Assembly (NCBI GenBank): GCA_038993745.2
Contig: CP160629.1
Span: forward strand, 1,116,001-1,180,000
DNA: 64,000 bases
Origin: Aliivibrio fischeri
GTDB lineage: Bacteria > Pseudomonadota > Gammaproteobacteria > Enterobacterales > Vibrionaceae
Direction of reading: 5' to 3'
Shown here in pieces: positions 1-64,000 of this stretch (position 1 is the first letter of the stretch; each line of letters begins with the position of its first letter). Under the pieces are notes generated by a model that made no database searches, had not been told where the DNA came from, and saw only the letters and a list, made by a program, of their open reading frames with translations. Position numbers and translations under genes: made by a program.

Positions 1-452
1 AACCCTAAAGATAAGCCTTGAATAATCTGCTGAGTCTTTAGTTTAGGTGTGATATCAGGTAATTGATTTTGATCGGCCTTTGGTTGTGGATGCCAAATAG
101 TATAAATTGCAGCAGCTAAAATAATTAAAGGTAATCCTTTTTCAAGCCATTCCGTTGAAATATAGTTAACCAGCAAAGTTCCACATGTTGCGCCAAATAA
201 AGTTGCGACAAAAGAGGCTTTCCAAAAATGGGGGTCAAACAACTTCTTTTTAAAGTAGGTGAGTGCTGCCGTAGATGAAGCAAAACTTGCGGCTAACTTA
301 TTTGTACCTAAAGCTATGTGTGGGGGAAGCCCTATTGAGAGTAGAGCAGGAACGGTTAACATTCCTCCTCCGCCTGCAACAGCATCAATAAATCCAGCAA
401 TAAAAGCAACTAACCCTAGGATGATGAGGGTTGATGGTTCGAGAAATTCCAT
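1..452 (-). CDS. TauE/SafE (TSUP) family membrane transporter, 3' end cut by window
   Basis: The reverse strand reads from an ATG at 452 through the left edge, giving about 150 residues of the N-terminal half. It opens with a hydrophobic segment followed by the glycine-rich stretch DAVAGGGGMLTVPALL and then GTNKLAASFASS, which are hallmarks of TauE/SafE (TSUP) inner-membrane permeases exporting sulfite, sulfoacetate or related anions. More hydrophobic segments follow before the cut. The substrate cannot be inferred. It lies upstream of no co-directional gene in the window; dinG starts its own unit to the right. Family assignment is firm, substrate unknown. Confidence 0.8.
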   Translation of the reverse strand, partial: MEFLEPSTLIILGLVAFIAGFIDAVAGGGGMLTVPALLSIGLPPHIALGTNKLAASFASSTAALTYFKKKLFDPHFWKASFVATLFGATCGTLLVNYISTEWLEKGLPLIILAAAIYTIWHPQPKADQNQLPDITPKLKTQQIIQGLSLG

Positions 453-520
453 ATCAATTCTTAATTATTAATAGCTATAGTAAGCTCGCATCTGCGAATG
501 ATTTAAGTAATAACGAGATA

Positions 521-2605
521 TTACTCTATTAGTCTTTTAAAAGGAGGTAAGGCGTCCAAAAGAGCTTTACCATAACGCTTAGTTATTACACGGCGATCAA
601 GAAGCACAACTCTACCAGAATCCTCTTCTTTACGCAGTAGTCGACCTACAGATTGAATTAATTTTTTGCTCGCTTCTGGAACACTGATCTGCATAAATGG
701 ATTACCACCTCGGCTCTCAATATATTCCGAATGCGCTTCTTCAACTGGAGAGGTTGGAACACCAAATGGAATCTTAGTTATAATTAGATTTGTAAGTAGG
801 TTTCCAGGTAAATCTAATCCTTCAGAAAAGCTTCCTGTTCCAAATAAGATGCTGATTTTATTCTCATTACAAAGTTTTTTATGTTTTTTTAGAATTTCTT
901 GTCTTGATTCCTGTCCTTGAATAAGTAGGTTCCATCCATGTTTTTTAACAATCTTTTCTATACCTTCAGCAACTTTGTTCATTTGCCAGTAAGATGAGAA
1001 TAAAACTAAGCTTGAAGATTGATCGGCAAGATAAAAGGGGAGTTCTTCTATTAATAAATCTGTAAAACCAGGCGCCGAAGGTTCCATTGGTAGTTTCGGG
1101 ATGATTAATTGAGCATTCTCTTGGTAATTAAATGGTGAAGCTAAGGATAAGAAGCGTACGCCATCCTCAGGCTTTTCTGATATACCTGCTTGTTTACAAA
1201 AAAACGAATAGCTATTTAATGCTCTCATTGTTGCTGAAACGACAACCGCTCCAGCAGCTCGACTCCATAAATTTTGGTCAAGTTGCCAACCTACCTCTAG
1301 AGGGGATACGTTAATGAAGGTATCGCCGTCTCTGTCTTGACTCTTTTCTAGCCATCTAGCAAGTGGTGCTCCTTTATCACTATTGGGCTTTGCCATTAAA
1401 AACCAAACTTGAGCTAAATTTTCTAATCTTTGTAAGTAAAAGCCTATTTCAGCTAATGCAGGCTCTGCCATTCTCGGTGCTAATTCGCCATCTTTCATGC
1501 GCTCAGAGATTAAGTCACTAATTTTTGCTAGTGCTTGGTTGGCTTTAGTTGAGACTTCTTTTAATTCTTTGGATTGCTCTGCTAACCAGTTTGGTATTTC
1601 GCCATGTTCAAAACGATAAATTCCATCATCATTGAATAATGTCGGATCAAATTGCTTACTTAACTGATTAAGCGTAGGAATTAATTCCTGAATATGTTCA
1701 TGAAGAGAGTTTTGAAATCGATTAACTCTTTTTTGATCTGCAAGATTACAGAATTTACTAACCGATTTGTTTAATGACTCTAACCACGAGGCTGAACCTT
1801 TTAAACTTGCTGCAGCAGATGAGTGTTCTCGTGCCACATTTGGCAGATGGTGAGCTTCATCAAAAATATATATGGTTTGTTCTGGTTCAGACAAAACAAC
1901 ACCACCGCCTAAATCGATGTCAGCCATAACTAAACTGTGATTTGCAATAACCACATCTGCTTTATCTAAGTGTTCACGTGCTTTTTGAAATGGGCATTCA
2001 CGGTGCATGGGTAAGCCGTTATGACAGCTGTACTTGTCTGAAACAATGCTTTGCCAGATAGAAGAGGGAATTGTCGTTGGCCAGCTATCTATATCACCGT
2101 CCCATTTACCCTCAGCTAATGCTTTGTACATTCTCTTTAGTAAATCTAACTCTTTCTTTTTTGGTTTTTCAGTAAACAAAGCAACTTGCTTGTCGTCTTC
2201 ATTGTTTGACTCTGTTAATAGAGACAACTTATGACTGCAACAATACCGCTGACGACCTTTTGCAATAATAAAAGAAAAAGGCAATGGTGATATACGGCGA
2301 TAGAAAGGTAAGTCTTTATGAGCAAGCTGTTCTTGAAGTGCAACAGTTGCGGTTGAGATAACCACTTTTTTGTTATTTAACTTTGCATATGGAATTGCGC
2401 TTAGTAGATAAGCAAGAGATTTACCAATGCCTGTTCCTGCTTCTGCAACAATCATGCGATTAGAATCACTGTATTCACCTGCAAGTGATTTAGCGATTTC
2501 TGCTACTAAATAGTTCTGAGCACGGCGAGGTATAAAACCTGGAAGTTGATCTTGTAGTGTTTTGTAGCTTTGGCGAATGCTATCAGTAACCGATTTATTC
2601 AGCAT
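521..2605 (-). CDS. dinG: DinG-family ATP-dependent DNA helicase
   Basis: This is an SF2 helicase of the XPD/DinG type, about 694 residues. It shows Walker A (AEAGTGIGKS), the DEAH box (FDEAHHLPN) and a C-terminal helicase block with GTGSFSEGLDLPG and QSVGRLLR. Cysteines between Walker A and DEAH (GRQRYCCSHK, YSCHNG, HRECPFQ) fit the Fe-S cluster domain of the family. DinG unwinds DNA with 5'-3' polarity and resolves R-loops and stalled forks. I chose the ATG at 2605; a TTG 12 bases upstream is also in frame. YoaA is the paralogous alternative, but the length favours DinG. Confidence 0.85.
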   Translation of the reverse strand: MLNKSVTDSIRQSYKTLQDQLPGFIPRRAQNYLVAEIAKSLAGEYSDSNRMIVAEAGTGIGKSLAYLLSAIPYAKLNNKKVVISTATVALQEQLAHKDLPFYRRISPLPFSFIIAKGRQRYCCSHKLSLLTESNNEDDKQVALFTEKPKKKELDLLKRMYKALAEGKWDGDIDSWPTTIPSSIWQSIVSDKYSCHNGLPMHRECPFQKAREHLDKADVVIANHSLVMADIDLGGGVVLSEPEQTIYIFDEAHHLPNVAREHSSAAASLKGSASWLESLNKSVSKFCNLADQKRVNRFQNSLHEHIQELIPTLNQLSKQFDPTLFNDDGIYRFEHGEIPNWLAEQSKELKEVSTKANQALAKISDLISERMKDGELAPRMAEPALAEIGFYLQRLENLAQVWFLMAKPNSDKGAPLARWLEKSQDRDGDTFINVSPLEVGWQLDQNLWSRAAGAVVVSATMRALNSYSFFCKQAGISEKPEDGVRFLSLASPFNYQENAQLIIPKLPMEPSAPGFTDLLIEELPFYLADQSSSLVLFSSYWQMNKVAEGIEKIVKKHGWNLLIQGQESRQEILKKHKKLCNENKISILFGTGSFSEGLDLPGNLLTNLIITKIPFGVPTSPVEEAHSEYIESRGGNPFMQISVPEASKKLIQSVGRLLRKEEDSGRVVLLDRRVITKRYGKALLDALPPFKRLIE

Positions 2606-3129
2606 GAGAAGGCTCAATTAAATTTAAAAAACCATTGTACCACGCAAATTTGAGTGTGATCTTCTGCAAATAATGGAATTCAATGTTTTTAAATTGAGAT
2701 GAACATCACGAAAGTGAGAATAAGGCATCTTTGACTATGTGATGTTAAATTTTAGATTTAATTAAAGTTCTTTAAGTTAGCAATTGTTGGTTGATTATTC
2801 TGTTTTTGTTTGTTTTTAGTGTCTAAAAAAGGTTTAAATTCTTTTGTGCTTAGAAATAAATATTTATAGTTTTTGTGTTGCATGAGCTTATCTTGTGTTT
2901 TTTACAACTTGCCAACCGTTTAAGTTGTTGATTTTTAATGTGTTGTTGTTTTTTTATTTAATTTTATAATGTTTGACATAGTTATTTAGTTTTTGCAAAG
3001 TAGCAACCGAATTCAGAAATACTGATTAATCACACGATTAGATGTGTTGTCGGTACTTAATAAATTACATAAAAAACAGGGAACCGGAAATCGGATTTCC
3101 AATTTTCTAAGAAAAGGCAGTGGATTATT
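2606..3129. other. Intergenic region, dinG to first porin
   Basis: This AT-rich gap of about 520 bases separates divergent dinG and the first porin. It holds no credible open reading frame. A TGTGA half-site at 2651 (TGTGATCTTCTGCAAA) loosely resembles a CRP site but its second half is poor. The last 50 bases carry the conserved porin leader, listed separately. Long T-rich stretches at 2800-2970 suggest an upstream promoter region for a highly expressed outer-membrane protein, but I cannot place -35 and -10 boxes confidently. Confidence 0.5.
3078..3129 (+). promoter_or_regulatory. Conserved porin 5' leader with inverted repeat, copy 1
   Basis: The block GGGAACCGGAAATCGGATTTCC is followed by CTAAGAAAAGGCAGTGGA just before the porin ATG at 3130, and it recurs almost unchanged before the second porin. 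GGAAATC and GATTTCC form a perfect 7-base inverted repeat around one G. It could be an mRNA leader hairpin, an sRNA target or a protein site. AAAAGGCAGTGGA holds the probable ribosome binding site. Confidence 0.55.
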
Positions 3130-4140
3130 ATGAAAAAGACTCTTTTAGCTCTTGCAATCGCAAGTATCTCGACTTCAGCTTTTGCTGTTGATACTAGTAG
3201 CCAAAATAGTAAGAATGATGAAATGTTTGCATTTGACCCTATGCATAAAGATCAGTTTTCTGTATCTGGTTCTGTAGGTGTAGGTGGTTACTACGACACT
3301 GGTACTAAAGCATTCTATGATGATTGGGCTACAGGTTTAACTCTTGCTGTTAACTACCGTAATAACCGTGTTGTTGGTTATTTTGAAACTGACTTTATGT
3401 TGAATTATACAACTGATAGTGAAACTAAGCCTATTGCAAATGGTTCAGGCCCTGCGACTGATGTTGATAAAGCATGGTTAGGTTTTGATACTGGTTTTGG
3501 TATCGCATCTTTTGGTTGGGAAAACGATACAGCACTTGATGCTGTTGATGGCGCTGGTGATAACACATACGAATTTGGTGCTTCTGCGGGTGATGCATCT
3601 GATGGTTTTAATGTTGTTAAATTCCAAGGTTCAACAAGTGGTTTTGCTTACGGAGTATCTTACTTTGAAACTGGTGATGACCATGTTGCTGCCGATAAGG
3701 GTGTGAATGGTTACATTGGTATCGAGCAAGAAATCTTTAATGTTTATGCTGGTTATGAAACTCGTGATGAAGCTGAGTATGATGTAATGACTGTAACGGG
3801 TAACGTTAAGCTTGGTGCGGTTAAACTTGGTGCAAACTTCTGGATTGAAGATGGCGATGCTAGCGATTTAACAGGTAGAAACCTTGGTAATAAAGAGAAT
3901 ACAGGTTATTACCTATCTGCTGGTTTTGCAGCAACAGAAGACCTAACATTAGCTGCTGGTTATGCTGCTAATACGAAAGAGATTGCAACAATTGAAACTG
4001 ATTACTCTTACGTGAACGTCGCGGCAATGTATACATTAGCTAAGAATATGGATATGGGTATTGACGTACGCCAAGATCTTGATGCAGGTGCTGCTGATGA
4101 AGAAACTTACGTGTTCGCTGCAGGTTACTACTACTTCTAA
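3130..4140 (+). CDS. Outer-membrane porin-like protein, first of a tandem pair
   Basis: This 336-residue protein begins with a signal peptide (MKKTLLALAIASIS...SAFA, cleavage near residue 19) and continues with alternating glycine- and aromatic-rich strands typical of Gram-negative beta-barrel porins. It ends in AAGYYYF, the C-terminal aromatic residue that directs barrel assembly. Aspartate-rich loops (DAVDGAGDNTYEF) suggest an acidic pore or cation binding. The next gene is a close paralog with nearly identical leader and signal peptide, so the pair arose by tandem duplication. A terminator follows at 4170. It resembles Vibrio OmpU/OmpL-type porins, but I do not assign a name. Confidence 0.8.
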   Translation: MKKTLLALAIASISTSAFAVDTSSQNSKNDEMFAFDPMHKDQFSVSGSVGVGGYYDTGTKAFYDDWATGLTLAVNYRNNRVVGYFETDFMLNYTTDSETKPIANGSGPATDVDKAWLGFDTGFGIASFGWENDTALDAVDGAGDNTYEFGASAGDASDGFNVVKFQGSTSGFAYGVSYFETGDDHVAADKGVNGYIGIEQEIFNVYAGYETRDEAEYDVMTVTGNVKLGAVKLGANFWIEDGDASDLTGRNLGNKENTGYYLSAGFAATEDLTLAAGYAANTKEIATIETDYSYVNVAAMYTLAKNMDMGIDVRQDLDAGAADEETYVFAAGYYYF

Positions 4141-4167
4141 TTGTATTATATAAAGTTGAAGTAATTA

Positions 4168-4197
4168 TTAAGCCGGTCTATTTGACTGGCTTTTTTT
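4168..4197 (+). terminator. Rho-independent terminator after first porin
   Basis: AAGCCGGTC and GACTGGCTT pair around a short loop and are followed by seven Ts. The second porin has an equivalent terminator, so the two genes are separate transcription units. Confidence 0.85.
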
Positions 4198-4723
4198 GTT
4201 TTTATTCGGCTGATTTATTGTAGCCACGCTGTTTTGCTTCAACAGTTAAAAATGAACCAATGGGAATAAAGTGTGTTATGGGTCACAATTAATTTTTTAG
4301 GCTTCTTCATTTTTTATTAGTTTATGTTCTGCAAATATAAAAAAAATACAATTAATTCGCCTGCCAAATCTAACTAGTTAAATGTCAAATTCTATTTATT
4401 AATATTAAATAGCAATACAGGTGTGTGTTGCTGTTTTTATTTGTTTTTATCTTTTTGTCTTTTTTATTTCAATTGGTTATCTGCAGTTGTTGTTTTTTTA
4501 CTCTTTTTGTAATTTATCTAAATTTATATTTTTTCGTGTGATCTGTGTCAAATCTTAAAATGTACCAATGTAACTTGCTGTATTGTGTGTGTTTATCATT
4601 TTTTACTTTCCTTGACTTTCTTCGTTGACATGGTGAGAAATCTTTAGCAAAGTACTCTCCAGAAATCGAGATGCTAACAAGTAGCACATTAAGATGCTTC
4701 TGTAGCAATCCAGATATAAAAAG
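4198..4723. other. AT-rich intergenic region between the porins
   Basis: About 525 bases contain no credible gene. The region is rich in T runs and holds TGTGATCTGTGTCAAA at 4536, which has one good CRP half-site (TGTGA) and one imperfect half. The same partial motif occurs upstream of the first porin. A promoter for the second porin must lie here because a terminator closes the first transcript. Confidence 0.4.
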
Positions 4724-4777
4724 GGAACCGGAAATCGGATTTCCAAATCTTTCTAAGAAAAGGCAGTGGACTTAATT
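4722..4777 (+). promoter_or_regulatory. Conserved porin 5' leader with inverted repeat, copy 2
   Basis: The sequence GGGAACCGGAAATCGGATTTCC, then TTCTAAGAAAAGGCAGTGGA, matches the first porin leader with only small differences. Conservation in non-coding sequence outside the duplicated reading frame suggests function or recent duplication. Confidence 0.55.
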
Positions 4778-5776
4778 ATGAAAAAGACTCTTTTAGCGCT
4801 TGCTATCGCAAGTATCTCAGCTTCAGCATTTGCTGTTGATACAAGCAGCCAAAACAGCCGTAACGAAGACATGTTTGCATTTGACCCAATGCACAAAGAT
4901 CAATTCTCTGTTTCTGGTTCTGTTGGTGTAGGTGGTTACTACGACACTGGTTCTAAAGCATTTTACGATGATTGGGCAACAGGTTTAACTCTAGCAGTTA
5001 ACTACCGTAACAACCGTATTGTTGGTTACTTTGAAACAGACCTAATGTTGAACTACACAACAGATAACGCGACTTCACCAATCCTTAAAGATGGTTCAGA
5101 ATTTGCAACTGATGTTGATAAAGCATGGTTAGGTTTTGACACTGGTTTCGGTATCGCATCTTTTGGTTGGGAAAATGACACCGCTCTTGATGCAGTTGAT
5201 GGTGCTGGTGATAACACATACGAATTCGGTGCTTCTGCTGGTGATGCATCTGATGCATTCAATGTAGTTAAATTCCAAGGTGCAACAGGTGGTTTCGCGT
5301 ACGGTGTTTCTTACTTTGAAACTGACGATACACACGTTGATGCTGAAAAAGGCGTGAATGGTTACGTAGGTATCGAGCAAGAAATCTTTAACGTATACGC
5401 TGGTTACGAAACTCGTGATTCTGATTATGATGTATACACAGTAACTGGTAATGTTCAACTAGGTGCTGTTAAGTTAGGTACTAACTTCTGGATTGAAGAA
5501 ACAGATACTAAAGTTTTAGATCAAACTAATACTGGTTACTACGTATCTGCTGGTTACGCTGTATCTGAAGATCTTACTTTAGCAGCTGGTTATGCAGCAA
5601 ATACATATGAAATTAAAGGTATTGCTGACCTTGACCAATCTTTCATGAACGTTGCAGTTATGTACACAATGGCTAAAAACATGGACATGGGTATCGATAT
5701 TAAGCAAGAGCTTGATATGGGCGAAGGTAACGAAGAAGAAACTCACGTATTCGCAGCTGCATACTACTACTTCTAA
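4778..5776 (+). CDS. Outer-membrane porin-like protein, second of a tandem pair
   Basis: This 332-residue paralog of the preceding porin shares its signal peptide, the FDPMHKDQFSVSGSVGVGGYYD block, the DKAWLGFDTGFGIASFGWEND block and the closing AAYYYF. Differences concentrate in short loops, for example after NYTTDNATSP and around residues 240-260, as expected for surface-exposed segments. I start at the ATG at 4778 rather than an upstream GTG at 4766, because this aligns the signal peptides and puts AAAAGGCAGTGGA at a proper distance. The substrate is unknown. Confidence 0.8.
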   Translation: MKKTLLALAIASISASAFAVDTSSQNSRNEDMFAFDPMHKDQFSVSGSVGVGGYYDTGSKAFYDDWATGLTLAVNYRNNRIVGYFETDLMLNYTTDNATSPILKDGSEFATDVDKAWLGFDTGFGIASFGWENDTALDAVDGAGDNTYEFGASAGDASDAFNVVKFQGATGGFAYGVSYFETDDTHVDAEKGVNGYVGIEQEIFNVYAGYETRDSDYDVYTVTGNVQLGAVKLGTNFWIEETDTKVLDQTNTGYYVSAGYAVSEDLTLAAGYAANTYEIKGIADLDQSFMNVAVMYTMAKNMDMGIDIKQELDMGEGNEEETHVFAAAYYYF

Positions 5777-5802
5777 TCTCTTGATTTAAAGTAGAACAGA
5801 TT

Positions 5803-5833
5803 ATTAAGCCAGTCATTTGACTGGCTTTTTTTT
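5803..5833 (+). terminator. Rho-independent terminator after second porin
   Basis: AAGCCAGTC and GACTGGCTT form a stem with a short ATTT-type loop, followed by eight Ts. It is a near copy of the first porin terminator. Confidence 0.9.
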
Positions 5834-5891
5834 GCCTGTAAAAAGCTTGTGAAAAATGAAATATAATTTTCTTTAAAATAATTCATCTTTT

Positions 5892-5920
5892 TTGTTGAAA
5901 TAAAACCACAGTTTGATAAT
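5892..5920 (+). promoter_or_regulatory. Probable his operon promoter
   Basis: TTGTTG at 5892-5897 and GATAAT at 5915-5920 are separated by 17 bases, and lie about 50 bases upstream of the his leader peptide start. The match to the sigma-70 consensus is reasonable and the position fits an attenuated operon. Confidence 0.55.
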
Positions 5921-5971
5921 GTGTTTACAAGGTTAAAAACAAATACAGTTTGTTACTAAAGGTTTATATTT

Positions 5972-6019
5972 ATGCGTATTCAAGGTCTGAACATTCATCA
6001 CCACCATCATCCTGATTAG
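5972..6019 (+). CDS. hisL: his operon leader peptide
   Basis: This short frame encodes MRIQGLNIHHHHHPD, with five consecutive histidine codons, followed by a terminator-forming RNA. That is the arrangement of transcription attenuation in enteric and vibrio his operons. When charged tRNA-His is scarce the ribosome stalls on the His run, an antiterminator forms and hisG to hisIE are transcribed. It is too short for usual ORF calling. Upstream AAAGG gives a ribosome binding site. Confidence 0.93.
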   Translation: MRIQGLNIHHHHHPD

Positions 6020-6082
6020 TCTTTCGGGAGGATACGTATTATCCGGAAGGCAATTTGAATTTCCTTCCGATGAATAAAAATT

Positions 6083-6119
6083 CTAACCCTCGGAAGGTCA
6101 AACTTCTGAGGGTTTTTTC
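6083..6119 (+). terminator. his attenuator terminator
   Basis: AACCCTCGGAAG pairs with CTTCTGAGGGTT (one bulge) and is followed by TTTTTT. Upstream segments around 6025-6065 (CTTTCGGGAGG, CCGGAAGG, CCTTCCG) can form the alternative pairings expected of pause and antiterminator hairpins. Confidence 0.88.
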
Positions 6120-6239
6120 GTTTTAGTAACAAATTAAAGTTAGATTATTTATTGATTTATAAGAGTTTAAAATTAGCCGATTGCATTGTTTATTTAAAAA
6201 ACGATTTAATTGGAATCACATTTTTACAAGGAAGAAATT

Positions 6240-7136
6240 ATGTCATCACAACGATTACGCATTGCGATTCAAAAGAAGGGTCGCTTATCTAAAGAGTGCC
6301 AAGAATTATTTAAACGCTGCGGCATGAAATTTAACATTTCGGGTGAGCGTTTAGTGGTTCATTCTGAAAATATGCCGATTGATCTATTGTTAGTTCGTGA
6401 CGATGACATCCCAAGTCTAATTATGGATGGGGTAGTTGATTTAGGTGTGATAGGTGAAAATGAATTAGAAGAAGTTCGTTTAGAACGTAAAGCATTAGGT
6501 GAACCTTCTTCTTTTACAACCTTACGTCGTTTGGATTTCGGTGGCTGTCGTTTATCTATTGCGATTGACAAAGATGAAGTATACAACGGCCCACAAGATT
6601 TAGCTGGAAAACGTATCGCAACAACCTACCCACAATTACTTAAAAGTTTTATGGATGAGCAGGGTATTCCGTTTTCAACCTGTATTTTAAATGGTTCTGT
6701 AGAAGTTGCTCCACGCGCAGGTCTTGCGGATGCGATTGCCGATTTAGTATCAACAGGTGCGACACTTGAAGCTAATGGTCTTAAAGAAGCTGAAGTAATT
6801 TTTCGATCAAAAGCGACATTAATTCAGCGTGAAGGTGAATTTGATGCAGATAAGGCAGCGTTGATCAATAAGCTATTAACCCGTATGCAAGGTTGTATTC
6901 AAGCAAAAGAATCAAAATATATTATGCTGCACGCACCAACAGATAAGCTTGATGCTATTAAAGACTTGCTTCCGGGGGCGGAAGATCCAACGGTTTTACC
7001 TCTGTCGCGTGATGGAGCAAAGGTCGCAGTTCACTTAGTAAGTACAGAAAATCTATTTTGGGAAACAATGGAACAGTTAAAAGCATTAGGTGCGAGTTCT
7101 ATTCTAGTATTGCCAATTGAGAAAATGATGGAGTAG
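6240..7136 (+). CDS. hisG: ATP phosphoribosyltransferase
   Basis: HisG catalyses the first, feedback-inhibited step of histidine synthesis: ATP plus PRPP gives phosphoribosyl-ATP. At 298 residues this is the long, hexameric form with a C-terminal regulatory domain. It begins [17 protein letters not shown] and shows the typical block [22 protein letters not shown], which binds PRPP. I chose the ATG at 6240, preceded by AAGGAAG, over a start 30 bases upstream. It is the first gene after the attenuator, and hisD follows after 5 bases. Confidence 0.96.
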
Positions 7137-7141
7137 CCATT

Positions 7142-8461
7142 ATGAAAACGTTAGTTTGGCAATCATTGAGCGATTCGCAGCAAGATACGGTTCTACAACG
7201 TCCTGCAATTACTGAAGGTGCAAATATTACCGCAGCAGTAACTAGTGTTATTAATACCGTAAAACAAGAGGGTGATGCTGGTGTATTTGCATTAACTGAA
7301 AAGTTTGATGGTGTGAAACCTGATTCTATTCGAGTACCGAATACTGAGATTGAAGCGGCAAGTGATCGTTTGCCTGAAGAAATGAAAACAGCACTTAAAC
7401 AAGCTTATAGCAATATTTCTAAATTTCACCAAGCGCAGAAACCACAGCCTGTAAAAGTTGAAACACAGCCAGGTGTCATCTGTGAACAAATTACTATGCC
7501 TATTAATAAAGTAGGTTTGTATATTCCAGGTGGTAGCGCGCCATTGCCATCAACAGTTTTAATGTTAGGTATTCCTGCTCAAATTGCAGGTTGTCATAAA
7601 GTTGTATTATGCTCGCCACCTCCAATAGCTGATGAGATTTTGTACGTGGCAAAACTGTGTAAGATTGATGAAGTTTATAATATCGGGGGTGCTCAAGCGG
7701 TAGCTGCAATGGCATATGGAACAGAATCGGTCTCTAAAGTAGATAAGATCTTTGGACCAGGTAATGCCTATGTAACTGAAGCAAAACGCCAAGTTTCGAA
7801 TGATTTCCGTGGTGCAGCAATTGATATGCCAGCAGGGCCATCTGAAGTTTTAGTGATTGCTGATGAGACCGCAGATCCAGACTTTATTGCAGCAGATCTT
7901 CTTAGCCAAGCAGAGCATGGTCCTGATTCACAAGTAGTATTAGTCACTCCATCGCCAATCATTGCAGAGCAAGTCGCTGATGCGGTTGAGAAACAATTGA
8001 AAGAATTGACTCGTGCTGACATTGCTCGCCAAGCTTTAGGTTCAAGTTTATTGATCGTTGCAGATTCACTTACTCAGTGTGTTTCAATTTCAAACTTTTA
8101 TGGGCCTGAACACCTTATTGTTCAAACTAAGAATCCACGAGAATTACTGCCTCTTTTAGATAATGCGGGTTCAATTTTCTTAGGGGATTACTCACCTGAA
8201 TCGGCAGGGGATTATGCATCAGGAACTAATCACGTATTGCCGACTTATGGGTACACACGAACTTATTCTAGTTTAGGATTAGCAGATTTCTCTAAACGAA
8301 TGACTGTGCAAGAATTAACGGCTGATGGTTTAAAAGGTTTAGCTCCAACGGTTGTCACAATGGCTGAAGCGGAAGGGCTTGATGCTCATAAAAGAGCCGT
8401 AACGATTCGAATTGAAAAGCTCGCTCAGTTAAAAGTTAATAAGCAAGAAGTGAATCAGTAG
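7142..8461 (+). CDS. hisD: Histidinol dehydrogenase
   Basis: HisD performs the last two steps of histidine synthesis, oxidising L-histidinol to histidine with NAD and Zn. The 439-residue length is normal. Recognisable blocks are [47 protein letters not shown] and [12 protein letters not shown], which includes the zinc-ligand region. FYGPEHLIV and [10 protein letters not shown] near the C-terminus are also typical. It is in the second position of the operon, with GGAG just upstream of the ATG. Confidence 0.96.
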
Positions 8462-9510
<1,049 letters not shown>

Positions 9511-9511
<1 letters not shown>

Positions 9512-9672
9512 TACCAATCGTAGTAAATAACTGATCATCCTAGCGAGTTAAAATACTCGATAACTGCGTTAAAATTTTTGATTGTAGAATAACTACTTAT
9601 CGAAAAATTTTGCCTTGTTCTCAAGCATTTTTCCTTCGCTATTACTGCTCATTTACTTACTGTGATTGGTAT
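9511..9672. repeat. MITE-like palindromic element inside the his operon
   Basis: The ends are imperfect inverted repeats: ATACCAATCGTAGTAAATAACTGATCA on the left corresponds to the complement of the right end, which reads ATACCAATCACAGTAAGTAAATGAGCA. The element is about 160 bases, non-coding, and sits exactly between hisC and hisB, using the hisC stop codon as part of its left end. This is the form of a miniature inverted-repeat or vibrio intergenic repeat. I saw no second copy in this window. Confidence 0.65.
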
Positions 9673-9678
9673 GTTTTA

Positions 9679-9705
9679 TCCCCAAGTTTAGGAATAAGGC
9701 TTGGG
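9679..9705 (+). other. Hairpin between repeat element and hisB
   Basis: CCCCAAG and CTTGGGG form a perfect 7-base stem around a 13-base loop. There is no T run after it, so a terminator is unlikely; it could stabilise the downstream mRNA end. Confidence 0.4.
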
Positions 9706-9747
9706 GCTTATCAAGAATAAAATTAGAAAAATTAAAAGGACGTTCCT

Positions 9748-10821
9748 GTGAGCAAACAACAAAAGATTTTATTTATCGACCGTGATGGCACCTTAATTGT
9801 TGAGCCGCCGGTGGATTTCCAAGTAGACCGTTTAGATAAGCTAAAGTTTGAGCCTTTGGTTATTCCTTCTCTACTTTCTCTTCAAGATGCCGGTTACCGT
9901 TTAGTAATGGTAACCAATCAAGATGGTTTAGGTACAGATAGCTACCCTCAAGATGAGTTTGATGCGCCACATAACATGATGATGGAGTTTTTTGAATCTC
10001 AAGGAGTGAAGTTTGATGATGTTCTTATCTGTCCGCACTTTGAAGAAGATAATTGTTCATGTCGTAAACCAAAATTAGGCATGGTTAAAGAATATCTTCA
10101 AGGTGGGAAAGTCGATTTTCAACACTCAGTTGTGATTGGTGATCGCCAAACGGATCTTCAATTAGCTGAAAACATGGCGATACGTGGTATTCAATATCAT
10201 CCAGAGATAATGAACTGGCCTGCGATCTTAAAAGATCTGACCGTAAATGCGCGTACTGCAGAAGTAATACGCACAACCAAAGAAACGGACATTAAAGTGT
10301 TTGTTAATTTGGATGAGCAAGGCGGCAATGAGATCACTACTGGTCTTGGTTTCTTTGATCACATGCTTGATCAGATTGCTACACACGGTGGTTTCCAAAT
10401 GAAGATCAATGTAGAGGGCGACTTACACATTGATGATCACCACACCATTGAAGATACCGCTCTTGCATTGGGAGAAGCGTTAAAAGAGGCGTTAGGCGAC
10501 AAGTGTGGTATTGGTCGTTTTGGATTCAGCTTGCCAATGGATGAGTGTTTAGCACAATGTGCGCTTGATTTATCTGGTCGTCCATATCTGAAGTTTGATG
10601 CTGAATTTAGCCGTGAGCAGGTAGGAGATTTATCAACCGAAATGGTAGTTCACTTCTTCCGCTCTCTAACTGATACTCTTGCTTGTACGTTACACCTTTC
10701 TTCATCAGGTCATAACGATCACCACATTATTGAAAGCTTATTTAAAGCGTTTGGTCGTACGTTACGCCAAGCGATTAAAGTAGAAGGTAATGAACTGCCA
10801 AGCTCAAAAGGCGTATTGTAG
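9748..10821 (+). CDS. hisB: Bifunctional histidinol-phosphatase / imidazoleglycerol-phosphate dehydratase
   Basis: The 357-residue protein joins two enzymes. Residues 1-165 form a HAD phosphatase ([13 protein letters not shown] nucleophile block, CSCRKPK zinc-loop, [12 protein letters not shown]). Residues 170-357 form the dehydratase with metal-binding histidines ([46 protein letters not shown]). The start is GTG at 9748 with AAAGGA upstream. The fusion is typical of gamma-proteobacteria. hisH follows after 8 bases. Confidence 0.95.
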
Positions 10822-10829
10822 GAGTGACT

Positions 10830-11444
10830 ATGACAAATCAAAACGTCGTTATTATTGATACGGGGTGTTCTAACGTTTCATCAGTAAGATTTGCGATTGA
10901 GCGTTTGGGTTACGAGGTTACGATAAGCCGAGATCCTCAAGTGGTTCTGGCTGCAGATAAGCTGTTTTTACCGGGTGTTGGCACGGCAAGCGAAGCGATG
11001 AAAAACTTGGCTGAACGTGATCTCATTGAGTTAGTTAAACAAGTAGAAAAGCCATTATTGGGTATCTGTTTAGGTATGCAGCTGCTGGGTAAACTTTCCG
11101 AAGAGAAAGGTCAAAAAGCCGATCAAATTGTGGATTGTTTAGGTTTGTGTGAAGGTGAAGTTCGTAAGCTTCAAACCGGTGATTTACCACTGCCTCACAT
11201 GGGGTGGAATACCATTAAACCTGTTGAAGGTAATCCGCTGTTTAAAGACATTCCAGAGGACAGTTATTTCTACTTTGTACACAGCTTTGGGATGCAAGTA
11301 GGCGATTATACCATTGCTTCGTGTGATTACGGACAGCCGTTCACCGCAGCATTGCAGGCAGGTAATTACTACGGTGTTCAGTTTCACCCTGAGCGCTCAA
11401 GTAAATTTGGTTCAAAGCTTATTCAGAACTTTTTGGAGCTATAA
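10830..11444 (+). CDS. hisH: Imidazole glycerol phosphate synthase, glutaminase subunit
   Basis: HisH is a class I glutamine amidotransferase that feeds ammonia to HisF. The protein, 204 residues, has the nucleophile elbow [12 protein letters not shown] with catalytic Cys, and the His-Glu pair in [15 protein letters not shown] chose the ATG at 10830, with TAGGAG five bases upstream, over an in-frame GTG at 10824. Its partner HisF is encoded two genes downstream and is frameshifted in this sequence. Confidence 0.94.
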
Positions 11445-13046
<1,602 letters not shown>

Positions 13047-13050
<4 letters not shown>

Positions 13051-13666
13051 GCCAACAAGAATTAGCAACACGTATTGATTGGGAAAAAGTGGATGGTTTA
13101 GTACCTGCAATTATTCAAGATTTTGGTTCAAGCCAAGTGTTGATGATGGGATACATGAACCAAGATGCTTTAGCTAAAACATTAGAGACAGAAAAAGTCA
13201 CATTTTTCTCACGTACTAAAAATCGTTTATGGACTAAAGGCGAAGAGTCCGGCAACAGCTTGAACTTAGTTAATATTTCACTGGATTGTGATAACGACAC
13301 GTTACTTATTAAAGTAAATCCAGTTGGTCCAACGTGTCACACAGGAACAACAACGTGTTGGGATGGTGATAAAAGCGAAGAAACCCAATTGGTGTGGCTT
13401 CATCAGTTGGAACAGCTACTCGCCGAGCGTAAGAATGCTGATCCTGACTCTTCTTACACAGCAAGTCTCTATGCCGTGGCACCAAACGTATTTCGCAAAA
13501 AGTGGGCGAAGAAGGCGTTGAAGTCGCGCTTGCAGCGACGTCGGGTGACAAGGCGGAGCTAGTGTGTGAATCAGCGGATTTGATCTATCACTTATTTGTG
13601 TTATTGCAAGATCAAGGCTTATCGTTTGACGATGTGATTAATAAATTGAAAGAGCGTCATAAGTAG
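13047..13666 (+). pseudogene. hisI: hisIE, bifunctional PR-AMP cyclohydrolase / PR-ATP pyrophosphatase, frameshifted
   Basis: The N-terminal cyclohydrolase domain ([46 protein letters not shown]) is normal. At 13474 a CC where CCC is expected moves the frame. Restoring one C gives [19 protein letters not shown] and [19 protein letters not shown] to a stop at 13666, the pyrophosphatase domain, for a total of 206 residues. The start overlaps the hisF stop (ATGA). The encoded enzyme performs steps two and three of histidine synthesis. It is probably intact in the organism. Confidence 0.92.
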
Positions 13667-13692
13667 CTCTTTCAATTGAACAGTAACAAAAT

Positions 13693-13719
13693 AACGCCGA
13701 TCACCTGATCGGCGTTTTT
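13693..13719 (+). terminator. his operon terminator
   Basis: AACGCCGATCA and TGATCGGCGTT form a strong GC-rich stem followed by Ts, 27 bases after hisIE. Confidence 0.9.
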
Positions 13720-13774
13720 ATTGGAATTGAGTAACTATCCTCGCTATACTCTGCGCTCAATTTTAGGAGCGCCA

Positions 13775-14461
13775 ATGTTCGATATCCTTTATCAAAATTC
13801 AGATTTTCTTGTCATAAATAAACACCCCAATGTAAGTGTTCATAAAGACGATGGTGAAACCTCATTGTTGATTGAATTAGCAAAAGAGATGGGTGATAAA
13901 CAACTCTATTTAATTCATCGTTTAGATAAGATGACATCAGGTTTATTATTGATTGGTAGAAATCAAGCTGCCGCTAGTGAATTATCACAACTGTTCGCAA
14001 ATAGATTGGTTGAGAAATATTATTTAGCAATTGGCGATAAAAAACCGAAGAAGAAGCAAGGCTTGGTTATTGGCGATATGGAACGTTCACGCCGTGCTTC
14101 GTGGAAATTGGTGAATAGTAAAGAAAATCCTGCGGTGACACAGTTTTTCTCAACCGCTGCGAATGATGGTAACCGTTTGTTCTTATGTAAGCCTCATACA
14201 GGGAAAACCCATCAAATACGTGTAGCACTAAAAAGCGTCGGTTCGGGTATTTTAGGCGATCCAATTTACAGCTCATCTAACGCAGATCGTGGTTATCTCC
14301 ACGCTTATGCTTTACGTTTTACTTATCAAGAGCAAGCGTTTGAATTTATTGAAACACCAAAACAAGGTGAAGAATGGAAAAATGACACCATTCAAGCTGG
14401 ATTAGCTCAGTGGCAAACACCGTGGACATTAACTTGGCCAGAGATTAAGAAGAAATCATGA
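13775..14461 (+). CDS. RluA-family pseudouridine synthase
   Basis: The 228-residue protein has the RluA-family catalytic block YLIHRLDKMTSGLLLIG, in which the Asp attacks uridine, and the later RNA-binding block CKPHTGKTHQIRVALKSVG with GDPIY. No S4 domain precedes it; the protein starts directly with FDILYQNSDFLVINKHPNVSVH. I chose the ATG at 13775, with TAGGAGC upstream, over an earlier in-frame start at 13721. It resembles the small TIGR01621-type synthases of vibrios, whose RNA target I cannot name. The next gene overlaps its stop by 4 bases. Confidence 0.82.
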   Translation: MFDILYQNSDFLVINKHPNVSVHKDDGETSLLIELAKEMGDKQLYLIHRLDKMTSGLLLIGRNQAAASELSQLFANRLVEKYYLAIGDKKPKKKQGLVIGDMERSRRASWKLVNSKENPAVTQFFSTAANDGNRLFLCKPHTGKTHQIRVALKSVGSGILGDPIYSSSNADRGYLHAYALRFTYQEQAFEFIETPKQGEEWKNDTIQAGLAQWQTPWTLTWPEIKKKS

Positions 14462-15407
14462 AGATAGAAGCATTAGATACGTTATTTACACATCTTGAAG
14501 AGCAATTGAATAATCCGCCAAGTGAACTACGTCGTTTGTTTCATGGGCGCGGTCAATGTTTTGAGGGATTAGAGCAAATTACGGTTGATTGGTTACAGGC
14601 AAAAGATTCAACTGGCCAGCTTGTGGTGGCTTTATTTAAAGAGCAAACCCCTGAATTTGTTGAGCAATTAGTTGTTAAGTTAAATAAGCTTGCAGAAACT
14701 TCATTATGGAAAGTTGCAAATGGCACGTCGATTTTATTGCAACATCGTTATCAAGAATTCGCCCAACGCAAGTAGTTTGGGGAGAGGAAAATACATTTCC
14801 TGTCGTAGAAGAGAGTAACCTAAAGTATCAATTAGAGCTTAAAAAGAACCAAAACATGGGGATCTTTTTAGATATGCGATACGGTCGTAAATGGGTGCAG
14901 ACGCACAGTGAAGGTAAATCAGTATTAAACTTGTTTGCGTATACATGTGGCTTTTCTGTTGCAGCGATTGCCGGTGGTGCAACTCAAGTTGTTAATTTAG
15001 ATATGGCCAAAGCATCATTAGGAAGAGGTCGTGACAATCACCGTCTAAATCAGCATGACTTGTCTAAAGTTAAATTCTTAGGTCATGATATTTTTAAATC
15101 ATGGGGTAAGATTAAGAAGTTAGGTCTATATGATCTTATCATTATTGATCCGCCAAGTTTTCAGAAAGGTAGCTTTGCTTTAACTAAAGATTATCAGAAG
15201 ATCTTACGCCGTTTACCTAGTTTATTAACTGAAACGGGTGAAGTATTAGCGTGTGTGAATTCGCCAGCGGTATCTACTGATTTCTTAATTGATGGAATGG
15301 CTGAAGAAGCGCCTGAGCTTAAGTTTGTTGAGCGTTTAGATAATCCACCAGAGTTTAGCGACATTAATCCTGAAAGTGGCCTAAAAGTGATGCGTTTTAC
15401 TCGTTAA
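14458..15407 (+). pseudogene. Class I SAM-dependent rRNA methyltransferase-like protein, frameshifted
   Basis: The first frame reads MKIEALDTLFTHLEEQL to a TAG at 14773. Restoring one C at the CCC of 14762-14764 joins it to PTQVVWGEENTFPVVEESN and gives a 316-residue protein. The second part has SAM-binding motif I (VLNLFAYTCGFSVAAIAGGA) and the catalytic-type IIIDPPSFQKGSF, as in RlmI/RlmKL-like RNA methyltransferases, with NMGIFLDMRYGRKWV just before. It overlaps the upstream pseudouridine synthase, so both probably modify RNA. The exact target is unknown. The frameshift is probably a sequencing error. Confidence 0.8.
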
Positions 15408-15424
15408 TCTAATTAGTTTGATAT

Positions 15425-15464
15425 AAAAAGCCCTTCTCATCATGTTGATGAAAAGGGTTTTTTT
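15425..15464. terminator. Bidirectional terminator between methyltransferase and pilotin genes
   Basis: AAGCCCTT.TCATCA pairs with TGATGA.AAGGGTT and is flanked by A-rich sequence on the left and eight Ts on the right, so it can serve both converging transcripts. Confidence 0.85.
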
Positions 15465-15481
15465 TGTTTGGTGAGGCTGTA

Positions 15482-15880
15482 TTATTCTTCGTTTTCTTGT
15501 TCGCGATCCAAACACGATTGTTCATTTACAATGATATCATTTTGTTTTTGACCACGTGAATTACGAATAATGTAGCGATAAGTTACCCCTTTATCTAACA
15601 CAGGGCGAACTTCTTTATCTTTACAAAAAGTAGTTATGCTATTTTCAATGATTTGATTGGTACTGATTTCACCATTACCACCGTCCAAGAACATCATTTC
15701 AACGACGCCTTGCTTTGCTTTTGCTTGTAATAAAGTCAGTTGTCCCATCTCTAGGGGGAGCACACTAGCAAGAACACTTGCACGATAGTCTGCAAGCATT
15801 TCAATCTCTTGTTGCTGCTCATTAGATGCACAGCCAGATAGGATGATTGCACTAATAGCAGTGAGTAGAATTTTTTTCAT
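15482..15880 (-). CDS. aspS: Type II secretion pilotin-like lipoprotein (AspS/GspS-beta type)
   Basis: The 132-residue protein has a lipoprotein signal (MKKILLTAISAIILSGCAS, lipobox LSGC). Its mature part carries RASVLASVLPLEMGQLTLLQAKAKQGVVEMMFL, two cysteines (TTFCKDKE and NEQSCLD) likely to form a disulfide, and YRYIIRNSRGQ near the end. This matches my memory of the GspS-beta pilotin family of vibrios, which pilots the type II secretin to the outer membrane. The GH19 chitinase at 53999 is the sort of cargo such a system exports. I am moderately sure of the family. Confidence 0.62.
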   Translation of the reverse strand: MKKILLTAISAIILSGCASNEQQQEIEMLADYRASVLASVLPLEMGQLTLLQAKAKQGVVEMMFLDGGNGEISTNQIIENSITTFCKDKEVRPVLDKGVTYRYIIRNSRGQKQNDIIVNEQSCLDREQENEE

Positions 15881-15905
15881 CAGATAATCTTATTGTTTAT
15901 ATTTA

Positions 15906-16208
15906 TTAAGCTGGAAGCACTTTTTTAAATGGCTTAACAATTACTTTTGCGTAAACACCAGCATCAATATAAGGGTCATTATCAGCCCAAGTTTGAGCTG
16001 CTTCTAATGAAGCAAAATCAGCAATAACTGTTGAACCAGTGAAGCCTGCTTCTCCTGGATTTTCAGAATCAATTGCAGGCATAGGTCCTGCTACTAATAA
16101 ACGGCCTTCATTCTGTAGTTGAGCAAGGCGCTCTAGATGTTTTTCACGAACACTTAAACGACGTTCTAAGCTGTTTTCAACATCTTGAGAAAAAATCACA
16201 TACCACAT
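15906..16208 (-). CDS. yciI: YciI family protein
   Basis: This 100-residue protein ([28 protein letters not shown]..., then [24 protein letters not shown]) is a YCII-domain protein with the conserved His and Asp typical of the ferredoxin-like dimer family. The biochemical role is not established. AAAGGA lies upstream of the ATG. The neighbourhood of yciI, yciA and yciB is conserved between enterics and vibrios. Confidence 0.9.
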
Positions 16209-16252
16209 TATAGAGTCCTTTAATTAAATATCATCATTGATCTATTCATCAT

Positions 16253-16287
16253 AAAAAAAGCCCCAGTCATAAACCAGAGCTTTTTGA
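16253..16287 (-). terminator. Terminator downstream of yciA
   Basis: On the reverse strand AAAGCTCTGG and CTGGGGCTTT form an imperfect stem followed by a T run. It separates yciA from yciI. Confidence 0.7.
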
Positions 16288-16312
16288 AAAATAATGAAAA
16301 TTATTCCAAATA

Positions 16313-16723
16313 CTACGCATTTTTCGGAATTGGACGAGGTTTTCCGCTGGCATCAATAGCAACATAGTTAAAAGTGGCTTCACAAACTTGAAAGCGGTCA
16401 CCAATCCCATCTTCTTTTACAGGTTTAACCCATACTTCAAGGTTGATACTCATTGAGGTTCGGCCAATCTTAACGCATTCACCATAACAGCAAACAACAT
16501 CACCTACTTTAACTGGTTTTTTAAAGGTAATACTTGATACTGAAACCGTAACAATTCGGCCACCAGAAATCTCTTTTGCTAAAATACCACCAGCTAAATC
16601 AAGCTGTGACATAATCCAACCGCCAAAAATATCACCATTAGCGTTAGTGTCAGCAGGCATAGAGAGAGTTCGAAGAAGTAGTTGGCCTTTAGGGGCTTGT
16701 CCAAGGTTATTTGGGCTTGTCAA
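16313..16723 (-). CDS. yciA: Acyl-CoA thioesterase YciA
   Basis: The hot-dog fold thioesterase is recognised from LRTLSMPADTNANGDIFGGWIMSQLDLAGG, including the catalytic Asp region, and VGDVVCCYGEC. It hydrolyses acyl-CoAs at the cytosolic face. The start is awkward: no ATG exists between the upstream terminator and the conserved core. I place it at the TTG at 16723 (MTSPNNLGQAPKGQLLL), which gives 136 residues, close to the usual length; a TTG about 20 bases further upstream is possible. The identity is firm, the start is weak. Confidence 0.88.
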   Translation of the reverse strand: MTSPNNLGQAPKGQLLLRTLSMPADTNANGDIFGGWIMSQLDLAGGILAKEISGGRIVTVSVSSITFKKPVKVGDVVCCYGECVKIGRTSMSINLEVWVKPVKEDGIGDRFQVCEATFNYVAIDASGKPRPIPKNA

Positions 16724-16772
16724 AGTTGGGTTCCAATACAACAAAAAATAGAATTGAGCTGAGTTTACCACA

Positions 16773-16802
16773 TAAAAAAGCCGTGTTGTATACACGGCTT
16801 AA
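16773..16802 (-). terminator. Terminator downstream of yciB
   Basis: On the reverse strand AAGCCGTGT and ACACGGCTT form a perfect stem around ATACA-type loop bases, followed by TTTTTT. It lies 16 bases after the yciB stop. Confidence 0.88.
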
Positions 16803-16817
16803 TCATTATCTTTTTGG

Positions 16818-17363
16818 TTATTCTTGTTCTTCTTTTTTCTCTTTTGGCATATGTTTATAAACGTACATACCAGTGAATAGAGTATATAAGAAAGTTAACC
16901 CCAATAAACCAAAGACTTTAAAGTTAACCCATACGTCTAATGGCATTTCAAAGGCAACATAAAGGTTCGCAATAGCACAAACAGTAAAGAATAATACCCA
17001 TGCGTGGTTGATCTTAGTCCATTTATCATCAGGCAATGTAACTTCTTTACCAAGCATGCCTTTAATTACAGGTTTGCCCAGAATATGCGCAATAATTAAA
17101 CCAGCAGCAAAAACGCAGTAAACAATGGTTACTTTCCATTTGATGAAGTTATCGTCATGCAGAAATATAGTCATGCCACCAAATACAGTCACCATAATAA
17201 AGGTGATTAGCTGCATTTTTTCTACTTTCTTGTATAAAGCGTAGGTCACAATAAGTTGAATGGCTGTGGCAATAATTAAAGCACCTGTTGCTGTATAGAT
17301 GTCGTACATCTTATATAGAGCAAAAAAGATAATCAGTGGGATAAAGTCTAGAATTTGTTTCAT
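16818..17363 (-). CDS. yciB: Inner-membrane septation protein YciB (IspA/IspZ)
   Basis: The 181-residue protein starts [27 protein letters not shown] and has five hydrophobic spans with the conserved stretch [17 protein letters not shown] and [19 protein letters not shown]. This is the YciB/IspZ family, a membrane protein affecting cell-envelope integrity and septation through division and elongation proteins. The C-terminus is a charged cytosolic tail (KEKKEEQE). Its own terminator follows. Confidence 0.92.
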
Positions 17364-17465
17364 TTTTTATGTTGAGCCAATAATAAATTATGTTGTGAGT
17401 GTAACGAAAATTGAAGGAGTAGGGAATCGCTAAAAATTGCTTGTTACATTTTATGTTCGATGATC

Positions 17466-17496
17466 AAAAAAGGCCAATGTGAAATAATTGGCCTTG
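17466..17496 (-). terminator. Terminator downstream of the symporter gene
   Basis: On the reverse strand AAGGCCAATTATTTC and ATTGGCCTT form the stem and TTTTTTG follows. It lies about 35 bases past the symporter stop. Confidence 0.85.
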
Positions 17497-17531
17497 TTGA
17501 TTTAAGTTGGGCTTATTTAGGTTAACTTTTT

Positions 17532-18766
17532 CTAAGCATTTTGATTTTCTGTTCTTACTGTTTTTTTGTGTTCTTCTTCAACCATCGCATCAACGATCAC
17601 TGCACACGCCGCATCACCTGTAATGTTTAAGGCTGTACGGATCATATCGAAGATACGATCTAGTGCGAATAACAATGGTAAACCTTCGATTGGGATGCCT
17701 GCCGCTAATAAAACTGCGACCACTAAGAAAGAAGGCCCCGGAACGCCAGCTTGGCCAACAGCACCTAGAGTTGAAGTGACAATGATAGCGATGTAGGCGC
17801 CAATGGATAAGTCGATATTGAACAGTTGAGCAAAGAAGATAGCAACTAGGCCGTAGTAAATTGCGTTACCTGACATGTTAATGGTTGCACCAAGCGGTAA
17901 GACAAAAGAGGCGGTAGAGTTGCGAACCCCTAAATCTTTCTCAACGGTTTCCATCGTAACTGGTAGTGTTGCCATTGATGATGCTGTTGAAAGAGCCACA
18001 GCTTGTGGTTTTTCATTGCAACAAGGAATTGCTTTGCAGAGGTTTTAGTAAATAACCCAACCATCAGTGGGTAGGCTACAAAGCCAAAGATAACAATAGC
18101 AGCAACGTAGACAACGAATAGCTTAAATACCACCATTAGTGCACCAAAGCCAAACGTACCAACGGCTTCTGCCATTAAACCAAATACGCCGATAGGAGCA
18201 ATGATCATTACTTTGTTGATCATCCAAACCATTACATCAACAATTGCGTTAACCGCATTAAGCATTGGCTCACGACGTGTTTTTTCTAATTTAGATAAGC
18301 CGATACCAAAGAATAGACAGAAAACAAGTATTTGTAGAATATTTGCTTCATTTAAGGATTGGAAAACGTTGGTTGGGATCATGCCTGTAATGGTTGCCCA
18401 AAAAGTAGGTAGCTCTCCTTTAGATGCATAGGCAGAAGAGAACATTCCTTCAACACCTGAAACATCAATCCCTTTTCCTGGTTCAAAGATTTCACCCATA
18501 AATAGCGCTAAGGCAACGGCTAGTGCCGATGTTATGCCAAAATAACCTAGTGTACTTAAACCAACTTTTCCTGCATTACTGCTGTTACCTAATCCTGCAG
18601 CTCCCGAAATAAGAGCAACAGCAACTAATGGTATAACTAACATTTTAATTAGATTAATAAAAATGGTTCCAAGAGGAGCAAACATGGACGCGGATTCGCC
18701 CATTGTTGCCCCAACCATGGTGCCTATAATCATGGCTATAACGACTTGAACCCCAATGTTGTTCAT
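17532..18766 (-). pseudogene. Dicarboxylate/amino acid:cation symporter (DAACS), frameshifted
   Basis: The two halves of a DctA/GltP-type symporter lie in different frames. The first runs from NNIGVQVVIAMIIGTMVGA to SAKQFLVAMKN, the second from QAVALSTASSMATLPVTMETVE to the stop at 17532. Adding one G to the plus-strand GG at 18007 (one C in the coding strand) yields KNPQAVALSTASS and an unbroken 411-residue protein. The serine-rich ALSTASSMATLP and LPLGATINMSG motifs are the re-entrant substrate loops. I chose the ATG at 18766 after AAAGGA; a GTG at 18787 is possible. The substrate is probably glutamate, aspartate or dicarboxylate. Confidence 0.87.
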
Positions 18767-19017
18767 AAATCCTTTTTTGTTTAACACTTTGTCTACCTCT
18801 ATGTTGTGTTCTTACGAAAATTTAGTGAATAGCTCTTATTTATTATGTGTATTGTTATTAAAAATTCGGGTGTCGTTTTACACGTAAAATTAACATATGG
18901 CAATGTGTTTATTAACTTTTGTATATTTAATTGTGTATTTATTGTTTTGTGTCGTTATGTGGTGATGTATTTTATTAACAATTTAGGAGAGGGTAATTAG
19001 GTTGGTATATATCGAGG

Positions 19018-19048
19018 AAAAAAAAGAGGCTTAATTTAGCCTCTTTAA
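19018..19048 (-). terminator. trp operon terminator
   Basis: On the reverse strand AAAGAGGCTAAATTAAGCCTCTTT forms a compact stem-loop followed by TTTTT, 20 bases after trpA. Confidence 0.88.
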
Positions 19049-19067
19049 TCATGATTAATTAGATGTA

Positions 19068-19874
19068 TTATTTTTGTGTTGCTGCTTTCATTGACGATGT
19101 GAAGTCCGCAAGTGCTTTTAATAATGCCTCTGGGTTAGCTTGATGTTGTTCAATCAATTTAACCGTTGCAGAGCCTGAGATAGCACCTGCAGCTCCAGCT
19201 TTTACCGCTTCTTCTACTTGAGCTGGCTCTGAGATACCAAAACCAAGAATAGCCGGTGGTGCATCGTATTGATTAAGGCGCTCTAGTAATTGAGCAACAG
19301 GCATACCCGCTTTGGTTTCGGCACCAGTAACACCTGCACGAGAAAGAAGGTAAGTGTAACCTCCACCTAATTTAGCAACTGTTTCTAGTGTTTCAGGCGA
19401 TGCTGATGGTGGTGCAATGAAAATAGGGTGAATACCATGTTCTATTGCACTTTCTCTGAATTCTTGGGATTCATTAGTCGGTACATCGGCGATCAATACA
19501 GAGTCTACACCTGCTTGTTGGCATTTTGTGTAGAAGTTATCAATACCATTTGCGAAAACAAGGTTCGCATAAACTAAAAGACCGATTGGCGTATCAGGAT
19601 ATTTAGAGCGAATTTTTGTAATGAGCTCAAAACAAATTGCTGGTGTTGTTTTGCTATCCAATGCTCGAATGTTTGCACCTTGAATAGTAGGGCCATCAGC
19701 AAGAGGATCCGAAAATGGAATACCTAATTCTAATGCATCGGCACCAGCTTCAATCAGGGTTTCCATGATGTTATAAGATAGCTCAGGGTTTGGATCGCCA
19801 ATAGTTACGAATGGAACAAAGGCTCCTTGATTTTTTTTCTCTAGCTGAGCAAATAGGGCTTGATAACGATCCAT
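19068..19874 (-). CDS. trpA: Tryptophan synthase alpha chain
   Basis: TrpA splits indole-3-glycerol phosphate and passes indole through the tunnel to TrpB. The 268-residue protein contains [17 protein letters not shown], the catalytic [19 protein letters not shown] block with its acid residue, and the phosphate-binding [10 protein letters not shown] and GAISGSATV. Its start codon overlaps the trpB stop by one base (TAATG), so the pair is translationally coupled. It is the last gene of the operon. Confidence 0.96.
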
Positions 19875-21064
19875 TAGATTTCTCCCTTTTCTTTTAAAAT
19901 GTCATGTACTGTGAAGATGTCTTTATCGCCTCGGCCAGATAAGTTTACAACCAATAGTTGTTCTTTCTCCGGTTCTGCTTGTGCAAGTTGTAATGCATAT
20001 GCTAAAGCATGAGAAGATTCTAATGCTGGAATAATACCTTCATTTCTTGCAAGAATTTTGAATGCTTCTAATGCTTCGTCATCTGTTACTGCACCGTATT
20101 CAGCACGACCAATAGCATTTAGGTGGGCGTGTTGTGGACCAACGGATGGGAAGTCTAAACCTGCAGAAACTGAGTATGATTCTTCAATCTGTCCGTGTTC
20201 ATCTTGCATTAATGGGGCTTTCATTCCAAAGAAAATGCCTGTTTTACCATGCTTAAGTGGTGCGCCGTGTTGGTCGGTATCAATACCTTTACCTGCAGGC
20301 TCAACACCAATTAGTTTTACGCTTTCTTCTTCAATGAAATCTGCAAACATACCGATAGCATTTGAACCGCCACCCACGCAAGCAATAACCGCATCAGGTA
20401 AACGACCTTCACGCGCTAAGATTTGCATTTTCGTTTCTTCACCAATCATACGTTGGAACTCACGAACGATGGTTGGGAATGGATGAGGGCCTGCCGCTGT
20501 TCCTAATAAATAGTGTGCAGTTTCATAGGTTGCAGACCAGTCACGTAGTGCCTCATTACATGCATCTTTTAGCGTCGCAGAGCCTGAATGAACAGGAATG
20601 ACTTCTGCACCCATTAGTTTCATACGGAATACGTTTGGGCTTTGACGTTCTACGTCTTTAGCTCCCATATAAACTCGGCATTTTAACCCAAGTAGTGCAC
20701 AAGCTAGTGCTGTGGCAACACCGTGTTGGCCTGCACCTGTTTCAGCAATGATCTCATCTTTGCCCATACGCTTTGCAAGTAGTGCTTGGCCAAGTACTTG
20801 GTTAGTTTTGTGTGCTCCACCATGAAGAAGATCTTCACGTTTAAGGTATAGCTTTGTTTTTGTGCCTTTGGTTAAATTGCGGCATAACGTCAATGCGGTT
20901 GGACGACCCGCATATTCTTGTAAAAGCGTCATGAATTCAGAACGAAAGTCTGGGTCTTCTTGTGCATCAATAAAGGCTTGTTCTAGTTGCTCTAAAGCTG
21001 GAACTAAAATCTGTGGAACGTATTGACCACCGTATTCGCCGAAGTAGGCATCTAATTTTGCCAT
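19874..21064 (-). CDS. trpB: Tryptophan synthase beta chain
   Basis: TrpB is the PLP enzyme that condenses indole with serine. The 396-residue protein has [16 protein letters not shown] at the N-terminus, the PLP lysine block [33 protein letters not shown] and the phosphate-binding [24 protein letters not shown] precedes the ATG. This is the standard TrpB1 form that partners TrpA. Confidence 0.96.
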
Positions 21065-21106
21065 GATATTTTCCTTAATAGTCTCGTAATGCGCTAAATA
21101 CGGCGC

Positions 21107-22486
21107 TTAATTTTTTATGATCTTTTTACCCGGAGTACTTTCTACTCCTGAGTTGAAATCTAATCCGTAGCAGCCGAGTTGTGCTGCTTGTTTGGTATTA
21201 TTTAATTCAAGTCCACCGGCAAGCATGATGTTGTGGTGAGGCAGTTTATTCCAATCAAAACTAACGCCAGTGCCTCCCACCTGCGAACCTACTTTACAAT
21301 CAACTAACACCTTATCAGCTTGAGTTTGTGGAAGTGAAATGCTTTGAGCATCATCTGACACAGAAATGACATTCCAAACTTGAGTGTGAGTCGGTAATAA
21401 AGAGGCTAACTCAGTAATATACTCTTCGGTTTCATTTCCATGCAGTTGAATCACTGATAGAGAAAGGTCAGTGGCGTACTGAGCAACACGCTGAGCATCC
21501 TCATTTTGGAAAACGCCCACATAATGTAATGCAGTTGCTTGGGTTATTTTCTTTGCGGTTTCAAGAGAAACAAAACGTGGTGATTTTTCTACGAAAATAA
21601 GTCCGCCGTAGACAGCTCCAGAGTCATAAACGGTTTTCGCATCTTGCTCTGAAGTTAATCCACAGACTTTGTTTTCACCTAAAATAACTTTTCTTGCTGC
21701 AAGCTCTAGGTTTTTTTCTGCCATTAGTGAGCTACCAATCAGAAAGCCTGAAGCGTGCTGAGCCAGATCTTTTACTTGTTGATGAGTATAAATACCTGAC
21801 TCAGAAATAATGGTTGTACCTTTAGGGAGTAGAGGAGCGAGTTCTTTTGTTCTATTTAAATCCGTTGATAAGTCACGTAGGTTACGGTTGTTAATTCCAA
21901 TGACTTTTGCGTTTAATGCCACTGCACGATGCAGTTCTTCTTCATTGCTGACTTCCGTTAAAATACCCATGTTTAATGAATGTGCTATGTCTGCAAGTTC
22001 TTTGTACTGCGCATCGTCTAAAACAGAAAGCATTAATAAAATGGCATCAGCAGAGTAATGACGAGCAAGATACACTTGATAAGCATCTATCATGAAATCT
22101 TTACATAAAATAGGCTGTGACACTTGATTTCGAATAATAGGTAAGAAATCAAAGTTACCTTGGAAATACTTTTCATCAGTTAGTACAGAAATGGCACTCG
22201 CATGATTATTGTAGATAGAAGCAATGTAATCGAGATCGAAATCATCTCGAATTAATCCTTTTGATGGTGAGGCTTTTTTACATTCAAGGATAAATTCGGT
22301 TTTGCCTGTTTTTAATGCGTCGTAAAAGCTACGGTCAGATAGACTTAATGACGATTGAAAATCATCGAGAGGTTGTTGTTTCTTACGCTCTTCGACCCAA
22401 ATGGCTTTGTCTTTTACTATTTTTACAAGCACTTCAGCCATTTTTGTATTTTCTACTGAGATGTGTTCAGACAATTGCTGTGTCAT
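21107..22486 (-). CDS. trpCF: Bifunctional indole-3-glycerol phosphate synthase / phosphoribosylanthranilate isomerase
   Basis: The 459-residue fusion has TrpC in residues 1-260 (ILECKKASPSKG, ILCKDFMIDAYQVYLARHYSADAILLM, VIGINNRNLRDLSTDL, ISESGIYTHQQV) and TrpF in 262-459 (KVCGLTSEQDAKTVYDSGA, GGLIFVEKSPRFVS, QLHGNE, LAGGLELNN). It converts phosphoribosylanthranilate to indole-3-glycerol phosphate in two steps. The fusion is usual in gamma-proteobacteria. The ATG lies 4 bases after trpD, with AGAGG as ribosome binding site. Confidence 0.95.
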   Translation of the reverse strand: MTQQLSEHISVENTKMAEVLVKIVKDKAIWVEERKKQQPLDDFQSSLSLSDRSFYDALKTGKTEFILECKKASPSKGLIRDDFDLDYIASIYNNHASAISVLTDEKYFQGNFDFLPIIRNQVSQPILCKDFMIDAYQVYLARHYSADAILLMLSVLDDAQYKELADIAHSLNMGILTEVSNEEELHRAVALNAKVIGINNRNLRDLSTDLNRTKELAPLLPKGTTIISESGIYTHQQVKDLAQHASGFLIGSSLMAEKNLELAARKVILGENKVCGLTSEQDAKTVYDSGAVYGGLIFVEKSPRFVSLETAKKITQATALHYVGVFQNEDAQRVAQYATDLSLSVIQLHGNETEEYITELASLLPTHTQVWNVISVSDDAQSISLPQTQADKVLVDCKVGSQVGGTGVSFDWNKLPHHNIMLAGGLELNNTKQAAQLGCYGLDFNSGVESTPGKKIIKN

Positions 22487-22490
22487 TCAT

Positions 22491-23498
22491 TTATCCTCTT
22501 GCAGCCAGTTGTTGTACCAATTCGAAGGCTTTACCTGAATTCATGGCATCGATGGCTTTTTGTGCATTAGCTTTTAGATCTTCATGGCCAAACAAGCGCA
22601 TTAATAGGGCAACGTTAACAGCGATAGCACCTAATTGAGCATCTGTCCCTTTACCCGTTAAAATATCCGTAATAATGGCTTTATTCTCTTCTGGCTCTCC
22701 GCCTTTAATCGAATCAAGTGGGTGAGTATTCAGTCCAAAATCTTCTGGCGTTAATGTGTATTCTTTAATTTCACCATCAATAATTTCTGCCACCGTTGTT
22801 GGGCCATGAATGGCAACTTCATCTAAACCAGATCCAAAAACAACCGCAGCTCGTTTCATTCCCATGTTTACCATGGTTTCCGCAATAGGACGAACCAGTG
22901 ATTCATCGTAAACGCCCATAAGCTCAATATTGGGACGTGCAGGGTTAATTAGAGGCCCAAGGATATTAAAGATGGTACGTGTTTTCATGGTTTGACGAAT
23001 TGGCATCGCATGGCGAACACCACCGTGGTATTGCGGTGCAAACAAAAAGGCAACACCCAAATCATCAACCGCTTTTCTCGTGTCTTCTGCAGACATAGCT
23101 AAATCAATGCCAAAGGAATCAAGCAGGTCAGAAGAGCCTGATTTACTTGAAACGCCACGGTTACCATGTTTTGCAATTTTTAATCCACATGCTGCGGCAA
23201 CAAATGCGGCCGTGGTGGAAATATTGATGGTATTTGAGCCGTCACCACCGGTGCCAACAATGTCCGCAAAATCATAGTCAGGTTGAGGGAATGGATTTGC
23301 GTTCTCTAATAATGCTTTAGCAGCCCCTGCAATCTCATCCGGTGTTTCACCTTTCAATTTTAAACAGGTGAGTGCTGATGTCAGTAGTATAGGATCTAAT
23401 TCGCCTTTAATAATGGCATCAAAAAGAACTTGGCTTTCTGATTCTGAAAGAGAAACTTGATCGTATAGCTTGTTAAAAATGGTTTCTATTTGAGTCAT
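22491..23498 (-). CDS. trpD: Anthranilate phosphoribosyltransferase
   Basis: TrpD joins anthranilate and PRPP. The 335-residue protein carries the PRPP-binding GTGGDGSNTINISTTAAFVAAACG and KHGNRGVSSKSGSSDLL blocks and the middle-domain FLFAPQYHGGVRHAMPIRQ and FNILGPLINPARP. Unlike E. coli there is no fusion with the TrpG amidotransferase, which is a separate gene upstream. AAGGATATTCTC precedes the ATG. Confidence 0.95.
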   Translation of the reverse strand: MTQIETIFNKLYDQVSLSESESQVLFDAIIKGELDPILLTSALTCLKLKGETPDEIAGAAKALLENANPFPQPDYDFADIVGTGGDGSNTINISTTAAFVAAACGLKIAKHGNRGVSSKSGSSDLLDSFGIDLAMSAEDTRKAVDDLGVAFLFAPQYHGGVRHAMPIRQTMKTRTIFNILGPLINPARPNIELMGVYDESLVRPIAETMVNMGMKRAAVVFGSGLDEVAIHGPTTVAEIIDGEIKEYTLTPEDFGLNTHPLDSIKGGEPEENKAIITDILTGKGTDAQLGAIAVNVALLMRLFGHEDLKANAQKAIDAMNSGKAFELVQQLAARG

Positions 23499-23508
23499 GA
23501 GAATATCC

Positions 23509-24111
23509 TTATTCTTTATTGTCTTTTGCTGTTAGAGCTAATGCCCAATTCAAGGTATTAATGAGTAGTTGTGCCCCTTGAGTCGTCAAAATGGATTCTG
23601 GGTGAAATTGGAAGCCACACACCTTGTCTTCTTCTTGAATTACGGCCATTACAAGGTCATCTACTGTGGCTGTAATGGTTAGTTCATTCGTTACTTTTGT
23701 TGCCACTAATGAGTGGTAACGAGCAATAGATAGTGGATTTGGTAAGTCATTAAAAATAGGGTGTTGGTTATGGTTCATCATTGCTGATTTACCATGAACA
23801 ATTTCACCTGCTCCGGCAACCGTACCGCTATAGGCCTCAACAATCGCTTGGTGCCCAAGACAAATACCTATCATTGGGATTTTGCCTTTTAGGCGCTGAA
23901 TAACTTCCGGCATACAACCCGCTTCTGATGGTACTCCAGGGCCAGGAGATAAAACGACAACTGGATTGTCTAGCTTATTTACGGCTTCTTCAAAAGCGGC
24001 TGCGTTTAAGCTATTACGGTAAATCGTCACTGGGTAACCAAGAGAGCGAAATTGATCAACTAAGTTGTAGGTAAAGGAATCAAAGTTATCGAGTAATACA
24101 ATGTGAGCCAT
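23509..24111 (-). CDS. trpG: Anthranilate synthase glutamine amidotransferase subunit
   Basis: TrpG supplies ammonia from glutamine to TrpE. The 200-residue class I amidotransferase has LLDNFDSFTYNLVDQF, the oxyanion SPGPGVPSEAG, nucleophile elbow PMIGICLGHQAIVEAY and CGFQFHPESILTTQG with the catalytic His and Glu. The start overlaps the trpE stop (TAATG). It is a stand-alone subunit. Confidence 0.95.
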   Translation of the reverse strand: MAHIVLLDNFDSFTYNLVDQFRSLGYPVTIYRNSLNAAAFEEAVNKLDNPVVVLSPGPGVPSEAGCMPEVIQRLKGKIPMIGICLGHQAIVEAYSGTVAGAGEIVHGKSAMMNHNQHPIFNDLPNPLSIARYHSLVATKVTNELTITATVDDLVMAVIQEEDKVCGFQFHPESILTTQGAQLLINTLNWALALTAKDNKE

Positions 24112-25700
24112 TATTTTGTCTCCTTAACTTGTTGCGCGGTTGCCGATAAGTGTGCTTTTTGAATGGCTGAGATAACCGCTTGCGCTTTGCCTCGTGTTTC
24201 ATCAGCTTCTGCCTGAGGATCTGAGTCATATACTACGCCGGCACCAGCTTGAACTTGAGCAACACCATCTTCGACATAAGCTGAACGGATCACAATACAG
24301 GTATCCATGCTGCCATCTCCCGTTAAATAACCCACAGCACCACCATAAGCACCACGGCGAGTTTTTTCTACATCACGGATAAGTTGCATTGCTCGAATTT
24401 TAGGAGCACCAGTGAGGGTTCCCATGTTCATGCATGCTTGATAAGCGTGAAGAGCATCGAGTTCGGTTCTGAGTTGCCCAACCACTCGTGACACTAAATG
24501 CATAACATGACTATAGCGATCCACTTTAAGCAAATCAGCAACGTGACGAGTGCCAGCTTGCGAAATTCGAGCTACATCGTTTCGTGCTAAATCAACCAGC
24601 ATCATGTGTTCTGCATTTTCTTTTGTGTCACAGCGTAATTCCAATTCGATACGACTATCTAAATCGTGGTTGATGGAACCATCTGCATTTTTACCACGTT
24701 TACGAGTACCTGCTATTGGATAAATTTCAACTTGATTGCTGACTTTGCAATATTTAAGAGCTGATTCAGGAGAGGCTCCAAACAGTGTGAAATCACGATC
24801 TTGCAGATAGAACATATAAGGACTTGGGTTACCGATCTTCAGTTCGCGGTAAGCGGAAAGTGGAGCAGGGCAAGGCAGAGTAAAACGACGAGAAGGAACA
24901 ACTTGGAACACATCTCCTTTGATGACAAATTCTTTTAAATTTAAAACTGTTTGGCAAAAATCATCATCAGATACACTTGGAACTGCATCACATTCAGTTA
25001 AGACTGGCGCTAATGGAACATCATGAGATTCAGAGCAGAATGTTTTTATGGAAGACAAACGTTTTGATACTTGTTGCTTTATTTCTTCATTTTGGGAAAA
25101 AAGCGTACCTTGTAACGTGGACTTTTGAGTTTGATGGTCAATAACCAGCAGTGTCTCTGCAATATAAAAAAGGTAATCCGGGCACTTATTTGTTGAATCG
25201 GCATTGCCTAGATTTTCAAAATTGGCTACTAAGTCATAAGCAAATAAACCGCCAAGGAATAATGCATTTGAAGGTAAGCCTGATAAGTCGAATTGATGTT
25301 GAATAAAGCGTAATGCATCAAATGATGACAGTTCTCGAAGACGGCTGTCTTCATCTAGATCTTGATTAGCATCAGGGAAATGAAGTGTTAACAGATTATT
25401 TGAAACTGATTGAATCAATGTCGATGGTAAGCATTGAGCAAGTTGAGCTAATAATAGTTCACCATTTGTTGTCATTGCTTCTAAAGTTACGTCTTTGCCA
25501 AAGCAATGAATTCTAACAGCAGCGTCAATTAGCATTAGACTTTTTAGGTCTTCTTTTGAATCTACTTCTGCAGATTCAAGTAATAAACTCATTGCGCCGT
25601 CAGCACACAATGTGGAATACAGCTCCGTTGGATCTGAAACGTATGGGACATCAAGGCAAAGTAGTTCAATTTTACTATCTTGTGAATGTGATGAACGCAT
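24111..25700 (-). CDS. trpE: Anthranilate synthase component I
   Basis: TrpE makes anthranilate from chorismate and is feedback-inhibited by tryptophan. The protein, 529 residues, has the chorismate-binding blocks GDVFQVVPSRRF, ASPESALKY, YPIAGTRKRGKN, MLVDLARNDVARI and TGAPKIRAMQLI. The N-terminal IELLCLDVPY region fits the regulatory segment, as LLES does. I start at the ATG at 25700 because AGGGAGG lies directly upstream; an in-frame frame extends to 25781 but lacks a ribosome binding site. It is the first structural gene after the attenuator. Confidence 0.95.
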   Translation of the reverse strand: MRSSHSQDSKIELLCLDVPYVSDPTELYSTLCADGAMSLLLESAEVDSKEDLKSLMLIDAAVRIHCFGKDVTLEAMTTNGELLLAQLAQCLPSTLIQSVSNNLLTLHFPDANQDLDEDSRLRELSSFDALRFIQHQFDLSGLPSNALFLGGLFAYDLVANFENLGNADSTNKCPDYLFYIAETLLVIDHQTQKSTLQGTLFSQNEEIKQQVSKRLSSIKTFCSESHDVPLAPVLTECDAVPSVSDDDFCQTVLNLKEFVIKGDVFQVVPSRRFTLPCPAPLSAYRELKIGNPSPYMFYLQDRDFTLFGASPESALKYCKVSNQVEIYPIAGTRKRGKNADGSINHDLDSRIELELRCDTKENAEHMMLVDLARNDVARISQAGTRHVADLLKVDRYSHVMHLVSRVVGQLRTELDALHAYQACMNMGTLTGAPKIRAMQLIRDVEKTRRGAYGGAVGYLTGDGSMDTCIVIRSAYVEDGVAQVQAGAGVVYDSDPQAEADETRGKAQAVISAIQKAHLSATAQQVKETK

Positions 25701-25893
25701 TATAGCCTCCCTGCTAATTCGTTGATCTTGTGTTAAATTATATTGTATTGGCATAGTCGCATATTTCACAGTTGTTGCCACTCTTTTGTTAAAACTTATG
25801 AGGGCTAAAAGGCGGTTTGTATATTATTTCATCGTTATTTCTCAATTGTGCTTTTGTACTATCTATCACATCATCAATGTGTATTTCGGACAT

Positions 25894-25918
25894 AAAAAAA
25901 CCCGCTTAGTTGCGGGTA
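25894..25918 (-). terminator. trp attenuator terminator
   Basis: On the reverse strand ACCCGCAACTAAGCGGGT forms a stem-loop followed by TTTTTTT, about 40 bases past the leader peptide stop. An alternative pairing with upstream leader RNA (CACTACTTTGGGTAGTG) is available, as in attenuation. Confidence 0.9.
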
Positions 25919-25953
25919 GTGGATTTATGTCAAAAATAAATTAGCACAAAACA

Positions 25954-26031
25954 CTACCCAAAGTAGTGCCACCATCGCGAGCTTACCACTGATGTTTTTA
26001 AGATTGCTTGTTGTCTGTTAAGCTGTGACAT
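25954..26031 (-). CDS. trpL: trp operon leader peptide
   Basis: The reverse strand encodes MSQLNRQQAILKTSVVSSRW followed by WHYFG and a stop, 25 residues with two adjacent tryptophan codons near the end. It is followed by the attenuator terminator and preceded by a TrpR-type operator. Ribosome stalling at the tandem Trp codons would permit antitermination. It is too short for ordinary ORF calling. Confidence 0.92.
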   Translation of the reverse strand: MSQLNRQQAILKTSVVSSRWWHYFG

Positions 26032-26082
26032 AAAGTACCTATTGTTGACCAATTTCAATTTGGTGAGAAAGTGTTTAACTGT

Positions 26083-26116
26083 GTACTAGTAAACTAGTGC
26101 GCAAGAAGAAAGTCAA
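26083..26116 (-). promoter_or_regulatory. trp promoter with overlapping TrpR operator
   Basis: On the reverse strand TTGACT (-35, plus-strand 26111-26116) and TTTACT (-10, 26088-26093) are 17 bases apart. The -10 lies inside GTACTAGTAAACTAGTGC (26083-26100), an almost perfect match to the TrpR operator with the CTAGT half-sites. The architecture repeats that of the E. coli trp promoter. The divergent trpH start is only 25 bases away. Confidence 0.9.
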
Positions 26117-26124
26117 GAATAATT

Positions 26125-26964
26125 ATGAAAATAGACCTACATAGTCACACAACTGCGTCAGATGGACGCTTATCACCCACAGAATTAGTTGAAAGAGCGG
26201 TTAGTTTTGATGTGAAGGTGCTTGCTATTACTGATCATGACTCTGTTGCGGGTCTTGATGAAGCTCATGCGGCAATTAAAGATCAAAATTTACCTTTGCA
26301 ATTGATAAATGGAATTGAAATATCGACGTTATGGAGCAATAAAGACATTCATGTTGTTGGTTTAAACTTAGATATTCACCATCCTGATCTCATTGAGCTA
26401 ATTAAAAATCAAGAAGCTCGAAGAGATGCTCGTGCAATTAAAATGGCAGAACGCTTAGAGAAAGCGGGGTACGAAGGGGCATTAGAAGGTGCAAAAGCAT
26501 TAGCTGGAGATGGCACATTAACTCGTGCTCATTTTGGTAAGTGGTTAGTTGATGAAGGTCACGCTAAAACAATGCAGGCGGTATTTAAAAAATTCTTAAC
26601 TCGCAATAACATAGGTTATGTGCCGCCAGATTGGTGTACGATTGAAGAAGCCGTTAATGTGATTCATAAGGCCGGTGGAGTTGCAGTACTTGCTCACCCT
26701 GGCCGCTATAAGTTAACAGCAAAATGGATAAAACGTTTATTAGCTGCGTTTGTTGAGGCAAAAGGTGATGCGATGGAAGTTGCACTACCGCAGCAAGGGG
26801 TGCAAGAGCGTCGAGTTCTTGCTGATTATGCAATTCAATTTGAATTAGAAGCTTCCCAAGGCTCTGATTTTCATTACTCATCGCCTTGGACGGAGTTAGG
26901 GCGAAATTTATGGTTGCCAGAAGGAGTCGTTCCCGTTTGGCAAAAATGGAATATACCAAGCTGA
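26125..26964 (+). CDS. rnm: PHP-domain 5'-3' exoribonuclease / nucleotidase (TrpH/YciV, RNase AM)
   Basis: The 279-residue PHP phosphoesterase starts [21 protein letters not shown] with the metal-binding HSH motif, has [10 protein letters not shown], then VLAHPGRYK and [13 protein letters not shown] for the other metal ligands. In E. coli the homologue (YciV/RNase AM) degrades 5'-monophosphate RNA fragments and hydrolyses pAp. It is divergent from trp with a shared intergenic region, so its promoter overlaps the TrpR site. The ribosome binding site is poor. Confidence 0.86.
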
Positions 26965-27037
26965 AATAGAAAATGGATTTAGTATAAAACTAAAATAAAA
27001 ACCAAATATCACTATGACCTGCTAAGCAGGAGGGATT

Positions 27038-27658
27038 ATGAGCCAATTTTTTTACGTACATCCAGAAAACCCACAAGCACGTTTAATCAATCAAGCCGTG
27101 GCGATTATTCGTGATGGCGGTGTGGTAATTTATCCAACAGATTCAGGTTATGCGTTGGGTTGTCAACTTGAGAATAAACAAGCATTAGAGCGAATTTGTC
27201 AGATCCGCCGCTTAGATGACAAACATAATTTTACGTTACTGTGTCGTGATTTATCTGAGCTATCTATTTATGCTCGTGTTGATAACAGTATTTTCCGATT
27301 ACTTAAAAATAACACGCCAGGCGCATACACTTTTATTTTTAAAGGAACAAAGGAAGTGCCTCGTCGTTTAATGAACCCAAAACGTAAGACCATTGGTATG
27401 CGTGTACCAGATAATAAAATTGCTCTAGATCTGTTAGAGGCGTTAGGTGAGCCACTGATGTCTACAACATTGATTTTACCGGGTAATGAAATGGCAGAAT
27501 CCGATCCTGAAGCAATTCGAGATCAATTAGAACATGCCGTTGATTTAATTATGAATGGTGGTTATTTAGGTGAACAACCAACCACAGTAATCGACTTTAG
27601 TGATGATGATATTAAAATTGCTCGAGTTGGTGCTGGTGATCCAACACCGTTTGAATAA
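27038..27658 (+). CDS. yciO: YciO, Sua5/YrdC-like protein
   Basis: The 206-residue protein has the Sua5/YrdC fold: GGVVIYPTDSGYALGCQ, KHNFTLLCRDLSELS, PGAYTFIFKG, KRKTIGMRVPDN and STTLILPG. The KRKTIGMRVP motif is the nucleotide-binding loop. YciO is the paralog of the TsaC threonylcarbamoyl-AMP synthase with a different or weak activity. AGGAGGG precedes the ATG. It continues the trpH-yciO gene pair. Confidence 0.9.
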   Translation: MSQFFYVHPENPQARLINQAVAIIRDGGVVIYPTDSGYALGCQLENKQALERICQIRRLDDKHNFTLLCRDLSELSIYARVDNSIFRLLKNNTPGAYTFIFKGTKEVPRRLMNPKRKTIGMRVPDNKIALDLLEALGEPLMSTTLILPGNEMAESDPEAIRDQLEHAVDLIMNGGYLGEQPTTVIDFSDDDIKIARVGAGDPTPFE

Positions 27659-27675
27659 TTAATAAACTATCGAAG

Positions 27676-27706
27676 TAGCCAGACAGTTGTTCTGGCTATT
27701 TTTTTA
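27676..27706 (+). terminator. Terminator after yciO
   Basis: TAGCCAGA and TCTGGCTA form the stem with CAGTTGT in the loop, followed by seven Ts. Confidence 0.9.
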
Positions 27707-27712
27707 TCGGTG

Positions 27713-30172
27713 TTATAACCATTTATCTACGACCTGCAGTAATTGTGTTTTAGATACTGGTTTAGTTAAATACCCATCCATTACTTGCGTGATTGCACTG
27801 ATTTCTTCGTGGCTAGATTCACCCGTTAGCGCAATAATAGGTATATGAGGGTAGAGAATCTTGATTTTTTTAGCCGCATCTATTCCATTCATTATCGGCA
27901 TGCGAGAGTCCATAAAAATAAGATCGATCTTATTATTGGTTGCTATCTCTACGGCTTCTTCACCATTTTCTGCTTGTAGAAGCGTTAAGTTATCTTTATT
28001 TATAAAAGTATGAATTAACATACGCTGTACTTTTTTATCATCTACAATTAATACTGTTTTAAGTGAATTGTCTTTATCTTTAATTAGTGGTGGGGGACTT
28101 TGTTTGATATTTAATGCATTAATATTGCCTTCTATACGAGGAAAGCTAAGGACAAATTCGGTGAATTCACCTTTGGTTGAATAACAAACTATGTTTCCCT
28201 CAAAGGCATGCATAACACGTAAGCAATAAGATAGTCCTAACCCACTGCCGCCTTTCTTATTATGAGTAAAGAAATCATCAAAGATATTAGGAAGAATGTG
28301 AGAATCAATTCCTGGGCCGGTATCTCTAAATATTAATTTATTGGTCGCAAATCCTCGAACTAATCGAATAGATATAGAACTTTTATATTCATCAAAGTAA
28401 TGTGTTGCATTTCTTAATAAATTAAACAGTATGAATCCATATAGAGTATCATTGATATTTACGATGAAATCGTCTTCAAGATTCAGGGTTATTTTTTGTT
28501 TCATTTCTTCAGAGTCGAATACATATTCATCAATAATTTTTTGAGTTAACAGTGAAATTGAATAATGTTGGAATAGAGCATTACTTATTGTTGTATTCTT
28601 TGCTTCACTAAGAATGATATCAATTAATTGCGCTCCTTTTTGAATCGCTAAACATCCTTGGTTTAATTCATTTTTTATCAGATCTTCTTGCTTTTCATGT
28701 TCAGTATTTTTTTGATAGTGATGTTTGATTTTTTCAAAATGATATTGAAGTTGTGATAATGGATTTCGCATCTCATGAGCAATAGAGTTAGCAAGAGCTT
28801 GTGATTGACGGACTTTTTGCTCACTTTCAATATAACCTTGAACCTTGGTTAACACCCATTGAATTGCTGAGATCTCTTCATTTGAAAAGGTTGCATTATC
28901 GTGTTTATTTGCTGAGATTAAGAAATGCGATATCAGCTTATTTTCACCAAAAATAGGTAAGATTAATGCGGTTTTGCTTTGATCCATTTTTTCTTGCACT
29001 TGATGAAGTGCTGAATTACCAGTTTCAAGAGCGTAATGGATTTGATAATCGAGCTCATCTTTAACCAGGGCGGAATGGCTTTCATTTAAGTGCGGGATGA
29101 AAATATTGTAATTCGTGTTTTTTCCAATTAATAATAATTCTTCTTTTGGAGTATTTAGTATTGAGGCTAATTTTATGATGGCATTACTGCTTGAGTATTT
29201 AAACTCCTCAGCTATCTTATATATTTTCTCAACGGGTGTTTGTTGATCTTTATATATAATAATAGATGCTATCTTTTTTGATTTTTTAAGTGTTTTATCC
29301 CAAAACAGTCCGGTTATTATAATTGATAAAGCATAAACATAGAATAAGTTAGGGTTACTTGATGAACTATAAATAATTACAATAGGGGTTATATACAATA
29401 TTAAATTTATTGAATATGAGAGTGACCAGAATAATAGATATTTAAAACTATATAGTCGATGATAAAGTAGAGTGTAACCAATTAATAAAGCTTCTGTGAC
29501 TGATAAGGTTGGAGGTAGCCATGTATATGAAAAATCTGCCCATATGACAGGGATGATAATTTGAGAAGCAATGGTTGAGATCATGTAAATAAATATCCCA
29601 ATCATTAGATAAACAGATTTTTCTTTATTAAGTTTTATATTACTTTTTCTAAGTTTAAAGAAATTAATACTGGTTAGAATTACAAACAAAAATGCGTTTA
29701 GGAAAAACAAAGGAGCAAAGGGCCCGAACTCAATGGTGAATACGCTAGGAGCTTGAATTGTCACTCCTATAACCGTTAAGTTAGGGATAACATTCACAAT
29801 TAGTGCGACAAGTGTTGTTATGCTTGTTAAGCCAAACTGCCATTTAGAGAGTCTTTTGTCTGAGTGTTTTGATGCTAAACGACATGAAAATAGAAAAGCA
29901 AACGCAAATGCTAGATACGAAGTCATATTAGCAAAAAGTGCCATGAAAATAGCTACGGATTCATCGAAATAAGTGAGTAATGGTGATTGAAAGTAGGCGT
30001 TACTTAGTATCCATAGAATAATAAAGAACGCATAAAAGATGTATGATGAATAAATGTAAGGGTTTACCTTTGTCCGCTCTCTATATAAAGAGCGGACAAA
30101 ATACCCTACCCAAAGCAAGATGATTGCTGAGGTTGTCAGTAGTAAATAAACTTTAGGTAAAGTAGTTAGCAT
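27713..30172 (-). CDS. ainR: AinR/LuxN-type hybrid sensor kinase for an acyl-homoserine lactone
   Basis: The 819-residue protein starts with about nine hydrophobic spans (residues 1-290), the LuxN-type sensory region. A GAF-like linker follows, then the kinase core: H-box ANSIAHEMRNPLSQLQYH, N-box FILFNLLRNATHY, DTGPGID and GGSGLGLSYC. A C-terminal receiver contains VLIVDDKKV, FMDSRMPIMNG with the phospho-Asp, and YLTKPVS. It sits 11 bases downstream of the synthase gene, so signal maker and receptor are one unit. It would feed the LuxU-LuxO-LitR relay. I am confident of the LuxN/AinR class. Confidence 0.88.
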   Translation of the reverse strand: MLTTLPKVYLLLTTSAIILLWVGYFVRSLYRERTKVNPYIYSSYIFYAFFIILWILSNAYFQSPLLTYFDESVAIFMALFANMTSYLAFAFAFLFSCRLASKHSDKRLSKWQFGLTSITTLVALIVNVIPNLTVIGVTIQAPSVFTIEFGPFAPLFFLNAFLFVILTSINFFKLRKSNIKLNKEKSVYLMIGIFIYMISTIASQIIIPVIWADFSYTWLPPTLSVTEALLIGYTLLYHRLYSFKYLLFWSLSYSINLILYITPIVIIYSSSSNPNLFYVYALSIIITGLFWDKTLKKSKKIASIIIYKDQQTPVEKIYKIAEEFKYSSSNAIIKLASILNTPKEELLLIGKNTNYNIFIPHLNESHSALVKDELDYQIHYALETGNSALHQVQEKMDQSKTALILPIFGENKLISHFLISANKHDNATFSNEEISAIQWVLTKVQGYIESEQKVRQSQALANSIAHEMRNPLSQLQYHFEKIKHHYQKNTEHEKQEDLIKNELNQGCLAIQKGAQLIDIILSEAKNTTISNALFQHYSISLLTQKIIDEYVFDSEEMKQKITLNLEDDFIVNINDTLYGFILFNLLRNATHYFDEYKSSISIRLVRGFATNKLIFRDTGPGIDSHILPNIFDDFFTHNKKGGSGLGLSYCLRVMHAFEGNIVCYSTKGEFTEFVLSFPRIEGNINALNIKQSPPPLIKDKDNSLKTVLIVDDKKVQRMLIHTFINKDNLTLLQAENGEEAVEIATNNKIDLIFMDSRMPIMNGIDAAKKIKILYPHIPIIALTGESSHEEISAITQVMDGYLTKPVSKTQLLQVVDKWL

Positions 30173-30183
30173 TTATATAAAAC

Positions 30184-31420
30184 TCACTGATTTCGAAGTT
30201 TTTTTCTTAGGCTTATAATATTAGCATTGTATGCCTTAAAATTATATTGATTGAAAGCAGATGATGCATTTTTTAAAAGCCAGATCCCTTTATAAGTGAT
30301 TATTCCCGATTTATTTACATCTTGCTCACTTGTGAAAACATAAGGAGATTGAGTTGGTGTTAGCAAATTCATCGATTGATAAAATAATACCATTGCTGGT
30401 TTTTCTATTATCGTGAATACAATATCTCTTCCACTTTCCTTTAAAGCCATAGCCAATCCTTTTTGTGCTAAATACAGATGATAGTTAGCTTTAGATTTCT
30501 CCCCACTAATAGTAAGTCGAATCGCTTCACATGCCTTTGTTTTATCTAAGATAGAATAAAATAAGTCATTTTCGATTTCGGTACTGCTTTTATCAACAAA
30601 CTGTGACCTTGCTAACGTACTCATGGATGTCGCATGAGAAAGAGATAACAGTCCATCAGCGTTGAGGTTTGGTTTCCATTTGGTATTTTGAAAGAAATTG
30701 TCGAAAAAGAGCCAATCATGCTTATTCGATGTGGTTTGGATTAAGGCAGATGAAATAATGGTTGGATAGATATTGTTGTCAGTATATTGATAGAGAATAA
30801 AATGCTCTCCTTTGGACGAAATTTCTAGATGATTTAGCATTTCATACCACTTGTGTTCTTTAATGAAGGTAGCGATATTAATGAGTACAATGGCATCTGA
30901 AAGAGGAAGGGGGTGTTCGCTAAATTCAGTGTGGAAATAACGTTCGTCTGTTGAGATATCTTGAACCAGTTCGTAATGATATTTTTCATCAATAATGGCT
31001 GAGGTACTGTTTTTTTTTGTTACATCTAGATGACGATGAAGTACAGACATTGGTTTATGAATAAGTTTAAACATTTCAAATTCAGTACTGCATTTCAAAA
31101 GACAACCAAAAACTTTGATAGCCATTTGCTCTATATGAAAATAGACCTTAGGTAATGAACTACAAGGTTGTTTTCCTAAGATTTCTGCCGCTTCTGATGT
31201 TGAAAATAAGTATTCCAAATTTCCAATCGTTCCGCCTTCAAATTTATTCAAAATGATTCGTTCTCTTGCATTGATCAGTTGTTGAAGTAAATTAAAATTC
31301 TGCGTTTGAGAACAATAATCGTACAACTCTTTTATAAATTCATATTGCAGGTTTTTTTTCGACTATCTCTTCGTGAGAGATAGATGGAAGTGTATTTAAA
31401 AGAAGTGTGAAGTTTTTCAT
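30184..31420 (-). pseudogene. ainS: AinS/LuxM-family acyl-homoserine lactone synthase, frameshifted
   Basis: The reverse strand starts at ATG 31420 (MKNFTLLLNTLPSISHEEIVE), preceded by AAGGTAG, and reaches a stop after an A8 run (plus-strand T8, 31352-31359). With seven As the frame continues as EKNLQYEFIKELYDYCSQTQNF to 30184, giving 411 residues, near the AinS length. The body contains AINARERI-like LINARERIILNKFEGG and GLLSLSHATSMSTLARSQF. LuxM/AinS enzymes make acyl-HSLs (C8-HSL in A. fischeri). The extra A may be slippage, mutation or sequencing error. Confidence 0.85.
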
Positions 31421-31706
31421 AATACTACCTTATTGATTGATAAGTCATTAAAATTACTAAGGAAATTACTTTCTCAGCATAATCAGTATAGTAAAAATAG
31501 GTAGTGGTGTTATGAGCACTTTGCGTGTCTTACGACAAAAATTAAAATTAAATTTTGATTAAATTCTTACCGCTTATTAGTAACAATATTGTATAATCAC
31601 GCTTCATAGAATTTGATAGTGATTAAGAGTGAAGGATTATCTATTCATCCTCTTGATTAATAAGAAGTTAATTGACGCCTGTGAAGGCGACATAAAAAGG
31701 TAAAGA
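31421..31706. other. Intergenic region between ainS and rluB
   Basis: This is a divergent promoter region without a gene. A good -10 (TATAAT, 31592-31597) points toward rluB; a fitting -35 is not obvious. CTTATTGATTGATAAG at 31429-31444 resembles one half of a LuxR/LitR box but is very close to the ainS start. GAGGATTATCTATTCATCCTC (31632-31652) can form a hairpin in the rluB leader. Confidence 0.4.
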
Positions 31707-32771
31707 ATGAGCGAAAAATTACAGAAAGTATTAGCACGAGCAGGTCTTGGTTCTCGTCGTGAGCTAGAAACCATGATTCAAGCTGGTCGTGTTAGTGTTG
31801 ATGGTCAGAGAGCAAAATTAGGCGACCGCCTAGAAAACGTGGATGCTAAAATCCGTATTGATGGCCATGTCGTGTCGGTTAAAGAGTCAACTGATGTGAT
31901 CTGTCGAGTACTTGCCTATCATAAACCTGAAGGTGAGCTATGTACACGTCATGACCCTGAAGGTCGTCGTACTGTATTTGATCGTTTACCAAAAATTCGT
32001 GATTCTCGTTGGGTATCAGTTGGTCGTTTGGATGCTAATACCGCTGGTTTATTGCTTTTCACTACAGATGGTGAATTAGCAAACCGTTTGATGCACCCAA
32101 GTCGTAAAGTTGAACGTGAATACATGTGTCGTGTATTTGGTGAAATTAACGAGAAAATGATTCGTAATCTAGTTACTGGTGTAAAACTAGAAGACGGTGA
32201 AGCGCGTTTTGAAGATGTAATGTACGCCGGCGGTGAAGGTATGAACCATACTTTCTACGTTGTTATTAATGAAGGCCGTAACCGTGAAGTACGTCGTTTA
32301 TGGGATTCGCAAGGTGTAACGGTAAGTCGTCTAAAACGTGTTCGTTACGGTGATATCTTCCTTGAGAAAGCTTTACCACGTGGTGGTTGGATGGAGCTTG
32401 AACTTAAAGAAGTTAACTACCTACGTGAGATGGTTGAATTACCGCCAGAGAAAGAAAGTCTACTTGATGTAGATAAAGAGTCTCGTAAGCGTGCTAAATC
32501 AAAAACTCAAAAGATCCGTCGTGCTGTTAAGCGTTATGATGAGCGTTCAACAGAGGAGCGTAATACTCCAGCGGGTCGTCGTGGCCGCAACAATAAAAAA
32601 CCAGTTGGTAGTTCACTGCCTTCAGCAAAACGTGGCTCTAATAATGGGGATAGCAAACCTTCTGGTAAGCCACAATCTAAAGGTAAAAAACCAGCAGCTG
32701 GTCAAAAGCCAGTAAGAAGTAAGTTTTCACCAAACGGTAAAGCGCCAAAGTCTAAACCTAGACAGCGTTAA
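31707..32771 (+). CDS. rluB: 23S rRNA pseudouridine synthase RluB
   Basis: The 354-residue enzyme has an N-terminal S4 RNA-binding domain ([20 protein letters not shown]), the RsuA-family catalytic block [25 protein letters not shown] and the [17 protein letters not shown] motif. The last 100 residues are a long Lys/Arg/Ser-rich tail ([17 protein letters not shown]) typical of RluB, which modifies 23S rRNA near position 2605. AAGGTAAAG precedes the ATG. Confidence 0.93.
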
Positions 32772-32800
32772 TTGCATCGTTAAAAACACTTAGATGAATA

Positions 32801-32838
32801 ATAAAAGGGTTGCACCGTAAGGTAGCAACCCTTTTTTG
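32801..32838 (+). terminator. Terminator after rluB
   Basis: AAAAGGGTTGC and GCAACCCTTTT pair around CACCGTAAGGTA, with six Ts. A-rich sequence on the left lets it also serve the converging yciK transcript. Confidence 0.9.
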
Positions 32839-32855
32839 TTCGTTTCTTTAAAAAT

Positions 32856-33596
32856 TTATTTTGGCTGAGCATCTATACATTGACTGTGTACGTTAACGCC
32901 TTCTGGGGCCATTAAATACACATAAAGAGGCATAATGTCTTTTGGTGTTTTAAGTAAACTAATGTCTTCAGCAGGAAAAGCTTGAGCACGCATACGAGTG
33001 TGTGTTCCACCAGGATTGATAGCATTCACTTTTACAGTCGTTCCTTCCATTTCATGCGCCAGTGTCTGCATCATACCTTCTGTTGCGAATTTGGATATAG
33101 CATAGGCTCCCCAGAATGCTCGCCCTTGGTGTCCAACTGTTGAAGTGGTAAAGACAATTCGAGCATCATCAGATTGTTGTAAAACAGGAAGTAGGGCTTG
33201 TGTCATCAAAAATTGAGCTTTGACATTGATCTGCATGACTTCATCAAAAATGGATTCTTCAAATTGTTCAAACGGACTAAGCATACCCAATAGGCCAGCA
33301 TTATGAAGAAGGCCATCTAGCTTTCCAAATTGGCTTTGGATGGTTTCAGCCATGTCAACGTAATGCTGTTTGGTGGCACCTTTTAAATCTAAAGGAACAA
33401 TTGCAGGTGTTGGGTAGCCTGCTGCTTCAATCTCATCATAGACCGCTTCTAATTTAGCGACAGTGCGCCCTAATAAAATAACGGTAGCACCATGTTGAGC
33501 ATAATGTAAGGCGGCTTGTTTACCAATACCATCACCAGCACCAGTAACTAAAATAACTTTATTTTTTAATGCGTCAGAAGAAACCTGATAATCCAC
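32856..33596 (-). CDS. yciK: YciK family short-chain oxidoreductase
   Basis: The 246-residue SDR has the nucleotide-binding TGAGDGIGKQAA, NAG motif (LHNAGLLG) and catalytic Tyr-Lys in WGAYAISKFA. I start at GTG 33596 (MDYQVSSDALKNKVILVTG), with AAGGA upstream and the N-terminal length of E. coli YciK; an in-frame TTG at 33617 is less likely. The substrate is unknown. The order yciK-sohB-topA is conserved with enterics. Confidence 0.88.
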   Translation of the reverse strand: MDYQVSSDALKNKVILVTGAGDGIGKQAALHYAQHGATVILLGRTVAKLEAVYDEIEAAGYPTPAIVPLDLKGATKQHYVDMAETIQSQFGKLDGLLHNAGLLGMLSPFEQFEESIFDEVMQINVKAQFLMTQALLPVLQQSDDARIVFTTSTVGHQGRAFWGAYAISKFATEGMMQTLAHEMEGTTVKVNAINPGGTHTRMRAQAFPAEDISLLKTPKDIMPLYVYLMAPEGVNVHSQCIDAQPK

Positions 33597-33759
33597 TCTG
33601 TAATCCTTGTATTTCAACGTTCACCTTGAGAAATTTTTACAAATTTGTATTGTAAGTTGATGTAAAAATGCGCGTTTAGTGCGATTTATTATCATAATGT
33701 GAACTAACTTCGAGTTAAGTCGAGTACAATACACGAAACATACTTAAGAGGGTATTACA

Positions 33760-34821
33760 TTGGAATTTTTGTTTGATTACGGTCTCTTTTTAGCAAAGAT
33801 CGCAACTGTTGTTGTTTCTATTATTGCCATTTTAGTTGCAGCTAAAGCGGTTGGTGGGAAATCTGCTGGTGCAAAAGGTGAATTAGAGGTAACTAACTTA
33901 ACTGAGCAGTATAAAGATACTGTTGTGGAGTTAGAACATCATTTATTTGATGATGCAGAGTTAAAAGCGCGAGCTAAGGCCGAAAAGAAAGCAGAAAAAG
34001 AAACGGAAAAAGCAAAACAAAAAGAAATTAAGCAAGCTGCAAAATCTGGCGAGCTTGAATTAAAGCGTGATGCCCGTTTATTTGTCTTAGATTTTAATGG
34101 CAGTATCGATGCGAAAGAAGTAGCTGCGCTACGTGAGGAAGTATCAGCTATCTTAGCGGTTGCTATTGAAGGCGATGAAGTACTTTTACGTCTTGAAAGT
34201 GGTGGTGGTATGGTTCATGGTTATGGCCTTGCTTCATCTCAACTCGATCGCTTACGTGATGCGAATATTAAATTAACGATTTCTGTTGATAAAGTTGCGG
34301 CATCAGGTGGTTATATGATGGCGTGTATTGGCGAAAAAATCATTGCTGCACCATTTGCAATCGTTGGTTCGATTGGTGTTGTTGCTCAGTTGCCAAATTT
34401 CAATAAATTATTGAAGAAAAATGATATTGAATTTGAGCAATTAACCGCTGGTGAATACAAACGTACCTTAACAATGTTTGGCGAAAATAGCGATAAAGCA
34501 CGTGAAAAATTTCAACTAGAGTTGGAAGAAACTCATGTTTTATTTAAAGATTTTATTCGTGAACATCGTTCAGAGCTAGATCTGGAAAAAGTAGCAACAG
34601 GCGAGCATTGGTTCGGTAAACAAGCGTTAGAGTTAGGTCTAATTGATGAGATTCAAACGTCGGATGATTATTTAACAAAAGCGTGTAAAGATCGTGAAGT
34701 TTTAGCGATTCATTACGTTCAAAAGAAAAAGTTAAGTGATAAAATTGCGGGGATTGCAGGCCAGTCTGCTGAGAACGTATTTATGCGTTTAATTAGCAAA
34801 GGTCAGCGACCGATTGTTTAA
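33760..34821 (+). CDS. sohB: SohB inner-membrane peptidase (S49)
   Basis: The 353-residue protein starts with a membrane anchor (FLFDYGLFLAKIATVVVSIIAILVAA), has a Lys/Glu-rich segment (residues 70-105) and a serine peptidase S49 core with LRLESGGGMVHGYG, VAASGGYMMACIG (nucleophile Ser) and GSIGVVAQLPNF. SohB is the SppA-like protease facing the periplasm. The start is TTG at 33760, with AAGAGGG seven bases upstream. The foreign island begins downstream. Confidence 0.92.
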   Translation: MEFLFDYGLFLAKIATVVVSIIAILVAAKAVGGKSAGAKGELEVTNLTEQYKDTVVELEHHLFDDAELKARAKAEKKAEKETEKAKQKEIKQAAKSGELELKRDARLFVLDFNGSIDAKEVAALREEVSAILAVAIEGDEVLLRLESGGGMVHGYGLASSQLDRLRDANIKLTISVDKVAASGGYMMACIGEKIIAAPFAIVGSIGVVAQLPNFNKLLKKNDIEFEQLTAGEYKRTLTMFGENSDKAREKFQLELEETHVLFKDFIREHRSELDLEKVATGEHWFGKQALELGLIDEIQTSDDYLTKACKDREVLAIHYVQKKKLSDKIAGIAGQSAENVFMRLISKGQRPIV

Positions 34822-34885
34822 TTTTTGATGCAAGAAAGCGCATTAATTTAGACCATATCTGTTTTGTTATTTACAGGATAGATAT

Positions 34886-34917
34886 GACAAAAAAGGCTGA
34901 GATTTCAGCCTTTTTGA
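34886..34917 (+). terminator. Terminator after sohB
   Basis: AAAAGGCTGA and TCAGCCTTTTT form the stem with a GATT loop region. A similar hairpin (AATAGGCTGAAATTCAGCCTTTTTT) lies at the right border of the island at 42473. Confidence 0.88.
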
Positions 34918-35201
34918 TATGTTAATGCTTTGATTTATATTGTAATCTGAAGTTATATCGCCACAAATTGCCCACATTCTGTTAGGAATAAAGCCGCACA
35001 TATAGCATGGGCGGCTTTTTCATTGATGGTTTTTACGAAATTAATTTAGTGAAAATAGTAAATGTGAGCTAAATCAGTAAATTTAAAACAGTTAACAGTG
35101 TGTCATTCTGTCTTTAAGGTACAGTTTAATTTACATTTTACTTTCATGAATACATTAATCTGATTCATATAATAAAATGTTATGTTTTTTAGGGAAGATT
35201 T
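34918..35201. other. Left border of the island, non-coding
   Basis: No gene is visible. A second terminator-like hairpin, AAAGCCGC...GCGGCTTTTT, lies at 35000-35024. CCACAAATTGCCCACATTC at 34961 resembles sequences often seen beside phage integrase genes, but this is a weak impression. No attI site, integrase gene or full attC precedes the first cassette. GTTATGT at 35179 could be the last trace of an attC right end. Confidence 0.4.
35000..35025 (+). terminator. Terminator-like hairpin at the left island border
   Basis: AAAGCCGC and GCGGCTTT pair around ACATATAGCATGG, followed by TTTTT. No gene directly upstream would need it, so it may be a relic of deleted sequence. Confidence 0.6.
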
Positions 35202-35851
35202 ATGGATGAAATAAAAATAATCGCAGCTGTTATCGGTTCCGGGGACTAGCTGCATTGTTAACTGCTATTTATACTCGAAAGTCCCATGAAGAAAATATGG
35301 TAATTAAGTACATTACAGATGAGAGAAGGAAGTGGCGTGAAAATATTAAGTCCATTATGGCTGATTTAAGCGAAGCTGTTCAATCGTCAGCATTAAATGA
35401 TGGGAATAAAATAAAAACACGTAAGTTAGCTACTTACTTGAAACTTAGTATTAATCATGATCCTAAGCATAAAATTGATAACTGTATTTTAGGCATAATT
35501 ACGGAATTATGTGATAACCCTAATTATGAAAAGTTTAAAGAATTAGAACGTGAAGTGGCATTTTTATTAAAACATGATTGGGAAAGGGCTAAAATCGAAG
35601 CAAAACCATCAATTTCCCCGTTATTATTAATTTTATTTTCAATAGCTATTGTTTGGGTATCGTTTAAATATTGGTTTATGGATAGTCGATTATATGAGGA
35701 GTTGCAAAAGATAGAGCAATTCTCTGGGTTTTATAATGAGATTATTCTAGTGGTATCAGTTGTGATTTTTTCTCTTTTACTCTTACCATATTTATATAAT
35801 TATGCTTTAAATAAAAAGTCTTTAAGGGATGTTTTGAAATTACGCGAGTAA
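35202..35851 (+). pseudogene. Cassette 1: membrane protein of unknown function, frameshifted near the start
   Basis: From ATG 35202 the frame reads MDEIKIIAAVIGS then hits a TAG at 35247. Adding one G to the G4 run at 35241-35244 gives GSGGLAALLTAIYTRKSHEEN and a 216-residue protein. It has one N-terminal membrane span, a charged cytosolic middle (about 110 residues) and two C-terminal spans (ISPLLLILFSIAIVWVSF and IILVVSVVIFSLLLLPYLY). I recognise no family. The membrane-bound design recalls effector or defence proteins of cassettes but no function is claimed. attC 1 follows directly. Confidence 0.65.
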
Positions 35852-35858
35852 TAAAACA

Positions 35859-35974
35859 TAACAAATGCATCCGATTTACTACACTCGGCATCTCAGGTTG
35901 TCGGGTGTTTCTCGTTTTAGGGCGTCAACTTTAAGTATAATTGTATAGTAGTAAACGTGTTATGCAGGCGTTAT
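35859..35974 (+). repeat. attC site 1 (type A)
   Basis: It starts TAACAAATGCATCCGATTTACTAC and ends GTAGTAAACGTGTTATGCAGGCGTTAT; the arms are complementary apart from bulges. The centre holds CACTCGGCA...TGTCGGGTG followed by TTTCTCGTTTT, a terminator-like hairpin. Confidence 0.88.
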
Positions 35975-36000
35975 GTACCCCAAGTAACTTTAGGTTTTAT

Positions 36001-36666
36001 ATGAGATTACCATTAATAAATGTTTTTCCTGTTACAGAAAAAGAATCATCCGAAAGAGACTTATTCTTAATAAAGCACCGTGGGGAGTCATTGCCTCCGC
36101 GTAAAATTGCCAATAACGAAGACACTTTAATCGAGGATGTAGCAAATGATCATTCAAGCAGTGTTTTAGGTATCGCCTATTCTACTGCATTGGATGATTC
36201 ATCTGATTATCAAGCATCTAAAGAAATGATGCCTCAGTCTTCTGATATGCCTCATCTGGACGTCTACAGGAATAACTTTTCAAATCATATTGCGCAAAGC
36301 TGTTTTGATGAGATTGAGAAGTATGGTGGTTACCTTAGTGAAGGACAGGTTCTGTTCCATGGTGGGCAATGGCCTGTATCGAATGTAAATGGTGTTGTAG
36401 GAACTAATTTTGAAACAGACAGGGTCTTATCAACTTCTCTTTGCCCAAAAGTTGCGGCAGTCCATGCGTGTTATCATGATCCACATGTCATATGGGTAAT
36501 GAAGGTAGTTACAGACATTCAGACCAAAGCGGTAGTATTTAATGACGACTCCAGCGAGAAAATGGGGCATGAAAGAGAAGTAGCTTTTAACAAAGGACTC
36601 AAATTGAAGTGTATTGGAGAACGTAAAATTCACATATTCACAGTGCTGAGTGTTGAAATTTCGTAG
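36001..36666 (+). CDS. Cassette 2: ADP-ribosyltransferase-like protein
   Basis: I start at ATG 36001; the longer frame from 35941 would begin inside attC 1. The 221-residue protein has an order of motifs typical of the ADP-ribosyltransferase fold: VLFHGG (residues 118-122) where R-S-E enzymes have an aromatic-Arg-Gly, LSTSL (143-147) and GHEREVAFNKGLKLKCI (189-205), in which E191-x-E193 matches the catalytic ExE motif. His in place of Arg at position 120 is unusual. The first 100 residues are not recognised. It could be a toxin or defence effector. No antitoxin or immunity gene shares the cassette. Confidence 0.6.
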   Translation: MRLPLINVFPVTEKESSERDLFLIKHRGESLPPRKIANNEDTLIEDVANDHSSSVLGIAYSTALDDSSDYQASKEMMPQSSDMPHLDVYRNNFSNHIAQSCFDEIEKYGGYLSEGQVLFHGGQWPVSNVNGVVGTNFETDRVLSTSLCPKVAAVHACYHDPHVIWVMKVVTDIQTKAVVFNDDSSEKMGHEREVAFNKGLKLKCIGERKIHIFTVLSVEIS

Positions 36667-36675
36667 ATAGACACA

Positions 36676-36796
36676 TAACAAACTGTTTAAGAGGGATTCG
36701 CAACGCGTGGCATTTTCACTATGCGTTGGTTTTAGTGTTTAAGGTGGTATGCGGCGGCTTTAGTATTGCGTTGCTCACCCTTTAACAGGGCGTTAG
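36676..36796 (+). repeat. attC site 2 (type B, VCR-like)
   Basis: It starts TAACAAACTGTTTAAGAGGG and ends CACCCTTTAACAGGGCGTTAG, with CGCAACGCG...GCGTTGCTC in the inner arms. This closely follows the V. cholerae repeat (VCR) pattern. Confidence 0.9.
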
Positions 36797-36815
36797 GTTT
36801 ATATAGGAGGCTGTG

Positions 36816-37757
36816 ATGCCCATGAGAAAGATGCAAGCCTGTTCACTCAGCTTGGTTAGTCATCCAATTACTAATAATGAGTTTAGTAATAAGCAACAGA
36901 AACATAATTTAAAGTCATCTTTAGAAAATAGTAAATTATATGCTATAGCCCAAGCTAGGTATCCTAGAATTGATTTTAAGATGCAGGAAGAAGATATTGA
37001 AATTACTATATCAAATGGTGAGTTTAAATCTGTTGGTTATATTGATATTTTGTACCTTTTTGAAGTGAATTACCCAGAGTATATTGAAGCTATCTTAAGT
37101 CGTAATGTGCTGTTAAATTTCAAAACATATTCTGATCCAAATTGCTATTTTGTTATCGGCATTAAAGATAAAGATACTGGTAGCATGCTCAGAGAAGGAA
37201 TGATAGAAATTAGTGCTTGGCAGCTTTTATTTTATAAAAGCAGAGGGGAGAGTTACATCTCTGGTTTTGATAATTATAAAGATTTTCTCAAATTATTTAT
37301 TCACTATGTAGGTAAAACATCAAAATCAACCTATGAAAGACTATCAAAAGGGCATCATGCTAGGCTTAATATTTTAAGCTCAGAAGAACCAATAAATAGA
37401 CAGAACTTGTTAAGTGAAGAGTTATTAATATTGGCTTTTGAAGTTGATGCTGTAAACATAATGCAAAATCCCAAAGCACACGACTTAGGAGAAACTAAAC
37501 TGAATGACGTAATCGATTTGGTAGAAAGGTCTTTAATTTCAAGTTTTATGCCAAAATATAATGAAGTGAAATATAAGAACCATGGTGAAAAATTCAAAGA
37601 AAATGATGAGTTGGATTCATGTTGCTTAACGTTAAATGACAACATCCAATTATTTACTGATGAGGCTAAACTTTGTGGAAAGTATGATGCATCTGGTTTG
37701 AGTAACTCTGATTATATTATTCTTGATGAGAATGGAATATCCTTAAATAATATCTGA
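36816..37757 (+). CDS. Cassette 3: GIY-YIG-nuclease-like protein
   Basis: The start is ATG 36816, with a perfect AGGAGG five bases upstream; GTG 36813 is too close. In the 313-residue protein, residues 160-260 carry a GIY-YIG-like series: FIHYVGKTS (161-169), STYERLSKGHHARL with Arg175 and the His pair, then VERSLISSFMPKYNE, where E237 and N249 occupy the places of the metal-binding Glu and the terminal Asn of the family. The GIY half is degenerate. Residues 1-160 are unassigned. It may be a nuclease acting on invading DNA. Six ATAAAC repeats follow the stop. Confidence 0.55.
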   Translation: MPMRKMQACSLSLVSHPITNNEFSNKQQKHNLKSSLENSKLYAIAQARYPRIDFKMQEEDIEITISNGEFKSVGYIDILYLFEVNYPEYIEAILSRNVLLNFKTYSDPNCYFVIGIKDKDTGSMLREGMIEISAWQLLFYKSRGESYISGFDNYKDFLKLFIHYVGKTSKSTYERLSKGHHARLNILSSEEPINRQNLLSEELLILAFEVDAVNIMQNPKAHDLGETKLNDVIDLVERSLISSFMPKYNEVKYKNHGEKFKENDELDSCCLTLNDNIQLFTDEAKLCGKYDASGLSNSDYIILDENGISLNNI

Positions 37758-37793
37758 ATAAACATAAACATAAACATAAACATAAACATAAAC
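37758..37793 (+). repeat. Hexanucleotide tandem repeat ATAAAC x6
   Basis: Six exact copies of ATAAAC follow the cassette 3 stop codon and run into the first bases of attC 3 (ATAACAA). The corresponding place in attC 1 has a single partial copy. Confidence 0.95.
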
Positions 37794-37794
37794 A

Positions 37795-37914
37795 TAACAA
37801 ATGTATCAACACAATTTACTACACTCGGCATCTCAGGTTGTCGGGTGTTTCTCGTTTTAAGGCGTCAATATTAAGTATAATTACATAGTAGTAAACGTGT
37901 TATATAGGCGTTAG
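37795..37914 (+). repeat. attC site 3 (type A)
   Basis: It is nearly identical to attC 1: TAACAAATGTATCAACACAATTTACTAC, the same CACTCGGCA...TGTCGGGTG hairpin, then GTAGTAAACGTGTTATATAGGCGTTAG. Confidence 0.88.
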
Positions 37915-37945
37915 CCGTACAAGTATTCTATGCTGAGGTAAGAAA

Positions 37946-38551
37946 TTGATCGATATCCTGAGGGAAAATATCTCAAGTCTAGTAACTGCAACTGCAGTAT
38001 CATCTGGATTTGGCTTCTTCATTAAAAGAGTTTTTGATAAAAAACTTGAAGAGCATAAAGCACTATTGAAATCGCAGCATGACAAAGATTTAGAGCAACT
38101 AAAATTACAACATCAACGAGTTTTAAAGCGTATAGATGTCGTATCTCCTCTACTTCATGAAAGGAGAGCGAATTACATTATCAATTTATATATTGCACTA
38201 GTCGATTTAAGAAATTTGACCGACTATTTTTTTACTTATTCGGGTGAACCTGTTCGTTTACGAAAAGTGGCCGATGAAGTGCATAAAAATATAATTAATT
38301 TGTATGCTGATTATAAAAAAGCAAAGATATTTTTATCAAAAGGCTCGTGTGAAAAGATTGAAAATGTATTGAATGCAATAGAAGATCCTACAACGACATA
38401 TCTGAGTTTTTTAAATGTATATGAAGATTTTGAACTTGATAAAATTGATGGCGTCAGGAAACGAGAATATGACCAGATTAGGCATCTACTGCCTGACACC
38501 ATGAATAATATAGAAGAAGAGTTTAGAGAAATTCTTGGGGTGTACAGCTAA
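37946..38551 (+). CDS. Cassette 4: membrane-anchored coiled-coil protein, unknown function
   Basis: The 201-residue protein starts at TTG 37946 (MIDILRENISSLVTATAVSSGFG) after TGAGGTAAG. An N-terminal hydrophobic segment (residues 10-27) precedes a charged heptad-like stretch (KKLEEHKALLKSQHDKDLEQL, residues 32-52), probably a coiled coil, and then a mainly helical region. It resembles hypothetical proteins of vibrio cassette arrays but I recognise no domain. The TAA stop is the first codon of attC 4, leaving no spacer. Confidence 0.6.
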   Translation: MIDILRENISSLVTATAVSSGFGFFIKRVFDKKLEEHKALLKSQHDKDLEQLKLQHQRVLKRIDVVSPLLHERRANYIINLYIALVDLRNLTDYFFTYSGEPVRLRKVADEVHKNIINLYADYKKAKIFLSKGSCEKIENVLNAIEDPTTTYLSFLNVYEDFELDKIDGVRKREYDQIRHLLPDTMNNIEEEFREILGVYS

Positions 38552-38670
38552 CAGATTGCTCAAGAAGGATCCGCAACGCGTGGTATTTTTACTTTGCGTT
38601 GGTTTAAGTGATTAAGGTGGTATGCAGTAGCTCAGATATTGCGTTGCTCACCCCCTTAAAAAGGCGTTAT
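38549..38670 (+). repeat. attC site 4 (type B, VCR-like)
   Basis: It begins TAACAGATTGCTCAAGAAGG and ends CACCCCCTTAAAAAGGCGTTAT, with GCAACGCG...GCGTTGCTC arms like attC 2. The first base overlaps the cassette 4 stop codon. Confidence 0.9.
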
Positions 38671-38722
38671 ATTTTTCTAAACAAGAAAGAACTTTCCCCT
38701 TTAGTCATTAATAAGGTTTAAA

Positions 38723-40287
38723 ATGACAATAGTTTTTAATAAATTGCCGTTAGGATATGCAGCTCCTTCTAGTGGTGTAAATGTTGCTTATCTTAGACAG
38801 AATAACTGGGATGATTATAGTTATAAAACCTTATTTCATCTCACTATTTTTGGCCCCGATGGTGTTTGTTATGATATAGGTGATTTAAAAATTGGTTATA
38901 CAGAACAAAGATCTCCATCATGGACAGAGTCAGAGCTATTAAATAGTTTTAATTCGTTAGACTCAAGGTTCTTTTCATTAGGTCAAGATGCAGAATATTA
39001 TAAGAATGTTAGTGAGCTACCCACACAAATAAAAGAAAACCTAATGCATGCTTTATGTGATGTGGTTTTTAGCCAAGAGTACTTTGATAGAGCTGAGGGG
39101 CAGTCTGTTTTTAATATTTCCTTGTTGAGAAGTATTAGAGTTGGATCAATAAACGATCAATTTAAGCGAGTCATAGATGGTGGTGTATTACTATCAAATT
39201 ACAATTTCAAGTATAGGACTGAACAAAATGATACCAATGCGGGGATGTCATTAGAGTTTAATGTTACCGCTAACTCAAAGCCATCCTCAAATATCCATGT
39301 GTTAATAGGGCGTAATGGCATCGGAAAAACAACATTGTTAAATGGCATGATTTCATCATTAATTGATGGTGATTCTAGTAATCCAAATGTTGGTCGTTTT
39401 ACTAATATTTCATCACCAATTGAAGTAGATATAACAAATCACTATTTCACAAATGTAGTTTCTGTCTCATTTAGCGCTTTTGACCCTTTTACACCTCCTT
39501 TAGAAAGAAGTGATACAACTTCTGGTATTTGCTATTCCTATATAGGTCTCAAAGAAGTATATATTGAAGGTGACATAAGAAAAAGTAAGCATAAAGATCT
39601 TAATATGTTGTGCCGCGACTTCATTAAGAGCTTTGTTATATGCCTTAGTTTGCAAAAAAAGAAAGAGCGTTGGCTAAATGCAATTAATTATCTCGAATCA
39701 GATATAAATTTTGCTGAAATGGATTTGAAGAGGTTAGCAGATAATCTTAATCCTGCAGAGTTGCCGATGATAGCAGAAAGGGTATTTTCGCGTATGAGCT
39801 CTGGTCATGCGATTGTATTATTAACAGTAACAAAGCTTATTGAAAAAGTAGAAGAAAAGACGTTGGTGATAATGGATGAACCAGAGAGTCATTTGCACCC
39901 TCCTCTGTTATCGGCGTTTACTCGCTCATTATCAAATTTATTGATTAATAGAAATGGTGTCGCAATAATTGCCACACATTCCCCAGTTATTTTGCAAGAA
40001 GTACCTAAAAATTGTGTATGGAAAATCTATAGAACAAGATTATCTGCTACGTCAGAGCGCCCCCAAATGAGACATTTGGTGAAAATGTTGGTGTGTTAAC
40101 AAGGGAGGTGTTTGGGCTTGAAGTTTCTAAGTCAGGATTTCATGATTTATTATCAAGTTCGGTTAATGAGGGAAAAGACTATGATTTGATTTTATCTGAA
40201 TATAACCATCAACTTGGCTTTGAAGGAAAAGCTGTATTAAGAGCTTTAATTGCCAATAGAGACGCTCAAAGAGGGAGTCTTGAATGA
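38723..40287 (+). pseudogene. Cassette 5, gene 1: PtuA-like AAA/ABC-type ATPase, frameshifted
   Basis: The frame encodes Walker A (LIGRNGIGKTT, residues 194-204), an SSG signature (359-361), Walker B (LVIMDEPESHLHP, 381-393) and the H-loop (ATHSP, 417-421), so it is an SMC/ABC-like ATPase. At a C5 run (40060-40064) the frame ends at 40099; six Cs give SERPPNETFGENVGVLTREVF and a 521-residue protein ending at 40287. The next gene overlaps it as ATGA and is an HNH nuclease. The pair has the layout of the Septu (PtuA-PtuB) defence system. I infer this from motifs only. Confidence 0.72.
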
Positions 40288-41150
40288 GAGTAGTTGAAAA
40301 ACCAATACATGCCGTTAGAGATGTATATCAATTATGCGTCAACAGTATCTCAGATAATAATACACGAGTGCGTCTTAATGATATATCAAATATCATTGAG
40401 GATTGTGCACTAGAATATGAGCAAAAAGCCCGTGTATCAAATTTATATCTAGTGCCACCAAATTACTCGGATAACAATAGTATAATAGTTGGTGAAGTTA
40501 CAAAAAAAGAATTAAAAAGTATCTATAGTCAGCATATGGTCGCTGCAACTAAACCTGCCCGAAGAATATATGATGAGCTAATGAATTTGGCACCAAATGG
40601 AAGGTGTCCATTTTGTGGTTTAGGTCATGTTTCAACATTAGATCATTATTTGCCTAAGTCAAAATATCCGTTTTATTCAGTATTACCTATAAATTTAGTT
40701 CCATCTTGTAAGGACTGTAATACAGGAAAGGGAGCAGCATTGGCAACTTGTGCAGGCGAGCAACCATTGCACCCATATTATGATCATCAACATTATATTA
40801 CAGAACAGTGGATATTTGCCGAAGTAATAGAAACGATACCATTGTCAGTAAGATTCTTTGTGCGCCCGCCAGAAGAATGGGATCCAATTTTTAAATCAAG
40901 AGTACAGTGTCATTTTACAGATTACAATCTATCAAGTCGCTTTGCTGTTGAAGTCGCTGATGAATTAAGCTCGTTAAAATATTTATTGACTGAATATATT
41001 TCAGCAGCTGGTGTTGATGCCGTTAAAAATTATTTAATAGGGAAAGCATCAGCAGAAGCTAATAATCATATAAACTCATGGCTAACAGCACTGTATCAAG
41101 CTTTGGCAGAAAGTAATTGGTATTGCCAAGGAGGGTATGCTTTCGAATAA
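40284..41150 (+). CDS. Cassette 5, gene 2: PtuB-like HNH endonuclease
   Basis: The 288-residue protein has a clear HNH/McrA zinc-type nuclease centre: CPFCGLGHVSTLDHYLPKSK (C108, C111, D120, H121), then INLVPSCKDCNTGKG (C142, C145, N146, K149). The surrounding sequence is unassigned. It starts within the upstream ATPase stop (ATGA), so the two are translationally coupled. In Septu, the ATPase complex restrains and activates the HNH subunit against phage. Other ATPase-HNH pairs exist, so the system name is tentative. Confidence 0.75.
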   Translation: MRVVEKPIHAVRDVYQLCVNSISDNNTRVRLNDISNIIEDCALEYEQKARVSNLYLVPPNYSDNNSIIVGEVTKKELKSIYSQHMVAATKPARRIYDELMNLAPNGRCPFCGLGHVSTLDHYLPKSKYPFYSVLPINLVPSCKDCNTGKGAALATCAGEQPLHPYYDHQHYITEQWIFAEVIETIPLSVRFFVRPPEEWDPIFKSRVQCHFTDYNLSSRFAVEVADELSSLKYLLTEYISAAGVDAVKNYLIGKASAEANNHINSWLTALYQALAESNWYCQGGYAFE

Positions 41151-41153
41151 ATA

Positions 41154-41220
41154 TAACAAATGTATCAACACGATTTACTACACTCGGCAATCTCAGTTTG
41201 CCGAGTGTTCTTCATTTTAT
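41154..41220 (+). repeat. Truncated attC site (left half, type A)
   Basis: TAACAAATGTATCAACACGATTTACTAC and the central hairpin (ACACTCGGCAA...TTGCCGAGTGT) match attC 1 and 3, but the sequence stops at the methyltransferase stop codon. The right arm with GCGTTA is missing. Confidence 0.82.
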
Positions 41221-41221
41221 A

Positions 41222-42133
41222 TTAACCTTTAAATGTATTAATTATTTTTGTATACATTTCTTCTTCCATCTCAATTCCCACAAACTTTCTATTGAGTGCT
41301 AAGCACGCTTTCCCTGTTGAGCCTGAACCCATAAATGCATCAAGTACCACTGCATTTTCACGACTACTGCTTGTAATAATATGCTCGAGCAAATCTGCAG
41401 GTTTTTCACAAGGGTGTTTGCCTGGATAATACTGAACCGATGCAAATGTCCATACGTCGGTATAAGGCACTTCGGCTGTGACATGAAAAGGTCTTCTGAG
41501 ATTTTCATATTCCGCTTTTAGTTCATCGTATTCCTTGATCAGTTTTCCGTATTCACTGTGTAATGCTTGGTACTCAGTCGTAAGGTCAGAGTGTGATTTG
41601 GGGAGTTGGCCACTTTTTGATACGAACAAGGTTTGCAGTTGTTGGTATTGTTTCTCTGTGGGCAGTTTCCATTGACTCGATGAAAACCAGTGCGAGCACA
41701 TTTGTGTGCTAGTGGCCTCATTGATTTCTTTTGCTGAGATATTAAGTGCGTTCTTCGCTTTTTTGAAATAATCCATCAATGGCTTAAAGGTGGTTTTCTT
41801 TAGTTCGTTGCATTTAGTGGCGTACTGGCTACATCCTTTCGCGTATCCTTCAGAGTCATAATGCCCTGCAAAGATAATACGCTCTGTCGCAGGAAAGAAC
41901 GCCCGTAAGTGCGGCTTGTGCGCACGTTTCCACACCCCTGAAGGCTTTGCCCAAACAATGTGATTAAATACGTTAAATCGCGCACGAATAAGCAACTCAG
42001 TATCTGCCGCTAGCTTTGAGCCACAAAATAGATATAAGCTGCCAGAGGGCTTTAGTACTCGCCAAAATTCAACAAGCATTTCATCAAGCCATGCCAGGAA
42101 GGTTTCTACATCTGGCCATATTATCCCAGGCAT
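41222..42133 (-). pseudogene. Phage-type adenine DNA methyltransferase, N-terminus missing
   Basis: The 303-residue frame matches phage N6-adenine methyltransferases of the beta-class: VEFWRVLKPSGSLYLFCGSKLAADTE, NHIVWAKPSG, QYYPGKHPCEKPADLLEHII and the SAM-binding VLDAFMGSGSTGKACLALNRKFVGIE. The catalytic DPPY motif, normally about 15-40 residues upstream of WPDVETFLAWLDE, is absent. The sequence breaks at 42134, where an integrase fragment begins on the other strand. It is therefore probably inactive. It lies opposite in direction to the cassettes, so it is not a normal cassette gene. Confidence 0.78.
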
Positions 42134-42134
42134 T

Positions 42135-42404
42135 ATTTAAGCAGTGTTATAAAGAATTCTATCAAGTTTTAAAGAGTATTGATTTTGAACACCCTAAAGT
42201 GCAGGCAGTGCATGTATTGAGACATACGTTTGTAAGTCACTTTAATATGAATGCAAGGAATATTTTGACTTTAAAGAAAATTTTGGGCTACGGATAGTAT
42301 TGCAAACAATGGCATATGTTCATTTAGCGCCAGATTGTTTAGCTAAGCAGTGGAATATATCTCATTGTCTACATTATGACCGAATAGAGGCAGCAGGTAT
42401 GTAA
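42135..42404 (+). pseudogene. Tyrosine integrase remnant, C-terminal catalytic part
   Basis: The frame reads LFKQCYKEFYQVLKSI, then AVHVLRHTFVSHFNMNARNIL with the HxxR-type block of phage integrases. At 42292 a G is missing from GGG; with it, LGYGIVLQTMAYVHLAPD follows, supplying the catalytic-Tyr region, to a TAA at 42404. The N-terminal part and the second catalytic Arg region are gone. The apparent extension to 42016 is antisense to the methyltransferase. It is a relic of a phage or island integrase. Confidence 0.75.
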
Positions 42405-42470
42405 TAGTAGATTACGTTTTCGGTTGATAATTGATTGGTTAAGATGTAACAATTTGATTTGTAAGGTAAT

Positions 42471-42500
42471 AAAATAGGCTGAAATTCAGCCTTTTTTATT
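42471..42500. terminator. Terminator-like hairpin at the right island border
   Basis: AGGCTGAA and TTCAGCCT pair with a small loop and TTTTTT follows on the plus strand. It lies past the yciN stop and may originally have terminated sohB before the island was inserted. Confidence 0.75.
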
Positions 42501-42528
42501 GATGACATTATACCAAAATAAGTCGCAG

Positions 42529-42774
42529 TTATTTAACCGTAAACTCTTTTGATAAATGGTGCGCAAGGTATTTAAACATATTGAAAACAGCGGTTGTTTT
42601 TTCAGTAGGAAGCCCTTGGTCTGATAAGAAGTATTCTCCTTTAAACACAAGAACTTCATCTTTCTCTTCAACGCTGGTTGCACGCATACCCTCAAGGTAG
42701 TTTTCGTGATCTTGAATGATTTGATTGGCAATTAACAGTAAATCAGCCTCAGAAATGGATTTTTTATCGCTCAT
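42529..42774 (-). CDS. yciN: YciN family small protein (DUF2498)
   Basis: This 81-residue protein (MSDKKSISEADLLLIANQIIQDHENYLEGM, then FKGEYFLSDQGLPTEKT) is a YciN-like protein, acidic and without a signal peptide. Its function is not established. In E. coli it lies beside topA, as it does here. Finding yciN next to topA and sohB on the far side of the island shows that the insertion split a conserved block. Confidence 0.85.
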   Translation of the reverse strand: MSDKKSISEADLLLIANQIIQDHENYLEGMRATSVEEKDEVLVFKGEYFLSDQGLPTEKTTAVFNMFKYLAHHLSKEFTVK

Positions 42775-43208
42775 AAGTCACTCATTTTTTGCTATATAAA
42801 AGAGGGATTCTAAGCTCAAAAATTTAAAATCACAACGAATGTGGCATATCAATTCAAAATAATAGCTTACTTGTATTCACTTTTTCTTACCAAAGTCATT
42901 GAAAGATAAGTAGAGTCACAAAAAGGCATTTTATTGTGAGCAGGTGCAAGATATTAAACTAAGCTTTTGAGCTTAAACTCAGTAAATGCTAATAGATGCG
43001 CACTGTTATGGATTTGCTAGTTGAATAATCACATTTGATTAACAACTGTCCAAAGCGCGACCATTCAGCACTGTTTGTAAAAAAAGTGGTTGACGTGATG
43101 CCATACACCCTCAATAGTAATATATAGATAAACATTAGATTTTAGCTGTGGATTAAACGAAAATCGGCAGCTAAGTAAATTTCAACACGAGGACGTTAGT
43201 GAGACATT
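42775..43208. other. Intergenic region upstream of topA
   Basis: About 430 bases between divergent yciN and topA hold no credible gene. Promoters for both must lie here; I could not place a convincing -35/-10 pair. GAGGACGTTAGTGAGAC just before the topA ATG contains its ribosome binding site. Confidence 0.45.
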
Positions 43209-45839
43209 ATGGGTAAATCTCTAGTTATCGTGGAGTCACCAGCCAAAGCGAAAACCATCAATAAATACCTTGGCAAAGACTTCATCGTAAAATCCAGTGT
43301 AGGTCACGTACGTGATTTGCCTATGGGTTCGACAAGCACTGGTAAAAAGGCAGCAGCGTCGACCAAAGGGTTAAGTGTTGAAGAAAAAGCACGAATTAAA
43401 AAAGAAAGAGATAAAAAGAACCTAATTAATAAAATGGGTATTGACCCATACAATGATTGGGCAGCTAACTACCAAATCCTTCCGGGTAAAGAAAAAGTAG
43501 TAGCAGAATTACAAAAATTAGCAGAAAGCGCAGATACCGTTTATCTCGCAACCGATTTGGACCGTGAAGGGGAAGCTATTGCGTGGCACCTTCGCGAGAT
43601 CATCGGTGGTGATGATTCACGCTTCAAACGTGTGGTTTTTAACGAAATCACGAAAAATGCGATTCAACAGGCATTCGAAACCCCGGGTGAACTAAGCATG
43701 CCTGGCGTAAATGCACAACAAGCTCGTCGTTTCTTAGACCGTGTTGTTGGCTTTATGGCATCTCCATTATTGTGGAAGAAAGTGGCTCGTGGTTTATCTG
43801 CTGGCCGTGTGCAATCGGTAGCAGTGAAAGTATTGGTAGAGCGTGAGCGTGAAATCAATGCCTTTATTCCCGAAGAGTTTTGGGATATTCACGCAGACAC
43901 GTTAACAGCAGATAAAGAAAACTTCCGTCTGCAAGTAGCACAACGTAACGGTTCAGCATTCAAACCGCTTAATCAAGCAGATACAGAAGCGGCTGTAAGC
44001 ATTCTTCAAAATGCAGAATACGAAGTGTGTAAACGTGAAGATCGCCCAACGAAAAGTAAGCCATCTGCACCATTTATTACATCAACACTGCAACAGGCGG
44101 CAAGTACACGTCTAGGTTATGGTGTTAAAAAGACGATGATGTTAGCTCAGCGCCTCTATGAGGGCGGTTACATCACTTATATGCGTACTGACTCAACTAA
44201 CTTAAGTAAAGAAGCTGTAGAGGCGTTACGTGAGTTTATTGGTTCTGAGTATGGCGATAGCTATTTACCAGCAGCTCCTATTGTTTATGGTAGCAAAGAA
44301 GGTGCTCAAGAAGCCCACGAAGCGATTCGTCCTTCAAGCGTAGAAGTAAAAGCAGACGACCTACAAGGTATGGAAGCTGATGCGCATAAACTGTATAACT
44401 TAATTTGGAATCAATTCGTAGCATGTCAAATGACACCTGCGCAATATGATTCAACAACATTGAGCGTAAAAGCCGACGAATTCACACTAAAAGCTAAAGG
44501 ACGTATCCTGAAGTTTGATGGTTGGACTCGTGTACAGCGCCCAATGGGTAAAAATGAAGATCAACTGCTTCCTGCTGTGCAACTTGGCGATAAGCTAAAA
44601 TTAGAAAAACTGGATCCTAAGCAGCACTTTACTAAGCCACCAGCTCGTTTCACAGAAGCGGCATTAGTTAAAGAACTAGAGAAAAAAGGCATTGGTCGTC
44701 CATCGACTTACGCATCAATTATTTCAACGATTCAAGATCGTGGTTATGTTCGCATTGATAACCGTCGTTTCTACGCTGAAAAAATGGGTGAAATCGTAAC
44801 TGATCGTCTAAATCAATCATTTGATGATTTAATGGATTACGACTTTACTGCTCGCATGGAAGGCAATCTAGATAGAATTGCAGAAGGCGAAAAAGATTGG
44901 AAAGATGTGCTTAATACATTCTTCCAAGATTTTACTGCAGACATTGCAAAAGCAGAACTAGATGAATCTGAAGGCGGTATGTCTCCAAATAACATCGTTG
45001 AGACAGACATTAAATGTCCAACATGTGGTCGCAATATGGGTATCCGTACTGCATCTACAGGTGTTTTCCTTGGCTGTTCAGGTTATGCATTGCCACCAAA
45101 AGAGCGTTGTAAAACAACCATTAACTTAGGAAGTGAAGAGGGCATTGTAAATGTTCTTGAAGAAGACGTAGAAACTGCAGCATTACGTGCGAAGAAACGT
45201 TGTCCTAAGTGTGAAACGGCGATGGATCCTTATCTAATTGACCAAGAGCGTAAGATTCACGTTTGTGGTAATAACCCGAACTGTGAAGGTTATGTGGTTG
45301 AAAAGGGTGAATTCCAACTTAAAGGATACGATGGTCCTGTTGTTGAATGTGACAAGTGTGGTTCTGATATGGAACTGAAAAACGGTCGCTTTGGCAAATA
45401 CATGGACTGTACGAGTGAAACATGTAAAAACACTCGTAAGATCTTAAAGAATGGTGAAGTTGCTCCACCAAAAGAAGATCCTGTACATCTACCAGAATTA
45501 GTATGTGAAAAATCAGATGCTTATTTTGTATTGCGTGATGGTGCGTCAGGTCTATTCTTAGCTGCGAGCACTTTCCCTAAATCACGTGAAACACGTGCAC
45601 CATTAGTGGAAGAGTTAGTTCGATTTAAGGATCGTTTGTCGCCTAAGTTCTTATACTTAACAGAAGCGCCAACACATGACCCTGATGGTAAACCTGCGGT
45701 AGTTCGTTTTAGTCGTAAAACAAAAGAGAACTATGTTCGTTCAGAAGTGGATGGCAAGCCAACAGGTTGGACTGGTTTATATATTGATGGAAAGTGGGCT
45801 ATTACCGATAAGCGTAAGAAGCCAAAAGCTGAAAAATAA
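43209..45839 (+). CDS. topA: DNA topoisomerase I
   Basis: TopA relaxes negative supercoils. The 876-residue type IA enzyme starts [21 protein letters not shown] (TOPRIM), has [16 protein letters not shown] (acidic triad), the catalytic [13 protein letters not shown] (Tyr) and [14 protein letters not shown]. At least three C-terminal zinc ribbons follow ([39 protein letters not shown]) and a basic tail. Length and order match gamma-proteobacterial TopA. Confidence 0.97.
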
Positions 45840-45858
45840 TCAATAATAAAATATCAAA

Positions 45859-45890
45859 TGAAAGAGCTGCAGAAATGCGGCTCTTTTTTT
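45859..45890 (+). terminator. Terminator after topA
   Basis: AAGAGCTGC and GCGGCTCTT (one wobble) pair around AGAAAT, followed by Ts. Confidence 0.88.
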
Positions 45891-46028
45891 ACGTAATATT
45901 TGTCACAAATAGTCATATTTTTAATTATTTCAAAATAATCTTTGATCTAACACGTTATACCGAATAGCAGTAAAAGTAGATAATCGATGGAATTCAACAT
46001 TTATTGTTCTATGGAAGTCGGAAACGTT

Positions 46029-47447
46029 ATGCGTCAATACATGAAGTATTTAATCCCAACAATTATTCCTCTCATCATTTTATTGATGCCTTTGTCAGCC
46101 TTTCCATTTGAAGGCATGACCATAATCCAACAGCGTGTTATTGCTATATTTTTATTAGCAGCGCTATGTTGGGTATTTGAACCGATCCCAATTTATGCCA
46201 CTTCGGTTGTGATCATCGTTTTAGAATTATTAATGGTATCAAATAAAGGTTTTTTCTTATTTAAGATGAACCAAGATTCACCTCAATTTGGTGAGTTGTT
46301 GAATTACAGCGACATCATGGCGACGTTTGCAAGCCCAATCATTATGCTGTTTTTAGGTGGTTTCTTTCTCGCAATGGCGGCAACGAAATACCGTTTAGAC
46401 GTTAACTTAGCACGTGTATTACTAAAGCCGTTTGGCAGTGATCCTAAATTCGTAATGTTAGGCTTAATGCTGATCACTGGTATTTTCTCAATGTTCATGT
46501 CAAATACGGCGACAACGGCGATGATGCTATCTATCTTAACACCTGTTATTGCTGTATTTGGTCCTAAAGATCCAGGTCGTGTTGCTTTTGCCTTGTGTAT
46601 TCCTATTGCAGCGAACATTGGTGGTATTGGTACACCAATTGGTACTCCTCCTAATGCAATCGCACTTAAATATTTAGTAGGTGATAATTTAATTACGTTT
46701 GGTGAATGGATGGTCTTTGGTGTGCCATTTGTTATTGTGATGATGGCGTTAGCATGGTTTTTAATTAACTATTTGTATCCTGCTAAACAAACATCCATGA
46801 ACTTAAATATTAAAGGCAAATTCTTAAAAACGCCGAAAGCCATTACGGTTTATATCACGTTTGCAGGGACGATTTTGTTATGGTTGATGGGATCAAGCCA
46901 TGGCATGAATTCGTATACAGTTGCTTTAATTCCTGTAGCCATATTTTCTATTACAGGGATCATAAACAAAGAAGATCTTAAGAAGATCTCATGGGATGTG
47001 TTATGGCTAGTTTCTGGTGGTATCGCTCTAGGGCTTGCATTAGATAAAACGGGGTTAGCGAAACTGGTTGTTCATAGTATTCCTTTTGACTCTTATTCTC
47101 CTTATGTTGTGCTATTTGGTGCTGCGTTCTTGTGTTTATTAATGGCAAACTTTATGTCGCACACTGCAACAGCAAACTTATTAATGCCAATTATGGCAGC
47201 TCTTGGTACTTCAATGAGCTCGTTAACTCCGCTCGGTGGCGAACTTACGCTAATCTTAATTGTGACTTTTGCTGCATCTTTAGGTATGTCTTTACCTATC
47301 AGTACACCACCTAATGCGTTAGCTCACGCAACAGGAAATGTAGAAAGCAGTCAAATGGCGAAAACCGGTGTTATTTTAGGGATTGTCGGGGTTTTATTAA
47401 GTTTTGTTATGGTGTGGGTTCTTCATTCAGTAGGTCATATTGGATAG
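46029..47447 (+). CDS. SLC13/DASS family anion symporter
   Basis: This multi-span transporter, about 472 residues, has the DASS signatures FMSNTATTAMMLSILTPV, GGIGTPIGTPPNAIALKYL and FMSHTATANLLMPIMAALG, the two SNT-type motifs of inverted repeats that bind Na+ and carboxylate or sulfate. I start at ATG 46029 (MRQYMKYLIPTIIPL); in-frame ATGs at 46011 and 45987 are alternatives. The next gene begins 4 bases after the stop, so transporter, kinase and receiver form one operon. The substrate is probably a dicarboxylate or sulfate. Confidence 0.85.
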   Translation: MRQYMKYLIPTIIPLIILLMPLSAFPFEGMTIIQQRVIAIFLLAALCWVFEPIPIYATSVVIIVLELLMVSNKGFFLFKMNQDSPQFGELLNYSDIMATFASPIIMLFLGGFFLAMAATKYRLDVNLARVLLKPFGSDPKFVMLGLMLITGIFSMFMSNTATTAMMLSILTPVIAVFGPKDPGRVAFALCIPIAANIGGIGTPIGTPPNAIALKYLVGDNLITFGEWMVFGVPFVIVMMALAWFLINYLYPAKQTSMNLNIKGKFLKTPKAITVYITFAGTILLWLMGSSHGMNSYTVALIPVAIFSITGIINKEDLKKISWDVLWLVSGGIALGLALDKTGLAKLVVHSIPFDSYSPYVVLFGAAFLCLLMANFMSHTATANLLMPIMAALGTSMSSLTPLGGELTLILIVTFAASLGMSLPISTPPNALAHATGNVESSQMAKTGVILGIVGVLLSFVMVWVLHSVGHIG

Positions 47448-47450
47448 TTT

Positions 47451-48791
47451 ATGAATCAAGAAAAATTACAGCGATTAATTGGAGCGTATTTTTCTCAACC
47501 TGAGCGTCGGGTGACGCTTCCTGCTGGTGAAACACTACTTGAGCAAGGAGAAGATAATGATCGTTTGTATTATGTCTGCTCTGGTGAACTTGAAGGGTTT
47601 TATCAAGAAGAACATAGCGAAGCGCAAGTCAAAGTATTCAGTGCAGGAGAAGGGGCATTCATTGGCGTTCACAGTTTTTTCTCTGAAACCTTAATTGCGT
47701 CGTCGACGGTTATTACTAAAACAGAAACTGAATTAGGGTGGATTGACTCTAAAACAACGGCCATTGATTTGGATAGATATGGTCCTTTAACAGCGCAATT
47801 TACTCCAATTATTGTTAATGAGCTTTCACGTCGCCAGCGACGAGCAATGCATGAATCTATAGAAAAAGAGAAAGCGTTACAAAAGTTATATACCGCAGAG
47901 CAAATGACAACGTTAGGGCAACTTGCCGCAGGTATTGCTCATGAGTTGAATAATGCTGTTGGGGTATTGAGTAGTAAAACCGAAAGACTTCAAAGTATTA
48001 TTTTAGAACTACTCGAAGAGATTCATCCCGAAGCGAGCAGTTTTGTTGACCAAGGTTTAATGTTTGGACAAAACATCAGTTCAGCGGAGGTGAGAAAACG
48101 CGGACGTGAATTGGAAGTGACTTATGGTATTGAAAGAGATACTGCAAGAGAACTCGCTCGTGCGGTTCCTGAAGGAGAACTTTCAAAGTATTGGTTAAAA
48201 AGCCCAGAGCAAGCGGTGCGGTATTGGAATATAGGACGAGACCTTCACGATATGCGTCTTGCTGCAAGGCACTCGGTTGGGATTGTTCGTTCCGTTAAGC
48301 AACTAGGACGCACTGATATTGATACCGATGAAGTCTTAGACGTTAACGACAGCATAAATAAAGCTCTTGTGTTATTGCAAAGTGATTTACGACGAGTATC
48401 GGTTCATTTAAGTCCTGCAGCAATGCCTATGGTAAGAGCATCGGCTACTGAGCTCGTCCAAATTTGGGCAAACATAATTAAGAATGCCAGTGATGCCATG
48501 AAGCATACACAGGAACCGGAAATTGAAATATCAACTCGGGTATCGAATCGATTTGTTTTGGTTACGATTGCTAATAATGGCCCTGAGATTGATGAAGCGA
48601 CAAGAAGAAAAATTTTCAGACCAAACTTTACCACTAAAAAAGGTGGGCTTTCGTTTGGCTTAGGGCTTGGTTTGGCTATAGTTAAACGAATTATCAGTGG
48701 GTATGGTGGTTCGATAGCGGTGAAAAGTAACCAAGAGAAAACCATTTTTAGAATTAAACTACCTGTCGAGGACAGTCATGGAAAAACTTAA
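47451..48791 (+). CDS. Soluble histidine kinase with N-terminal cyclic-nucleotide-binding-like domain
   Basis: Residues 1-130 form a cNMP-binding-like beta-roll (LPAGETLLEQGEDNDRLYYVCSGELEG, then AGEGAFIGVHSFFSET). A kinase core follows: H-box TLGQLAAGIAHELNNAVGVL (phospho-His near 165), N-box WANIIKNASDAMKHT, ANNGPEID and GLGLGLAIVKRIISGYGG. No membrane span is visible. It sits between an SLC13 transporter and a receiver gene which it overlaps by 14 bases, so the trio probably links transport to signalling. The signal is unknown. Confidence 0.82.
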   Translation: MNQEKLQRLIGAYFSQPERRVTLPAGETLLEQGEDNDRLYYVCSGELEGFYQEEHSEAQVKVFSAGEGAFIGVHSFFSETLIASSTVITKTETELGWIDSKTTAIDLDRYGPLTAQFTPIIVNELSRRQRRAMHESIEKEKALQKLYTAEQMTTLGQLAAGIAHELNNAVGVLSSKTERLQSIILELLEEIHPEASSFVDQGLMFGQNISSAEVRKRGRELEVTYGIERDTARELARAVPEGELSKYWLKSPEQAVRYWNIGRDLHDMRLAARHSVGIVRSVKQLGRTDIDTDEVLDVNDSINKALVLLQSDLRRVSVHLSPAAMPMVRASATELVQIWANIIKNASDAMKHTQEPEIEISTRVSNRFVLVTIANNGPEIDEATRRKIFRPNFTTKKGGLSFGLGLGLAIVKRIISGYGGSIAVKSNQEKTIFRIKLPVEDSHGKT

Positions 48792-49251
48792 TCTGATTTG
48801 TGTGGACGACCAAAGAGAAGTTCTGAGTGCCGTTTTACAAGATTTGGCACCACTTAAAACTTGGGTGAATATTGAAGAGTGCGAGTCTGCGGATGAAGCA
48901 TTAGATCTATTGGATGAATTAGATAGTGAAGGCGGCTATATCGCTCTTGTGATTTCTGACCATATTATGCCGGGTAAAAATGGTGTTGAGTTATTAACGG
49001 ATGTATCTCATGACTACCGTTTTTTGAGAACCAAAAAAGTATTATTAACTGGGCAAGCGACTCATCAAGATACTATTACTGCGATTAATCGAGCACGTAT
49101 TGAAAGTTATATTGAAAAACCGTGGAATGCGAGTGAATTACTAGCACTCGCTACAAGACTTATCACTGAATACATTTTTGATAAAGGGTTGGAATATACG
49201 GATTATCAAGAACATTTAGATCAACAAGTCGTGCTAGATAGATTACGATAG
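48778..49251 (+). CDS. Single-domain response regulator (receiver with C-terminal extension)
   Basis: This 157-residue protein has a CheY-like receiver: NLICVDDQREVL, phospho-acceptor in LVISDHIMPGKNG, VLLTGQAT and the conserved Lys in YIEKPWNASEL. No DNA-binding domain follows; the last 35 residues are a short helical tail. GAGGACAGTC precedes the ATG. It is the obvious partner of the upstream kinase; output must be by protein contact. Confidence 0.85.
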   Translation: MEKLNLICVDDQREVLSAVLQDLAPLKTWVNIEECESADEALDLLDELDSEGGYIALVISDHIMPGKNGVELLTDVSHDYRFLRTKKVLLTGQATHQDTITAINRARIESYIEKPWNASELLALATRLITEYIFDKGLEYTDYQEHLDQQVVLDRLR

Positions 49252-49257
49252 GTCAGT

Positions 49258-49296
49258 TAGCTAAGCATCTCACTACAGTGAGTAGGAGATGCTTAA
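49258..49296. terminator. Hairpin between convergent receiver gene and ldhA
   Basis: TAAGCATCTC and GAGATGCTTA form a long stem around ACTACAGTGAGTAG. T runs are short, so it is a possible bidirectional terminator of moderate strength. Confidence 0.6.
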
Positions 49297-49301
49297 GTCA
49301 G

Positions 49302-50297
49302 TTAATTGGTAATGAGTTCATTACCCGATGCTTCGCCTTTTAAGAAAGCATCAATATTTCCTAGTGTTGTTGAAGCAATATTGTCTAGCGCTTCTTCAGT
49401 TAGAAATGCTTGATGCCCTGTGAATAGTACGTTGTGGCAAGCAGATAAGCGACGGAAAACATCATCTTTAATAATGTCATTTGATTTGTCTTGGAAGAAA
49501 AGCTCTTTTTCGTGATCGTAAACATCTAAACCAAGTGAGCCAATTTGCCCAGCTTTTAATGCCTCAATTGCACTAGCTGAATTAAGCAATCCACCACGGC
49601 TTGTGTTAATGATCATTACTCCATCTTTCATTTTAGAAAATGAATCTGTATCTAGAAGATGGGTATTCTCAGGTGTTAATGGACAGTGCAGAGTGATCAC
49701 ATCTGATTGAGAAAATATTTCGTCAAGAGTTGTGTATTTCACACCCATATCTATGGCGACTTGGCTTGGGTATGGGTCAAAGCACAATATATTCATTCCC
49801 AATCCTTTTAGAATACGCATGGTTGCTAGGCCAATTTTACCTGAGCCAATCACCCCAACGGTTTTACCGAAAAAGTTAAATCCAGTAAGGCCTTCTAGAG
49901 AGAAGTTAGCATCACGAGTACGTTGATACGCCTTGTGGAAGCGACGGTTTAAACACATCATCATACCAACGGCATGCTCAGCAATAGCCTCTGGAGAATA
50001 GGCAGGAACACGAACTACTTGCATTCCTAATTTCTTAGCAGCCTCAAGATCAACACGATCAAAACCAGCGCATCGCATAGCGATAAGTTTTGTTCCTTGC
50101 TTCGCTAGTATTTCTAGTACTGGTGCTGACAAGTCGTCATTCACAAATGCACAGACAACATCAGCTCCATTGGCAATAGGAGCCGTGCTTTCAGTTAACT
50201 GAAAATTGAAAAACTGACATTCAAACTGATAGTTTTGATTGATACTATTGAAAGATGTTTCATCATAAGATTTGGTGCTGAACATTGCGATTTTCAT
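49302..50297 (-). CDS. ldhA: D-lactate dehydrogenase (2-hydroxyacid dehydrogenase family)
   Basis: The 331-residue protein shows the D-2-hydroxyacid dehydrogenase pattern: RCAGFDRVDLEAA, the NAD-binding GKTVGVIGSGKIGLATMRI, TLHCPLTPENTHLL, MIINTSRGGLLNSASAIEALK and the catalytic His in VLFTGHQAFLTEEA. It matches fermentative LdhA, which reduces pyruvate to D-lactate in mixed-acid fermentation. AAGGATATTAT precedes the ATG. Confidence 0.92.
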   Translation of the reverse strand: MKIAMFSTKSYDETSFNSINQNYQFECQFFNFQLTESTAPIANGADVVCAFVNDDLSAPVLEILAKQGTKLIAMRCAGFDRVDLEAAKKLGMQVVRVPAYSPEAIAEHAVGMMMCLNRRFHKAYQRTRDANFSLEGLTGFNFFGKTVGVIGSGKIGLATMRILKGLGMNILCFDPYPSQVAIDMGVKYTTLDEIFSQSDVITLHCPLTPENTHLLDTDSFSKMKDGVMIINTSRGGLLNSASAIEALKAGQIGSLGLDVYDHEKELFFQDKSNDIIKDDVFRRLSACHNVLFTGHQAFLTEEALDNIASTTLGNIDAFLKGEASGNELITN

Positions 50298-50544
50298 ATA
50301 ATATCCTTACAAATAAACAGGTTATATTTAATTTCACTGTTTCCACTCTACCATTTAGTCTTAAGAATTCTCAAGGCAGAATGGGATAAAAAAGGTTTTT
50401 AATTAAACTTAATATAAAGATACGTATAAACGCTATAATTTGTTCAGTACTGGTTTTTATGAGAGTTTAGCGATTGCGTTCTAGTAATTGATAATGTTTA
50501 TCATTTAGAATCAATGGAAAGATAATGCTTAAGAGGTTGATATT
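50298..50544. other. Intergenic region between ldhA and phosphohexomutase
   Basis: This divergent spacer of about 250 bases holds no gene. AAGAGGTTG is the ribosome binding site of the right-hand gene. I saw no strong operator. Confidence 0.4.
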
Positions 50545-52254
50545 ATGATGCAAAAAGTAACAGAGTGGCTTATGCGAGATCCTGATCCTAAAACTCGTGA
50601 AGAGCTTCAGTGTTTGGTTGATAGTCATAATACACAAGAACTAGAAGAGCGTTTTCATTCACGTTTACAATTTGGTACGGCTGGTCTACGAGGTAAAGTC
50701 GGCGCAGGACCAAATAGAATGAATCGTTTAGTGATTCAAGAAACCGCTACTGGGTTGGGACATTACCTTATTGACCAAGTGAAAGATGCTAAGCAACGTG
50801 GTGTGGTTGTTGGTTACGATGGAAGAAATGATTCAAAGCAGTTTGCACATGATACCGCGAGTGTTTTAACAGCGCTTGGTATTAAGGTATTTTTAACATC
50901 AAAAGTAGCAGCAACACCGATCGTTGCTTTTGGTATTAAACATTTCAATGCGGCTGGTGCTGTGGTTGTTACAGCAAGTCATAACCCACCAGAATACAAT
51001 GGCTTTAAAGTGTACTGGGAAAATGGGGCGCAGATTATTCCACCACATGATTCTGGTATTGCGCAAACTATCGATATTGCAGCAACAAAATCGATTGTAA
51101 TGATGCCGTTAGATGAAGCCGAAGAAAAAGAGCTACTAGTTTGGTTAGAAGATGATTACTACCAAACATATCGAAATACAATGAACAGCAATAAATTGCT
51201 TTCTAATCATACTGATCCATCAAGTATAACTATTGCTTATACCGCAATGCATGGCGTGGGTGCTGATATGGCCGAAACGTTATTACGTGATGCAGGCTTT
51301 AACTATGTATTTAGTGTGGCAGAGCAAAGAGAGCCTGATGGTAATTTTCCAACAGTAAACTTCCCTAATCCTGAAGAGGCTGGCGCAATGGACATGGTGG
51401 AAGCATTAGCCGCTTCTGCTAATGCTGATATTGCTTGTGCCAATGACCCTGATGCAGACCGATTTGCACTTGCTGCAAGAAAACCTGATGGTGGATATAA
51501 AATGCTGACTGGTGACCAAGTAGGTACTTTATTTGGACATTATTTACTAACGCATACAGAAGCAAGCGGGAAACTGGTTGGTAATACGATTGTGTCATCA
51601 ACGTTACTTAAAAAAATTGCAGAGTCGATGGGAGCTGAATACTTCCAAACATTAACGGGTTTTAAATGGTTAACGAATGTCGCTATGCAAAAAGAGACGA
51701 ATGAAAAACAATTTTTATTCGCTTACGAAGAAGCACTTGGTTATACCATTGGGAGTCAAGTTTGGGACAAAGATGGTTTATCTGCTTTAGTTGTCTTTGC
51801 ACAATTAACGGCGGAATTGGCGACGAAAGGTAAGTGTGTATGGGATCAATTAGAAAGCATTTATCGTCAGCATGGCATTCATATTAATGCACAACGCAGT
51901 ATTGCTCTTGACCCTAGCTCTCCAGCAATAGGTGAACACTTGCGTGCAAATCAACCCACACACATTGCAGGTGTGAAGATAGATGTTGTCGAAGATTTAA
52001 AAGCATCATTACGTTACTTACCTAATGGGGCAACAGAATCGATCGATTTACCTGCGAGTGATGTACTTATTTATCATCTTGAGAATGGAGCTCGAATTAT
52101 CGTTCGTCCATCAGGAACAGAGCCTAAGTTGAAGTGTTATTACGAAGTAGTGGCAGATATCTCTGAAGGTGAGGATTATTTTGACAAACAAGTGCAAGCT
52201 CAAGCCGCGATGGATAATCTTATCGCTGAGCATCAAAAAAGCTTAACATTTTAA
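50545..52254 (+). CDS. Phosphoglucomutase/phosphomannomutase family (PGM2-like)
   Basis: The 569-residue alpha-D-phosphohexomutase has RLQFGTAGLRGKVGAGPNRMN, the active-site phosphoserine loop VVTASHNPPEYNGFKVY, the metal-binding ANDPDADRFALAAR, GYTIGSQVWDKDGLSA and the phosphate-binding VRPSGTEPKLKCYYE. Size and TAGLRG start match PGM2-type enzymes that act on glucose-1-phosphate or pentose phosphates. It is not GlmM, which is shorter. A strong terminator follows. Confidence 0.88.
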   Translation: MMQKVTEWLMRDPDPKTREELQCLVDSHNTQELEERFHSRLQFGTAGLRGKVGAGPNRMNRLVIQETATGLGHYLIDQVKDAKQRGVVVGYDGRNDSKQFAHDTASVLTALGIKVFLTSKVAATPIVAFGIKHFNAAGAVVVTASHNPPEYNGFKVYWENGAQIIPPHDSGIAQTIDIAATKSIVMMPLDEAEEKELLVWLEDDYYQTYRNTMNSNKLLSNHTDPSSITIAYTAMHGVGADMAETLLRDAGFNYVFSVAEQREPDGNFPTVNFPNPEEAGAMDMVEALAASANADIACANDPDADRFALAARKPDGGYKMLTGDQVGTLFGHYLLTHTEASGKLVGNTIVSSTLLKKIAESMGAEYFQTLTGFKWLTNVAMQKETNEKQFLFAYEEALGYTIGSQVWDKDGLSALVVFAQLTAELATKGKCVWDQLESIYRQHGIHINAQRSIALDPSSPAIGEHLRANQPTHIAGVKIDVVEDLKASLRYLPNGATESIDLPASDVLIYHLENGARIIVRPSGTEPKLKCYYEVVADISEGEDYFDKQVQAQAAMDNLIAEHQKSLTF

Positions 52255-52265
52255 CGTGAGATGAA

Positions 52266-52302
52266 ATAAAAACGGCGAGGATAGAACCTCGCCGTTTTTT
52301 TA
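52266..52302. terminator. Bidirectional terminator after the phosphohexomutase
   Basis: AAAACGGCGAGG and CCTCGCCGTTTT pair around ATAGAA, with A runs on one side and seven Ts on the other. It serves both converging genes. Confidence 0.92.
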
Positions 52303-52934
52303 TGCGGTTACAAAAGAACTTAACATCCATACGGCTAGAATGATGAATATTCCGCCCATAAATTTATGTTGGTACGTTCTAAACTTAACGTTATTAAGTA
52401 ATGATTTACCAAGAGTGCCAACCAATGCAACAAGCAGTAAATTAAACAGTAAACCAAGCACATTTAGTAATAGGCCAAGAGCGAGCATCTGCTCTCCAGA
52501 CGTTGCTGTAATGTTTGTTGAAACAAATTGAGGTAAAAACATTACAAAGAAAACAAGTGCTTTTGGGTTTAATAGATTACTTACTAATGCTCGTTGATAA
52601 AAGGTAGTCGCCATTTTAGAACCATCAGTTAATTCAGGTGCTTCATCTGCTTCTGCTCGGATGCAATCCCATCCCATTTTTAGTAAGTACATACCACCAA
52701 GAAGGTGTAATGCTTTTAATGCAAGAGGGCTCATTGCGATAAGAGCTGATACACAAGAGCTGCTAATAACGTCAAAATAATACCTGACGTTGCATTCCCT
52801 AAGCTTGCAAATAATCCTACTTTTCGTCCATAGCTCATGCTTGAACTTGCAATAAGTAGCATATCTGGACCTGGAAGTAATAAGAGGGCAATAACAGCAG
52901 TCAAATAAACTGGAAGAATAGTAATATCAATCAT
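52300..52934 (-). pseudogene. LysE/RhtB family amino-acid exporter, frameshifted
   Basis: The first frame from ATG 52934 reads IALLLLPGPDMLLIASSSMSYGRKVG, the LysE-family N-terminal signature, and stops after AALVYQLLSQ. One G missing near 52753 explains it: with it, LLAALGVSALIAMSPLALKALHLLGGMYLLKMG continues to 52300, giving 211 residues, normal for RhtB-type exporters. YQRALVSNLLNPKALVFFVMFLPQF is also characteristic. The likely role is export of homoserine, threonine or similar. The frameshift is probably a sequencing error. Confidence 0.85.
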
Positions 52935-53103
52935 TATTTTATTTTGAATTATAAATAAGAGGGCGGATTTTATAGTAGAGTAATCCAGATTTCCATTCTT
53001 AAAGATTCAAAATAGAATAAAAAATCAGCATATTAAATATTATAAATAATATTGTTAATATATGGTTGTGCTATTGATTGTTAATTGTATTTAATTAAAG
53101 ACG

Positions 53104-53718
53104 TTACCTTGCAACCCATTCCGTTTCTATTAGTGTTTTTCCATCTAATTTTAATCGAGCAAGAAAGATATCCCCCATGTGTATTTCGCCTACACCTTGT
53201 GGGGTGCCTGTCATAACGACATCACCATCACATAATTGGGTATAACTTTTTAAGTCATTTAAAATCGTTTCAGGAGAATAAATCATTTGGCTTACGCTGC
53301 CACATTGAACTCGCATACTATTAATAAATAATTCGATTTGGAGTGCATCGATATTAAGGTTATCAATAGGGATAAAACGGCTGAAGATAGCAGAACCATT
53401 AAATGCTTTTGCTCGTTCCCAAGGTAATCCTTTACTTTTAAGTTCAGCTTGTAAGTCACGTTTGGTTAAATCGAGCCCAATGGCCACTGCATTTAATTGT
53501 TCATCTTTAATTAGGAAACAAATTTCAGCTTCATAATGTAAGCGTTCTTGATGGAATGAACTTAAAGTAGAAGTGATGCAGGAATTGGGTTTATTAAATA
53601 CCACCATTTGATCAGGAATCGAATTATTAAGTTCACTAATATGATCAATATAATTGCGACCGATACACAGCAACTTAGTTGGGGTGATCAGCTGTTCTCC
53701 AAAACGAATGGTATTCAT
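53104..53718 (-). CDS. Fumarylacetoacetate hydrolase family protein
   Basis: The 204-residue protein has the FAH-fold pattern: CIGRNYIDHISELNNS, VVFNKPNSCITS, HYEAEICFLIKD with the metal-binding Glu, and GDVVMTGTPQGVGEIHMGD. Such enzymes (YcgM-like) hydrolyse or decarboxylate acylpyruvates or related 2-oxo acids. Compared with typical 215-220-residue members it is slightly short in the middle. AAGGAAA precedes the ATG. It seems monocistronic. Confidence 0.83.
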   Translation of the reverse strand: MNTIRFGEQLITPTKLLCIGRNYIDHISELNNSIPDQMVVFNKPNSCITSTLSSFHQERLHYEAEICFLIKDEQLNAVAIGLDLTKRDLQAELKSKGLPWERAKAFNGSAIFSRFIPIDNLNIDALQIELFINSMRVQCGSVSQMIYSPETILNDLKSYTQLCDGDVVMTGTPQGVGEIHMGDIFLARLKLDGKTLIETEWVAR

Positions 53719-53998
53719 TGCTTTTCCTTAGCACAAAAATAATTCGAAATTGTATCGTGAAATTATTTCAATTACGTTTAATTTTATTAGAATTTATTAA
53801 AAATTCGACATTTAGCTAAAAAATAGAAAATACTGTCATGCAATGGTCAATATCATTTAAATAATAAAAATAACTGAAGTAAGGTCACGAATCGTTATTT
53901 TATGTCGTCTTATTTATGATAATAAAATAAATTTCCCTGTTATATTCTGATCAGTCGGTTACCGGCTAAATCTAATAATAAGTAAATAAGGGAATTTT
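53719..53998. other. Upstream region of the chitinase gene
   Basis: AT-rich spacer of 280 bases between two divergent genes. CAGTCGGTTACCGGCTAA at 53952 contains a short palindrome (CGGTTACCG), which might be an operator near the chitinase start. AAGGGA is the ribosome binding site. No gene is visible. Confidence 0.4.
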
Positions 53999-55666
53999 AT
54001 GAAACTAAATAGTCTGTGCATTGCAGTTATGCTTGCGACCTCTGCTTATGTAAATGCTGCTGAAATATATAACCAAGAGCAAAGCTATCAAGCTGGTAGC
54101 CAAGTATCATTTAATGGGGATATATATGAAGCTAAATGGTGGGCAAATCCGGGTCAAAGTCCTGCTGATGTTGCTGCAAATCCATGGGATACACCTTGGG
54201 AGCTTATCTCAGAAGGAGATGGTGTAACGCCTCCGCCACCCGTTGTTGATCCTGAAGAGCCTGAGGTTGAATTACCTGAAGGAGATTATCCTCAATATAA
54301 AGAGGGTGAAAAATACAAAGGTGGTGATGTTGTTCAAAACGAAAATCAATTATACCGTTGTAAAACAGGCGTTACAGCTACTTGGTGTTCAGGAGCCGCT
54401 TGGGCCTATGCTCCAGGAACAGGTACTGCATGGGTAGACGCTTGGGAAAAAATTACTGAAGATGATCTTGTTCCACCAGTAGACCCAGAAATTCCACCAG
54501 TTGATCCTGAAGTTCCTCCAACGGGCGGAGACTATAAAGTAAATCAATCTGCATTGGATGCTAAAGAAGCGGAATTAACAAATTTTGATGTAATGAATGA
54601 TGTAAAAGCATCCATTGCCACATTAGATAATGAATCTGTTGAACGCATTATTCCTGGTGCAGAATCAAACCCTGAGAACGTAAAACGTATTGAGCAAATT
54701 GTTTCTGAAAGTACATGGAATTTCTTATTCCCTAAGCGTGCTCCTGAATATACATACCGTCATTTCTTGCAGGCAACGGGTAAATTCCCAGCTTTCTGTG
54801 GTACTTATGAAGATGGACGTGACTCTGATGCTATCTGTAAAAAGTCACTAGCAACTATGTTTGCTCATTTTACTCAAGAGACCGGTGGACATACTGCTCA
54901 TTGGGAAGTGCCTGAGTGGCGTCAAGGTTTAGTTCATGTTCGTGAGATGGGCTGGACTGAAGAAATGCGTGGTGGCTATAACGGTGAATGTAATCCTGAC
55001 GTATGGCAGGGGCAAACATGGCCATGTGGTACGTTTGATAACGGCGAATTTAAATCATACTTTGGCCGTGGAGCGAAGCAGTTAAGTTATAACTACAACT
55101 ACGGACCGTTTTCTGATGCGATGTTTGGTACCGTTCGAACTCTGTTAGATAACCCTGAAATGGTGGCAGATACGTGGTTAAACCTGTCTTCAGCGGTCTT
55201 TTTCTTTGTTTATCCACAACCACCAAAGCCAAGCATGTTGCATGTTATTGATGGAACATGGCAACCAAACCAAGCAGATTTAAATAATGGCTTAGTTCCT
55301 GGGTTTGGTGTAACCACTCAGATCATTAATGGTGGTGTTGAGTGTGGTGGCAGTGTTGAAGTCGCACAATCGTTAAATCGTATTAAATATTACAAAGAAA
55401 TGGCAAATTACCTAGGTGTGCCAATTGAAGATACCGAAATACTTGGTTGTAAAGGCATGAAGCAGTTTGATGCTGCAGGCGCTGGAGCGGTTAATATTTA
55501 CTGGGAGCAAGATTGGGGATGGTCAAGTGAAACGCCAGATGGTAAAGCTTACGCATGTCAATTAGTAGGTTATCAAACACCTCATTCGGCATTTAAGTTC
55601 CGCGATTATACTAAATGTGTAGAAGCGAACTTCCCGAATATTGAAGTAATTAATGATGTAGATTAA
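53999..55666 (+). CDS. Secreted GH19 chitinase with two CBM5/12 chitin-binding domains
   Basis: The 555-residue protein has a signal peptide (about residues 1-21), a first CBM5/12 domain (IYNQEQSYQAGSQVSFNGDIYEAKWW, 22-72), a Pro/Glu linker, a second carbohydrate-binding domain (KYKGGDVVQNENQLYRCK, 97-157), another Pro-rich linker and a GH19 catalytic domain from about 215 (MFAHFTQETGGHTAHWEVPEW with the catalytic Glu, FGRGAKQLSYNYNYGPFSDAMFG). GH19 enzymes hydrolyse chitin with inversion. It would be exported by Sec and probably type II secretion. It supports a marine chitin-degrading lifestyle. Confidence 0.92.
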   Translation: MKLNSLCIAVMLATSAYVNAAEIYNQEQSYQAGSQVSFNGDIYEAKWWANPGQSPADVAANPWDTPWELISEGDGVTPPPPVVDPEEPEVELPEGDYPQYKEGEKYKGGDVVQNENQLYRCKTGVTATWCSGAAWAYAPGTGTAWVDAWEKITEDDLVPPVDPEIPPVDPEVPPTGGDYKVNQSALDAKEAELTNFDVMNDVKASIATLDNESVERIIPGAESNPENVKRIEQIVSESTWNFLFPKRAPEYTYRHFLQATGKFPAFCGTYEDGRDSDAICKKSLATMFAHFTQETGGHTAHWEVPEWRQGLVHVREMGWTEEMRGGYNGECNPDVWQGQTWPCGTFDNGEFKSYFGRGAKQLSYNYNYGPFSDAMFGTVRTLLDNPEMVADTWLNLSSAVFFFVYPQPPKPSMLHVIDGTWQPNQADLNNGLVPGFGVTTQIINGGVECGGSVEVAQSLNRIKYYKEMANYLGVPIEDTEILGCKGMKQFDAAGAGAVNIYWEQDWGWSSETPDGKAYACQLVGYQTPHSAFKFRDYTKCVEANFPNIEVINDVD

Positions 55667-55682
55667 TTAGTTAAATAAAGAT

Positions 55683-55719
55683 AAACACCTTCCAGATGGT
55701 TTTGGAAGGTGTTTTTTAT
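55683..55719 (+). terminator. Terminator after the chitinase gene
   Basis: AACACCTTCCA and TGGAAGGTGTT pair around GATGGTTT, followed by Ts. Confidence 0.9.
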
Positions 55720-55831
55720 TTTTGCAATATAAATAACCATTTTTATATTGTGGTTATTGAGAGAGTAGTCACTTAAATAAGATGGAGAGTTTGTAATATC
55801 GTTGTTTTATCAATCGTTTTGGATTAAAGCA

Positions 55832-57061
55832 ATGAATGTAGTAGAACGTTTCTTAGGTTACACAAAGATTAATACGACAACAAACCAAGCTAATGGGGCC
55901 GCAGGCATTATGCCTTCAAGTGAAGGGCAATATGAATTGGCTTGTTTGGTTAAAAAAGAATTAGAAGCGCTAGGTTGTACAGATATTCTTCTTCGTGATA
56001 CCGCTATTCTTACGGCAACTCTGCCATCTAATACCGAAAAAAAATTACCAACCGTTGCTTTCTTTGGGCACCTTGATACCAGCTCTGAACGTACAGAAGA
56101 CACCCATGCCGTAGTGGTTCATTATAAAGGTGGCGATATTCCTCTCGCAACAGGGTCTGTTTTGTCTTTAGCTGAATATCCAGAACTAACTAATTATATT
56201 GGTCAAGACATCATTGTAAGTGACGGTCAATCATTATTAGGCGCAGATGATAAAGCAGCCATTGCCGCTATCTTAAATGCGTTACAGTTTTTTAAAGACA
56301 ACCCAGATGTTGAACATGGAACGGTTAAGGTTGGTTTTGTTCCTGATGAAGAACAAGGTCTTTTAGGGGCGAATGCTTTTGATGTTGACGGTTTTGGTGC
56401 TGATTTTGCGTACACTTTGGATTGCTGTGGCATTGGTGAGTTTGTATGTGAAAACTGGAATGCAGGTAATGCGGTTGTTACGTTTACGGGGCAGTCTGCA
56501 CACCCTATGAACTCTAAAGGTAATTTGATTAACTCTTTGTTACTGGCTAATTCATTTATGTCCCGTTTTCCTGAGAAAGAAACTCCTGAGCATACAGAAG
56601 GAAGAGAAGGCTATTACTGGATGAAGAAGTTGGCGGGAAATTCTGCCAAAACAGTGCTTAATATGGATATCAGAGATTTCACTGAATCAGGATATATGTA
56701 TCGTAAAGCCTTTATTGCTGAACAAGTTCGAATGTTCAATGAAGAAAACAATAACCGTGCAACTCTTGAATTAAGTGATCGTTACAGTAACGTTCATAAC
56801 TTCTTAAAAGGCTCCATGCTGCCAGTTGATCTTGCATTGGAAGCATATAAGGAAAATGGCATTGAACCTAAAGTTATACCGATGCGCGGCGGCTATGATG
56901 GTGCGGTTTTGTCTGAAAAAGGTTTGCCATGTCCTAACATTTTTACCGGCGCACATAACTTCCACTCAATATTTGAATACCTTCCTGTCCCATCTTTAAT
57001 TGCTGCAAGTAATGTCGTGAAAACAATCATTATTAACTTAACGAAACATGAAGAGGTGTAG
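55832..57061 (+). CDS. pepT: Peptidase T (tripeptide aminopeptidase)
   Basis: The 409-residue M20 metallopeptidase has the zinc-binding AFFGHLDTSSE, LLGADDKAAIAAI, the catalytic Glu pair in VPDEEQGLLGA, and FTGQSAHPMNSKGNLINS, with PMRGGYDGAVLSEKGLPCPNIFTGAHNFHS at the end. PepT releases N-terminal residues from tripeptides. I start at ATG 55832 (MNVVERFLGYTKINT); the frame extends 30 bases upstream without a ribosome binding site. dcuC follows after 2 bases, so they are one operon. Confidence 0.93.
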   Translation: MNVVERFLGYTKINTTTNQANGAAGIMPSSEGQYELACLVKKELEALGCTDILLRDTAILTATLPSNTEKKLPTVAFFGHLDTSSERTEDTHAVVVHYKGGDIPLATGSVLSLAEYPELTNYIGQDIIVSDGQSLLGADDKAAIAAILNALQFFKDNPDVEHGTVKVGFVPDEEQGLLGANAFDVDGFGADFAYTLDCCGIGEFVCENWNAGNAVVTFTGQSAHPMNSKGNLINSLLLANSFMSRFPEKETPEHTEGREGYYWMKKLAGNSAKTVLNMDIRDFTESGYMYRKAFIAEQVRMFNEENNNRATLELSDRYSNVHNFLKGSMLPVDLALEAYKENGIEPKVIPMRGGYDGAVLSEKGLPCPNIFTGAHNFHSIFEYLPVPSLIAASNVVKTIIINLTKHEEV

Positions 57062-57063
57062 TC

Positions 57064-58431
57064 ATGGCTTCGTTATTACTTGTTCTTATCGTTGTTGTAA
57101 TTGCGGCAAGGATGATTTTAAAGGGGTATAAAGCTGAACCTACTTTATTAATGTCAGGGATGGTATTGATTTTCGCAACTGGGCTTTTTGGCTGGGGGCC
57201 AATGTTGCCTGCTTCGGTTACATCGACTAATTTTTCAGGATTTGAGCCCTTTAAATACATACAATTTTTAATGGGGTATCGAGCGGGAGCGCTGGGGTTA
57301 ATGATTATGGCTCTGGTCGGTTTTGCTGATTATATGAGTCATATTGGAGCTAACGATGTTGTCGTTCGTTTAGCCACTAAGCCACTAAGTCGTATTCAAA
57401 ATAAAAACATTATGTTGTTCTTTGCTTACTGTATGGCAAGTATCTTACAACTGGCAATTCCTTCAGCTACCGGTCTTGGCGTGTTATTGATGGGAACACT
57501 TTATCCTGTGATGTTGGGATTGGGGATTTCTCGTGGTAGCGCCGCGGCGGTTATTGCTAGTTCATTAGCGGTAAGTTTTACGCCAACAGGGGTTGATGCA
57601 ATACGTGCAAGTGAAGCTTTAGGTATGGACTTGATGAGTTATGTTTCTCATTATCAAGCTCCAACATCGGTAGCAACAATGGTGGTTATCGGTATTATGC
57701 ATGTTATTTGGCAGACACAGGTTGATAAAAAGCATCCTGAACAATTCGAACAAGCATCAATTGAGCAGACACAAAAAGAGGAAGTGTTAGCACCTAGTTA
57801 TTATGTCATTTTACCTTTACTTCCTATTATTATGGCTGTTGTGTTTTCTAAATTGGTCATTTCAACGATCAATATGGATGTGACGACGATTGTATTTGTT
57901 TCAATGTTTGTTGCTATGTTGTGTGAATGCATAACGAAAAGAAGTTTAAAAACGGTTTTTGATGGTTTCAATGTGTTCTCAAAAGGAATGGGGAGTGCAT
58001 TTAGCAGTGTGGTTGTATTATTAGTTGCTGCTGGTGTTTTTGCTTATGGAATTCAAGCGACAGGAGCGATTACAAACCTAATCATGATGGCTAAATCAGT
58101 GGGTTTACCAAGTGTAGCGATGACGTTTGTTTTTGCTGTAGTGACGTTAATGGCTGCGGTAATCATGGGGTCGGGGAATGCGCCATTCTTGGCGTTTGTT
58201 GAGTTAATTCCTACTATAGCTTCCAGTATGGGAGCCAACGCAGCGGCAATGCTAATGCCAATGCAACAAGCCTCAGCAATAGGTCGAGCAATGTCTCCTG
58301 TTTCTGCTGTTGTTATTGCTTCAGCAACGGGTGCCAAGTTAAGTCCATTTGAAGTTGCAAAGCGAACATCTGTTCCAGTCTTAGTAGGCTTTGTGTTTCA
58401 TTTTGTTATTGTTTACGCTTTTTATAGCTAA
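57064..58431 (+). CDS. dcuC: DcuC-family C4-dicarboxylate transporter
   Basis: The 455-residue protein, with about twelve hydrophobic spans, shows the DcuC pattern: AGALGLMIMALVGFADYMSHIGAND, IPSATGLGVLLMGTLYPVM, VSFTPTGVDAIRASEALGMD and MGSGNAPFLAFVELIP, with QQASAIGRAMSPVSAVVIASA near the end. DcuC exports succinate or exchanges C4-dicarboxylates in anaerobic growth. GAAGAGGTG precedes the ATG. It is co-transcribed with pepT, suggesting that peptide-derived aspartate or fumarate feeds anaerobic respiration. Confidence 0.9.
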   Translation: MASLLLVLIVVVIAARMILKGYKAEPTLLMSGMVLIFATGLFGWGPMLPASVTSTNFSGFEPFKYIQFLMGYRAGALGLMIMALVGFADYMSHIGANDVVVRLATKPLSRIQNKNIMLFFAYCMASILQLAIPSATGLGVLLMGTLYPVMLGLGISRGSAAAVIASSLAVSFTPTGVDAIRASEALGMDLMSYVSHYQAPTSVATMVVIGIMHVIWQTQVDKKHPEQFEQASIEQTQKEEVLAPSYYVILPLLPIIMAVVFSKLVISTINMDVTTIVFVSMFVAMLCECITKRSLKTVFDGFNVFSKGMGSAFSSVVVLLVAAGVFAYGIQATGAITNLIMMAKSVGLPSVAMTFVFAVVTLMAAVIMGSGNAPFLAFVELIPTIASSMGANAAAMLMPMQQASAIGRAMSPVSAVVIASATGAKLSPFEVAKRTSVPVLVGFVFHFVIVYAFYS

Positions 58432-58458
58432 ATAGTTAATCAAATAAGTACTATCATA

Positions 58459-58511
58459 ATAAAAAGCCACACTACCTAAAATTCCCAAAATAGGTATGTG
58501 TGGCTTTATTA
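58459..58511. terminator. Bidirectional terminator between dcuC and the purA paralog
   Basis: AAAGCCACAC.ACCTA pairs with TAGGTATGTGTGGCTTT, giving a long stem with A runs on the left and Ts on the right. Confidence 0.9.
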
Positions 58512-58521
58512 GTTTATTAGA

Positions 58522-59778
58522 TTAACGGATGATAATTTGCTCACGCTCAGGACCAACAGATACCATGCTTACTGGCACTCCCATTAACTCTTCAATACGT
58601 AATACATAAGCTTGAGCCGCTTTTGGTAGGCTTTCAAAAGTACGACAACCTGTAATATCTTCTTCCCATGCTTCCATTTTTTCGTACACAGGACTTAATG
58701 CTGATGTTTGAGGCCAAATAGGGTTCTCAGTGTGCTCACCAGCATAAGAAGTACAGATTCTAAGATCTGCCATACCACTTAAACAGTCGATTTTTGTTAA
58801 TGCGATTTCCGTTGCTGCTTGCAGTTCAACACCGTTGCGTGTTGCTACCGCATCAAAGTAACCCATATCACGCGGACGACCTGTTACTGCACCATACTCG
58901 TTAGCTGCTTCACGGAAGTTATCTTGCTCTTCCATTGCAGTGACTAATGTACCTGTACCAACCGAAGAACTAAACGATTTCGCCACAGCAATAACACGTT
59001 CAGGACGTAACGCAGGTAAGCCACTGCCGATTCCAGCATAAGCTGCCGTAACATTTGAAGACGTAGTCCATGGGTATTCACCGTAAACTAAATCACGGCC
59101 TGCACCTAGTTGTGCTTCAAACAATAAGTTTGCGTCGTTTTTCTGCATTACTTTTAGTGGTTCAGTAACATTACAAATAAATTCACGCCAAGGAGCAGTC
59201 ACTTCTAATAACCATTCTGTCATTTCTTCAGCGGTTTGGCTGAAGTCACAAGTAGGATAAAGCGCTTTCAGCTGTGGCATTTTCCAATCAAGCATGAATT
59301 TAATACGCTCAAGAAGTACATCAGGTTGTTTTAGCCAACCAACAAGAATGCCTTTTTTCATAACACGGTCGCCGTATGCAGGAGCAATACCTTGACGAGT
59401 AGAACCGTAAGCACCATCACCTAAACGTAATTCTTCTAATGTATCTTCAAGTGCATGGATTGGAAGGCAAAGTGTTGCACGATCAGAAATGTGCATTTTA
59501 ACTTCGATGCCAGCGGCTTTTACTTCAGCAATTTCTTCACTTAATGCTGCAGGGCTAATAACCATGCCAGGGCCAAGAACCGCTGTACAGTTTGGGTTAA
59601 AAATACCGCTTGGAAGTTGGTGTAGCTTAAAGGTACCAAAGTCATTTACAACGGTATGACCGGCGTTATTACCACCTTGAAAACGAATACTTGCAGCCGC
59701 TTCAGCAGCAAGAAAATCAACGATGCGGCCTTTACCTTCATCGCCCCAATTAGCACCAACAACAACAATAGACGGCAT
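58522..59778 (-). CDS. Divergent adenylosuccinate synthetase (PurA paralog)
   Basis: The 418-residue protein has the PurA fold (VVVGANWGDEGKGRIVDFL, GGNNAGHTVV, YGSTRQGIAPAYGDRV, PWTTSSNVTAAYAGIG, VTGRPRDMGYFDA, TKIDCL) and keeps the catalytic Asp and the P-loop. It differs from standard PurA at many conserved places: FEAQLGAGRDLVYGEYPW replaces the usual FEGAQG..LD.DHGTYPF, and GYFDAVATRNGVELQ replaces the usual block after GRPRR. It is likely a second copy; the housekeeping purA lies elsewhere in vibrios. A LysR gene is divergent at 59914. The substrate may differ from IMP. Confidence 0.82.
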   Translation of the reverse strand: MPSIVVVGANWGDEGKGRIVDFLAAEAAASIRFQGGNNAGHTVVNDFGTFKLHQLPSGIFNPNCTAVLGPGMVISPAALSEEIAEVKAAGIEVKMHISDRATLCLPIHALEDTLEELRLGDGAYGSTRQGIAPAYGDRVMKKGILVGWLKQPDVLLERIKFMLDWKMPQLKALYPTCDFSQTAEEMTEWLLEVTAPWREFICNVTEPLKVMQKNDANLLFEAQLGAGRDLVYGEYPWTTSSNVTAAYAGIGSGLPALRPERVIAVAKSFSSSVGTGTLVTAMEEQDNFREAANEYGAVTGRPRDMGYFDAVATRNGVELQAATEIALTKIDCLSGMADLRICTSYAGEHTENPIWPQTSALSPVYEKMEAWEEDITGCRTFESLPKAAQAYVLRIEELMGVPVSMVSVGPEREQIIIR

Positions 59779-59913
59779 AACACAAACTCCTTAATGATTA
59801 AGACACTATCCTAATATCAGATTTGCAATATGAGAAATTAATTATAATTATCGACTTGATAAGAAATCCATATATCATATTGAGTGAAATATATTCAAAA
59901 AGAGAGTATGAGC

Positions 59914-60804
59914 ATGTTAGATCTTCACTGGCTGAAAACCTTCGTGACATTGGCAGAGTTAAAGCATTTTGGTAAAACAGCAGCAGCATTACATATGACA
60001 CAGCCCAATGTTAGTTTGCATATCAAACAGTTAGAAGCGGCAACCCGCGTGAAATTGATAGAGAGAAATCCTTTTCATTTAACGGAAGCGGGCAATCGCT
60101 TATTAATGACGAGCCAAAATACGTTAATGGAGTTGCAAGTATGCCAAGCGGATTTGAATGCGATTAATGATTTGAGTCGAGGAACGTTAACCATTGCAGC
60201 AAGCGATATTATCTCGCGTTTATTATTGATAGGGCCATTTCAATTATTTAAGCAAGAATTTCCAGGAATTGATTTCTCATTGCTTAATACCACCTCTTCA
60301 CAGGCATCTGAGTTAGTAAAAAGTGCAGAGGCTGATTTGGGCTTTGTTATTGCCCAGAAAGAGAGCCAACCTCTGCATTTTACAGAGTTGCAGCAAATAA
60401 AATGGTGTGCATTAGGTAATCACCTTGAAGAGTGGCAACACGCGTATTTGGATCCTACAATTGTTGTGGATGAAGAACCGACTTTGATTTTGTTAGGGCA
60501 TGATACCCGAACAAGAGACTTGTTAGACCTAGCATTACCTTCATTGAAATTACCCAAATATCGAATCATGGAAGTGGGTAGTGTCGATGCCCAAATAGAT
60601 TGGGCTGAAGCTGGGTTTGGGGTAGCGATTGTGCCTGAGTTTTCTATTCATCCAAAGAGAGATCTCAAAACAAAAGTAACGCCATTACCCGAATTCCCGA
60701 CAACAAGTTTAGGTTATATAGTTCGTCAAAATCAGATTTTATCTAAGGCAATTAAACAATTATTAAAGTGGGTGGATGACGAGATTATTCGCTCTCAAAA
60801 GTAG
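59914..60804 (+). CDS. LysR-family transcriptional regulator
   Basis: The 296-residue regulator has an N-terminal winged HTH (LHWLKTFVTLAELKHFGKTAAALHMTQPNVSLHIKQLE) and a type 2 periplasmic-binding-like effector domain (GTLTIAASDIISRLL). I start at ATG 59914, with AGAGAG upstream; ATG 59908 in the same frame is an alternative. It is divergent from the purA paralog with a 135-base shared region, the usual layout when a LysR protein controls its neighbour. The ligand is unknown. Confidence 0.85.
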   Translation: MLDLHWLKTFVTLAELKHFGKTAAALHMTQPNVSLHIKQLEAATRVKLIERNPFHLTEAGNRLLMTSQNTLMELQVCQADLNAINDLSRGTLTIAASDIISRLLLIGPFQLFKQEFPGIDFSLLNTTSSQASELVKSAEADLGFVIAQKESQPLHFTELQQIKWCALGNHLEEWQHAYLDPTIVVDEEPTLILLGHDTRTRDLLDLALPSLKLPKYRIMEVGSVDAQIDWAEAGFGVAIVPEFSIHPKRDLKTKVTPLPEFPTTSLGYIVRQNQILSKAIKQLLKWVDDEIIRSQK

Positions 60805-61079
60805 ACATTATTTGTCGTTTTACATTGAATGTAAACTGTCTGGTTTGTCAGAAATGGTGTGGCATTTATGATACTGATTATCATTTTAAAGACAGTTGTG
60901 CTCTAAAAAAGGCTGCGAAAGAACGTTGACAATGCTCATTAAAGGGTCTAGAAATGTAACTAAATATTAATGAGTAACTAATTGACAGTATTGTAAATTG
61001 CTCATTAATTAAGGCCGAATTTAGTTAATTCGACAGTTTGTATTCTTATTGTATGTTCAATTCAATGGAGCTAAAACGT
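60805..61079. other. Upstream region of the glutamate decarboxylase gene
   Basis: This spacer of about 275 bases holds no gene. AATGGAGCTAAAACGT just before the start supplies the ribosome binding site. I could not identify a promoter or an acid-responsive operator with confidence. Confidence 0.4.
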
Positions 61080-62474
61080 ATGCCTCTTCATTCCAAAAAC
61101 GCAGTCAGAGATGATCTTCTTGATGATATTTATTCATCAGCTGACCTTTCGTTATCCATGCCAAAATATAAAATGCCTGAACAAGAACATGACCCACGTC
61201 ATGCCTACCAAGTCATTCATGATGAGCTCATGATGGATGGTAATTCTCGACAGAACTTAGCAACGTTTTGCCAAACTTGGGTTGAAGATGAAGTCCATAA
61301 ATTAATGGATGAATGTATCGATAAAAATATGATCGATAAAGATGAATATCCTCAAACTGCTGAATTAGAATCTCGCTGTGTGCATATGCTAGCGGATTTA
61401 TGGAACTCTCCTGACGCAGAAAACACACTAGGTTGTTCAACTACAGGTTCAAGTGAAGCCGCTATGCTAGGTGGTATGGCATTAAAATGGGCTTGGCGAG
61501 AAAAAATGAAAAAACTTGGCAAACCAACAGATAAGCCAAATATGATCTGTGGTCCCGTTCAAGTATGTTGGCATAAATTTGCACGTTATTGGGATATTGA
61601 ATTACGTGAGATCCCAATGGAAGGCGATCGCTTGATCATGACGCCTGAAGAAGTGATTAAACGTTGTGATGAAAATACCATTGGTGTTGTTCCAACACTG
61701 GGGGTGACGTTTACTTGTCAATATGAGCCTGTGAAAGCGGTACATGAAGCGCTAGATAAGTTACAAGAAGAGACGGGTTTAGATATTCCAATGCACATTG
61801 ATGCGGCGAGTGGTGGTTTCTTAGCTCCGTTCTGTGACCCTGATTTAGAGTGGGACTTCCGTCTTCCTCGAGTTAAATCGATTAATGCATCAGGTCATAA
61901 ATTTGGCCTAAGCCCACTAGGTGTGGGTTGGGTAATTTGGCGTGACGCATCAGCCTTGCATGAAGATTTGATTTTTAATGTGAACTATTTAGGTGGCAAT
62001 ATGCCGACCTTTGCATTGAACTTCTCTCGCCCAGGTGGCCAAATTGTAGCGCAATACTACAATTTCCTACGTTTAGGAAAAGAAGGGTATCGTAAGATCC
62101 ACCAGGCGTGTTATGACACTGCTGTTTATTTATCATCTGAAATTGAAAAACTGGGTATGTTTGAAATTATCTATGATGGTAAAGGTGGTATTCCAGCAAT
62201 GAGTTGGTCATTGAAGGAAGGCGTTGATCCTGGTTTTAATTTGTTTGACCTATCGGATCGAATTCGTTCTCGTGGTTGGCAAATTGCGGCTTATGCAATG
62301 CCACCAAAACGTGAAGATTTAGTCATCATGCGTATTTTAGTACGTCATGGATTCAGTCGAGATCAAGCGGATTTATTGGTTGCGGACTTAAAACATTGCG
62401 TTGAGTTTTTTGCAAAGCATCCTATTTCCCATGGTAGTGATGAGTTGGAATCATCAGGATTTAACCACGGCTAA
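61080..62474 (+). CDS. gadB: Glutamate decarboxylase (PLP-dependent)
   Basis: The 464-residue PLP enzyme has [42 protein letters not shown] and the PLP lysine in [18 protein letters not shown], all typical of bacterial GadA/GadB, and normal length. It converts glutamate to GABA and consumes a proton. I chose ATG 61080 ([11 protein letters not shown]) because it matches the GadB N-terminus and follows GGAG; the frame extends to 61038. The antiporter gene next to it suggests an amino-acid-dependent acid resistance pair. Confidence 0.92.
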
Positions 62475-62507
62475 TCCCTTTCGTCGTGATATAGACATTT
62501 TGCTTTT

Positions 62508-62537
62508 TAGATCCTCTATTGTTCTGTAGAGGATCTC
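62508..62537 (+). terminator. Hairpin between gadB and the antiporter gene
   Basis: AGATCCTCTA and TAGAGGATCT form a perfect stem around TTGTTCTG. No proper T run follows, so it may act as a partial terminator or an mRNA stabiliser. Confidence 0.5.
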
Positions 62538-62564
62538 TTCTTCCTAAAAATATAGGAAATAATT

Positions 62565-64000
62565 ATGAATATCGGTCAAATAGGTCGTCCATTTACTTGG
62601 GTTCGCTCCAAAGGTTGGGTTCAGTTATTTACTTTACTATGTGTTACTTTCTTCAGTCATTTGGCTTTGGCTGAATCATTAGAAAATCAAGCAACTCAAG
62701 ATGCATCTAGTGTCTTTGGTTTTCTCTTTTCTTATATTGCACAAAATCCGTTTGTGTTTCTTTTCTTAAGCATCGCCATTGGTTATCCATTAGGTAAAGT
62801 AACAATAAAAGGGGTTAATTTAGGCTCAACAGCAGGCACCTTAGTGGTTGGTGTGGCTATTGCTTTACCTGCTTTTTCTATTTATGGATTACATATTAAT
62901 GCACCGGGATTAGTCTCGGACATATTCTTGATGATGTTTATGTATGCAATTGGTATGAAAGTTGGGCCGCAATTTTTCTCTGGTTTAGCTCGAGGCGGTT
63001 TAGACTTTGTAGTTATTGGGTTAATTGTTGTTTTTAGTAACTTTATTATCGTGTTCTTTGGTTCTAAATTATTGGATTTAGCTCCGGGTTATGCGGCTGG
63101 GATAATTTCAGGAAGTTACACAGTAACTGCTGTTATGGGCGTTGCTCAATCTGCGATTAATTCAGGAGCCGTTAAAGCGCCTGCAGGTATGACACTTGAT
63201 CAGATCAGTGCCAATATCGCTGCGGGCTATGCTATCAGTTACATTTTATCAAGTGTATTCATTATCTTACTTATTAAGTATCTGCCTGCTATGTTTGGAA
63301 TTGATCCAGTAAAAGCAGGTAAAGACGCCGAGGCTGAATTTGGTGCTGGTGGGGATACAGAGGCGTTACCAAGTACCAATGGTTTCTCGAATTTAGGTGT
63401 GCTTCCTTTGGATATTCGTGCCTATCGTGTTGATCACCAAGAGTTGGTTGGTCAAGATGTTGAATCATTATTTCATCGTTACCCTCATGCTGCGATTCTT
63501 AAAGTTGTGCGCGGTGAGGATGTTTATGAAGCATCAGATAATCCAATACTTCAACTTGGCGATATTATTGGTATTCGTGGTGATTACCATGTCTTGATTG
63601 AAGGAGGAGAATCCTCTGTAGGTATTGAGGTAGATGAACCAAGAGCACGTAATGTTGATATTGAAGTTGCGGATATTCACCTAGGTAAATCGGAATATAC
63701 AGGTAAAACGATAGAAGATATCAGTAAAGAAGTTGGTTTTGGTATTTATATGAAAGCTTTGTTTAGACAAGGGCATCAACTTCCTATTTTACCTCAAACC
63801 ATTGTCGAAGTAGGCGATGTTATACGTGTGGCAGGGTCTGATTGGTGCGTTAAGCAAGCCGGTAAGAAACTGAACAGTAATCCAATTGTAGAGAGCACGC
63901 TAACGGAGACTTTTTACTTGGCACTTTCTTTATTGATTGGTTACGTTTGTGGTCACTTTAGCGTTACGTTAGGGGGGATCCCATTTGCTTTAGGCACATC
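62565..64000 (+). CDS. AspT/YbjL-family amino-acid antiporter (AAE), 3' end cut by window
   Basis: The frame starts at ATG 62565 with TAGGAAAT upstream and runs off the right edge with 478 codons read. It has several membrane spans (FVFLFLSIAIGYPLGKV, GLVSDIFLMMFMYAIGMKVGPQF), the characteristic GSYTVTAVMGVAQSAINSGAV, and a cytosolic region with two TrkA-C-like domains (LVGQDVESLF, LGDIIGIRGDYHVLIEGG; SEYTGKTIEDISKEVGF). This is the aspartate-alanine exchanger family. Placed directly behind gadB it probably exchanges glutamate for GABA. Confidence 0.85.
   Translation, partial: MNIGQIGRPFTWVRSKGWVQLFTLLCVTFFSHLALAESLENQATQDASSVFGFLFSYIAQNPFVFLFLSIAIGYPLGKVTIKGVNLGSTAGTLVVGVAIALPAFSIYGLHINAPGLVSDIFLMMFMYAIGMKVGPQFFSGLARGGLDFVVIGLIVVFSNFIIVFFGSKLLDLAPGYAAGIISGSYTVTAVMGVAQSAINSGAVKAPAGMTLDQISANIAAGYAISYILSSVFIILLIKYLPAMFGIDPVKAGKDAEAEFGAGGDTEALPSTNGFSNLGVLPLDIRAYRVDHQELVGQDVESLFHRYPHAAILKVVRGEDVYEASDNPILQLGDIIGIRGDYHVLIEGGESSVGIEVDEPRARNVDIEVADIHLGKSEYTGKTIEDISKEVGFGIYMKALFRQGHQLPILPQTIVEVGDVIRVAGSDWCVKQAGKKLNSNPIVESTLTETFYLALSLLIGYVCGHFSVTLGGIPFALGT

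Follow-up and report, generated by a model that had tools for sequence, protein, structure and literature searches.

A possible integrase-less integron platform in a decayed Aliivibrio fischeri prophage at the sohB terminator

In the 64,000-nt stretch of the Aliivibrio fischeri genome analysed here (hereafter, the window), five gene units sharing one direction lie between sohB (33760-34821) and a yciN-type gene (42529-42774) that is followed by topA (from 43209). How did integron cassettes come to be placed there, and what supplied them? The initial annotation had described this arrangement, and the coordinates and family matches agree with it; the label yciN is taken from that annotation, and the family matched by the 81-aa protein at 42529-42774 is named just "hypothetical protein".

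The cassette array and its attC sites

To score the attC sites, we used a covariance model trained on 39 superintegron attC sites, none of them from the window. The underlying superintegron alignment retains 97.1% of base pairs, a value matched by none of 500 shuffles, and the window sites fit the model. Five attC-like sites had been proposed; four complete sites scored (33-118 bits), whereas for the fifth only the left half and the central hairpin are present, all within 5.4 kb. The next-best match in the window reached 19.6 bits. The features of the array are the following:

35180..35970, + strand: cassette 1 (ORF 35255-35851, 198 aa)
35859..35973, + strand: attC1, 103.4 bits, with at most 93% identity to superintegron attC sites
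35971..36792, + strand: cassette 2 (ORF 36001-36666, 221 aa; phrog_30303, "unknown function", E 4e-10)
36676..36795, + strand: attC2, second attC class, 49.3 bits
36793..37910, + strand: cassette 3 (ORF 36813-37757, 314 aa)
37795..37913, + strand: attC3, 117.6 bits
37911..38666, + strand: cassette 4 (ORF 37946-38551, 201 aa)
38549..38669, + strand: attC4, second attC class, 33.3 bits
38723..40287, + strand: PtuA/PDC-M01A-like AAA ATPase of unit 5 (overlapping frames 38723-40099 and 40093-40287)
40284..41150, + strand: PDC-M01B-like HNH nuclease of unit 5 (E 5e-108)
41154..41216, + strand: half attC5, left half and central hairpin (35.5 bits over 41154-41244)

Genome-wide, where 150 of 3370 candidates were scored, 73 matches were obtained at E 0.001, 69 of them at C2:656-712 kb and four in the window array, with the 38549 site outside the 73. 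The sole intI gene of the genome passing the TIGR02249 cut-off is located at C2:714003; C1, which carries the array, has none above this cut-off in the genome search, only weaker matches to other recombinases. The array is thus integrase-less, as first proposed. At the gathering threshold, Rfam reported no attC family in the window, just a His leader, and a regular-expression scan for attC was rejected as too loose (11 window matches against a shuffle mean of 8).

The attC5 hairpin (41180-41208) is terminator-like and is placed between the array and a convergent phage methylase gene, a layout shared by the prophage L051. A chimera between an attC site and a phage terminator was considered and dropped, as the same 30-bp hairpin recurs in the genus (31 rows, 11 of the 14 genomes). 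Because these recurrences fall mostly at attC-looking places, as judged from their position and sequence rather than one by one, we read attC5 as a decayed attC site.

As for the cassette genes, the array had been expected to carry probable defence genes. This expectation holds for unit 5, where an AAA ATPase adjoins an HNH nuclease as in the Septu and PDC-M01 pairs; the first ATPase piece matches PDC-M01A (E 4e-171) and PtuA1 (E 1e-166), and the second matches PDC-M01A (E 2e-21). The ATPase frame is broken, being split over two overlapping frames, and the defence activity of this Septu/PDC-M01-like pair, judged from its sequence, is therefore doubtful. The expectation does not extend to units 1-4, for which PADLOC gave no match and Pfam no match of weight. 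The product of ORF2, which may resemble an ADP-ribosyltransferase, gave no reliable predicted structure (mean pLDDT 30.7), and its profile retrieved nothing meaningful among solved structures. Cassette 3 has a relative in another species, since 36789-37767 shows 94% identity over 979 bp to G005 C2:897881-898859, on a contig rich in attC matches. By eye, an ATG frame starting at 35202 in cassette 1 ends early.

A decayed prophage as the vehicle

Besides cassettes, the interval contains prophage remains at 34890-35025 and 41222-42347. Comparison with the empty-site relatives L014 and L015 showed that homology runs to about 34918 and restarts at about 42468, in a second copy of the sohB terminator. 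The corresponding features are as follows:

34889..34915, + strand: sohB terminator, left imperfect copy of the flanking repeat and presumed left prophage attachment site (L014/L015 homology)
34890..35025, + strand: prophage left end, including the terminator (76% identity to L024:4955-5095, the G009 prophage end next to sohB)
41225..42118, - strand: phage DNA methylase remnant, residues 51-348 (96% identity to the L051 methylase)
42124..42347, + strand: phage integrase remnant, residues 248-303 and 306-322 in two frames (phrog_7269)
42471..42497, + strand: right imperfect copy of the flanking repeat, a terminator, where L014/L015 homology restarts

The window prophage thus retains an integrase C-terminus (64% and 71% identity to the L037 integrase), the methylase, its left end and the flanking terminator copies. 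Integrase-binding repeats in the left end (34890-35025) were suspected by eye alone. Among 13 congeners, the interval is empty (73-132 bp) in 12, and the remaining one, G009, has a related prophage there, visible as two contig ends. The comparison with relatives that the initial annotation had proposed thus shows the array to be absent from them at this place. A prophage at the sohB terminator, rather than direct insertion into a housekeeping block, was the vehicle.

At the same phage end, three other P2-like prophages from IMG/VR (L051, L058 and L105) bear attC arrays of different content, with Thoeris genes in one. The IMG/VR records L052-L054 and L056 end at the methylase. P2-type head and tail genes are present in L058 and L105, and tail genes in L051. 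The L051 and L058 arrays converge on the methylase, as in the window, and the L105 array has the opposite orientation. Taken with these relatives, the evidence supports the prophage context of the window array well, and the array probably occupies the cargo slot of a decayed relative of P2-like phages. The cassettes themselves are not shared: in a blastp comparison of 29 cassette proteins from seven arrays (window, L051, L058 and L105-L108), a single cross match was found, at 29% identity. The L058 and L051 arrays had no match at E 1e-65 in 14 genomes of the genus. In viral contigs, an IntI scan gave 74 hits, all of them partial or distant relatives (22-60% identity), and the L051, L058 and L105 contigs had none. 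Two additional attC patterns recovered no viral contig, and 20 methylase loci from genome contigs yielded no new array.

An attI-like site at the head of the array

No attI had been visible in the first reading. Using a position weight matrix (PWM) built solely from 11 superintegron attI sites, we identified a candidate in the leader:

35125..35190, + strand: leader ahead of the first cassette (76% identity to L058:14596-14663 in a P2-like prophage)
35149..35185, + strand: attI-like site, expected crossover G35179/T35180 (PWM score 9.5)

Related attI-like sites head integrase-less arrays in the prophage L058 (25.1) and in the Aliivibrio wodanis plasmids pAWOD72 (28.1) and pAWOD920 (23.1), and a further one is found at G001:C57 (18.7); apart from attI and attI-like sites, the best of 3,647,232 positions scored 4.4. 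All five sites lie on the same strand as their array, 529-800 bp upstream of the first attC. With the L058 leader as query against 329 genomes, three new attI-like places were recovered, each with attC downstream (just one attC in G001) and with no intI at E 1e-60 on their contigs; these three are the places found by sequence alone, as a further search pattern was drawn from already-known sites. The prophage L058 and the plasmid L107 are identical at 29 of the 30 nucleotides before the crossover, and their upstream flanks do not align. The corresponding 30 nucleotides of the window agree with those of the other mobile sites at 20-24 positions and with chromosomal attI at 18-19, and pairwise local alignment of the window leader with five superintegron attI regions was no better than shuffles (13-99 of 200 reached the score). 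We therefore treat the window site as a candidate, on the basis of the PWM and of its homology to L058.

The leader may also be a native phage promoter, because it is present without an attC array in L055 and, in degenerate form, in L024, where homology extends beyond the crossover point. The strongest alternative, which we nonetheless regard as unlikely, builds on this: the palindrome CGAATCNGATTCG over a TATAAT box would serve only to express phage or plasmid cargo, IntI would have joined cassettes to the leader at any GTT, and the attI likeness, confined in L055 and L058 to about 30 bp, would be convergence. Against it, a PWM trained on attI alone ranks these sites at the top of 3.6 million positions, and the crossover reads G|TT in the window, L058, L106 and L107 (T|TT in L108), where cassettes exist, and not in the cassette-free L055 (G|TC) and L024 (G|CT).

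Of eight control stretches, five (L185-L189) carry arrays outside the superintegron, which places such arrays in three or more further congeners (G004, G009 and G011); L190 has no attC, and L191 and L192 resemble superintegron pieces. The PWM found no attI-like site in the four chromosomal arrays with their head in view (L185, L187, L188 and L189), whereas three of four phage or plasmid arrays found without using the site and with the head in view have it (window, L058 and pAWOD920), a difference with a Fisher p of 0.14. This comparison omits L051, L060 and L186, whose heads are out of view, and L063, a lone attC with no site in the 419 bp in view. A general rule that every mobile array has such a head was dropped, because the PWM did not recognise the head of L105 and because the head itself had led to pAWOD72 and G001. 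The superintegron of the A. fischeri genome analysed here encodes a protein with 98% identity to the final protein of the pAWOD920 array.

Origin of the cassettes and relation to known systems

The initial annotation had taken the array as a detached fragment of the superintegron. This is not the best reading, given that the same phage end holds different arrays in three other prophages and that the window array has an attI-like head. The reading we favour, and consider fairly probable, is that the cargo slot of the decayed prophage is an integrase-less integron platform into which the host IntI loaded cassettes in trans. A prophage of P2-like kin would have entered the sohB terminator and afterwards decayed. 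In this platform, cassettes would follow one another behind an attI-like docking site at the left end of the phage, and the last attC would have decayed to a hairpin where the convergent methylase gene ends. Chromosomal integrons of Vibrionaceae would be the source of the cassettes, and the host IntI, encoded on C2, would most likely load and exchange them on the attI-like and attC sites during phage residence. The phage would then take them to new hosts as lysogenic cargo, at times with anti-phage genes. The action of IntI in trans, transcription from the leader and an advantage to the phage are the steps that we infer.

A single capture is rather unlikely as the origin. It supposes that a phage ancestor took a piece of chromosomal integron, attI edge and cassettes included, which has since been a passive, decaying passenger on which IntI is inactive. 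Consistent with it, the window, L051, L058 and L105 all have a reduced terminal attC, the methylase terminators of L024 and L038 form a weak attC-like hairpin (20.4 bits, E 0.12, and 23.5 bits, E 0.02), and the relevant part of Qi et al. 2023 (PMC9892861) reports phage uptake of integron fragments in V. anguillarum. It is opposed by the difference of all cassette proteins between arrays despite 95-96% identity of the window and L051 methylases, and by the presence of the attI-like module on plasmids with unrelated flanks. Off-site insertion, by which IntI or homologous recombination dropped cassettes into a prophage remnant of one strain at an attG-type place with no docking site, accords with the congener arrays described above, four of which have their head in view and lack the attI-like site, but is improbable given the L051, L058 and L105 arrays at the same phage end and the attI-like sequence heading the window array.

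Returning to the platform reading, the array shares with CALINs the presence of at least two attC sites and the lack of intI, the gene that defines a complete integron and is absent from the C1 array. CALINs are characterised in the section concerned of PMC11389934 as "hitchers", mobilisable in trans by complete integrons. Their definition ignores attI, whereas the window array is headed by an attI-like site and occupies a cargo slot that recurs among phages. As far as the relevant sections of Qi et al. 2023 (PMC9892861) go, temperate Vibrio phages carry integron pieces, CALINs occur in phages, and attC sites of virulent phages were active with IntI1; in V. anguillarum, these pieces are located on chromosome II, with intI among them, and are explained by excision of a prophage from the chromosomal integron or from a place next to it. 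Compared with the cases as given there, phages of the window type integrate elsewhere (sohB terminator, tRNA-Trp), their cassettes differ from phage to phage, and intI was not seen. Rousset et al. 2022 (PMC9122126) describe, in the part of their work concerned with P2-like phages, anti-phage hotspots with variable defence cargo, Vibrionaceae included, in slots that are cos-proximal or, in K139-like phages, between cI and the integrase. Relative to the slots described in that part, the window-type slot lies at the late-gene end, between the methylase (or tape measure) gene and the attachment site, and is filled with integron cassettes. With the Vibrio superintegron, the array shares attC classes and the attI core of the same genus; it differs in lacking an integrase, in having five units rather than tens, and in residing on phage or plasmid DNA.

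A wider reading, which we offer tentatively, is that Aliivibrio phages and plasmids possess "satellite integrons", dedicated integrase-less platforms that would parasitise the host chromosomal integrase. Each would have an attI module of 30 bp that differs from the chromosomal attI but has the same crossover, and through the host integrase the platforms would take up cassettes, defence systems among them, rearrange them and pass them from host to host.

Such platforms could be overlooked because IntegronFinder, as described in the corresponding section of PMC9024848, seeks attI for class 1 only.

Chromosomal integrons are large cassette stores. The exit of cassettes from the chromosome is poorly explained, and a phage or plasmid slot with a docking site would give a direct route. 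If the proposed reading is true, cassettes are put onto the vehicle by the host enzyme and then spread by the vehicle, so that mobile DNA may borrow a host integron integrase to renew its own cassette cargo, and some integrase-less arrays would be working platforms rather than wreckage.

attC sites and phage remnants next to sohB

Five co-directional units lie between sohB on one side and a yciN-type gene and topA on the other (families assigned by family search), as the initial annotation had described. An attC covariance model was trained on 39 attC sites of the superintegron on chromosome C2 of the same genome, with the window sites excluded; the 39-site alignment kept 97.1% of its pairs, a value reached by none of 500 shuffles. 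The five attC sites proposed earlier were all recovered by this model, at 117.6, 103.4, 49.3, 35.5 and 33.3 bits (next window match, 19.6 bits), but the fifth is incomplete, consisting of the left half and the central hairpin only. Genome-wide, 69 of the 73 attC matches were located at C2:656-712 kb and 4 in the array (150 of 3370 candidates scored). The absence of intI from the array also held, as the sole integron integrase over the family cut-off is at C2:714003. Additionally, a six-base repeat run (ataaac) occupies positions 37758-37793, immediately 5′ of attC3.

In the comparison with related Aliivibrio proposed in the initial annotation, the sohB-yciN interval measures 73-132 bp in 12 of 13 congeners, which lack the arrangement at this place. 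In the thirteenth, G009, the interval is filled: on one contig, sohB is followed by cargo genes and then by a DNA methylase, and the contig breaks off within phage DNA; a second starts in phage-like DNA, with an integrase adjoining the yciN-type gene. These contig ends would be the two ends of a single prophage. The window holds the following remnants:

34890-35025, phage left end, 76% identical to G009
Phage methylase, residues 51-348, 96% identical to the IMG/VR prophage L051
Phage integrase, residues 248-322, in two frames

The insert is bordered on both sides by imperfect copies of the sohB terminator, and everything between methylase and integrase is gone. The array sits among these pieces and terminator copies, in a prophage remnant, and not directly in a housekeeping block as previously proposed; judged by sequence, its vehicle is a prophage.

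Arrays in related prophages

A search of IMG/VR for the methylase returned nine loci. In L051 and L058, the methylase is followed by an attC array convergent to it, as in the window; L058 carries P2-like head and tail genes with a tRNA-Trp at its end, and L051 carries tail genes. Four records (L052-L054, L056) end at the methylase, so they carry no information on arrays, and no attC was found in L055, L057 or L059 (best 14.6 bits, L055). The L051 methylase shares 95-96% identity with that of the window, although the cassette proteins differ. A third array-bearing prophage, L105, was picked up by an attC pattern; its head and tail families are as in L058, and its attC sites lie 3′ of the tape-measure gene, in the orientation opposite to that in the window, L051 and L058. 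Its cassettes include a Thoeris pair, ThsB (E 1e-57) and ThsA (E 2e-201), which forms the last array unit (L105:11080-13236, IMGVR_UViG_2744054703_000003), with a reduced attC next.

Cargo without attC arrays is present in L024 (the G009 prophage end), L038 (G012) and L055, and attC arrays were found in none of 20 genome-contig loci with a related methylase, two of which gave weak matches at the methylase terminator. This terminator is similar to an attC hairpin; the L058 copy differs from a common attC hairpin of the genus at 1 of 30 bases. A prophage of a different type, L063 (IMGVR_UViG_2627853855_000001), carries a lone attC; judging from the translations, this site lies close to genes for lysis and terminase and is flanked by an IS66-like element and an OLD-like ATPase gene.

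The attI-like head

Of 16 intI loci in the genus, 12 have the attI core GTATAATTAAAT, with G|TT next in 11 and masked in one. A PWM built from the 11 unmasked sites was run on 193 records, some of them overlapping in part, with 3,647,232 positions in all. The unmasked sites ranked top (at least 39.5), followed by the plasmid pAWOD72 (28.1), L058 (25.1), the plasmid pAWOD920 (23.1) and L055 (22.2), and lower down by the masked attI (20.2), contig G001:C57 (18.7) and window positions 35149-35185 (9.5). The highest score at any remaining position was 4.4; the window holds an attI-like site where the initial annotation had seen none.

A 23-bp phage-type pattern matched one of 247 family genomes, within the window itself, and the viral contigs of L058 and L055. 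With the L058 leader, the stretch before the first cassette, as query, four places were found in 329 genomes. Three match its attI-like end, two on Aliivibrio wodanis plasmids (pAWOD920, G013:C3; pAWOD72, G013:C5) and one on G001:C57, and the fourth (G272) matches another part of the query. attC sites come after all three attI-like places, only one in G001, and no intI was found on these contigs at E 1e-60. A 45-bp query gave nothing further better than E 8 against plasmids, a best E of 3 among 20 of 27 phage records listed, and zero matches in E. coli. All five arrays with such a head have it on the array strand, with the first attC 529-800 bp downstream. Of the 30 nt before the crossover, 29 are identical between L058 and pAWOD72, with no detectable similarity farther upstream, and 24 are common to the window and L058.

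In the G001:C57 locus, L108, two very similar integrase-like frames (L108:2340-3788 and 10498-10944) flank the attI-like site and its one attC, and the stretch is possibly an integrative element. Two congeners, G008 and G013, encode a second integron integrase (L064, L065), 44-45% identical to the superintegron IntI.

Several observations count against an attI-headed platform. In pairwise alignments taken by themselves, the leader in the window scores no higher than shuffles against the superintegron attI (13-99 of 200 reach it in five comparisons). Because the leader occurs without cassettes in L055 and, degenerate, in L024, where homology extends across the crossover point, it may be a phage promoter. 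The head was present in three of four phage or plasmid arrays (L105 being without) vs none of four chromosomal arrays (L185, L187, L188, L189), p 0.14, counting only arrays found independently of the head and with the head in view (L051, L060 and L063 left out; the L186 head region lies outside the extracted stretch). Comparison of these chromosomal control loci with four phage loci revealed no P2-like gene. L185-L189 are congener attC arrays away from the superintegron; L185, L186 and L189 are on sohB-carrying contigs, and the final attC of L185 and L186 is reduced to its centre.

Cassette contents and proposed mobilization

Over 979 bp, cassette 3 shares 94% identity with a C2 stretch of another species (G005) in which attC matches are abundant; at the protein level, Aliivibrio sifiae and Photobacterium piscicola have counterparts that are 93% identical. 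In the pAWOD920 array, the final protein (L106:7665-8189) is 98% identical to a superintegron protein of the window genome (L013:3587-4111); none of the window cassette proteins had a match in the superintegron DNA compared (40 kb; L009, L013). Among 29 cassette proteins from the window, L051, L058, L105 and the two plasmid and G001 arrays (L106-L108), blastp at E 1e-3 gave a single cross match (29% identity). The probable defence genes of the initial annotation are supported in cassette 5, which encodes a PDC-M01/Septu-like ATPase, its frame broken, and an HNH nuclease, but not in ORF1 and ORF4, which had no match of weight, or in ORF2, which has relatives at 90%, 78% and 35% identity but no known function. 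The ATPase gene (38723-40287) spans two overlapping frames, by decay or sequencing error. Elsewhere in the window, positions 5995-6117 hold an ordinary histidine operon leader (Rfam RF00514).

CALINs and integron fragments in phages are already known (PMC9892861), CALINs have been proposed as hitchers mobilized in trans (PMC11389934), and P2-like phages have known defence hotspots, at slots that differ in place from the window slot (PMC9122126). Among the top matches by title and abstract opening, with subscription literature mostly outside, no description was found of arrays with an attI head, either in P2-like phages or on pAWOD72 or pAWOD920.

Integron sites occupy a phage slot with an attI-like head, related phages hold different cassettes, and the local integrase is absent, with an integrase-bearing integron on the other chromosome. 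We propose that the host IntI would act in trans on the phage slot, that the first cassette would be driven by the leader, and that the cargo would be spread by the phage.
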